Numbered from the stretch's first letter, positions 1 through 34,693 are shown. The stretch is 34,693 bases of DNA from an uncultured Actinomycetes bacterium (GCA_900313905.1 OMTG01000120.1:1-34693); one strand, 5' to 3'. Notes: generated by a model from the sequence alone, not told the origin. A program made the numbers and translations.

Positions 1-1007
<1,007 letters not shown>

Positions 1008-1068
1008 TCAGTACCATCCGTGGGGAAGAAGCCGCTTGGCGGCTGCAGATGCGACAAGGAGTATCATC

Positions 1069-1596
1069 ATGGGATTCTTCGACAAGTTCAAGAAGGCAGC
1101 GAAGCCTGCAAAGCCTGAAGCACTGAGCGTCTCTGCTCCTGCGGGCACCGTGCTTGCACCGGTGAGCGGCAAGGCAATGAAGATCGAGGACGTCTCCGAC
1201 CCCGTCTTCGGCTCCGGCGCCATGGGCCAGGGCTGCGGCATCGAGCCTGAGGGCGAGACCGTCTATGCACCGGTCTCCGGCACGCTGACGGCTGTTGGCG
1301 CCCCGAACTTCCATGCTCTCGGCATCCAGGGCGACGACGGCGCAGAGATTCTGATCCATGTCGGCGTCGACACGGTCGAGATGAAGGGCGATGGCTTCAC
1401 GGTCTATGGCACCAAGGGCGCCCATGTGAACGCCGGCGAGCCGCTGCTCTCGTTCTCCAAGAGCAAGATCAAGGCTGCTGGCCACGACACTGTCGTTATC
1501 ATGGCCCTCACGAACACCGACGACCTTGCCTCCGTCGAGCTTGCGAAGGAAGGCCCCGTCCAGGCTGGCGAGCCGGTCGTCACCTTCAAGAAGTAG
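1069..1596 (+). CDS. crr: PTS glucose-type IIA component, stand-alone
   Basis: Cytoplasmic phosphocarrier that takes phosphate from HPr and passes it to a IIB domain. The ATG at 1069 is chosen because AAGGAG lies 7 bp upstream (1056-1061); an in-frame upstream start at 1036 has no such site. The protein is 175 residues, the usual size for a single IIA-Glc domain, after a short Lys/Ala-rich linker-like start. Seen: APVSGKAMKIEDVSDPVF, then GCGIEP, and the active-site HVGVDTVEMKGDGF motif whose first His is the phospho-acceptor. It lies in the same direction behind the GH1 gene and ends at a strong terminator, so it probably serves a beta-glucoside or glucose permease encoded elsewhere. A regulatory role like E. 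coli Crr is possible but not shown. Confidence 0.93.
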   Translation: MGFFDKFKKAAKPAKPEALSVSAPAGTVLAPVSGKAMKIEDVSDPVFGSGAMGQGCGIEPEGETVYAPVSGTLTAVGAPNFHALGIQGDDGAEILIHVGVDTVEMKGDGFTVYGTKGAHVNAGEPLLSFSKSKIKAAGHDTVVIMALTNTDDLASVELAKEGPVQAGEPVVTFKK

Positions 1597-1622
1597 GTTC
1601 CTGCTTCAATATCATGCAATCC

Positions 1623-1655
1623 AAGGGCGCTCTGCTTTGCAGGGTGCCCTTCTTC
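1623..1655 (+). terminator. Rho-independent terminator of the GH1-crr unit
   Basis: A 13-bp stem with two G-U pairs (1623-1635 with 1639-1651) and a TTT loop, followed by a T-rich tract. It lies 26 bp after the crr stop codon. Confidence 0.85.
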
Positions 1656-1674
1656 TATGGGTCCATACAAGAAT

Positions 1675-1702
1675 GTGCCCCGCTCCCGAGGGGGCAGGGC
1701 AC
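1675..1702 (-). terminator. Terminator of the purO-purH operon
   Basis: GTGCCC...GGGCAC arms form a long GC stem (1675-1687 with 1690-1702, one mismatch). Read on the minus strand it is followed by ATTCTTGTAT. It lies 24 bp beyond the purH-like stop codon. Confidence 0.75.
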
Positions 1703-1726
1703 GAAGCAGGCTGTGTCTCGTGGATC

Positions 1727-2905
1727 CTAGTGGTGGAAGAGGCGCATGTGGGTGAAGCACATCGCGATGCCGTACTTGTCGGCCGTCTCGATCACGTTGT
1801 CGTCGCGGATAGAGCCGCCCGGCTCCACGATGTAGGAGACACCGGACTTGTGGGCGCGCTCGACGTTGTCGCCGAACGGGAAGAAGGCGTCAGAGCCGAG
1901 CGTCACGCCGGTCTGCGTGGCGATCCAGGCCTTCTTCTCCGCGCTCGTGAGGACCTCAGGCTTCTCGGCGAACCACTTCTGCCACTCGCCGTCACGCAGC
2001 ACGTCGTCGTGCTCGTCGGAGATATAGACATCGATCGCGTTGTCGCGGTTGGGGCGACGGATGCCATCGACGAACTTGAGGCCCAATACCTTCGGATGCT
2101 GGCGCAGGTACCAGGTGTCGGCCTTGTTGCCGGCAAGGCGGGTGCAGTGCACGCGGCTCTGCTGGCCGGCGCCGACGCCGATGGTCTGGCCATCCTTCAC
2201 ATAGCAGACCGAGTTGGACTGCGTGTACTTGAGGGCGATGAGCGAGACCACCATGTCGCGCTTGGCTTCCTCAGGAATGTCGGTGTTCTTCGTCACGACC
2301 TCGTTCAGGAGCGACTCGTCGATCTTGTAGTTGTTGTGGCCCTGCTCGAAGGTGATGCCGAAGACATCCTTCTGCTCGATGGGGGCGCACTCGTAGGCAG
2401 GATCGATCTGGACGACATTGTACTTGCCGCCCTTCTTCGACTTCAGGATGGCAAGCGCCTCATCGGTGTAGCCGGGGGCGATGATGCCATCCGACACCTC
2501 ATGCTTCAGGTACTGGGCCGTGCGCTCGTCGCAGACATCGGAGAGGGCTGCCCAGTCGCCGTAGGAGCTCATGCGGTCGGCGCCACGGGCACGGATGTAG
2601 GCGCAGGCGATCGGGGTGAGCGGGCCCTCATCGTCCACGAAGTAGATCTTCTTCTCGGTCTCGGTGAGCGGCGTGCCCACAGCGGCACCTGCGGGGCTCA
2701 CATGCTTGAAGGAGGCAGCGGCGGGAAGGCCGGTTGCCTGCTTGAGCTCGCGGACAAGCTGCCAGGAGTTCAGGGCATCGAGGAAGTTGATGTAGCCAGG
2801 CTTGCCGGAGAGCACGGTGACCGGCAGGTCGGAGCCGTCCTTCATGAAGATGCGGGCAGGCTTCTGGTTGGGGTTGCAGCCATACTTCAGTTCGAGCGAA
2901 TTCAT
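1727..2905 (-). CDS. purH: AICAR transformylase, stand-alone (C-terminal domain type of PurH)
   Basis: Transfers a formyl group from 10-formyl-THF to AICAR, the penultimate step of IMP synthesis. At 392 residues it contains only the transformylase half of the usual ~520-residue bifunctional PurH; the N-terminal IMP cyclohydrolase domain is absent. Seen: SFKHVSPAGAA with the catalytic Lys67-His68 pair, YTQSNSVCYVKDGQ, and GVGAGQQSRVHCTRLAG, all signatures of this domain. The C-terminal region SDAFFPFGDNVERA and FTHMRLFHH is complete. Its ATG is 3 bp after the stop of the upstream cyclohydrolase gene, with GGAG inside that gene's 3' end, so translation is probably coupled. The separate PurO-type enzyme next door supplies the missing step. 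Expression is probably under the ZTP riboswitch upstream of the operon. Confidence 0.93.
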   Translation of the reverse strand: MNSLELKYGCNPNQKPARIFMKDGSDLPVTVLSGKPGYINFLDALNSWQLVRELKQATGLPAAASFKHVSPAGAAVGTPLTETEKKIYFVDDEGPLTPIACAYIRARGADRMSSYGDWAALSDVCDERTAQYLKHEVSDGIIAPGYTDEALAILKSKKGGKYNVVQIDPAYECAPIEQKDVFGITFEQGHNNYKIDESLLNEVVTKNTDIPEEAKRDMVVSLIALKYTQSNSVCYVKDGQTIGVGAGQQSRVHCTRLAGNKADTWYLRQHPKVLGLKFVDGIRRPNRDNAIDVYISDEHDDVLRDGEWQKWFAEKPEVLTSAEKKAWIATQTGVTLGSDAFFPFGDNVERAHKSGVSYIVEPGGSIRDDNVIETADKYGIAMCFTHMRLFHH

Positions 2906-2908
2906 CGG

Positions 2909-3550
2909 TTACTCCTCTTCGCGTGCGTTGAACAGACGGACCTCTCCTGCCACATTGGTGTAGAGGCTCACTTTGTTGTCGGGATTGAGGGCAGCCCAGA
3001 CCTCATCAGGCTCGGGCATCGTGACCTTGATCGGCTCGCCGGCAAAGGAGGGCAGGGGGTTGCCGTCGCCCTGATAGGTGCTGATGAAGTAGCCTTCGCC
3101 CTCGGCGACGCCTTCGTAGCAGAAGAACTCGCGGGTGCACTGGTTGGCGACCGTGTCGGCATGCTTCAGGATCGAGAGCGCGAAGGAGCCATCCGGATGC
3201 AGGATGCTCGAGATGCGCGGGGTCCAGTTCGGATCGTCCGGCTCGAAGCGGCGGGCAAGGCAGCCACGGAAGAAGTCGCCGGCCTCGACGATCGTGTCGG
3301 TCTGGTCGCCGTTCGTGACGACAAGATCCTCGCCCATCGTGCGGACTGGGTGATAGATGATCAGGCTCGGGTCCTCGAGGCGTGCCGGGTCATAGGCCTC
3401 GGTCCTGATGCCATCCTCGGTCTTGGTGAAGATGCGGTTGCGGCTGTTGGCGGACCTGCCCATGATCCAGTAATAGACGCGGTGGTTGCCTACCACGATA
3501 CCGCGGCCTGGATAGGGGTTGCCTTCGAGCAGTTCCAGAAGATCTTGCAT
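2909..3550 (-). CDS. purO: IMP cyclohydrolase, PurO-type
   Basis: Closes the ring of FAICAR to make IMP. The 213-residue protein belongs to the archaeal-type PurO/IMP_cyclohyd family, unrelated to the N-terminal domain of PurH. Seen: GNPYPGRGIVVG near residue 10, YYWIMGRSANSRNRIF near residue 30, and the downstream SLIIYHPVR, all typical of the family. The start at 3550 is chosen because GAGGGAGACC lies just upstream; longer in-frame versions run into the riboswitch and are rejected. The gene is followed after 3 bp by the AICAR transformylase, so the two proteins together replace bifunctional PurH. The assignment rests on remembered family motifs plus the strong context. Confidence 0.88.
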   Translation of the reverse strand: MQDLLELLEGNPYPGRGIVVGNHRVYYWIMGRSANSRNRIFTKTEDGIRTEAYDPARLEDPSLIIYHPVRTMGEDLVVTNGDQTDTIVEAGDFFRGCLARRFEPDDPNWTPRISSILHPDGSFALSILKHADTVANQCTREFFCYEGVAEGEGYFISTYQGDGNPLPSFAGEPIKVTMPEPDEVWAALNPDNKVSLYTNVAGEVRLFNAREEE

Positions 3551-3551
3551 G

Positions 3552-3590
3552 GTCTCCCTCTCTCTTGGACGCAGCGCTTCGAGGGGAGAC
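3552..3590 (-). promoter_or_regulatory. Possible Shine-Dalgarno-sequestering hairpin of purO
   Basis: On the minus strand GTCTCCC (3590-3584) is perfectly complementary to GGGAGAC (3558-3552). The latter contains the ribosome binding site of the ATG at 3550. This would be the expression platform of the riboswitch just upstream and implies translational control. The switching structure is inferred, not tested. Confidence 0.55.
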
Positions 3591-3624
3591 GCGGCACATG
3601 AGGGCCCGCACCCCTGAAGGAGCT

Positions 3625-3705
3625 GCGCATGCCCAGACGGTCGGCTTGGTATGGATGACGCTGCTTCCCCGTGGTAGCCCACGATTGTCCGTCAGTCACA
3701 GCGCA
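3625..3705 (-). promoter_or_regulatory. ZTP riboswitch (pfl motif)
   Basis: The minus strand carries the hallmark order of the ZTP/ZMP-sensing pfl RNA: TGTGACTGACGG, then a short GTGG/CCAC stem, then CTACCACGGGGAAGC (3677-3663), a linker, and CCGTCTGGGCA (3640-3630). The first-stem strands GCGCTG and CAGCGT pair. GACGG of the 5' part can pair with CCGTC of the 3' part, matching the known pseudoknot. It precedes the two enzymes that consume AICAR (ZMP), the metabolite family this switch senses. Ligand binding should increase expression. Confidence 0.88.
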
Positions 3706-3921
3706 TGTCCTGTCTGGCAGCAGGAGCTGCCATAGCTTCACGATAGCACGAACCTGCAGCGCCCCCTGCCGCGAACATCCAAGAGCCCAAAAGACGCATC
3801 ACCATGAATGCGCTCTCTGTGTCCAAGTGATGCAGAAATGCAGGTAGCGGGGCACAATGCGCTACGCTTGCTCCATTGTTCTGGTCTATGCGTCCTCGCG
3901 GGCGGAAGATGGGGGAGCGGC
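3706..3921. other. Divergent intergenic region between purO leader and pyridoxal kinase
   Basis: No gene is seen. The stretch must hold the promoter of the riboswitch-led pur operon (leftward) and that of the kinase gene (rightward). I could not pick convincing -10/-35 pairs for either. A possible in-frame upstream extension of the kinase reading frame (from 3808) lacks family sequence. Confidence 0.4.
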
Positions 3922-4752
3922 TTGGCTCAGCGGATATTGCTTATCAACGACCTCTGCGGGTATGGGACGATCTCGCTTTCGGCGATGTCAAGCATCCTGG
4001 AGCGGATGCACTACCAGACAAGCCCTCTGCCGACCGCCTTGGTCTCGAGCACCCTGAACCGGCAGCAGGTGGCGCTCCTCGATACGAGCTCCTATGTGAG
4101 GGATGCCTTCGTAGCGTGGGATGCGCTCGGCGTCCGCTTCGATGCAATCGCGACGGGCTTCATCGCCTCCGAGGATGAGGCAGAGGCAATCGAAGGCTTC
4201 TGCAGGAAGAAGGCGCAGGAAGGGGCGCTCGTCTTCGTCGATCCCATCATGGGGGACAATGGCGCCCTCTACAAGAGGGTCGATCCTTCGACCGTGGAGC
4301 GCATGCGCCGCCTGGTGGCGATCTCCGACTATACGGTCCCCAATGCGACCGAGGCCTGCCTCCTCGCAGGCATCGACCCCGCTGAGGTAGCCTCCTTCTC
4401 GAAGGCGCGGGTCCTCGAGCTCGTGGAGCGCCTGCGCGATGCGGGGGCCAGCTCGCTTGCGATCACGAGCTGCGTCGTGGAAGGGACGGACTGCGTCGTC
4501 GGCTACGACGAGAAGGCCGACGAGGAGTTCCTGCTTCCTATCGACTACATCCCCCGCTACTTCGCAGGCACAGGCGACATCTTCTCGAGCATCGTCCTCG
4601 GCAAGGTGATGCAGCACGAGAACCTCAAAGAGGCGACCGCGCTCGCAATGCAGACCGTGCACACCCTGATCGCTCGCCATCAGGACCAGGAGGATGTCTT
4701 CCTCGGCCTTCCTTTGGAGGAGGAGACGGAGCTCCTCGACAGCCTTGCCTAG
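3922..4752 (+). CDS. pdxK: Pyridoxal/pyridoxine kinase
   Basis: Ribokinase-fold kinase that phosphorylates B6 vitamers to salvage PLP in the cytoplasm. The TTG at 3922 is chosen because GGGGGAG ends 4 bp before it and because family homology starts at once with AQRILLINDLCGYG. The upstream in-frame ATG at 3808 adds 38 residues without family features. Seen: the N-terminal strand with the substrate loop, ALVSSTLNRQQ, VFVDPIMGDNG, a TVPNATEA segment, and FAGTGDIFSS near the C-terminus, with Asp219 as the expected catalytic base of the GTGD motif. Length 276 residues fits PdxK/PdxY. The same window holds de novo PLP synthase (pdxST) and its regulator, so the cell has both salvage and synthesis. 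PdxY and PdxK types cannot be told apart here. Confidence 0.9.
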   Translation: MAQRILLINDLCGYGTISLSAMSSILERMHYQTSPLPTALVSSTLNRQQVALLDTSSYVRDAFVAWDALGVRFDAIATGFIASEDEAEAIEGFCRKKAQEGALVFVDPIMGDNGALYKRVDPSTVERMRRLVAISDYTVPNATEACLLAGIDPAEVASFSKARVLELVERLRDAGASSLAITSCVVEGTDCVVGYDEKADEEFLLPIDYIPRYFAGTGDIFSSIVLGKVMQHENLKEATALAMQTVHTLIARHQDQEDVFLGLPLEEETELLDSLA

Positions 4753-4778
4753 GCACCTTCTCGCAATGGACTGGCACA

Positions 4779-4810
4779 GAAAGATGCCCGGCAGCGAGGC
4801 TGCCGGGCAT
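4779..4810 (-). terminator. Terminator between convergent pdxK and formamidase genes
   Basis: A perfect 12-bp stem ATGCCCGGCAGC / GCTGCCGGGCAT (4784-4795 with 4799-4810) with a GAG loop. Read on the minus strand it is followed by CTTTCTGT, so it mainly serves the formamidase gene. It may also stop pdxK transcripts. Confidence 0.85.
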
Positions 4811-4836
4811 CAGTGCCGAGTCAGTTCCTGCAGGGA

Positions 4837-5844
4837 CTAGTCGTTTCCGAAGCGGCCGCCGGTCGTCGGATATCCGTAGATGGAGCCGTCCTTGATCTGG
4901 ATCTCGTCCTCCCAGGGCAGGTGGTACTTGCCAGCGGCAAGGTCCTTGATGTAGGTGAGGCCGGCATCGCTCTCGCCGCCTGGCTTTGCCACGTAGCCAC
5001 GGTGTCCGAGGTTGTAGATGTTGTTCTCAAGGCCCCAGGTGCGGCGGGCATTGTCGGCGAGCTCAGGATAGATCTCGCCCGTGACGATCTCCCACGGATT
5101 GCGCTGGCCCTGGACCAAGGTCGTGCCATCGAAGTTGCAGATCTGGCCTTCGCCGAAGTAATAGAAGGTGTTATCGTAGCCGGCCAGGTTGACGGAGACC
5201 GTGTACATGAGGTTCTGCCAGGCGTTCGAGCGGTTGGTCAGGATCCACTGGTCGTTGACCTGGGTGCTGTAGCCGGAGATGCGGATGTAGACATTGCAGC
5301 CCTTGTAGGCAGCCTCGCGGGCCAGCTCGGGAATCATGCCATCATGGCAGATGCAGACCGAGAGCTTGGAGCCGCCGGGGCCCTCGCAGACCGGCATGCC
5401 GAGGTCGCCTGGATACCAGGGCTCGATCGGGTTCCACGGGAAGAGCTTGCGGTACTTCAGGACGATGTCGCCAGCAGGATTGATGATGATGGCGGTGTTG
5501 TAGGGGTTCTTGTTCGGGTCAGGATTGCGCTCCATGATGGAGAAGACGCCGTAGACGCCGCACTCCTGGCATGCCTTCGAGAAGGCTTCGGTCTCGGGTC
5601 CGGGGATGTCGCAGAGGAATTCGTCGGTCAGCCACTTCGAGGTGTTCAGGCCCTGGGTGCTGTACTCCGGGAAGACGATGAGCTCGACGCCGGGATAGCC
5701 TGCCTTCGTGGCGTGGACGGTGCGGACTATGCTTGCTACCTGGCGGTCGATGTCCTCACGGCTGTTGACCACTGGTGCGGGGAACTGAATTGCTGCGACG
5801 AGAAATCCGAGCTTTGGCTTGCTCATGCTGCCGATAGAACCCAT
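4837..5844 (-). CDS. amiF: Formamidase, nitrilase superfamily
   Basis: Hydrolyses formamide to formate and ammonia in the cytoplasm. At 335 residues it matches the Helicobacter pylori AmiF type almost end to end from memory, including the unusual start MGSIGSM and the end [11 protein letters not shown]. The catalytic triad is visible at the family positions: Glu60 ([10 protein letters not shown]), Lys133 ([11 protein letters not shown]) and Cys166 ([12 protein letters not shown]). The start at 5844 is chosen over the in-frame ATG at 5856 because the GGAGG ribosome binding site overlaps the latter. The gene is monocistronic, with an AT-rich leader upstream and its own terminator. Likely roles are nitrogen acquisition or acid resistance through ammonia release; neither is shown by the sequence. 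Confidence 0.95.
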
Positions 5845-6271
5845 GCAATCCTCCATCCATAGAGCCTTCTATGTCCTGCTCAGATACCAGTGCAAGGTAT
5901 TGCAATATCCAATAATATGCATACAACATGCAACGTGAAGTTTGGATGCAATACGTGCTGCAATACATTGGATGCTCTGCGCTGGCATCGTGTGCAATTG
6001 AAATAATACAGGTAGATGCTAGGATATACAATCGCATTTGGAACCAAAGATAATCATTAACTGAACCAGACAGAATCGGAAAGCAGATTGACTCATTTCT
6101 GAAATATGTTTACAAAAGCTAGCAATATGCAAATTGCGCAATGCTGCCTGGAGAGGATGGCGAAGGCAGCACCTGCGGGAATGTGCTTCATCTCTGAACG
6201 GGCTGGCTTGATTGCAGAGGCGGGGAGCAGGCTCCGCTGGGAACCATGAGCGGCGGTACAATCTATCAACC
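5845..6271. promoter_or_regulatory. AT-rich leader upstream of amiF with repeated GCAATAC motifs
   Basis: No gene is seen in this 427-bp stretch, which is clearly more AT-rich than its surroundings between about 5880 and 6130. It holds a palindromic ATTGCAAT core (5896-5910), and GCAATAC twice in direct orientation (5948-5954 and 5960-5966). Inverted GTATTGC and CCAAT/ATTGG arms lie around them. On the minus strand TTCACG, a 16-bp spacer and TATTAT form a plausible amiF promoter inside this cluster. The motifs look like operator sites for an unknown regulator; this is inference. Confidence 0.4.
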
Positions 6272-6694
6272 ATGGAAACAGATGACCTACTGGGAGGTGT
6301 TTGCCGGATGTGGAGGCAGAATCCCTATTCACTGGCATTCGGACGGGTGCCTGACCAGTACATCTCCCGTCCCATGCTTGAAGAAGAGGTTCTCGGTGGC
6401 TTCTGCGCCAATGCGTGCACGAAGCAGGTCTATCTGATCTGCGGCATTCGGGGATCTGGCAAGACGGTTTTCCTCACCCGCTGCGAACGGACCTTCCGGG
6501 AGAAAGACGACTGGATTGTCGTCGATCTGAATCCCAACAGGAATCTCCTTGTCTCGCTCGTCTCGAAGCTTTCCAGCGTGAATGAGCTGGCCGAGCTGCT
6601 GAAAATCCTTCTTATGCGTGCCAGGCTGAGCGGCTTTCCTCATCGTGCGTGTAATATGGCGCAATGTGTCAAATATAGAGTATATATGCTATAA
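6272..6694 (+). pseudogene. Truncated AAA-type P-loop ATPase (N-terminal fragment)
   Basis: The reading frame starts like a common AAA_16-type ATPase: NPYSLAFGRVPDQYISRP, then the Walker A motif ICGIRGSGKTVFLT and DWIVVDLNPNRNLLVSL. Such proteins usually exceed 350 residues. Here similarity stops after about SSVNELAELL (near 6603), and the frame ends at 6694 without Walker B or the C-terminal domains. The start is either ATG 6272 or ATG 6308, the latter 12 bp after GGGAG. The 3' part was probably lost when the adjacent toxin-antitoxin genes arrived, because the antitoxin promoter lies inside the fragment's last codons. A functional short protein cannot be excluded but is unlikely. Confidence 0.65.
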
Positions 6695-6701
6695 TATTGC
6701 C
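6667..6701 (+). promoter_or_regulatory. Promoter and probable operator of the AbiE operon (leaderless)
   Basis: A consensus -10 box TATAAT at 6690-6695 lies only 6 bp before the antitoxin ATG at 6702, so transcription should start at or next to the ATG. No ribosome binding site is visible. The -35 region (around 6667-6672) is weak. The -10 box sits inside an imperfect palindrome TATAG...CTATA (6675-6694), a likely site for AbiEi autorepression. Confidence 0.6.
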
Positions 6702-7235
6702 ATGACTAAGATTGATGACATATACGATGCGGCTGACGACTATGGCCTCATCACCTCTGCACAGGCAAGGGCCCTCGGAGTCTCCGATGACGAGGTCGTG
6801 CAGTACGCGGCCCGCGGCAGGCTTGTGCGCATGGCCCGGGGCGTCTACCGGGTGCCCGTATGGCCCTACCAGGAGCATGCCCCCTACGCCGTGGCCGTGC
6901 AGGCAGCAGGGGAAGGGGCCTATCTCTATGGGGAGTCGGTGGTGTCCCTCCTAGGTCTCTGCCCGACCGATCCACGCTTCATCTGGGTGGCAACGCCCAG
7001 ACGCACGAGGCGCAGCCTAGGTGCCGGCGTGAAGCTCATCTGGCGCAGGAGTCCTGACATGGTCGCCTGGTATGAGGGCATCCCCTGCCAGAAGGCAGCC
7101 GATGCAATCTGCGTGGCAGCACTGACCCTGGGCCCCGAAAGATCAATTGAAGCTGCACGCGAGGCCGAGCGGATGGGCTATATCACGCCCGCCGAGCTTA
7201 CCATGATAGAAGGAGAGGTGGACGTGCATGCCTAA
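6702..7235 (+). CDS. abiEi: AbiEi-type antitoxin of a type IV toxin-antitoxin system
   Basis: Antitoxin and autorepressor of an AbiE system. The 177-residue protein begins with a winged-helix domain: DDYGLITSAQARALGVSDDE then RGRLVRMARGVYRVP, the usual AbiEi N-terminal pattern. It is followed by the C-terminal domain with GEGAYLYGESVVSLLGL and KAADAICVAAL. The ATG at 6702 is used because it begins right after the promoter and matches the family N-terminus; the frame is open 19 codons further upstream through the promoter and that part is rejected. The stop overlaps the toxin start by 8 bp, which fits translational coupling. In known AbiE pairs the antitoxin binds inverted repeats in its own promoter, and such a palindrome is present. 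Confidence 0.9.
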   Translation: MTKIDDIYDAADDYGLITSAQARALGVSDDEVVQYAARGRLVRMARGVYRVPVWPYQEHAPYAVAVQAAGEGAYLYGESVVSLLGLCPTDPRFIWVATPRRTRRSLGAGVKLIWRRSPDMVAWYEGIPCQKAADAICVAALTLGPERSIEAAREAERMGYITPAELTMIEGEVDVHA

Positions 7236-8052
7236 ACGGCCGAGTAGCATGAGGCACTTGGACAATGCGCTGCGGAGAGCCTTCGGCGGTACTGTCGATG
7301 GCTACATGCGCATGCGCACCCTCGTAGCGAATGCTATCGTCGCCCAGATGCTGCCCGACGGCGTGGTGAAGGGCGGCAGCGCTCTCAGAATACGCTTCGG
7401 GTCTGATGCATCGCGCTATACGACCGACCTCGACATCGCCACGGCAAGCGATCCCGACGAATATGCAGCGGAGCTCTCCAAGTCGCTCGCCGCTGGGTGG
7501 GAGGGCTTCAGCGGCCGCGTCGTGCGGCGCGAGCCTGCAGTCCCTGCCGGCGTTCCAGACGAATATGTGATGCGTCCTTTCGACGTAAAGCTCTCCTATC
7601 TCGGCAGGCCTTGGTGCACGGTTCCGCTCGAAGTGGGGTTTGATGAGATAGGCGATGCCGACCAGGCTGACGTGATCAGGCAGGCTGAGGCCTCGGAAGC
7701 CCTCGAAGCACTCGGATTCCCCGCCCTCGGAGACGCTGCCCTCATGGACCTCTGCTATCAGGTGGCCCAGAAGCTCCATGGGCTTACAGGCAGCCCCAAC
7801 CGGGTGCGCGATCTCGTGGACCTTCAGCTCATAGCAGGCAAGACAGATATAGACCTTGCCCGCACGAGGCGCATCTGTATGAGGCTTTTCGCCTATCGGC
7901 ATGCACAGCCATGGCCGCCCAAGGTTGTTGCCGGCAAGAACTGGAGTGAGATCTACGCTGCGCAAGCGGAGGGTCTTGAAGCGCTGCAGAATCTGGATGA
8001 AGCCGTGGAATGGGCCAATGATTTTATCGCCCGCATAGATGCTGCACGATAG
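7228..8052 (+). CDS. abiEii: AbiEii-type nucleotidyltransferase toxin
   Basis: Toxin of the type IV pair: a DNA-polymerase-beta-like nucleotidyltransferase that blocks growth and can abort phage infection. The 274-residue protein shows the family motifs in order: KGGSALRIRF (Gly50-Ser51), TTDLDIAT (Asp67 and Asp69, metal ligands), FDVKLSYLG near residue 120, and AQKLHGLTG...RVRDLVDLQL near residues 180-205. All catalytic positions I can recognise are present, so the toxin looks active. The start overlaps the antitoxin gene. No clear terminator follows; a GC hairpin at 8136-8158 lacks a T tract. The substrate (tRNA in studied relatives) is not deducible from sequence. Confidence 0.92.
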   Translation: MPKRPSSMRHLDNALRRAFGGTVDGYMRMRTLVANAIVAQMLPDGVVKGGSALRIRFGSDASRYTTDLDIATASDPDEYAAELSKSLAAGWEGFSGRVVRREPAVPAGVPDEYVMRPFDVKLSYLGRPWCTVPLEVGFDEIGDADQADVIRQAEASEALEALGFPALGDAALMDLCYQVAQKLHGLTGSPNRVRDLVDLQLIAGKTDIDLARTRRICMRLFAYRHAQPWPPKVVAGKNWSEIYAAQAEGLEALQNLDEAVEWANDFIARIDAAR

Positions 8053-8263
8053 ACCGGATGCGTTGAATTATGCCCATGCAGCCTTAGACGATTGACCTTG
8101 ATGCAGCCTGCTTCCATATCAGCGCGAGAATGCGCGGCAGCCATTTCTTCAGGCTGCCTGCGGGACTGCCTGTTGCCATGTATCGCAGCTCCCTTATACA
8201 CAGAATGCAACAGGGCATTTCTGTCTCTCTGGCCTGAGCTCAGAGGTTCCATATAGCCTTTGG

Positions 8264-8572
8264 TCATTCCCCTTCGGGCTCCTCAAAGCCGGCATCGATG
8301 AAAGCCTGTTCGAGGATGTCTGGCCGCAGGAATTCAACTCCTTTGCTGAGGAAGATTCTTTCAGCGAGATCCAGCTCTTTTTCATAGATGAGGCGCTGGC
8401 TATCGGTGAGCTCTCCTATGGCAGAGGCATAATATTCGCCCAAGTCGTCCGTAGCTCCGCCAGCCAGCTCTTTGGCTCTTCTTTCCACCAAATCGTAGAC
8501 GCTCAATGTCTGCCCCCAATCTCCTCCGAGCCTGCATAGGGCGGCGTCTTCCTCGCCTGGCGCCTCATTCAT
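8264..8572 (-). CDS. Hypothetical protein, 102 residues, acidic
   Basis: I do not recognise this protein. It is acidic and soluble-looking, with a predicted helical run from VYDLVERRAKEL to ILEQAFIDAGFEE, and has no signal peptide or membrane segment. Its codon use looks like coding sequence. No ribosome binding site precedes the ATG, but TATAAA (8581-8586) lies 8 bp upstream of it, so like the nearby AbiE operon it may be read from a leaderless mRNA. It is convergent with the toxin gene and lies in an accessory island, so a small accessory or antitoxin-like protein is possible. This remains open. Confidence 0.5.
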   Translation of the reverse strand: MNEAPGEEDAALCRLGGDWGQTLSVYDLVERRAKELAGGATDDLGEYYASAIGELTDSQRLIYEKELDLAERIFLSKGVEFLRPDILEQAFIDAGFEEPEGE

Positions 8573-8706
8573 GTGCCCATTTTATAGGCTTTCTCGGAGC
8601 TGGTGCTTGCCCCCTGTCACGCATATCAGGAAGCATTTGATGTGAGTCCGGTGCTTCTACCCCTCAAGGATTCCGTCCGCAATCAATACGAAGCAAATCA
8701 GGCGCT
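8573..8706. other. Intergenic stretch, nothing recognised except the TATAAA box
   Basis: Apart from the candidate -10 box at 8581-8586, no gene, repeat or structured RNA is seen here. Confidence 0.4.
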
Positions 8707-8985
8707 TTAATCATAGGGAAAGCCCGACGCATCGGGCTTTCCCAGGTGTCGGCCGAAGCCTTCCACCGCACTTGAATTCATCTTACCACGCATGTCTGGG
8801 ACTGCTTTGCTGTAGGTAATGTCATTGCGATAGGCCCTTGAGCGCTTCGATGGTACTGAGGCCAGCGAGATTTCGTTTGGATGGCTATCGATGACGGGGA
8901 TGTGTGAGGGCTTGCAGAACTGGGATAGGAGATAGGCACAAGCCACGAGAAAGAAGCGGGGCCGTGCCGTGCAGGATGTCGGCAT
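8707..8985 (-). pseudogene. Degenerate C-terminal fragment of a DDE transposase
   Basis: A 92-codon frame reads ...LSQFCKPSHIPVIDSHPN... and then KRSRAYRNDITYSKA and AVEGFGRHLG. This resembles the end of IS4/IS5-group DDE transposases, where 'FCRSLGHVPLIDxNPR' is followed by 'RYRERxxxERVNxRLKDEFGGR'. The catalytic glutamate context is eroded and the rest of the transposase is missing. No terminal inverted repeats were found. It marks this island as a former insertion site. The match is from remembered family patterns and is weak. Confidence 0.4.
8716..8743. terminator. Perfect 12-bp hairpin
   Basis: GGGAAAGCCCGA / TCGGGCTTTCCC with a CGCA loop. It lacks a long T tract on either side (minus-strand flank CTATGATT). 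It may be a relic terminator of the transposase fragment that overlaps it. Confidence 0.5.
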
Positions 8986-9200
8986 CTGCTGACAGGAGAT
9001 GATGAGGGGGATGCCCCTCTCCCGCGAGGTTGATACGGATTATGAGTTCGAATATGTGGATGGGTTTCCGCTGATTCCCGACGGAACGGCCGAGGATGAG
9101 AACGGCTTGCATGTGCTTCCAATTATTCTGGAAGGAAATCGACCGGATGGCAGAGGCTGTGAAGGAACCGGAAAACCATGCAGCGGAGCGAATCGGGCCA
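8986..9200. other. Accessory intergenic sequence with only a doubtful short ORF
   Basis: A 79-codon plus-strand frame (8999-9238) containing DYEFEYVDGFPLIPDG runs through here into the repeats. It has no convincing family match and may be the tail of a decayed gene. Nothing else is recognised. Confidence 0.3.
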
Positions 9201-9249
9201 GAACTATAAACGACTATAAAAGCGCGCAGGAACTATAAACGACTATAAA
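9201..9249 (+). repeat. Duplicated 20-bp repeat containing four ACTATAAA boxes
   Basis: The 20-mer GAACTATAAACGACTATAAA occurs exactly at 9201-9220 and 9230-9249, separated by 9 bp. Each copy holds two ACTATAAA boxes 10 bp apart (starts 9203, 9213, 9232, 9242). The 10-bp phase puts paired boxes on one DNA face. It lies at the island edge just past the pdxT terminator. Function unknown. Confidence 0.8.
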
Positions 9250-9275
9250 GCCGCCGCTTTGTAGTCAGCGGCGGC
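9250..9275 (-). terminator. Terminator of pdxS-pdxT
   Basis: A perfect 9-bp stem GCCGCCGCT / AGCGGCGGC (9250-9258 with 9267-9275). On the minus strand it is followed by TTTATAGT. It lies 20 bp beyond the pdxT stop. Confidence 0.8.
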
Positions 9276-9295
9276 TTCTGCTTTCAGGATATGCC

Positions 9296-9886
9296 TCAAA
9301 GCGCAAGGAAGGCCCGATGGATCCTGAGATCTTGGTCGAGCTCAGGGTGGAAGGCGAGGGCGAGCTGGTTTCTCTGCCGCACGGCCACTATCCTCCCATC
9401 TACCACGGAGAGGACCTCTGCCTTGGGGCCAGCCTCCTTGATGAAGGGCGCTCTGATGAATGTCATCGGCACTCCCTCCAGTTTGCCGACCGTCCCTTGC
9501 GTGTGGAAGCTGCCGAGCTGCCTGCCATAGGCGTTGCGGACGACTGTGGCATCGAGGGTGCCGAAATGCTGGGGAGGGCGCACCTGGCCTCTGTCTGCAC
9601 CATCCTCGATGGTGTCCTCGATTCTCTGGGCGAGGAGGATGAGGCCGGCGCAGGTCGCGAGCACAGGCATGCCTTCCTCGATGCGCTCCTTCAGGGGAGC
9701 GAGGAGCCCTTCCTGCCTGAGAAGCCTGCCCTGTACGGTGGATTCCCCACCAGGCAGGACAAGGCGGTTGAAGGGACGCTTCAGGTCTGAAAGCTCACGG
9801 ATCTCGATGCACTGCTCGCCAAGCTCCTCGAGCCTTCTCTCATGCTCGATGAAGGCGCCTTGGAGCGCCAGCACCGCTGTTGCCAT
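9296..9886 (-). CDS. pdxT: PLP synthase glutaminase subunit PdxT
   Basis: Class I glutamine amidotransferase that releases ammonia from glutamine and channels it to PdxS for pyridoxal 5'-phosphate synthesis. The 196-residue protein shows LVLPGGESTVQGRLL (residues 42-56), the nucleophile Cys79 in VLATCAGLILL, and the His180/Glu182 pair in LAFHPEL, so the triad is complete. The ATG at 9886 overlaps the last base of the pdxS TGA. A GTG 3 bp earlier (9889) is an equally possible start. The overlap means translational coupling and balanced subunit synthesis. Expression is probably activated by the divergent PdxR. Confidence 0.97.
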   Translation of the reverse strand: MATAVLALQGAFIEHERRLEELGEQCIEIRELSDLKRPFNRLVLPGGESTVQGRLLRQEGLLAPLKERIEEGMPVLATCAGLILLAQRIEDTIEDGADRGQVRPPQHFGTLDATVVRNAYGRQLGSFHTQGTVGKLEGVPMTFIRAPFIKEAGPKAEVLSVVDGRIVAVRQRNQLALAFHPELDQDLRIHRAFLAL

Positions 9887-10782
9887 CACTGCCCCCGCTC
9901 TGCCATGAGAAGCTCGATCTCATCCTTGTTGATGCCGACCATCGCCTCGCCGAGGTCGCGGGAGAGATAGGCGAGCTTCTCAGGATCGTCCCAGGCGGTG
10001 ACGGCGCCGACGATCGCAGCGGCGCGCTTGGCAGGGTTGCCGCTCTTGAAGATGCCCGAGCCGACGAAGACGCCCTCTGCTCCGAGCTCCATCATGAGGG
10101 CAGCATCGGCAGGGGTCGCGACGCCACCGGCGGCGAAGTTCACGACCGGGAGCTTGCCATGGTCGTGCACGTCCTGAACGAGGGCATAGGGGACCTGGAG
10201 GTCCTTGGCGGCCTCGAAGAGCTCGTCGTCCCGGAGTGCCGTGAGCTCGCGGATCTGGCGCTCGATCTTTCTCATGTGGTGCACAGCCTGGATCACATCT
10301 CCTGTGCCTGGTTCGCCCTTCGTGCGGATCATCGAGGCGCCTTCCTGGATGCGGCGCAGAGCCTCGCCGAGATCGCGGGCCCCGCAGACGAAGGGGACCG
10401 CGAACTGGGTCTTGTCGATGTGGTATACATCATCGGCCGGCGAGAGCACTTCCGACTCGTCGATGTAGTCGATATCGATGGCCTGGAGGATCCTCGCCTC
10501 TGCAATGTGCCCGATCCGGCATTTCGCCATGACCGGGATGCTCACGGCTTCCTGGATGCCCTGGATCATCTTCGGGTCGCTCATGCGGGAGACGCCGCCG
10601 GCAGCGCGGATGTCTGCCGGTATCCGCTCCAGCGCCATGACGGCACAGGCTCCTACCCCCTCGGCGATACGTGCCTGCTCCGGGGTCGTGACGTCCATGA
10701 TGACACCGCCCTTGAGCATCTGGGCAAGCTCGCGGTTCAGCCGGGCGCGCTCAGGGCTCGGCACGGCATTCTTCTCGCTCAT
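9886..10782 (-). CDS. pdxS: PLP synthase subunit PdxS
   Basis: Synthase subunit that builds pyridoxal 5'-phosphate from ribose 5-phosphate, glyceraldehyde 3-phosphate and PdxT-derived ammonia; it forms a dodecamer in known cases. The 298-residue protein has the family's near-invariant segments: [13 protein letters not shown], the Schiff-base Lys87 in [10 protein letters not shown], Lys155 in [11 protein letters not shown], and [20 protein letters not shown]. The ATG at 10782 follows AGAGGGA by a normal gap. The longer in-frame version starting at 10854 is rejected because it runs into the shared promoter. pdxT is translationally coupled downstream. Confidence 0.98.
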
Positions 10783-10923
10783 GGTTCCCTCTTTCGCATT
10801 CGTTGCCTTGCTGGTGCATGTGGGTGAGGATAGGAGCATGCTGGTATCGTGCATAGTGCCAGAAAAGCTATTATTTATGGGATCAGAACAAGACCAGATG
10901 ATTGCTTGCGATAGGACCAGACA
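10783..10923. promoter_or_regulatory. pdxS/pdxR divergent control region
   Basis: GACCAGA occurs at 10892-10898 and 10915-10921, with related GATCAGA at 10881-10887 and GCCAGA at 10858-10863. MocR-type PdxR proteins bind repeats between their own gene and pdxST, so these direct repeats are candidate operators. An AT-rich ATTATTTATGG segment (10870-10880) could hold a promoter. The pairing with PdxR is inferred from position. Confidence 0.55.
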
Positions 10924-12354
10924 ATGCTCGACTACGATCTTTCCAGCCGGGGGAGCCTGAGCCGCTTTGAGTACCTCTACCGCCGGATCAGGGACGATAT
11001 CGCCTCCGGCACGCTGGCGGCAGACGAGAAGCTCCCCTCCAAGCGCCAGCTCTCGCGCCAGTGGGGCGTCTCCCTGATCACGGTCGAGAGCGCCCTGGGG
11101 CAGCTTGTAGCAGAAGGCTATCTGATTGCGAAGGAGCGGCGTGGCTACTACGTGGCGAGCCTGGGGAAGCTTCCCTCACCGACAGCTCGTCCGCTCCCCG
11201 AGCATGTGCCTGGTACGTTCCGGGAGCAGCTCCAGATCGACACCTCGCGGCTGCCGGTCCAGCCCGATGCTGGTGCCCTGGCGCTCTGGGAGCGGAGCCT
11301 GAGGGGCGTCCTTGCAGGAGAGGACCTCGATGAGGCATTCTCGGCGCTCACGCCCCAGGGGCTGCCCCGCCTCCAGGCAGATATCGCCCACCTTGTCGCC
11401 CATACGCGCGGCATGCAGGTAGATCCAGGCCAGATCGTGGTCGGGGCGGGCGCCCAGGTGCTCTATCAGCTCGTGGCAGAGCTCTTGGGGGCAGATGCTG
11501 TCTGCGCTGTGGAGGATCCGGGATTTCCGCGCATCGCGAAGACCTACGAGGCGGCAGGGAGGCGTGCCGTGCCCTGCCGGCTCGACGGGGAAGGGATCCG
11601 TATGGAGGACCTGGAGGCGAGCGGCGCCACGATCGTGCATGTGATGCCCTCGCATCAGTTCCCCACGGGCCGGGTCACGAGCATCGCCCGCCGCTACGAG
11701 CTTCTGGGCTGGGCTTCGGAGGATCCTGCCCGCCTCATCGTCGAGGATGACTATGACTGCGAGTTTCGTCTGGCGGGACATCCGATACCCTCGCTTGCGA
11801 GCATCGATGCGGAAGGCAAGACCATCTATATCGGGACCTTCTCGAAAAGCCTGGGGCCGGTCGTGCGTGCTGCCTATGCGGTGCTGCCGCCTGCAGTGGC
11901 TGCACGCTTCCAGGAGCGGCTCTCCTTCGCTGCCGGCACCCTGGGCGTGATCGACCAGCTGGCGCTTGCCAGGATGCTCGAAGATGGGAGCTACGAGAGC
12001 CATGTGGCACGCTACCGGAGGCAGGTGAAGGAGCGGCGCGACCTCCTGATGGGGGAGCTTGCCTCTGCCTTGGGGGAGTCTGCCACCTTCGAGGAGGCGG
12101 ACTCAGGCCTCCATATGGTGCTTGCGCTGTCGCTCTCCGAGGCATGGCAGGGACGCGAGCGGGAGGCAGAGGAGCGGCTTGTGGCTGCTGCCCGGAAGGA
12201 GGGCGTGGGCTTGGCCGCCCTCTCCTCCTATGCCCGGCTTCCAATCTCCAGGGACGGACATGCCCGCTTCGTCCTCCAGTATGAGCGGCTCAGCGAAGGC
12301 GATATCAGGCGCTTCGCCCGGATTATCGGGGAGCTTGCCGAAAAGGAGCTCTAG
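10924..12354 (+). CDS. pdxR: MocR/GntR-family PLP-responsive regulator PdxR
   Basis: Transcription factor with an N-terminal GntR winged helix (residues ~14-80: [30 protein letters not shown]) fused to a fold-type I aminotransferase domain. PLP binds through Lys308 in [20 protein letters not shown], the cofactor-ring region, is also seen. At 476 residues it is the normal length. It is divergent from pdxST, the classical arrangement in which PdxR activates pdxST and represses itself when PLP is low. It starts soon after the repeated GACCAGA boxes and has no strong ribosome binding site. The gene ends only 3 bp from the stop of the convergent ArsC-like gene, with no terminator between them. Confidence 0.92.
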
Positions 12355-12357
12355 GCC

Positions 12358-12699
12358 CTATTCCCAGGTCTTCCAGACATCGGGGGCATAGCCGACCGTA
12401 GCCTGGCGTCCATTGCGCACGACGGGGAGGGCAATCACCTGCTGGTTCTCGAGGAGGACGTCCTGGAGCATGGATTTCGGCGTGTGCTGGACGAGTGTCA
12501 GGGCATAGCCATCCTTTGCCTTGGGATCGATCAGGTGCTCGATGCCGCCCACCGCCTGGGCGACCGAGGCGAGCTCTCCTTTCGACATCCCCTTCTCCTT
12601 CATATCGATGTACTGGAAGCGGATGCGGCGCTCCTTGAACCAGCGCTCCGCCTTCTTCGCGTCGTTGCTCTTCTTCGTGCCGAATATCTGTATGTTCAT
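12358..12699 (-). CDS. ArsC/Spx/YffB-family protein lacking the catalytic cysteine
   Basis: Thioredoxin-fold protein of the arsenate reductase-like family, 113 residues. The start at 12699 follows GGAGCGG; the longer frame from 12735 is rejected. Seen: MNIQIFGTKKSNDAKKAERWFKER (residues 1-24), then FQYIDMKEKGMSKGEL and the family PVVRNG loop near residue 94. In ArsC, Spx and YffB the redox Cys follows the first strand (G-x-x-x-C-x-x). Here the position is Ser10 (GTKKSND), and no other cysteine occurs in the protein. Thiol-based arsenate reduction is therefore unlikely, and a binding or regulatory role is more probable. The family call is secure; the function is not. Confidence 0.85.
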   Translation of the reverse strand: MNIQIFGTKKSNDAKKAERWFKERRIRFQYIDMKEKGMSKGELASVAQAVGGIEHLIDPKAKDGYALTLVQHTPKSMLQDVLLENQQVIALPVVRNGRQATVGYAPDVWKTWE

Positions 12700-12800
12700 G
12701 CACCGCTCCGATCTGTCCTGCTGCTTTCTTTCCATGGTACGCGAACCGATGGCGGACTGCCGTGCCGTTCACACGCCTTTGGCTGCCATCCGCCAGAAAC

Positions 12801-12850
12801 AATCACTGAACATGGCTGTTTATGGTTGAAATTGACCGATTGATGTTCCA
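12801..12850 (+). promoter_or_regulatory. Candidate operator of the fructose operon
   Basis: Inverted GAACAT (12808-12813) and ATGTTC (12843-12848) flank three TTGA repeats (12826, 12832, 12839) upstream of fruR. Position suggests autoregulation by the DeoR-type FruR. No convincing -10/-35 pair was fixed. Confidence 0.4.
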
Positions 12851-12884
12851 TACTGCACTCAGCAACCAGCGGAGGAGGATGAAG

Positions 12885-13646
12885 ATGCTCGCAACCGAGA
12901 GACAGGACATGATCTGCAGGCTTGTCGCAGAGCGGGGCAGCGTCACGACCCCTGAGCTCATGGCAGCGCTCGATGCCTCGGAATCGACGATCCGGCGCGA
13001 TCTTGCCGCACTGAACCGGATGCGCAAGGTCGTCCGTGTCCATGGTGGCGCCTGCGCCCCAAAGAAGCATATGGTCATCCAGGATTCGTCCGTTGCCCAG
13101 AAGCGCACGGTGAACCTCTCGGCGAAGGAGCGCATCGCCACCTATGCCGCGACGCTCGTGAAGCCCGATGACTTCGTCTACATCGATGCCGGGTCCTCCA
13201 CGATGCAGCTCGTGGAGGCGCTGGCAGAGCCAGGTGCCACCTATGTGACGAACTCCCTTCCCCATGCCCTGGCGCTCCTGTCCAAGGGATTCAAGACCTA
13301 TCTGCTCGGCGGCATGGTCAAGCCAGTTACCGAAGCGGTCGTAGGGGAGGATGCCATAGCCTCTCTGGAGCGCCTACACTTTACCGTAGGATTCTGGGGG
13401 ACCAATGGCATCTCGCTCGAGGCCGGGTTCACGACGCCCGAGCTCAGCGAGGCAAAGGTCAAGGAAGTCAGCATCAGGCATACGCAGTCGGCGTATATCC
13501 TGGCAGACTCCAGCAAGTTCGACCAGGTATCCCTCGTCACCTTCGCTCCCTTTGATAGCGCTTCGATCATCTGCGACCACGTCGACCAAGACAGTGCCTA
13601 TAGCAATGCAGAGAACATTGTGGACCTAGAGGAGGAGCACCAATGA
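12885..13646 (+). CDS. fruR: DeoR-family transcriptional regulator of the fructose operon
   Basis: Repressor of the fru operon, 253 residues. The ATG at 12885 is used because GGAGGAGG ends 6 bp before it; an ATG directly abutting that site is too close. Residues 1-57 form the DeoR helix-turn-helix (TERQDMICRLVAERGSVTTPELMAAL, STIRRDLAAL), then VVRVHGGA, the typical boundary. The C-terminal DeoRC sugar-phosphate sensor domain shows VYIDAGSSTMQLVEAL and AYILADSSKFDQVSLVTF, the effector-binding pattern. The stop overlaps the fruK start as ATGA. Fructose 1-phosphate is the usual inducer of such regulators; here this is inferred from the operon. Confidence 0.93.
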   Translation: MLATERQDMICRLVAERGSVTTPELMAALDASESTIRRDLAALNRMRKVVRVHGGACAPKKHMVIQDSSVAQKRTVNLSAKERIATYAATLVKPDDFVYIDAGSSTMQLVEALAEPGATYVTNSLPHALALLSKGFKTYLLGGMVKPVTEAVVGEDAIASLERLHFTVGFWGTNGISLEAGFTTPELSEAKVKEVSIRHTQSAYILADSSKFDQVSLVTFAPFDSASIICDHVDQDSAYSNAENIVDLEEEHQ

Positions 13647-14551
13647 TCTACACCGTCACCTTCAATCCGTCGATTGACTACATCGTGCGGATGCCCCAGC
13701 TCACGCCGGGCGAGATCAACCGTGTCACGTATGAGGATGTCCTGCCAGGCGGCAAGGGCATCAATGTGAGCATCGTCCTTTCCAACCTCGGCCATGAGTC
13801 GACCGCGCTCGGATTCGTCGCAGGCTTCACCGGCCGCGAGATCGAGGACCGCATGAAGGGCTATGGCGCGAAGTGCGACTTCATCCAGGTGAAGGAAGGC
13901 ATGAGCCGCATCAACGTGAAGATCAAGGCCGAGGAGGAGACCGAGATCAACGGCATCGGCCCCAAGATCTCCGAGGAGGACATCGAGTCCCTCTACCAGA
14001 AGCTCGACGCCCTCGTCGCAGGCGATACCCTCGTGATTGCCGGCTCTGTCCCCTCGATGCTGCCCTCCGACATGTACGAGCGCATCATGAGCAGGCTCGA
14101 TGGCCGTGGCATCAACATCGTCGTCGACGCCGAGCGCGACCTGCTCGTGAAGGTCCTCCAGTACCATCCGTTCCTGATCAAGCCGAACAACCATGAGCTC
14201 GGTGCGATCTTCGACGTGGAGCTCGAGAAGCGCGAAGAGGTCGTCCCCTATGCGAAGAAGCTCCAGGAGAAGGGCGCCCGCAACGTGCTGATCTCCATGG
14301 CTGGCGAGGGCGCCGTGCTCGTCCCGGAGAAGGGCGATGTGGTGATGAGCGAGGCCCCGAAGGGCAAGGTCGTGAACTCGGTCGGCGCAGGCGACTCCAT
14401 GGTCGCAGGCTTCATCGCCGGCTACCAGGAGAGCGACGGCGACTATGCGACCGCATTCCGCATGGGCGTCTGCACGGGCTCGGCTAGCGCATTCTCGCCG
14501 AAGCTCGCGACCCGTCCTGAGGTCGAGGCGCTGCTGGCGACCTTGAAGTAG
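13643..14551 (+). CDS. fruK: 1-phosphofructokinase
   Basis: PfkB-family kinase converting fructose 1-phosphate, the product of the fructose PTS, to fructose 1,6-bisphosphate. The 302-residue protein begins with MIYTVTFNPSIDYIVR and has GGKGINVSIVLSNLG near residue 37 (first PfkB signature). NSVGAGDSMVAGF contains the catalytic base Asp251. The IKPNNHELG segment near residue 187 is also typical. It starts inside the fruR stop codon and is followed by a 111-bp gap with hairpins before fruA. Confidence 0.97.
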   Translation: MIYTVTFNPSIDYIVRMPQLTPGEINRVTYEDVLPGGKGINVSIVLSNLGHESTALGFVAGFTGREIEDRMKGYGAKCDFIQVKEGMSRINVKIKAEEETEINGIGPKISEEDIESLYQKLDALVAGDTLVIAGSVPSMLPSDMYERIMSRLDGRGINIVVDAERDLLVKVLQYHPFLIKPNNHELGAIFDVELEKREEVVPYAKKLQEKGARNVLISMAGEGAVLVPEKGDVVMSEAPKGKVVNSVGAGDSMVAGFIAGYQESDGDYATAFRMGVCTGSASAFSPKLATRPEVEALLATLK

Positions 14552-14558
14552 GAACCAC

Positions 14559-14574
14559 CTGCCCGAAAGGGCAG
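14559..14574 (+). other. GNRA-loop hairpin between fruK and fruA
   Basis: CTGCCC and GGGCAG pair around a GAAA tetraloop. No T tract follows, so it is more likely an mRNA-stability or processing element than a terminator. A second weaker CACGCC/GGGCGTG pairing lies just downstream, ahead of the fruA ribosome binding site. Confidence 0.5.
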
Positions 14575-14662
14575 AGACCATACAGAAGCCACGCCTGCTT
14601 GTGGCAGGGCGGGCGTGTGCACAGGCAGCAGCTGCTGCCGAAGAGCAAGAAGGGGGAGCAAC

Positions 14663-16627
14663 GTGAAGATCACGGATCTGCTCAAGCCTGAGGGGATCAA
14701 GGTGGGCGCCACGGCGACAAGCCAGGATGACGCAATCAACCAGCTGATCGCCCTGCAGGACATGTCGGGCAACATCAACGATACGGTCGAATACAAGAAG
14801 GCCATCCTTGCCCGCGAGGCCGAGTTCTCGACGGCCGTCGGCGACGGCATCGCCATCCCGCATGCCAAGACGGCTGCGGTGAAGCGTCCGGGCCTGGCTG
14901 CGATGACGGTGCCGGGAGGCGTCGACTGGAACGCTCCAGACGACCAGCCGGCCGACCTGATGTTCATGATCGCCGCACCGGAAGGACAGAACAACGCCCA
15001 TCTGGAGATGCTCGCCGAGCTCTCCAAGCTCCTGATGCACCAGGAGTTCGCCGATGCCCTGCGTGCTGCGAAGACGCCTGAGGAGTTCATGGCTGTCATC
15101 GACAACGCCGAGGCGAAGCGCGAGGCAGCCGATGCTGCCAAGGCAGCTCCTGAGGCAGTGGCAGCTGCAGGATACCCTGAGGTCCTTGCCATCACCGCCT
15201 GCCCGACCGGCATCGCCCACACCTACATGGCAGCCGAGAACCTGGAGAAGAAGGCCAAGGAGATGGGCATCACGCTCAAGGCCGAGACCCAGGGCTCTGT
15301 CGGCGCCAAGAACATCCTCACGGCCGATGAGATCGCCCATGCAAAGGGCATCATCATCGCAGCCGACAAGAATGTCGACCGCGCCCGCTTCGGCGGCAAG
15401 CAGGTCCTCTCCACGAACGTCTCCGCTGGCATCAACGAGCCGGAGAAGCTGATCCAGACCATCCTCGACGGCAAGGCGCCGATTCAGGAGGGCTCCGCTG
15501 TCACGGCCTCCGAGACGTCGGGCGAGAAGGACTCCGCCTGGCACGTGATCTACAAGCACCTGATGAACGGCGTCAGCCACATGCTCCCCTTCGTGATCGG
15601 TGGCGGCATCCTGACGGCCATCGCCTTCCTCGTCGACCAGCCGGGCCTCGGCACCTCGCTCTATGGCTCCTCGATCCCGGCAGCAGCCTTCTTCAAGACC
15701 ATCGGCAACGAGGCCTTCGGCATGATGCTGCCGATCCTTGCTGGCTTCATCGCGATGTCGATCGCCGATCGCCCGGGCCTTGCCCCTGGCATCGTCGGCG
15801 GCCTCTTCGCCAAGTCGGGCTATAGCCTGACCTACATCACCCTGATGAACACCGATCCTGAGGCAGCTGCGGCATCCTGCATCTCCGGCGGCTTCATCGC
15901 CGCCCTCTTTGCCGGCTTTGCGGCAGGCTACATCGTTCTCGGTATCGAGAAGCTCTGCGACCACATGCCCTCCTCGCTCGAGGGCATCAAGCCGATGCTC
16001 ATCTATCCTCTGCTCGGCACGCTTGCCATCGGTGCCGTCATGTTCGTCCTGAACCCGATCTTCGGTGCCATCAACACCGGCCTCAACAACTGGCTGAATG
16101 GCATGGGCACCACGAACATCGTCCTGCTCGGCGCAGTCGTCGGCGGCATGATGTCGATCGATATGGGCGGCCCGTTCAACAAGGCAGCCTATGTCTTCGG
16201 CACCGGCGCCCTTGCTGCGGGCACCGAGGTTGGCCAGGTCATCATGGCTTCCGTTATGGTCGGTGGCATGGTTCCTCCTCTGGCGATCGCCCTCTCCACC
16301 ACCTTCTTCAAGAACAAGTGGTCCAAGGCCGATCGTGACGCTGGCATCGTGAACTACATCATGGGCCTCTCCTTCATCACCGAGGGTGCCATCCCGTTCG
16401 CAGCTGCCGACCCGGGCCATGTGCTCCCGTCCTGCATCATCGGCTCCGCCCTTGCAGGTGCCCTCTCTGCAGCCTTCGGCTGCACGAGCCCTGCTCCCCA
16501 CGGCGGCGCCTGGGTCATTGCCGTCATCGGCAACCCGGTCATGTACCTGGTGGCCTTGGCTGCTGGCGCCCTCGTCGCCTGCCTCATCCTCTCCCTCTGG
16601 AAGAAGCCGTATACGGCCGAGGCATAG
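14663..16627 (+). CDS. fruA: PTS fructose transporter, IIABC fusion
   Basis: Imports fructose and phosphorylates it at C1. The GTG at 14663 follows GGGGGAG by 5-6 bp and gives 654 residues. Domain order: IIA (residues ~1-150) with phospho-His67 in GDGIAIPHAKT; IIB (~172-275) with phospho-Cys180 in VLAITACPTGIAHTYMAAE; membrane IIC (~295-650) with many hydrophobic segments, starting HLMNGVSHMLPFVIGGG. The linker EAKREAADAAKAAPEAVAAAG between IIA and IIB is Ala/Glu-rich. All three phosphotransfer components are in one chain, so only EI and HPr are needed from elsewhere. Together with fruR and fruK it makes a complete fructose utilisation operon closed by a strong terminator. Confidence 0.97.
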   Translation: MKITDLLKPEGIKVGATATSQDDAINQLIALQDMSGNINDTVEYKKAILAREAEFSTAVGDGIAIPHAKTAAVKRPGLAAMTVPGGVDWNAPDDQPADLMFMIAAPEGQNNAHLEMLAELSKLLMHQEFADALRAAKTPEEFMAVIDNAEAKREAADAAKAAPEAVAAAGYPEVLAITACPTGIAHTYMAAENLEKKAKEMGITLKAETQGSVGAKNILTADEIAHAKGIIIAADKNVDRARFGGKQVLSTNVSAGINEPEKLIQTILDGKAPIQEGSAVTASETSGEKDSAWHVIYKHLMNGVSHMLPFVIGGGILTAIAFLVDQPGLGTSLYGSSIPAAAFFKTIGNEAFGMMLPILAGFIAMSIADRPGLAPGIVGGLFAKSGYSLTYITLMNTDPEAAAASCISGGFIAALFAGFAAGYIVLGIEKLCDHMPSSLEGIKPMLIYPLLGTLAIGAVMFVLNPIFGAINTGLNNWLNGMGTTNIVLLGAVVGGMMSIDMGGPFNKAAYVFGTGALAAGTEVGQVIMASVMVGGMVPPLAIALSTTFFKNKWSKADRDAGIVNYIMGLSFITEGAIPFAAADPGHVLPSCIIGSALAGALSAAFGCTSPAPHGGAWVIAVIGNPVMYLVALAAGALVACLILSLWKKPYTAEA

Positions 16628-16652
16628 GAACGAGATCCATATCGGCACGGAC

Positions 16653-16686
16653 AAGGGAAGCATCTCTTCGGAGGTGCTTCCCTTTC
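16653..16686 (+). terminator. Terminator of the fru operon
   Basis: A 14-bp stem AAGGGAAGCATCTC / GAGGTGCTTCCCTT closed by the very stable TTCG tetraloop (16667-16670), followed by TTTCG. It lies 26 bp after the fruA stop. Confidence 0.9.
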
Positions 16687-16764
16687 GCTGCGGCCGGTGG
16701 GAGATGCGCGCTTGCGGCGCTGGGCCATTCGGGGAATACTCAATACGACGGAAGGAGGCCTCCT

Positions 16765-17166
16765 ATGGGCTTTGCATGGCCGTGGAAGCGGCACAAGAAG
16801 ATGAACGAGGTGCCGGATGAGCTGGCAGCCGCCGAGCATGCTGGGGCCGTGGCTGAGAAGCTTGCTGGTTCGGGCACAGAGCCCCTCGCACGGCTCCGTC
16901 TTCGCTACGCTGGCAAGGTGCAGGCCGTGGGCTTCCGCTTCCAGGCACAGCTCCTCGCCCAGAAGGTGGGCGTCACCGGCTGGGTGAAGAACCTCGAAGG
17001 AGGGGATGTGCTCCTCGAGATCCAGGGGACCGAGGCGCAGCTCGCAGCTTTCCAGCGCGGGATCGAGGACCTCTCCCAGAGCGGCAATACCTGGATCGAG
17101 GCACGTCTGGCCGAGCGCGAGCGCAGGCCCGTCGAACAGGAAAGCACGTTCCGGGTACTATATTGA
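16765..17166 (+). CDS. acyP: Acylphosphatase with N-terminal extension
   Basis: Hydrolyses acyl phosphates such as carbamoyl or acetyl phosphate. The ATG at 16765 is preceded by AAGGAGG (16752-16758). The acylphosphatase domain occupies residues ~42-133: YAGKVQAVGFRFQAQLLA supplies the phosphate-binding loop and catalytic Arg58, and GVTGWVKNLEGGDVLLEIQG supplies the catalytic Asn76. The usual 'VQGVGFR' is VQAVGFR here. The first ~40 residues (MGFAWPWKRHKKMNEVPDEL...) are not part of the ~90-residue family domain and look like a flexible charged extension. The domain call is firm; the role of the extension is unknown. Confidence 0.92.
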   Translation: MGFAWPWKRHKKMNEVPDELAAAEHAGAVAEKLAGSGTEPLARLRLRYAGKVQAVGFRFQAQLLAQKVGVTGWVKNLEGGDVLLEIQGTEAQLAAFQRGIEDLSQSGNTWIEARLAERERRPVEQESTFRVLY

Positions 17167-17167
17167 G

Positions 17168-17188
17168 ATGCCTGCCAGATGCAGGCAT
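17168..17188 (+). other. Perfect hairpin after acyP
   Basis: ATGCCTGC / GCAGGCAT with a CAGAT loop, 2 bp beyond the acyP stop. There is no T tract, so it may be a weak terminator or a processing site between acyP and the deformylase homologue. Confidence 0.45.
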
Positions 17189-17213
17189 GAAGACACCATA
17201 GAAAGGCTCTTGC

Positions 17214-17633
17214 ATGATCAAGGAACTCGTGAAGGATACCGAAATCCTCTCCCAGCCCTGCGCCAAGGCGACGGCCGAGGATGCAGATCTGGCACAGGAT
17301 GTCGTGGACACGCTGAACTCGCTCGACGATGCCTCCTGCCTGGCTGCCAACCAGATTGGCGTGCCGAAGGCAGTCGTCGCCTTCGTGGACGACGACGGGA
17401 AGAACCATGTCTTCTACAACCCGAGGCTGCTTTTCGGCCTCCACGCCGTGAAGACCGAGGAAGGCTGCCTCACGAAGGATGAGCCGTCGAAGGTCACCCG
17501 CTACCAGAAGATCAGGGTCAGCTACGAGGAGCTCGTGGATGGCAAGCTCGTTGCCCGCACCCGCGATTTCACGGGCTGGTATGCGCAGATGATTCAGCAC
17601 ATGATCGACCACTGCCGTGGCAGGCTGGTCTAG
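17214..17633 (+). CDS. Peptide deformylase homologue with altered HExxH motif
   Basis: Member of the peptide deformylase family, 139 residues. Motif 1 appears as CLAANQIGV (residues 42-50; usual GxGLAAxQ). Motif 2 is EEGCLTKDE with metal ligand Cys85. Motif 3 is IQHMIDHCRG with His129 and His133. The catalytic Glu of HEIDH is replaced by Met130, so all three metal ligands are kept but the general base is lost. Classical PDF is ~150-190 residues, so this is a short version. It is downstream of acyP with an AAAGG ribosome binding site. It may be a paralogue with another activity or a regulatory form; the housekeeping def gene is probably elsewhere. Confidence 0.85.
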   Translation: MIKELVKDTEILSQPCAKATAEDADLAQDVVDTLNSLDDASCLAANQIGVPKAVVAFVDDDGKNHVFYNPRLLFGLHAVKTEEGCLTKDEPSKVTRYQKIRVSYEELVDGKLVARTRDFTGWYAQMIQHMIDHCRGRLV

Positions 17634-17781
17634 CCGGGACATCTTGTTCATTCACATTCAGGCATATCTTCTGTATCATTAAGCAAATTATCTATCGAAA
17701 GTATGCTTGGATTCGCATGCTTGGCTGTGGCCTGGGATGGATCCGGAGCTGCATGCTGAGCCAAAGGAGCGATGCTGAACC

Positions 17782-18261
17782 ATGCATGAACTCGTCACCT
17801 TCTTCTCTGCAACCGGAACGACGGCACAGGTGGCCCGGCGCATTGCCGTCATGCGCCATTGCGAGATGGTGCCCATCCTGCCGGAGCAGCCCTATACGGT
17901 TGCCGACCTCAACTGGGGAGACAAAGAGAGCAGGAGCTCCCGCGAGATGACGGACGAGAGCTGCCGGCCTGCCCTCCAGCCGCTGGGCAGGGACATCGCC
18001 GCCTACGACGTGATCTTTGTCGGCTACCCCATCTGGTGGGGCATCGAGCCGAGGGTGATCGACACGTTCCTGGAGAGCTATGACTTCACAGGCAAGATCA
18101 TCGTGCCCTTCGCCACGAGCGGCGGCTCGGGCATGGGCTCGAGCCCTGCCCGCATCCAGGCGCTGACGCCGGGATCGACCGTGCGGAGCGCCCGCCTTCT
18201 GCCGGTCACGGTGCCCGACGAGGTGCTGGAGGCCTGGCTGGGAGAGATGCGCTTCGAGTAG
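17782..18261 (+). CDS. Flavodoxin-family protein
   Basis: Flavodoxin-like FMN-binding electron carrier or oxidoreductase, 159 residues. The FMN phosphate loop is FFSATGTTAQVARRIA at residues ~7-22 (pattern S/T-x-T-G-T-T). FVGYPIWWGIEPRVIDTFL near residue 79 and VPFATSGGSGMGSS near residue 115 form the isoalloxazine-binding loops. This matches the Flavodoxin_4 group common in anaerobes. AAAGGAG lies 13 bp upstream, rather far; a short out-of-frame ATG sits in between. The partner is not evident from context. The gene ends at a shared bidirectional terminator. Confidence 0.9.
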   Translation: MHELVTFFSATGTTAQVARRIAVMRHCEMVPILPEQPYTVADLNWGDKESRSSREMTDESCRPALQPLGRDIAAYDVIFVGYPIWWGIEPRVIDTFLESYDFTGKIIVPFATSGGSGMGSSPARIQALTPGSTVRSARLLPVTVPDEVLEAWLGEMRFE

Positions 18262-18276
18262 GCGCAAAGAGATGGA

Positions 18277-18325
18277 AGACAGAAGATGCCGCAGGGTCGT
18301 GGGCTCTGCGGCATCTTTTCTGTCT
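18277..18325. terminator. Bidirectional terminator between flavodoxin and yczE-like genes
   Basis: A long stem with AGACAGAAGATGCCGCAG (18277-18294) pairing with CTGCGGCATCTTTTCTGTCT (18306-18325), with a small bulge. It lies between two convergent stop codons and has T-rich runs on the plus strand. Confidence 0.85.
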
Positions 18326-18339
18326 TGGGATGGGATTCT

Positions 18340-19050
18340 CTATTCCTCGATGAGGCTCCTGATTTTGCCGATCAGGGGGAGATGGGCGTTCACGAAGTTC
18401 ACGACGTTGCCTGTCACGAAGACCGTGAGGACCGTGCCGATGCCGACACCGTTCAGCGTGCCGAAGAGGACAAGGGAAAGGGCGACGGCCGAGGCGACGA
18501 GCACGGCGTCGAAGATGACCTTGACCGTGCCGAGGCGCTTGCCTGAGACCTGCGCCAAGGCGTGGACGATGCCTTCGCCGGGGACATAGGTGAGGCTCGG
18601 CGCGCATTCAATCGCGATGCCGCAGCCCAGGATGCAGCAGCCGAGGAGGCATCCAAGGAGCTGGATGGGGAAGAAGGTCGGCTGGTACCAGGAGAGGAGA
18701 TCCATCTGAAGGCCGAGGAAGCTCGAGAAGATCACGTTCGCCACGATCTGGACGAGCTGTCCCGGGAAGAAGGAACGGCCGAGCAGGATGATCTGGACCA
18801 CGACGAAGGCCATGTTCACGACGAAGGTCGCTGCAGCATAGCTGATCCTCGGATCGGCGAGGCTCCAGATGTAGGGGAGGCTCGAGATCTGGGAGGTGCC
18901 AAGACCCGAGCGGGTGATGAGGGCGATGCCCAGCGTGTTCACCAGAAGGCCAAGGCAGAACCAGAAGCAGCGCTGGATGAAGCGGAGCTCCGGACGTGCC
19001 TCATCCTGAAGCGTGATTTCCAACATCTCGTTCTCTGCTGCCTGCTGCAT
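18340..19050 (-). CDS. YczE/YitT-like integral membrane protein
   Basis: Polytopic membrane protein of 236 residues with about five hydrophobic segments. The first is FIQRCFWFCLGLLVNTLGIALITRSGLGTS, whose GIALI...GLGTS pattern is typical of the YczE/YyaS family. Later come VNMAFVVVQIILLG, LLGCLLGCCILGCGIAIE and VASAVALSLVLFGTLNGVGIGT. The C-terminal FVNAHLPLIGKIRSLIEE is cytoplasmic-looking. The ATG at 19050 follows GGAAGG. It lies 3 bp behind a MarR regulator in the same operon, so it is probably controlled by it. The transported substrate or role is unknown. Confidence 0.85.
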   Translation of the reverse strand: MQQAAENEMLEITLQDEARPELRFIQRCFWFCLGLLVNTLGIALITRSGLGTSQISSLPYIWSLADPRISYAAATFVVNMAFVVVQIILLGRSFFPGQLVQIVANVIFSSFLGLQMDLLSWYQPTFFPIQLLGCLLGCCILGCGIAIECAPSLTYVPGEGIVHALAQVSGKRLGTVKVIFDAVLVASAVALSLVLFGTLNGVGIGTVLTVFVTGNVVNFVNAHLPLIGKIRSLIEE

Positions 19051-19053
19051 CTT

Positions 19054-19497
19054 CTATCCTTCCTTTTTCGTCGTGGTACCTGCTTTTCTGTCCTGCACGA
19101 GATGTGCGAGCACCCGTCGCGTCGCCTCGAGGTCCTCTGCTGGCACATCTGCCCAGAACTCCTCATCGAAGGCGAGGATGAGGCGCTTGGCCTCCTGTGC
19201 GACAGAGCGTCCCTCCTCGGTCAGCCAGATGTGCTGGATCCTCCGGTCACGCTCGTCTGCCGTGCGGCGGATGAGGCCCTTCTTCTCCATGCGGGAGAGG
19301 ATGGAGGCGACGGTCGACTTGTCCATGCAGAATGCCTGGCAGACCTCGCGTGCCTCCCCTCCATCGTGCTCGAGGAGATATTCGAGGACCTTCGGCTGCC
19401 CCGGTGTGAGTCCCAGCTCTGACACCGCCTCGTTGATGCCCCTGCTTGAGGCATTGAAGGCGACCAGAAGCAGATAGTGCATTTCATCGGCGAGCAT
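19054..19497 (-). CDS. MarR-family transcriptional regulator
   Basis: Winged-helix regulator, 147 residues. Seen: LGLTPGQPKVLEYLLEHDGG (helix 2 to 3), CQAFCMDKSTVASILSRMEKKGLIRRTADERDRRIQHIWLTEEGRSV (recognition helix and wing with the DxRD signature), and a C-terminal dimerisation helix. It is the first gene of a two-gene operon with the YczE-like protein and has a good promoter with repeated GTTTGC boxes. It most likely represses its own operon; the ligand is unknown. Confidence 0.93.
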   Translation of the reverse strand: MLADEMHYLLLVAFNASSRGINEAVSELGLTPGQPKVLEYLLEHDGGEAREVCQAFCMDKSTVASILSRMEKKGLIRRTADERDRRIQHIWLTEEGRSVAQEAKRLILAFDEEFWADVPAEDLEATRRVLAHLVQDRKAGTTTKKEG

Positions 19498-19520
19498 GTC
19501 TGTCCTTTCTCTCTAGGTCT

Positions 19521-19549
19521 ATAATAGTACGTATGCAAACAGTTAGCAA
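19521..19549 (-). promoter_or_regulatory. Promoter of the marR-yczE operon
   Basis: On the minus strand TTGCTA (19549-19544), a 17-bp spacer and TATTAT (19526-19521) form a good sigma70-type promoter. GTTTGC occurs twice and TTAG...CTAA inverted arms overlap the -35 region, a likely MarR operator. Confidence 0.65.
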
Positions 19550-19618
19550 GCAAACTAATAAGAAATTTCCAGCTCTTTCCTGCACATATTCAGCTCATGG
19601 CATGTGGTCCGTGCATGC

Positions 19619-19711
19619 GAAGATGCGCTATTCGTGCAATCTGGAGCATATGAAGACGTGCTATTCGTGCTGAATTCAGGATGCAAAGATGTGCTATTCG
19701 TGCAAAATAGG
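19619..19711 (+). repeat. Array A: three 33-bp repeat units
   Basis: The core GCTATTCGTGC occurs at 19627, 19660 and 19693, exactly 33 bp apart, each preceded by AAGA-Y-G-Y. The region between cores is less conserved. Array A is highly similar to array B over about 90 bp and lies in the same orientation, so the ATPase gene between them has direct-repeat flanks. In the plus frame the units read as short peptides (MRYSCNLEHMKTCYSC then stop). Confidence 0.9.
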
Positions 19712-19745
19712 TATTGACCAGCACTTATAGAGATGGAGGAGACGC

Positions 19746-21101
19746 ATGCTCAGAAGGAAGGCATACAGCCAGCTGCTCAGGTGGAAGCAGGAAAAGCAGG
19801 GCAGGACCGCAGTGCTCCTCGAGGGGGCCAGACGTGTCGGAAAGAGCACGCTTGTGGAAGAGTTCGGCAAAAACGAATATGCCTCCTGTCTGGTGATCGA
19901 TTTCTATCAGGCGCCCAAGGAGATAAGAGGCTATTTCGAGGAATACCGTGCCGATCTGGATACCCTGTTTCTCTATCTCCAGGCATTCTATGGGGTGGAT
20001 CTCGTCGAGCGCAATTCGCTCATCGTCTTCGATGAGGTGCAGGCATATCCTGCAGCGCGCGGCCTCATCAAATACCTTGTGGCTGATGGCAGGTATGACT
20101 ATATAGAGACGGGGTCGCTGCTCTCAATCAAGCAGAACGTCGAGGGCATCATGATTCCCTCCGAGGAGCAGGCCATGCGGCTCGATCCCTTCGATTTCGA
20201 AGAGTTCCTATGGGCAATGAGGGAAGAGAATCTCGCAACGCTGATCAAGAAGCAGTTCGAGGCGCTCAAGCCGCTGCCGGAAGCCCTCCACAGGAAGGCT
20301 GCAGGGCTGCTGCGGGAATACATGCTGGTCGGTGGCATGCCCCGTGCGGTTGCGGTCTATGCGGAGCAGCGGAAGTTCGCCCCCGTCGATGAGGAGAAGC
20401 GCCAGATCCTCGAGCTCTACCGCAACGATGTAGGGCGCTTTGCCAAGGGGTACGAATTCAAGGTGATGTCGATCCTCGATAACATCCCCGGGCAGCTCTC
20501 GAAGCATGAGAAGAAGTTCACGCTTTCGTCGCTCGGCAAGTCTGCCCGCATGAGGAGCTATGAGGAGGCGTTCTTCTGGCTTGCCGATGCTCGCATTGCC
20601 AACATCTGCTATGCATCGAACGATCCGAGCGTTGGCCTGTGCCTCAATATGGAGCGGCTTTCCTTCAAGTGCTACATGGCTGATACTGGCCTTCTGGTCA
20701 CCCTGGCTTTTGCGGACAATGATGCAACCACCGAGGATGTCTACCGTGCCGTCCTCAGAGGGGATATTGGCATCAACGAGGGCATGCTGGTCGAGAATGT
20801 CGTGGCTCAGATGCTGACCGCATCGGGGCACAAGCTCTTCTTCTATTCGAGCTCGGGCGAGCGTGAGGACCGGATGGAGATTGATTTCCTGATAGCACGA
20901 CCTTATGCAAATGCGGCAGGAAAGCCGCGCATCAGCCCGATTGAAGTGAAGTCTCCCCGCCAGTACAGCACGACATCCCTCGATCGGTTCAAGCAGAAGT
21001 TCGGAAAAAGGATCGGTGCCCAATATGTGCTCCATCCCAAGCAGATGAAGATCGAGGGCGACCGCATCTATCTTCCGCTGTATATGGGCTGGTGCCTGTA
21101 G
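19746..21101 (+). CDS. AAA_14/DUF4143 ATPase with PD-(D/E)xK-like C-terminus
   Basis: P-loop ATPase of the common AAA_14 plus DUF4143 architecture, 451 residues. The ATG at 19746 follows GGAGGAG. Walker A is GARRVGKST (Lys33, Ser34); Walker B is SLIVFDEVQAYP (Asp96, Glu97); the sensor-like YIETGSLLSI follows near residue 119. The helical middle (LREYMLVGGMPRAV, residues ~189-202) leads to DUF4143. Near the end Glu350, Asp380 (MEIDFLIA) and Glu400-x-Lys402 (SPIEVKS) form a PD-(D/E)xK nuclease-like arrangement. The biological role of this family is not established; defence and genome maintenance have been suggested. It is flanked by direct repeat arrays A and B, and its 3' end is duplicated before array C. 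Confidence 0.92.
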   Translation: MLRRKAYSQLLRWKQEKQGRTAVLLEGARRVGKSTLVEEFGKNEYASCLVIDFYQAPKEIRGYFEEYRADLDTLFLYLQAFYGVDLVERNSLIVFDEVQAYPAARGLIKYLVADGRYDYIETGSLLSIKQNVEGIMIPSEEQAMRLDPFDFEEFLWAMREENLATLIKKQFEALKPLPEALHRKAAGLLREYMLVGGMPRAVAVYAEQRKFAPVDEEKRQILELYRNDVGRFAKGYEFKVMSILDNIPGQLSKHEKKFTLSSLGKSARMRSYEEAFFWLADARIANICYASNDPSVGLCLNMERLSFKCYMADTGLLVTLAFADNDATTEDVYRAVLRGDIGINEGMLVENVVAQMLTASGHKLFFYSSSGEREDRMEIDFLIARPYANAAGKPRISPIEVKSPRQYSTTSLDRFKQKFGKRIGAQYVLHPKQMKIEGDRIYLPLYMGWCL

Positions 21102-21111
21102 GGGCATTTCC

Positions 21112-21208
21112 AGATGCGCTATTCGTGCAAATTGGAGCATATGAAGACGTGCTATTCGTGCAGAATCCGGGGTACGAAGAAGTGCCATTCGTGCAAACCC
21201 CCAATGTG
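21112..21208 (+). repeat. Array B: three 33-bp repeat units
   Basis: Cores at 21118, 21151 (GCTATTCGTGC) and 21184 (GCCATTCGTGC), again exactly 33 bp apart. The array starts 10 bp after the ATPase stop codon. The reading frame MRYSCKLEHMKTCYSC... runs open from here into the serpin gene, because 33 is a multiple of three and no stop intervenes. The serpin's own start and ribosome binding site are downstream. Confidence 0.9.
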
Positions 21209-21290
21209 CGAGGCACCGTTTGCCGGCTCGCGGGCGATCCCTGGGACCCTCCATATAGAATATTGCCAAGTCCGGGGGAGGGGAGGCCCT

Positions 21291-22634
21291 ATGGAACGTC
21301 TTTTCGAACGCCGCACTGCCTTGGCCATTCTTGGCCTGCCCCCTGCAGTTCTGCTGTGTTCGTCGCTTGCAGGCTGCGACACCAGCAAGCCGCAGGATGC
21401 CGCAATGTCCGCCAGCACCACCGACCTCACGGCATCCGTGGAGGCAGCCTCATCCTTCCAGGAATCTATCGGAGACCTCCTTATGGACCAGGCTGCGACC
21501 TTGGCTACCTATTCCTTCACAGCCCGCCTGCTGCAGGAGACCTGCTCTGCCGAGCCCCAGAGAAACGTGCTGGTCTCTCCTCTTTCAGCGCTCTTCGCCC
21601 TCGGCCTTGCTGAAGCTGGTGCAGCAGAGGAGACGCTCTCCCAGCTGGAGGCAGCAACCGGAATGGATGCTGATGGGCTTGCATCCTACCTGAATGCCTA
21701 CGCCCGGCGCATATCGGGCGAATCGCTTCACGATGCAGCCCAGAAGGGCGATGCTCTTGCCCTCAAGAGCGCCAATTCCATCTGGCTGCGCAGCTCGGAT
21801 AGCCTCGCTGTCTCCGATAGCTACCTTGCTGCCTGCAAGAGCAGCTTCTCTGCGCAGGCGTTCTCGGCGCCGTTCGATGCCATGACCGTCGACGATATCA
21901 ACGCCTGGGTCAGCAGCAGGACCGATGGGATGATCGACAGGATCGTCGATGAGATCTCTGGGAGCGACCAGCTCTTCCTTATCGATGCCCTTGCTTTCGA
22001 TGATGGATGGTACGAGCCCTTCGACGACAGCAAAGTCCAGGACGATATCTTCACCACAGAGGATGGGGACCAGCAGAACGTCCGCATGATGCATTCGCAT
22101 GAGACCGTCTATCTTGAGAACGACCTGGCAGAGGGTTTCCTGAAGCCCTATGAGGGGTTTGACTTCGCCTTCGTCGCGCTGCTCCCCAAGCAGGGCACGA
22201 AGCTCGCGGACCTTGTCTCGTCGTTTGATGGGACATCCCTGCACGACCTGGCCACAACCATCATCCCCGACGTCGAGGTCGATGCGGGCCTTCCCAAGTT
22301 CTCGCTTTCCTTCGAGACCACCCTCAACGACCAGCTCGCTGCAATGGGCGTGCAGGATGCCTTCGACCCCAGCCACGCGGACTTCTCGCGCATGGGCTCT
22401 GTGAAAGACGGCAATCTGGCGATAAGCCGCATCGTCCAGAAGACCTTCATGGACGTGAATGAGACCGGCACCAAGGCGGCCGCTGCCACCTCGATGGGGA
22501 TGTCTGGATCGAGCGCAGCTGCAGCCGAGCCCGAAGTCCGGGAGGTCATCCTCAACCGGCCCTTTGCCTATCTGATCATTGACTACGTGACCTCGACGGT
22601 GGTCTTTGCGGGGGTCGTGGCAAGCATGGAATGA
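21291..22634 (+). CDS. Secreted lipoprotein serpin (serine protease inhibitor)
   Basis: Suicide inhibitor of serine proteases, 447 residues, exported and lipid-anchored. The ATG at 21291 follows GGGAGGGGAGG. Residues 1-29 form a lipoprotein signal peptide (RRTALAILGLPPAVLLCSSLAGC) with lipobox LAGC and acceptor Cys29. The serpin fold covers residues ~70-447: NVLVSPLSALFALGLAEAGA, LKSANSIWL, and FVALLPKQGTKLADL. The hinge reads NETGTKAAAAT, the pattern of inhibitory serpins. The reactive loop continues SMGMSGSSAAAAE, placing P1-P1' near Ser-Ser by counting. It ends NRPFAYLIIDYVTSTVVFAGVVASM. Small residues at P1 suggest elastase-like targets, such as neutrophil elastase in the host. It is flanked by arrays B and C. 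Confidence 0.93.
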   Translation: MERLFERRTALAILGLPPAVLLCSSLAGCDTSKPQDAAMSASTTDLTASVEAASSFQESIGDLLMDQAATLATYSFTARLLQETCSAEPQRNVLVSPLSALFALGLAEAGAAEETLSQLEAATGMDADGLASYLNAYARRISGESLHDAAQKGDALALKSANSIWLRSSDSLAVSDSYLAACKSSFSAQAFSAPFDAMTVDDINAWVSSRTDGMIDRIVDEISGSDQLFLIDALAFDDGWYEPFDDSKVQDDIFTTEDGDQQNVRMMHSHETVYLENDLAEGFLKPYEGFDFAFVALLPKQGTKLADLVSSFDGTSLHDLATTIIPDVEVDAGLPKFSLSFETTLNDQLAAMGVQDAFDPSHADFSRMGSVKDGNLAISRIVQKTFMDVNETGTKAAAATSMGMSGSSAAAAEPEVREVILNRPFAYLIIDYVTSTVVFAGVVASME

Positions 22635-22639
22635 GCGCC

Positions 22640-22720
22640 AGACCATCTGGATATCCATGGCCGAAGGCGATTGCATCCATCTCCCGCTGCAGAGGGGCTG
22701 GTGCTTCTGGCAGCATTTCC
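22640..22720 (+). pseudogene. Orphan 3'-end remnant of a DUF4143 ATPase gene
   Basis: Directly after the serpin, MAEGDCIHLPLQRGWCFW can be translated. It matches the ATPase C-terminus KIEGDRIYLPLYMGWCL. At DNA level GGGCTGGTGC and then GCATTTCCAGATGCGC are shared with the ATPase end and its junction with array B. The remnant thus sits before array C exactly as the intact gene sits before array B. No upstream part of the ATPase gene is left. Confidence 0.8.
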
Positions 22721-22812
22721 AGATGCGCCATCCGTGCATATCGGGGTCTGCGAAGACGTGCCATTCGTGCAGAATCAGGGATATGAAGATACGCTATTCG
22801 TGCAAGGAATGA
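22719..22812 (+). repeat. Array C: three 33-bp repeat units
   Basis: Cores at 22727 (GCCATCCGTGC), 22760 (GCCATTCGTGC) and 22793 (GCTATTCGTGC), exactly 33 bp apart, same orientation as A and B. An ATG-started frame (22723-22812) would encode a 29-residue Cys-rich peptide beginning MRHPCISGSAK, but no ribosome binding site precedes it. Confidence 0.9.
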
Positions 22813-22860
22813 GGGATTGCCTGCCCAGAAGGCCCTATGGCCAGAAGCTCCAGACAAAGC

Positions 22861-22888
22861 GATGCGGCCTCCCAGAGGAGGCCGCATC
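22861..22888 (-). terminator. Terminator of the SIS-domain gene
   Basis: A perfect 12-bp stem GATGCGGCCTCC / GGAGGCCGCATC with a CAGA loop. On the minus strand it is followed by GCTTTGTCT. It lies 22 bp beyond the gene's stop. Confidence 0.85.
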
Positions 22889-22910
22889 GGAGTCGTCTTG
22901 GAAAGCGATA

Positions 22911-23531
22911 TCAGGCAAGCTCTTCGTCGAAGGCCCGGGCGTACTGGGTGAAGAGGCGATCGAAGAAATAGGTCACGCCGAAGGTCGCGAAGATGCGGTG
23001 CAGGGCAGAGCCCTCCTCGGCGCCCTTGCCAAGTGCCATCACCTCATTGAACGAGCTGTGGAGGGCAGGATCTTCCGAGGCAGTCACAATCACCTTGTAG
23101 GCGCGGCTGCGCTGGATGCGGTCGATCTGCCGGCGGGCGAAGCCGTTGGAGGTCGTGACGACGATCAGGAGGTCCGAGGGCATCATCGCGGTGACGGAGT
23201 TGATCTCGGGGGCAGACTCCGAAATCAGGCGCACGACCTTGCCTTCTGCCAGCATGGCCTGCTGGAACTCGCGCAGGGACAGCATCGAGGCGTCGGTCGC
23301 GAAGATCACCACATGCTTGCAGTCATGGAGCGTCGAGGCGAGGCGGAGGAGCGCCCCATCCTCTGAGAGCTTGTCGACCTCGTCGTAGATCGCATCGAGG
23401 TCCTGATGGAGGTTTCTCCCCTCATCGCGCTCGGCCTTCGCATAGACGAGGTAGTGGCGACGGAGTTCGGCTATCTGCTCGTCGGTCAGGGACTGCGGCA
23501 GCATCGTGATCTTGAATCCTATTTCGCTCAT
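22911..23531 (-). CDS. SIS-domain protein, RpiR-like without a DNA-binding domain
   Basis: Sugar-phosphate-binding SIS domain, 206 residues. The core is visible at residues ~72-190: CKHVVIFATDASMLSLREFQQAML, SDLLIVVTTSNGF and YKVIVTASEDPAL, with a C-terminal helix FATFGVTYFFDRLFTQYARAF typical of RpiR regulators. RpiR proteins are usually ~280 residues with an N-terminal helix-turn-helix. Here the first 70 residues (SLTDEQIAELRRHYLVYAKAERDEG...) do not show one. The ATG follows GGAGG, so the short form is genuine rather than miscalled. It lies downstream of glgB on the same strand, 112 bp away, without a clear terminator, so it may act in glycogen or sugar-phosphate metabolism as a binding or isomerase-like protein. 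Confidence 0.8.
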   Translation of the reverse strand: MSEIGFKITMLPQSLTDEQIAELRRHYLVYAKAERDEGRNLHQDLDAIYDEVDKLSEDGALLRLASTLHDCKHVVIFATDASMLSLREFQQAMLAEGKVVRLISESAPEINSVTAMMPSDLLIVVTTSNGFARRQIDRIQRSRAYKVIVTASEDPALHSSFNEVMALGKGAEEGSALHRIFATFGVTYFFDRLFTQYARAFDEELA

Positions 23532-23643
23532 AGGGGCCTCCAGGGCTCATGGTGGAAGGTGTGGCTGCTCTCAAGTCTAGCGTCTGGCACAAGGGGCCGC
23601 GCTGCCTTTTCGGCATCCTGCTCCAGCAGTATGCGAATGGGCG

Positions 23644-25440
23644 CTAGGCGAGCTCGAAAAGCACGCTCGCAAAGGGCGGAAGCGTGCAGGTGAGCTTGCC
23701 GGTCTTCGGATCGAAGGAGGCCTTCGTCTTCCCGTCGACCGTGGTGCCGCCGAAGCGCTGCCAGTCGGAGTCCAGAAGGACCGTCGCCTTCTTCGCATCA
23801 GGGACATCCACGCTGTAGTCTGTCTGCTCGGCGCCGCTGAAGTTCATGATGGCGCAGATGCGCTTGCCCTTCTTGTCGGTGCGTTGAATCGCATAGCAGA
23901 CCCTCGTCGTCGAGGCGACATCGAGCCAATGGAAGCCCTTCTCCTCGTAGTCGCCCTCCCAGAAGGCAGGGGTGCTGAGATAGAGATGGTTGAGCTCGGA
24001 GCAGTAGTGGTAGAACGCATCATGCACCGGGTAGGAGCGCAGGAACCAGTCCTGCTCGCGCTTCTCGTCCCACTCGCGGAGCTGGGCGATCTCGGATCCC
24101 ATGAAGTTCAGCTTCTTGCCCGGGTGGATCATCATGTACAGGTAGAGGGAGCGGGCCTGCGGGAACTTCTTGTCGTAGTCGCCCCACATCTTCTGGGCGA
24201 TGGTCGCCTTGCCGTGCACGACCTCGTCGTGGGAGAGCGGCAGCAGGTACCGCTCGTTGTAGTAGTACATCATGCTGAAGCTCAGCTTGTGGTAGTTGCC
24301 GGCACGGAAGTAGGGGTCGGTCTGGAAGAAGCTCAGCGTGTCATGCATCCAGCCCATGTCCCACTTGTAGTCGAAGTCGAGGCCGCCCTCGGAGGCGGGC
24401 TTCGTGGTGCCGGCGAAGTTCGTGGAGTCCTCGGCGACGAGGAAGCTGCCCTTGTTCAGGGCCTTCACGCCGGCATTCATCTTGCGCACGAAGGCGACGG
24501 CGTCGTTGTTCACGCCACGGGCCTCGTCGCCCTGCCAGTAGATGATGCGGGAGATGGCGTCCATGCGCAGGCCATCGAAGTGGTAGCAGCCGAGCCAGAA
24601 GTTGGCGGAGGACTGCATGAAGCTCCTCGACTCGCCACGGGAGTACATGAAGTTGTGCGAGCCCCATTCGGAGACGCCCACTGCATCGTTCGGGTACTCG
24701 AAGAGCGGCGTGCCGTCGTAGTCGGCAAGGCCATAGGGGTCGGTCGCGAAATGCACCGGCACGATATCGAGGATGCAGCCGATGCCTGCCTCATGCAGGG
24801 CATCGATGAGCTCCATCAGCTGCTGCGGGGTGCCATAGCGCGAGGTCGGGGAGAAGAATCCGGTCGGCTGGTAGCCCCAGGACCCATCGAAGGGATACTC
24901 GTTCAGCGGCATGAACTCGACGTAGTTGTAGCCAGTCTCGGTGAGGTACTTCACGAGGGGCTCTGCGAGCTCGTCGTAGCGGTACCAGTCCTTCGGATCC
25001 TCTGATGGCTCGCCGCCGGAACGCTTGCGCCAGGACCCCATATGCATCTCGTAGATATTCATGGGGCCATCCACCTGGTTCGTCCTCTTCTTCATCCATT
25101 TCTGGTCATGCCAGGTGTAGGAGAGGTCGCAGACGATGGAGCGATGGGCAGGGCGGAGCTCCATCCCGTAGCCATAGGGGTCTGCGTGGTCGATGGTCCT
25201 GCCGCCATGGGTGATCGCATACTCATAATGGTCGCCAGCCTTCGCGCCCTTCACGAAGGCCTCCCAGAAGTTGCCGTCCTCGATCTTCCTCATGGCGTAG
25301 GTCTCATCCTCGAGCTTGAGGTCGATCTTCTCGGCGGCAGGGGCGAACGTGCGGAAGATGACGCCACCATCCTGGAGATGGGCGCCCAGATACTGATGGG
25401 CAAAGTACTCGTTCCCCACATAGAAGTCATACGTCTTCAT
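23644..25440 (-). CDS. glgB: 1,4-alpha-glucan branching enzyme
   Basis: Makes alpha-1,6 branches in glycogen (GH13). The ATG at 25440 follows AGGAGG, giving 598 residues; the ~120-codon in-frame extension upstream is rejected because it lacks family sequence. An N-terminal CBM48-like domain (residues ~20-110: FRTFAPAAEKIDLKL, DPYGYGMELRP) precedes the catalytic barrel with YEMHMGSW, EFMPLNEYPFDGSWGYQ, the nucleophile Asp294 (GLRMDAISRI), acid/base Glu337 (LVAEDSTNF) and the His404-Asp405 pair (PLSHDEVVHGK). A C-terminal beta domain ends PPFASVLFEL. No other glycogen gene is in the window. Confidence 0.96.
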   Translation of the reverse strand: MKTYDFYVGNEYFAHQYLGAHLQDGGVIFRTFAPAAEKIDLKLEDETYAMRKIEDGNFWEAFVKGAKAGDHYEYAITHGGRTIDHADPYGYGMELRPAHRSIVCDLSYTWHDQKWMKKRTNQVDGPMNIYEMHMGSWRKRSGGEPSEDPKDWYRYDELAEPLVKYLTETGYNYVEFMPLNEYPFDGSWGYQPTGFFSPTSRYGTPQQLMELIDALHEAGIGCILDIVPVHFATDPYGLADYDGTPLFEYPNDAVGVSEWGSHNFMYSRGESRSFMQSSANFWLGCYHFDGLRMDAISRIIYWQGDEARGVNNDAVAFVRKMNAGVKALNKGSFLVAEDSTNFAGTTKPASEGGLDFDYKWDMGWMHDTLSFFQTDPYFRAGNYHKLSFSMMYYYNERYLLPLSHDEVVHGKATIAQKMWGDYDKKFPQARSLYLYMMIHPGKKLNFMGSEIAQLREWDEKREQDWFLRSYPVHDAFYHYCSELNHLYLSTPAFWEGDYEEKGFHWLDVASTTRVCYAIQRTDKKGKRICAIMNFSGAEQTDYSVDVPDAKKATVLLDSDWQRFGGTTVDGKTKASFDPKTGKLTCTLPPFASVLFELA

Positions 25441-25727
25441 CGTTGCGCTCCTCCTGAGCTTGCTCGATCCGTCTGTGCCCAGCGCACAGCATCCCGCATC
25501 TTCATTATCACCAAAAGAATAGGACAGATGTCGGATACTGGGGCGTCTTATCGTCCGGGGTTCAGGTTGCGGCCGCAGATGGCAGCGCAGGCGCGGATGG
25601 ATGGTCAGGAAGCGGCTGCTGTCTCTGAGGAGGAGGGCTTCTGAAGCCGAGGGAAGCCCCGCTTGGGATACAGTAGTTCCAGGCAGAAACGGGACGCTGC
25701 TTTCGCAGCGCCGATGAAAGGGGCAGG
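25441..25727. other. Divergent intergenic region glgB/patB
   Basis: This 287-bp gap must hold the promoters of both genes. A short perfect hairpin CGCTGC-TTTC-GCAGCG (25695-25710) stands just before the patB ribosome binding site and could modulate its translation. No known riboswitch pattern was recognised. Confidence 0.4.
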
Positions 25728-26930
25728 ATGGAATTCGATTACACGACGCTGCCAGAGCGTGCAGGATTCGATGCGATCGCAGTCGATGCGCTGGGGGAGG
25801 AGGGCGCACCGGGCGCCCCGAAGGAGGGGTTCGATGCCATTCCGATGTGGGTGGCAGACATGAACTTCAATGCCCCCTCCTGCATCACCGATGCGATAGC
25901 GGAGCGCCTCAAGCATCCGACCTTCGGCTACTTCGAGGCCAGGCCGGAGTACTACCAGGCGATCATCGACTGGCAGAAGACGAGGAACGGCATCTGTGGG
26001 CTCACGAAGGAGCACATCGGCTATGAGAACGGGGTCCTGGGCGGCGTCGTCTCCGCGATGGAGGCCTTCAGCTCGCCGGGCGATGCAATCCTCGTGCACG
26101 ATCCGACCTACATTGGCTTCACGGGCTCCATCCTGAATGCCGGAAGGCGTATCGTGCATAGCCCTCTTGCACGCGACAGCGAGGGCTTCTGGCGCATGGA
26201 CCTCGAGGATATGGCGAAGAAGATCGAGGAGAACCACATCCATCTCGTTATCTTCTGCAATCCCCACAACCCCTGCGGGCGTGTCTGGACCCGCGAGGAG
26301 CTCGAGGCTGCCAATGAGGTCTACAAGGAGCATGACTGCGTCGTGATCTCGGATGAGATCTGGAGCGACCTCATCCTGCCCGGCTACCACCACATCCCCT
26401 ACCAGAGCATCAATGAGGATGCGAAGATGCGCTGCCTGGCCTTCTATGCGCCTTCCAAGACCTTCAGCCTGGCGGGGCTTGTGGGCTCCTACCACATCGT
26501 CTACAACCCGTACCTGCGCGACAGGCTCGTCTCTGCGAGCAGCCGCACGCACTACAACATGATGAATGTGCTCTCGATGCATGCCCTGATCGGTGCCTTC
26601 TCCGAAGAGGGGGCCCAGTGGGTGGATGGCCTCATGCAGGTGATCGAGAAGAACGTCGATGTCGCGGAGCAGCATCTGCGTGCCCATGCCGGCATCGAGT
26701 TCGCCCGTCCGGAAGGCACCTACATGCTCTTCCTCGACTGCGCTGGCTGGTGCAAGGAGCATGGCAAGACGATCGACGAGCTCCAGCGTGCAGGCTGGGA
26801 TGTGGGCGTTGCCTGGCAGGATGGCCGCCCCTTCGAGCCGGGCGATACGATCCGCATGAACCTGGCCCTGCCGACCGCACGGGTCGAGGAGGCCTTCGAG
26901 CGCCTCGACCGCTACGTGCTCTGCGATTAG
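25728..26930 (+). CDS. patB: PatB/MalY-type PLP-dependent beta C-S lyase
   Basis: Fold-type I PLP enzyme that cleaves cystathionine or cysteine conjugates to thiol, pyruvate and ammonia. At 400 residues it has the family layout: IPMWVADMNFNAPSCITDAI (residues ~38-57), GYENGVLGGVVSAMEAF, IFCNPHNPCGRVWTREEL, VISDEIWSDLIL (cofactor ring region) and the PLP Lys244 in YAPSKTFSLAGL. Substrate carboxylate binding is expected from the C-terminal IRMNLALP. A ribosome binding site GGGGCAGG lies just before the ATG. proC follows after 22 bp, so the two may form an operon. MalY-like regulators share the fold, so a cystathionine-lyase role is the best but not the only reading. Confidence 0.9.
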   Translation: MEFDYTTLPERAGFDAIAVDALGEEGAPGAPKEGFDAIPMWVADMNFNAPSCITDAIAERLKHPTFGYFEARPEYYQAIIDWQKTRNGICGLTKEHIGYENGVLGGVVSAMEAFSSPGDAILVHDPTYIGFTGSILNAGRRIVHSPLARDSEGFWRMDLEDMAKKIEENHIHLVIFCNPHNPCGRVWTREELEAANEVYKEHDCVVISDEIWSDLILPGYHHIPYQSINEDAKMRCLAFYAPSKTFSLAGLVGSYHIVYNPYLRDRLVSASSRTHYNMMNVLSMHALIGAFSEEGAQWVDGLMQVIEKNVDVAEQHLRAHAGIEFARPEGTYMLFLDCAGWCKEHGKTIDELQRAGWDVGVAWQDGRPFEPGDTIRMNLALPTARVEEAFERLDRYVLCD

Positions 26931-26952
26931 GCATCAGGAAGGAGACCGGGAT

Positions 26953-27741
26953 ATGGAGCATCTTGGATTCATCGGGATGGGCAGCATGGCAGGTGCCTTG
27001 GCCCAGGGCTTCATCAGCTCAGGCGCCCTCAGGAAGGACCAGGTCTTTGCCTATGCGCCCCATCAGGAGAAGCTCAAGGTGAATGCAGAGCGCATCGGCT
27101 TTGTGCCGGTGGCGACGCTTGGTGAGCTGGCCGAGAAGGCAGACACCCTGCTTCTCGCCTGCAAGCCCTACCAGATCGAGGGCGTGGTGGCAGAGCTTCG
27201 GGACCAGCTTTGCGGCAAGGCCCTGATCTCGGTCGCGGCAGGCTGGGATTTCGAGCGCTACCAGAAGGTGCTGCCGGAAGGCGTCCGCTTCCAGTTCGTT
27301 ATGCCGAACACGCCGGCCATGGTGAAGGAAGGGGTGCTCCTCTTCGAGGACAGGAACAGCCTCGAGCCCGAAGAGCGTGCCCAGATCATGGAGCTCTTCG
27401 CCTCGGTCGGCGTCGTCGAGGAGATTCCGTCTGCCCTCATGGGCATAGCGGGCACGATCACGGGCTGCGGGCCTGCCTTCATCGACCTTCTGATCGAGGC
27501 CTATGCCGATGCAGCCGTGAAGTACGGGGTGCCCCGTGCCCAGGCCTATCCGCTTGTCGCACAGATGGTGAAGGGATCGGCAGCACTCCAGCTTGAGACG
27601 AAGGAGCAGCCAGGGGTCCTGAAGGACCAGGTCTGCTCGCCGGGAGGCACGACGATCCGCGGCGTCTGCGCGCTCGAGGAGGATGGATTCCGATCGGCCT
27701 GCATCCACTCGATCGATGCGATCATGAAGCCTGGAGCATAA
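26953..27741 (+). CDS. proC: Pyrroline-5-carboxylate reductase
   Basis: Last step of proline synthesis: NAD(P)H-dependent reduction of pyrroline 5-carboxylate. The 262-residue protein starts with the dinucleotide-binding motif GFIGMGSMAGALAQGF. Then come LLLACKPYQIEGVV, FVMPNTPAMVKEGV (residues ~116-129), and the C-terminal signature region ITGCGPAFIDLLIEAYADAAVKYGVPR and SPGGTTIRGVCALEEDGFR. The ribosome binding site is AGGAAGGAG. The gene closes with a strong terminator. Confidence 0.97.
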   Translation: MEHLGFIGMGSMAGALAQGFISSGALRKDQVFAYAPHQEKLKVNAERIGFVPVATLGELAEKADTLLLACKPYQIEGVVAELRDQLCGKALISVAAGWDFERYQKVLPEGVRFQFVMPNTPAMVKEGVLLFEDRNSLEPEERAQIMELFASVGVVEEIPSALMGIAGTITGCGPAFIDLLIEAYADAAVKYGVPRAQAYPLVAQMVKGSAALQLETKEQPGVLKDQVCSPGGTTIRGVCALEEDGFRSACIHSIDAIMKPGA

Positions 27742-27751
27742 AGGCAGGATT

Positions 27752-27785
27752 GGCGCCTGTGCCAGAGGGCATGGGCGCCTTTTCT
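27752..27785 (+). terminator. Terminator of the patB-proC unit
   Basis: GGCGCCTGTGCC pairs with GGCATGGGCGCC (two G-U pairs) around an AGAG loop, followed by TTTTCT. Confidence 0.88.
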
Positions 27786-27967
27786 CTATGGAGCGGATAC
27801 GGGCATATGCGGCAATTCCGGATATCCGCCCGAGCCACCGGACGCCTTGCTGCTGCCGATGGGGGAGCGGTGCATGACGGGAGAGGCTTCGGCGCAGCGC
27901 ATGGCGCTATAGTTCTTTGCCATGGACGCGCTGGTGATGCATTGCGAGAGATCGGGAGGTTCCCGTC

Positions 27968-30874
27968 ATGGCGAAGCTGTTCTGCCGCACGGCGCAAGGA
28001 GAGAATCCGGGTGGCAAGCAGAGGATCTTCATCTCGTGCCACAAGGATCTCGACGGCGTGCGGGATTCCATTGCAGAGTCCATCCTCTCCCGCTATGACT
28101 GCGCAGTCTTCTTCGTGGACGACGAAGCGGCTGATGCCTGCTCTGCGGTCGATCTGCCGGATGAGGAGCTCCTGCAGGAGATTGCCGGCATGCAGCTCCT
28201 GGTCGTGCTCGTGGATGACAAGGTGCTGCAGGATGTCGGCTGCGCATATGGCTACGAAGAGATATGGAGGCGCAATCAGGCGGCCTTGCAGGCAGAGCGG
28301 ATGCCTGTGCTGCCCATCTTTCTGGGTGACCCACGAGCAGACGATTTCAACCAAGGCCAGACGAGGCTCGAGTGCTACAACAGCATGGAGTGCTTCAGGA
28401 ACATCCAGTATCTCGAATTCCGCGACCAGGACTTCCTGCTCCGGATGGAACGGTTCCTGGACAGCGTCCTTCTGAGAGGCGAGGAGGAGGATGAGGTGCG
28501 CGCGTCCTTCGATGCAGGCGTCTTTTTGAGCTACCGGAAGAAGGACAGGGCGTATGTCCGGGACGCGATGCACGCCATCCATGCTGCGCCCGGCTGCCGG
28601 TATCTTGCCATCTGGTACGACGAATATCTCGTGCCTGGCGAGGATTTTGAGCAGGGCATCGCACATGAGATCGACCGCAGCGACGCGATCGTGCTCCTTG
28701 TCACGCCGCAGCTTCTCGAGCAAGGCAATTATGTGCAGGCAATCGAATACCCCCGATGGATGCAGGAGAAGGGGGCGGCGAGCGCCCTTCCCCTTGAGGC
28801 AGTGCATATGGGTCCCATCCAGAAGTGGAAGCTGGGCAAGCTCTTCCCGGATCTTCCCGCGCTTCTTCCGCTGGAAGGGCCTGAGCTTGGCTGTGCCCTG
28901 CGCAAGACGCTTGGCGCCTCCATCGGACGTCCCGAGACACCCAGGAAGCGCTACCTCATGGGCCTTGCCTATTTCTATGGCATAGACGTGGAGACGGACA
29001 AGCTGCTTGGGTTCTCACTGATTGAAGAGGCGGCCGAGCAGGGTCTCCCCGAGGCGATGGATCGGGTTTGCGACATGCGCCATTACGGGCTGGGCACGGA
29101 GATGGACTATCAGACAGAGCTTGCCTCGCTCAGGGGGCTGCGCACCTTCTGGCAGGGTTCGGACCGAGACGATGCCGCAGCCAAGCTCGTCCTCTGTGAC
29201 ATAAAGCTCCTCGACCTGCTCGTGGAGACATCCCAGCACGGGGAGGATGAATTTGCTGAGGTGGAGCGGGAACTCGAGCAGGCTGCCACGGAGCTCCAGG
29301 AGACTGGGGCAGAAGACAGAACGGCGCTCTTTGCCCTCTTCTGCTACTACGTAAAAAAGATGGACATGCTGGCGCTAGAGACGAAGACAGGCCAGGAGAA
29401 GGACGAGTATGGATGTACAACTATCAAAATTGAGCCATTTCGCCGGCACGATGAGATTGCCCCTGTCATCCAGCGCTTTGCCAAGCTGGAACGCCAGCTT
29501 GCTCCCGAAGACTTGGAGATATCGCTTACCGAAGCCTACCATGCATATCGGGAAGCTGAGATCATGGTTTCAGCCATCTACGACATTGACGGCACTAACG
29601 ATAATGAAGAGATCGATGGCTGCGGAACGGTCGCTGAGCTGAAGGAACGCTATTGGAGCAAGCAGCTCCACATTGCCGAGCTCATCGCCAGCCGCCACAA
29701 GACGCCGGCGGCGATGCGCTACCTCTTCTCGTCGTATTACAACATCGGGATGTTCTACTGTCAGAGGCGTCATGATTACGCGAAGGCCATGGAATACGGA
29801 CGTGAATCCCTCAAGGTGGCACGAACGATACGAAAGAATCCGGCTATCCGCCAACAGCTTAACTTTCTCTTGATGGGATGGCACGGCATGCTGATATCCT
29901 GCCTTTCGGCAGGCCAGGTCGATGAAGCGAAGAGCGTGGTGGAAGACTTCATTGCCAGCTATTGCCCAGCTGCGGTCAATAGCGAGAGGGCCGATATGGC
30001 CGCCTTTGTGGATAGCTTTGCAGATCATATCGAGGACCTGCTGAACCATGGCAAGCCTGAAGAAGCCGCTGATTTTGCCCGCTATGCCCTTTCTGCCTGC
30101 TGGAGGATGGGCCTCGCCCTGCGTGATGTGAACTTCGGTTGGTGGTATCCCATTCTCTTCAATGGGCTCAACAAGATGACAAAGGACCTGCGCCGTGTCT
30201 TCGAGGCGCTGGGGATTCCTTCTGCGGATGCTGAGAGCGACTTCATCTGTGCCCTCATCGCACACGATGATGCAGAGCAGCGCAAAGAGGCGGGCGACTT
30301 CGATGCGGCGCAGGAGAGCTTCAGAGAGGCCGCCCGGCTGATGAGGGGCGTGGTCGATGCCTCCGGAGATGCGTCGCAGAGCATTTTTGCGGAGATCTGG
30401 ATAGCGGAGCAGGCACTTGGGCGCGCGGAATGCCTCTACGAAGAGAAGAGATGGCCTGAGGCGCGACTCGTTGCCATTGGGGCTCGTGAGAAGCTTCTGG
30501 GACAGCCAGGCTCCGATTCGAATATCGCCAAGCTGGTCAGGATGCAGCTCTCATGTGTTGCAGCGGATTCGTCGTGCATGATAAGCGACTATCAGGAAGG
30601 CGAGCGCCTCATCAATGACAGCGTCGATGAGATCAGGGTGGGCGGTATCAACTTTCTTTCTCCCGGGCAGAGCTTGACCTTCTGCAAGACATGGGCTCAG
30701 ATGTGTGTGACCATGGGACTGTGCCAGTATTATCTGGGGAATGTCGGCAAGGCGCAAGACTGGATGGACAGAGCGCAGAGGATGCTGAATTCGCCTGAGC
30801 AATTTGGTGGGGTCAAGTTCCCGCAGGGGGCCCGGGATGTGTATGAGAGGATCAGGCGGAGGATGCTCATCTAG
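27968..30874 (+). CDS. TIR-TIR-Sel1/TPR protein, putative NAD-linked immune effector
   Basis: Large cytoplasmic protein of 968 residues. The ATG at 27968 is 7-8 bp after GGGAGG. Residues ~18-165 form a divergent TIR-like domain (QRIFISCHKDLDG, LLVVLVDDKVL, RMPVLPIFL) that keeps the fold pattern but no evident catalytic Glu. Residues ~181-315 are a typical TIR domain: FDAGVFLSYRKKDR (box 1), AIWYDEYLVPGEDF, IVLLVTPQLLEQGNYVQAIEYPRW with Glu260 as candidate NADase residue. Residues ~326-385 are a Sel1-like repeat (YLMGLAYFYGID..., LIEEAAEQGLPEAM). The rest (to 968) is helical, TPR-like (YNIGMFYCQRRHDYAKAMEYGRES). Bases 29330-29900 are more AT-rich than the rest. The architecture is one I have seen in gut Firmicutes; function is inferred. 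Confidence 0.88.
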   Translation: MAKLFCRTAQGENPGGKQRIFISCHKDLDGVRDSIAESILSRYDCAVFFVDDEAADACSAVDLPDEELLQEIAGMQLLVVLVDDKVLQDVGCAYGYEEIWRRNQAALQAERMPVLPIFLGDPRADDFNQGQTRLECYNSMECFRNIQYLEFRDQDFLLRMERFLDSVLLRGEEEDEVRASFDAGVFLSYRKKDRAYVRDAMHAIHAAPGCRYLAIWYDEYLVPGEDFEQGIAHEIDRSDAIVLLVTPQLLEQGNYVQAIEYPRWMQEKGAASALPLEAVHMGPIQKWKLGKLFPDLPALLPLEGPELGCALRKTLGASIGRPETPRKRYLMGLAYFYGIDVETDKLLGFSLIEEAAEQGLPEAMDRVCDMRHYGLGTEMDYQTELASLRGLRTFWQGSDRDDAAAKLVLCDIKLLDLLVETSQHGEDEFAEVERELEQAATELQETGAEDRTALFALFCYYVKKMDMLALETKTGQEKDEYGCTTIKIEPFRRHDEIAPVIQRFAKLERQLAPEDLEISLTEAYHAYREAEIMVSAIYDIDGTNDNEEIDGCGTVAELKERYWSKQLHIAELIASRHKTPAAMRYLFSSYYNIGMFYCQRRHDYAKAMEYGRESLKVARTIRKNPAIRQQLNFLLMGWHGMLISCLSAGQVDEAKSVVEDFIASYCPAAVNSERADMAAFVDSFADHIEDLLNHGKPEEAADFARYALSACWRMGLALRDVNFGWWYPILFNGLNKMTKDLRRVFEALGIPSADAESDFICALIAHDDAEQRKEAGDFDAAQESFREAARLMRGVVDASGDASQSIFAEIWIAEQALGRAECLYEEKRWPEARLVAIGAREKLLGQPGSDSNIAKLVRMQLSCVAADSSCMISDYQEGERLINDSVDEIRVGGINFLSPGQSLTFCKTWAQMCVTMGLCQYYLGNVGKAQDWMDRAQRMLNSPEQFGGVKFPQGARDVYERIRRRMLI

Positions 30875-30998
30875 CAAGCTGGCATGCGTCGAGGCAGGAG
30901 GGTGCAATCCGGAACGGAGTTTGCGAGAATGAAGGGTGCGGCGCTGGCTTGGGATAGCCCGCTGCCGCCTGTGTGGGACCCGTCAGAAAGGATGATCC

Positions 30999-31946
30999 GT
31001 GTTCTGGTCACTTGTCTCGCTGGTCGTGATCGGCCTTCTCATTCGTTTCATCTTCTGGCTCGTGAAGTCGTTCTTCGCCTGGCTCGGACGGGGCAAGCCT
31101 GTCCAGCGCGCCATCGATAATCGTGCCGTCTCAGACGATGTGGTCGATGCGGTCGACCAGCTGATCATCTACCGGGCAGCGCGCAAGATCGGCAAGGATA
31201 CGAGAAAGCCGCTGCGCCTGACCGGCCAGCAGGTCCGGCAGATCCAGAAGGCGGAGGCCATCGTCCGCAACGACTACGTCGACCACATGCATATCACGTG
31301 GTATCACGTCGTTATCATCTTCCTCATCTGCTCGTTTCTGGGCCTGGCCCTCGAAGAGGGCTGGATGTTCATCTCGGTCGGCCTCACCCAGGGCCGCTAT
31401 GGGCTCGTATGGGGTCCCTTCTCGCCGCTCTATGGGTTCGGCGCCCTGCTTCTGACGGCAGCCGGCATGTTCATGCGCAGGAAGCATGCGAAATGGTGGC
31501 AGATCTTCCTTATCTCGATGGTCGTGGGCGGCCTTCTGGAGCAGCTCACTGGCTGGACGATGGAGACCTTCATGGGAGCAGTCTCATGGGACTACATCGC
31601 AGGCGGGGTCCCGGGCGCCATCACCAAGTGGGTGGCTGTGCCCTTCCTCTTCTTCTGGGGCTTCCTCGGCCTTGCCTGGACCGAGATCGTGATGCCCTGG
31701 CTCCTCTACACGATCGGCGAGCCGACGACGAAGCGGCAGGTCACCTTCGTGGCGCTGCTTGCTGTCTATCTGGCAGCGGATATCAGCATGACACTGGTGT
31801 GCTTCAACAGGAGGGCTGCGCGCGATGCGGGGATACCTCCGAAGAACGCCTTCGAGGAATGGGTGGACGAGCACTACTCGAACGAGTTCATGAGCAGCCG
31901 CTTCGAGAACATGGTGATCGAGGGCGGCACCAGCACCACCGCCTGA
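30999..31946 (+). CDS. Putative ABC-transporter permease-type membrane protein (CmpB family)
   Basis: Integral membrane protein of 315 residues. The GTG at 30999 follows AAAGGA by a normal gap. A first hydrophobic segment (residues 2-29) is followed by a ~65-residue soluble charged part. Then come five or so membrane segments beginning WYHVVIIFLICSFLGLALEEGWMF. The motif GRYGLVWGPFSPLYGFGALLL and the later MVVGGLLEQLTGWTMETFMGAVSWDY with a short W-rich loop are characteristic of the 'putative ABC transporter permease' family (ABC_trans_CmpB). Nothing shows a cognate ATPase; the role is unknown. It has a terminator of its own. Confidence 0.85.
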   Translation: MFWSLVSLVVIGLLIRFIFWLVKSFFAWLGRGKPVQRAIDNRAVSDDVVDAVDQLIIYRAARKIGKDTRKPLRLTGQQVRQIQKAEAIVRNDYVDHMHITWYHVVIIFLICSFLGLALEEGWMFISVGLTQGRYGLVWGPFSPLYGFGALLLTAAGMFMRRKHAKWWQIFLISMVVGGLLEQLTGWTMETFMGAVSWDYIAGGVPGAITKWVAVPFLFFWGFLGLAWTEIVMPWLLYTIGEPTTKRQVTFVALLAVYLAADISMTLVCFNRRAARDAGIPPKNAFEEWVDEHYSNEFMSSRFENMVIEGGTSTTA

Positions 31947-31967
31947 GAGATGACATGAACGATGGAT

Positions 31968-31999
31968 ATGAGAAGCGCCCCGTGAGGGGCGTTTCTCAT
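31968..31999. terminator. Bidirectional terminator after the CmpB-type gene
   Basis: A 14-bp stem ATGAGAAGCGCCCC / GGGGCGTTTCTCAT with a GTGA loop. It lies between convergent genes (CmpB-type and the 44-residue peptide gene) and can serve both. Confidence 0.8.
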
Positions 32000-32034
32000 A
32001 ACAGGGGGAGATTGGAAAGAGGGCTTTGAGCGCC

Positions 32035-32169
32035 TCAGAAGAGCGCACATAGGGTCAGCAGGATTCCCAATGCGGCAGCGCAGCCTGCAACAGTCACCAA
32101 GTCGGCTTCCATGATCAGGTGAAAGCCATAGCCCAAGCCCTCAAGGCCTGATCTCATCTCGTCGCTCAT
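32035..32169 (-). CDS. Small membrane peptide, 44 residues
   Basis: A short gene easily missed. On the minus strand AAAGGAGG lies 9 bp before the ATG at 32169, an unusually perfect ribosome binding site. It encodes MSDEMRSGLEGLGYGFHLIM followed by a hydrophobic end with VTVAGCAAALGILLTLCALF, a likely single membrane helix running to the C-terminus. The first ~24 residues are amphipathic and polar. No homologue is recognised. The terminator at 31968-31999 lies just beyond its stop. Short hydrophobic peptides of this type may be regulators of membrane complexes or toxins; no evidence chooses between them. Confidence 0.6.
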   Translation of the reverse strand: MSDEMRSGLEGLGYGFHLIMEADLVTVAGCAAALGILLTLCALF

Positions 32170-32456
32170 ATCTGGTTGCCTCCTTTGCGCGTTGCGGGAG
32201 CGCCTGCGTGACTGCTCCTATGGCTATCATTTCCGATTCCGGAGCCCATCCAGAGGTCTGGGGCAAGCCTTTACGGGCTTGTGGCGATGGCTTACGGAGA
32301 CGTTACAGAAGCTGTGCCATTCCCATACAGAGCTGGAAGGCAAGCCGCTGGAGAAGTTCAGGGGCGTGCAGCTCTTCGGGATATCGGGAGGATGCCCGTC
32401 CGATAAAAGTAAGAATCGGCTAACATAGCGCCGTTGCCTACTGATTGGAGCTATCT
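32170..32456. other. Intergenic region before the ABC exporter
   Basis: Divergent promoters for the small peptide gene and the ABC operon must lie here. A short plus-strand frame (32192-32428) has no family features and no ribosome binding site. AAGCC...GGCTT forms a weak hairpin near 32264-32280. No riboswitch was recognised. Confidence 0.35.
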
Positions 32457-34145
32457 ATGATGGACAAGAGGCTTCTGGCGCTCGTGCCAGAGGCGATGCG
32501 CCACGTGGTCTGTGCCGTGGCCTGGAAATGGGCGGGGCTGGTGGCGAACATCTGCCTTGCCTTGGGTGTCGCACAGCTCCTGGCTGATGTGCTGGCAGGC
32601 GTGGCGCCCGATGTCGCGCTTGGCGCCTTCCTGATCGCGCTTGCCTGTGTGGGGAAGCTCGTGAGCACCCGCGGCATGGAGCATGAGAGCTTCCGTGCCT
32701 CGCAGGATGTGAAGCGCAAGCTCCGCCGCACGATCCTGGAGAAGCTGCTCCGCCTGGGGCCGGGCTTTGACCGGGTGGTCTCGACCGCCGAGGCGGTGCA
32801 GCTCTCAGTCGAGGGCTGCGAGCAGCTGGAGACCTACTTCGGGCAGTATCTGCCCCAGCTCTTCTACGCGGTCTTGGCGCCGGTCACGCTCTTCGTGGTG
32901 GTGGCGCCGATGGATCTGGCGGCAGCGCTCGTGCTCCTTCTCTTCGTGCCTCTGATCCCGCTTGCGATCGTGGCCGTGCAGAAGATCGCGAAGAGGATCC
33001 TCTCCCAGCACTGGGACCAGTACACGCAGCTCGGCGATTTCTTCCTGGAGAACCTGCAGGGCCTCACGACCCTCAAGATCTACCAGGCGGATGCCGCGAA
33101 GCATGCCGAGATGAACAAGGAGGCGGAGCACTTCCGCATCGTGACGATGGAGGTGCTCTCGATGCAGCTCAATTCCATCATCGTTATGGATATCGTGGCT
33201 CTGGGCGGAGCTGCCGCTGGCATCGCAGTCGCGCTGGCATCGCTTGCGGCGGGGCACATCACGCTCTTCGAGGCGCTGCTGGTCGTGCTGCTTTCGGCAG
33301 ATTTCTTCCTGCCGATGCGCCAGCTCGGCTCCTACTTCCATGTGGCGATGAATGGCATCGCCGCTTCGGGCAAGATCTTCCACCTCCTGGAGCTGCCGGA
33401 GTCTGAAGAGCGCCGCGGCGTGCCTGAGGCAGGAAGCGTGCCTACCTTCGAGCATGTCAGCTTCTCCTACGATGGGGAGCGCTGTGTGCTTGAGGGTGTG
33501 AGCCTGGACGTGGCGCCGAAGGGCGTGACGGCGATTGTCGGCATCTCCGGATTGGGCAAGTCGATGCTCTGCCGCCTCCTCATGCGCTTCTGGGATGTGG
33601 ATGCAGGCGCCATTCGGATAGGCGATGCGGACATCCGCGAGATCCGTACCGGGCACTTGAGGGATATGGAGTCCTTCGTGGAGCAGGATACGGTCCTCTT
33701 CCATGAGAGCATCAGGCAGAACCTCCTGATCGCGAAGCCCGATGCGATGGATGCGGAGCTTGCGGAGGCCTGCCGCAAGGCATCGGTCCTCGGCTTCATC
33801 CGCTCTCTTCCCCAAGGCTTCGACACGATGGTGGGGGAGCTCGGCGACACCCTTTCTGGAGGGGGGCGCCAGCGGCTCGGCCTTGCCCGCGCCTTCCTGC
33901 ACGAGACACCCTTCATCCTGCTCGACGAGCCGACCTCGATCCTCGATGCTCTGAATGAGGGAGCGGTCCTCAAGGCCCTCGATGAGCAGCGCGGTACGCG
34001 CATGGTCATTCTGATCTCGCACCGGCCGAGCACGGTCACGATTGCAGACCGTACGATCGCGCTCGACCAGGGGCGTGTGAGCCAGGCCCGTATCTCTATC
34101 CGTTCCACCACGTATGAAAGCAAGGTGCAAGCATGTGGCGCATAG
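32457..34145 (+). CDS. ABC exporter half-molecule (CydD-like permease-ATPase fusion)
   Basis: Type IV ABC exporter subunit of 562 residues: membrane domain (residues ~1-310, about six hydrophobic segments) and ATPase domain (~325-545). Start ATG 32457 has GGAG 6 bp upstream; an in-frame TTG overlaps that site. Walker A is GISGLGKS (residues 362-369), Q-loop SFVEQDTVLF, signature LSGGGRQRLGLARAF (466-480), Walker B FILLDEPTSILD, H-loop ISHRPST. The signature has Gly470 instead of the usual Gln/Glu. CydD-type transporters export cysteine or glutathione as heterodimers. No partner half is found here, so it may be a homodimer or have a partner elsewhere. It overlaps the YbaN gene by 13 bp. Confidence 0.88.
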   Translation: MMDKRLLALVPEAMRHVVCAVAWKWAGLVANICLALGVAQLLADVLAGVAPDVALGAFLIALACVGKLVSTRGMEHESFRASQDVKRKLRRTILEKLLRLGPGFDRVVSTAEAVQLSVEGCEQLETYFGQYLPQLFYAVLAPVTLFVVVAPMDLAAALVLLLFVPLIPLAIVAVQKIAKRILSQHWDQYTQLGDFFLENLQGLTTLKIYQADAAKHAEMNKEAEHFRIVTMEVLSMQLNSIIVMDIVALGGAAAGIAVALASLAAGHITLFEALLVVLLSADFFLPMRQLGSYFHVAMNGIAASGKIFHLLELPESEERRGVPEAGSVPTFEHVSFSYDGERCVLEGVSLDVAPKGVTAIVGISGLGKSMLCRLLMRFWDVDAGAIRIGDADIREIRTGHLRDMESFVEQDTVLFHESIRQNLLIAKPDAMDAELAEACRKASVLGFIRSLPQGFDTMVGELGDTLSGGGRQRLGLARAFLHETPFILLDEPTSILDALNEGAVLKALDEQRGTRMVILISHRPSTVTIADRTIALDQGRVSQARISIRSTTYESKVQACGA

Positions 34146-34534
34146 CCTGCCTCATCCTCGGTTCTGTCTTCCTCGTCCCGGGAACGGTGGGCATCGTGCT
34201 TCCGACCCTTCCGACAGTGCCCTTCTATCTTCTGGCTGCCTTCTTCCTGGGAAAGGGGTCTTCCCGCATCGGGAATTGGCTGACCTCACGGAAGATCTAT
34301 CGGCAGAAGGTGGCGCCGCTGCGCGAAGGCAGGGGCATGAAGCTCAGGGACAAGGCTCTTTCCTTTGCCTGCGTGACCGTGCTGCTCGGCGTGGGCTTTG
34401 CCTTCATGGGAAAGGTGCCGTGGGCACGAGGCATCCTTGTGGCGGTCTGGCTCTTCCACATCTGGCTCTTCTGGGCGAAGATTCCGACCGCAGAGGAGCC
34501 CGAAGCGAGACGTGGGGAGTGTGAGGCCGAATGA
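34133..34534 (+). CDS. ybaN: YbaN/DUF454-family inner-membrane protein
   Basis: Small membrane protein of 133 residues. Seen: GSVFLVPGTVGIVLPTLPTVPFYLLAAFFLGKGS (residues ~10-43), matching the family pattern G-V-x-LP-x-LPTTPF-LLAA. Two further hydrophobic segments follow (FACVTVLLGVGFAFMG and ILVAVWLFHIWLFW). The C-terminus is acidic and polar. The ATG lies inside the 3' end of the ABC exporter gene, so it is translationally coupled. The function of YbaN is not known. Confidence 0.88.
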   Translation: MWRIACLILGSVFLVPGTVGIVLPTLPTVPFYLLAAFFLGKGSSRIGNWLTSRKIYRQKVAPLREGRGMKLRDKALSFACVTVLLGVGFAFMGKVPWARGILVAVWLFHIWLFWAKIPTAEEPEARRGECEAE

Positions 34535-34693
34535 GGGCAAGAAGCCACGAGGCGGCCGAGCGCAAGCGTGAGCGCGAGGCTTCCGTCATCCGCGAGATGG
34601 TCGGGCTCTTCTCCATGGAGTGCATGGCACGCCGAAGGGTGAGCCCTGTCAATATAATGGACAGCGGAATCGCAGATTCCTACACGGCCAGCA
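34531..34693 (+). CDS. Partial protein, N-terminus resembling YgbA nitrous-oxide-stimulated family (cut by window edge)
   Basis: The ATG at 34531 overlaps the ybaN stop as ATGA, so the frame is clearly part of the operon. The 54 visible residues begin MRARSHEAAERKREREASVIREMVGLF, which resembles the start of YgbA-type proteins (basic stretch, then a helix ending before a Cys/His-rich part). The following ECMARRRVSPVNIMDSG does not match well, and a TATAAT lies within it (34653-34658) between CTGTC and GACAG arms. The gene may diverge or be broken outside the window. Family identity is uncertain. Confidence 0.4.
   Translation, partial: MRARSHEAAERKREREASVIREMVGLFSMECMARRRVSPVNIMDSGIADSYTAS

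Follow-up and report, generated by a model that had tools for sequence, protein, structure and literature searches.

In two large clades of DUF4143 ATPases, the gene is typically preceded by a short array of like-oriented direct repeats with a fixed spacing and a core sequence of its own. The association of such arrays with DUF4143 genes and the co-divergence of core and protein are both well supported. We present here the analysis of one such locus and of its relatives, starting from a window of 34,693 nucleotides (the whole stretch of DNA analysed) from an uncultured Actinomycetes bacterium (GCA_900313905.1 OMTG01000120.1:1-34693). Array A of this window is probably the cognate operator of the adjoining ATPase gene, bound cooperatively by the ATPase for autoregulation.

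The window contains nine copies of the core GC(T/C)AT(T/C)CGTGC, arranged in three arrays (Table 1), all on the + strand and in steps of exactly 33 bp. Pairs of cores at this distance occur six times in the window and not once in 100 dinucleotide shuffles. The spacing and orientation claimed in an earlier sequence-only reading are as described. Its account of the layout was likewise accurate: arrays A and B are alike over ~90 bp and flank the DUF4143 ATPase, and B and C flank the serpin. Array A is the canonical upstream array of the ATPase, with its final GTG 46 bp before the start codon. The conserved array unit of ~18 bp (AAGANGNGCYATYCGTGC) exceeds the 11-bp core first described. A coding repeat was rejected, as the T/C variation of the core is synonymous in one frame only and that frame, inspected by eye, contains a stop in both A and B.

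Table 1. Features of the array-bearing locus, in coordinates of the window
Feature	Coordinates	Strand	Description
Array A	19620..19703	+	3 units of 33 bp; cores 19627-19637, 19660-19670, 19693-19703
AAA_14-DUF4143 ATPase, 451 aa	19746..21101	+	Identified by Pfam, alignments, AF2 model, fold matches and PADLOC PDC-S01
Array B	21111..21194	+	3 units, cores as in A, starting at 21118, 21151 and 21184; directly after ATPase stop codon
Serpin, probable lipoprotein	21291..22634	+	PF00079, 1e-76; host gene, bystander
Relic of ATPase 3′ end	22662..22726	+	Aligns with 21053-21117; stop codon lost
Array C	22720..22803	+	3 decayed units (GCCATCCGTGC, GCCATTCGTGC, GCTATTCGTGC), cores starting at 22727, 22760 and 22793; orphan, no ATPase left beside it

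Arrays B and C belong to ungapped copies of 144 bp that are 79% identical and include ATPase 3′ ends. The copied block takes in ~64 bp from the end of the ATPase gene, which explains why a relic of the ATPase 3′ end precedes array C. We infer that B and C are by-products of a local duplication of the ATPase 3′ end and array around a bystander serpin, with C as a relic. In the simplest history, the ATPase gene and its array were duplicated locally and the second gene was then mostly lost, in that presumed order. Control of the serpin by array B was ruled out because its orthologue in another genome (G041; 62% identity) has no array.

The core with its 33-bp spacing was sought in the host genome and in 139 other genomes of the family, as the sequence-only reading had proposed. 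The exact core pair was absent from the rest of the 2.78-Mb host genome and from all 139 of the others. Single cores with zero or one mismatch were not found in the host genome outside A, B, and C, and sites with up to three mismatches were no commoner there for the core (58) than for the reversed pattern (79). The core sequence does not generalise between loci; the spacing and the upstream position do.

The other DUF4143 ATPase copies of the host genome have upstream arrays of their own, with a period of 32 to 34 bp and different cores, and 33 relatives in related genomes mostly show the same upstream arrangement. A further comparison covered 79 relatives (~50 to 72% identical) from Actinobacteria, Bacteroidota, Firmicutes, Spirochaetes, Fusobacteria, and other groups. 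In the 250 bp upstream of these genes, the best lag between 20 and 60 was 33 in 54 cases, 34 in 18, and 32 in 1, and no such peak appeared in the 250 bp downstream or in a stretch within the gene. The predicted clustering at DUF4143 genes was borne out in samples that were not random, being composed of the window protein's relatives, chiefly those of gut and rumen bacteria: strong arrays of 32 to 34 bp lie upstream of 85 of 111 ATPases and of 0 of 89 other open reading frames at the same loci.

Clear arrays, present at 95 of 113 loci, contain two to five units, mostly three or four. Their steps measure 33 bp (145 steps), 34 bp (45), 32 bp (12), and 31 or 35 bp (4), and are constant in 70 of the 84 arrays with at least three units. 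The start of the last unit lies a median 37 bp upstream of the start codon; at 75 main-clade loci, the core has GTG at its end and reads towards the gene. At three loci (L044, L045, and L074), seeming downstream arrays are those of a further, distinct ATPase gene, which in L074 was judged from the reading frame only. A search for conserved neighbour genes within 2 kb turned up nothing beyond a few more ATPases.

Neither arrays at random sites nor widely varying spacings, either of which the sequence-only reading had set against a link to these ATPases, turned up, but the spacing of 33 bp is not universal: other DUF4143 clades use ~23 bp, in the range of 22 to 24 bp. The period was 22 to 23 bp in 18 of 36 members of a broad sample and exactly 23 bp in 17 of 28 members of a targeted one, as determined by autocorrelation over many lags, a method that leaves weak cases ambiguous. 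A tree of 137 proteins, 37 of them without a clear period, requires 3 changes between the ~33-bp (67 tips) and ~23-bp (33 tips) periods; in 300 shuffles of the labels, the mean was 28 and the minimum 21. The spacing is therefore inherited with the protein clade. These periods suggest sites that are read on double-stranded DNA, as ~23 bp approximates two helical turns and ~33 bp three. Some DUF4143 genes, such as the Thermus HB8 and Listeria plasmid copies, have no direct-repeat array, and plasmid-borne members of other clades are mixed, some with a period of 22 to 23 bp and some without an array. The array rule thus covers two large clades and not the whole family. The related family ATPase_2 (PF01637) was rejected as array bearing, as its 22 loci showed no preferred period.

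Core and protein diverge together. Their identities are correlated across 75 loci (r = 0.62): in binned data, that of the core climbs from 0.33 to 0.79 between protein identities of ~0.45 and 0.85, whereas spacer identity stays flat at 0.31 to 0.36, the chance level, up to 85% protein identity. Between the units of one array, identity is 80% in the cores and 43% in the spacers. Common descent of the DNA is not enough by itself to explain the likeness of the cores, because the spacers would then have been kept too. A search by mutual information between residues and bases pointed to no clear protein region, and the winged helix was not clearly singled out. As a lead only, residue 271 (S/T versus D/E) was noted against the base that follows GTG.

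The cores are also private. The host genome has ten paralogues with ten arrays and ten different cores. In one complete genome of the family (G056), a core sought with up to one mismatch is found four times, every time in its own four-unit array; in a second (G059), the four units of the array again account for all sites but one, which has one mismatch. Apart from that site, cores are confined to their own arrays in the host genome and in these two, and there is thus no sign of a regulon; a dispersed, genome-wide regulon was ruled out on this basis. Dispersed repeats of the REP/RAYT type were rejected for the same confinement. Viral contigs gave 20 matches to the core pair, none of them with an ATPase and most resembling coding repeats of 11 residues, and a Bacteroidales core pair had no match in them. 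Viral targets were accordingly rejected, no genuine array being present among the matches.

The arrays often lie on a putative promoter, as judged by pattern matching for promoter boxes. Of 25 Bacteroidota loci, 22 have a TAnnTTTG box; among 23 boxes of this kind, 21 begin 0 to 5 bp past a core, keeping the phase of the unit. At 40 of 50 other loci there is a −10-like box, whose distance past a core clusters at 3 to 5 and 12 to 18 bp, two groups that differ by roughly one helical turn. A search of the + strand of array A itself for a sigma-70 consensus gave no match. By its geometry, the arrangement suits repression somewhat better than activation, which could also operate.

The window ATPase matches PF13173 (AAA_14; 7.8e-20) and PF13635 (DUF4143; 1e-20). 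These are the two domains of PDC-S01, a single-gene predicted defence system in PADLOC, to which the protein also matches (1.2e-103), as do the four paralogues tested. According to PMC12988326, PDC-S01 is an ATPase fused to a PD-(D/E)XK domain, was predicted by guilt-by-embedding, and is the fourth most common (predicted) defence in prokaryotes (29,494 bacterial and 9,986 archaeal), most PDCs still awaiting validation. A role of the window ATPase in phage defence is accordingly a prediction. No upstream array is mentioned for PDC-S01 in the relevant passages of that paper, and none is described for DUF4143 or PDC-S01 genes in the open-access literature found, although a description may exist elsewhere; nor was a mechanism for PDC-S01 found in the open-access literature.

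An AlphaFold2 model built with 42 sequences (pLDDT, 89; pTM, 0.90) suggests an AAA+ domain at residues ~1 to 160, a helical linker, a winged helix at ~237 to 311, and a PD-(D/E)XK-like domain. Residues E350, D380, E400, and K402 (E400-x-K402) and the Walker A and B motifs are invariant in the close set of 42 sequences, and position 380 is nearly invariant in a wider set of 21. With VIA-align, the top matches, which extend over residues 1 to 322, were the archaeal AAA+ ATPases PABY2304 (2qen; Z, 16.5; 263 residues aligned at 3.9 Å) and SSO1545 (2fna; Z, 14.6; 271 residues aligned at 4.7 Å). This match stops near residue 322, and the window protein differs in the added PD-(D/E)XK-like domain. 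The next fold neighbours were CED-4, plant NLRs, and Avs5 (Z, 12 to 14), followed by ORC/Cdc6 (Z, 11 to 12). The order of helices and strands at residues 237 to 311 fits a winged helix, and the whole-model match to PABY2304 spans this part. Residues 212 to 451 modelled alone (modest confidence; pLDDT, 74) weakly matched HlyU (Z, 6.2), CadC (5.4), and CzrA (5.2), which are of the ArsR/MarR type, at values below the caution level of Z 8, and gave weak matches to the nucleases Can2, Card1, McrC, and EndoMS (Z, 5 to 5.7). The C-terminal part had a Foldseek match to MspJI (E, 0.02).

We propose that the ATPase binds three to five asymmetric, like-oriented cores, two or three helical turns apart, and that it would assemble cooperatively on them. 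Binding by the ATPase itself is likely. It would most likely repress the ATPase's own gene, because the array often overlaps that gene's putative promoter, and may thereby keep a potentially harmful nuclease-ATPase at a low level. As each paralogue has its own core, the copies would not cross-regulate. The modelled winged-helix part, with its weak resemblance to ArsR/MarR repressors, and the AAA+ part of the PABY2304/SSO1545 type would fit this reading.

The same features may be read otherwise. The array could be a licensing or self-recognition platform, on which an oligomer would sit inactive until disturbance by a phage or plasmid freed or activated the nuclease, leading to abortive infection, with promoter control secondary. 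STAND-like fold neighbours (CED-4, NLR, and Avs5), conserved nuclease-like residues, the PDC-S01 match, and the presence of one array per gene, at no other genomic site and with a different core for each paralogue, are consistent with such a platform; we nevertheless regard it as unlikely, since promoter phasing already accounts for the position of the array and the viral contigs contained the core pair in no genuine array. Separate regulators can read gene-specific operators, so that another host factor might bind the array and control the gene in place of the ATPase. Across phyla, however, the core varies along with the sequence of the ATPase, a genome with ten cores would need ten such factors, and no conserved neighbour gene presents itself as a candidate regulator, which makes such a factor quite improbable. 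The arrays might also be iterons left over from former replicons, like those of origins or partition sites, and the ATPase an initiator akin to Orc1/Cdc6. Initiator genes often adjoin their own repeats, and ORC/Cdc6 is among the fold neighbours, but a single bacterial genome has ten copies, each with its own core, and no conserved replication or partition genes lie nearby, which makes this reading very improbable.

In the manner of a type III toxin-antitoxin system, the repeats might be transcribed as an RNA antitoxin of the ATPase/nuclease, and short tandem repeats of ~33 nt, immediately followed by the gene for a putative nuclease, do superficially resemble ToxIN. This was rejected as highly improbable: the array has no Rfam match, its RNA folding is ordinary (z, 0.43 to −1.63), and no terminator was found between array and gene. 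The short cores, unconserved spacers, and clade-dependent period (~33 or ~23) form the pattern of DNA sites. Recombination-active boundaries, between which the ATPase and the serpin would be exchanged as cassettes, were part of the sequence-only reading, which had offered either a protein-bound or a recombination-active element. The first of these is supported for an element tied to DUF4143 ATPases, with binding as the probable step; the second is not and seems exceedingly improbable. Arrays A, B, and C do flank both genes, and B and C are copies of one block, but relatives carry the array upstream only (the downstream arrays being those of a second ATPase), the orthologous serpin lies without arrays, and no recombinase or other conserved neighbour accompanies them.

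The proposed autoregulatory operator has precedents in its layout. In ParR-parC and RepA iterons, a gene's product binds direct repeats at its own promoter, and the arrays described here, with their probable binding by the ATPase, are alike in having direct repeats at the gene's putative promoter. They differ in their clade-specific spacing of ~33 or ~23 bp, in the several orthogonal copies per chromosome, and in that the gene codes for a nuclease-like ATPase and not for a protein of replication or partition. Orc1/Cdc6 proteins combine AAA+ and winged-helix domains and are encoded beside their own specific repeats, the ORB sites; layout and fold are similar here, but ten copies are found in one genome. 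A CRISPR array was rejected on account of the short cores, partly conserved spacers, two to five units, and absence of a conserved neighbour gene.

It is also conceivable, if somewhat doubtful, that PDC-S01 is a two-part system, in which the ATPase-nuclease is paired with a private, clade-periodic array that acts as a sensor or safety catch and not as an operator only. If so, assembly on the array would hold the nuclease in check, and the specificity codes of paralogues would diverge, with one genome holding ten orthogonal units. A gene-private array of fixed spacing in most members of two large clades provides a defined candidate DNA target for each protein. Tests of binding, of swapped specificity, of autoregulation, and of how ATPase, DNA, and nuclease are coupled all become possible, and the many natural pairs of protein and core constitute a dataset for a DNA-recognition code.

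Across 69 loci, the residue at position 271 of the window ATPase was compared with the base following GTG in the core, the short repeated motif of the upstream array: S or T pairs with C, and D or E pairs with T or A. Residue 271 is a possible specificity contact for this base, a candidate drawn from sequence comparison in which relatedness is a confounder.

DUF4143 ATPase genes of other clades are preceded by arrays with a 22- to 23-bp period (L166, L170, L190, L191, L193, L194, L195, and L210), the cores of which differ from gene to gene; the array upstream of L194, for example, has five units with the core GGTTGnnnAnCGCGTAAAATACA. Adjoining DUF4143-type ATPase genes, in tandem or opposite orientation, have unlike cores (L044, L045, L074, L087, L098, and L103). 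At L278, on a Moraxella bovis plasmid, the direct repeats are replaced by a long palindrome directly upstream of the ATPase gene, AGTTTAATTTAAGATATAATCTTAAATTAAACT, centered on TATAAT, and inverted repeats are also present at the DUF4143 loci L183 and L207.

A distant serpin (L214, genome G024) is flanked on both sides by TGAGACAnTCTAAAGAGACGAGATnGTCTCA, a different repeat from the 33-bp arrays, with a spacing of about 42 bp. A 33-bp repeat in viral contigs L289, L290, L292, L297, and L300 resembles the window core pair by chance; the viral repeat appears to be coding, with an 11-residue unit of the A-I-R-A type that probably forms a coiled coil.

In host genome contig C78 (L010), a stop codon disrupts the DUF4143 ATPase, while the adjacent 32-bp array is still discernible; arrays can therefore persist longer than the gene.
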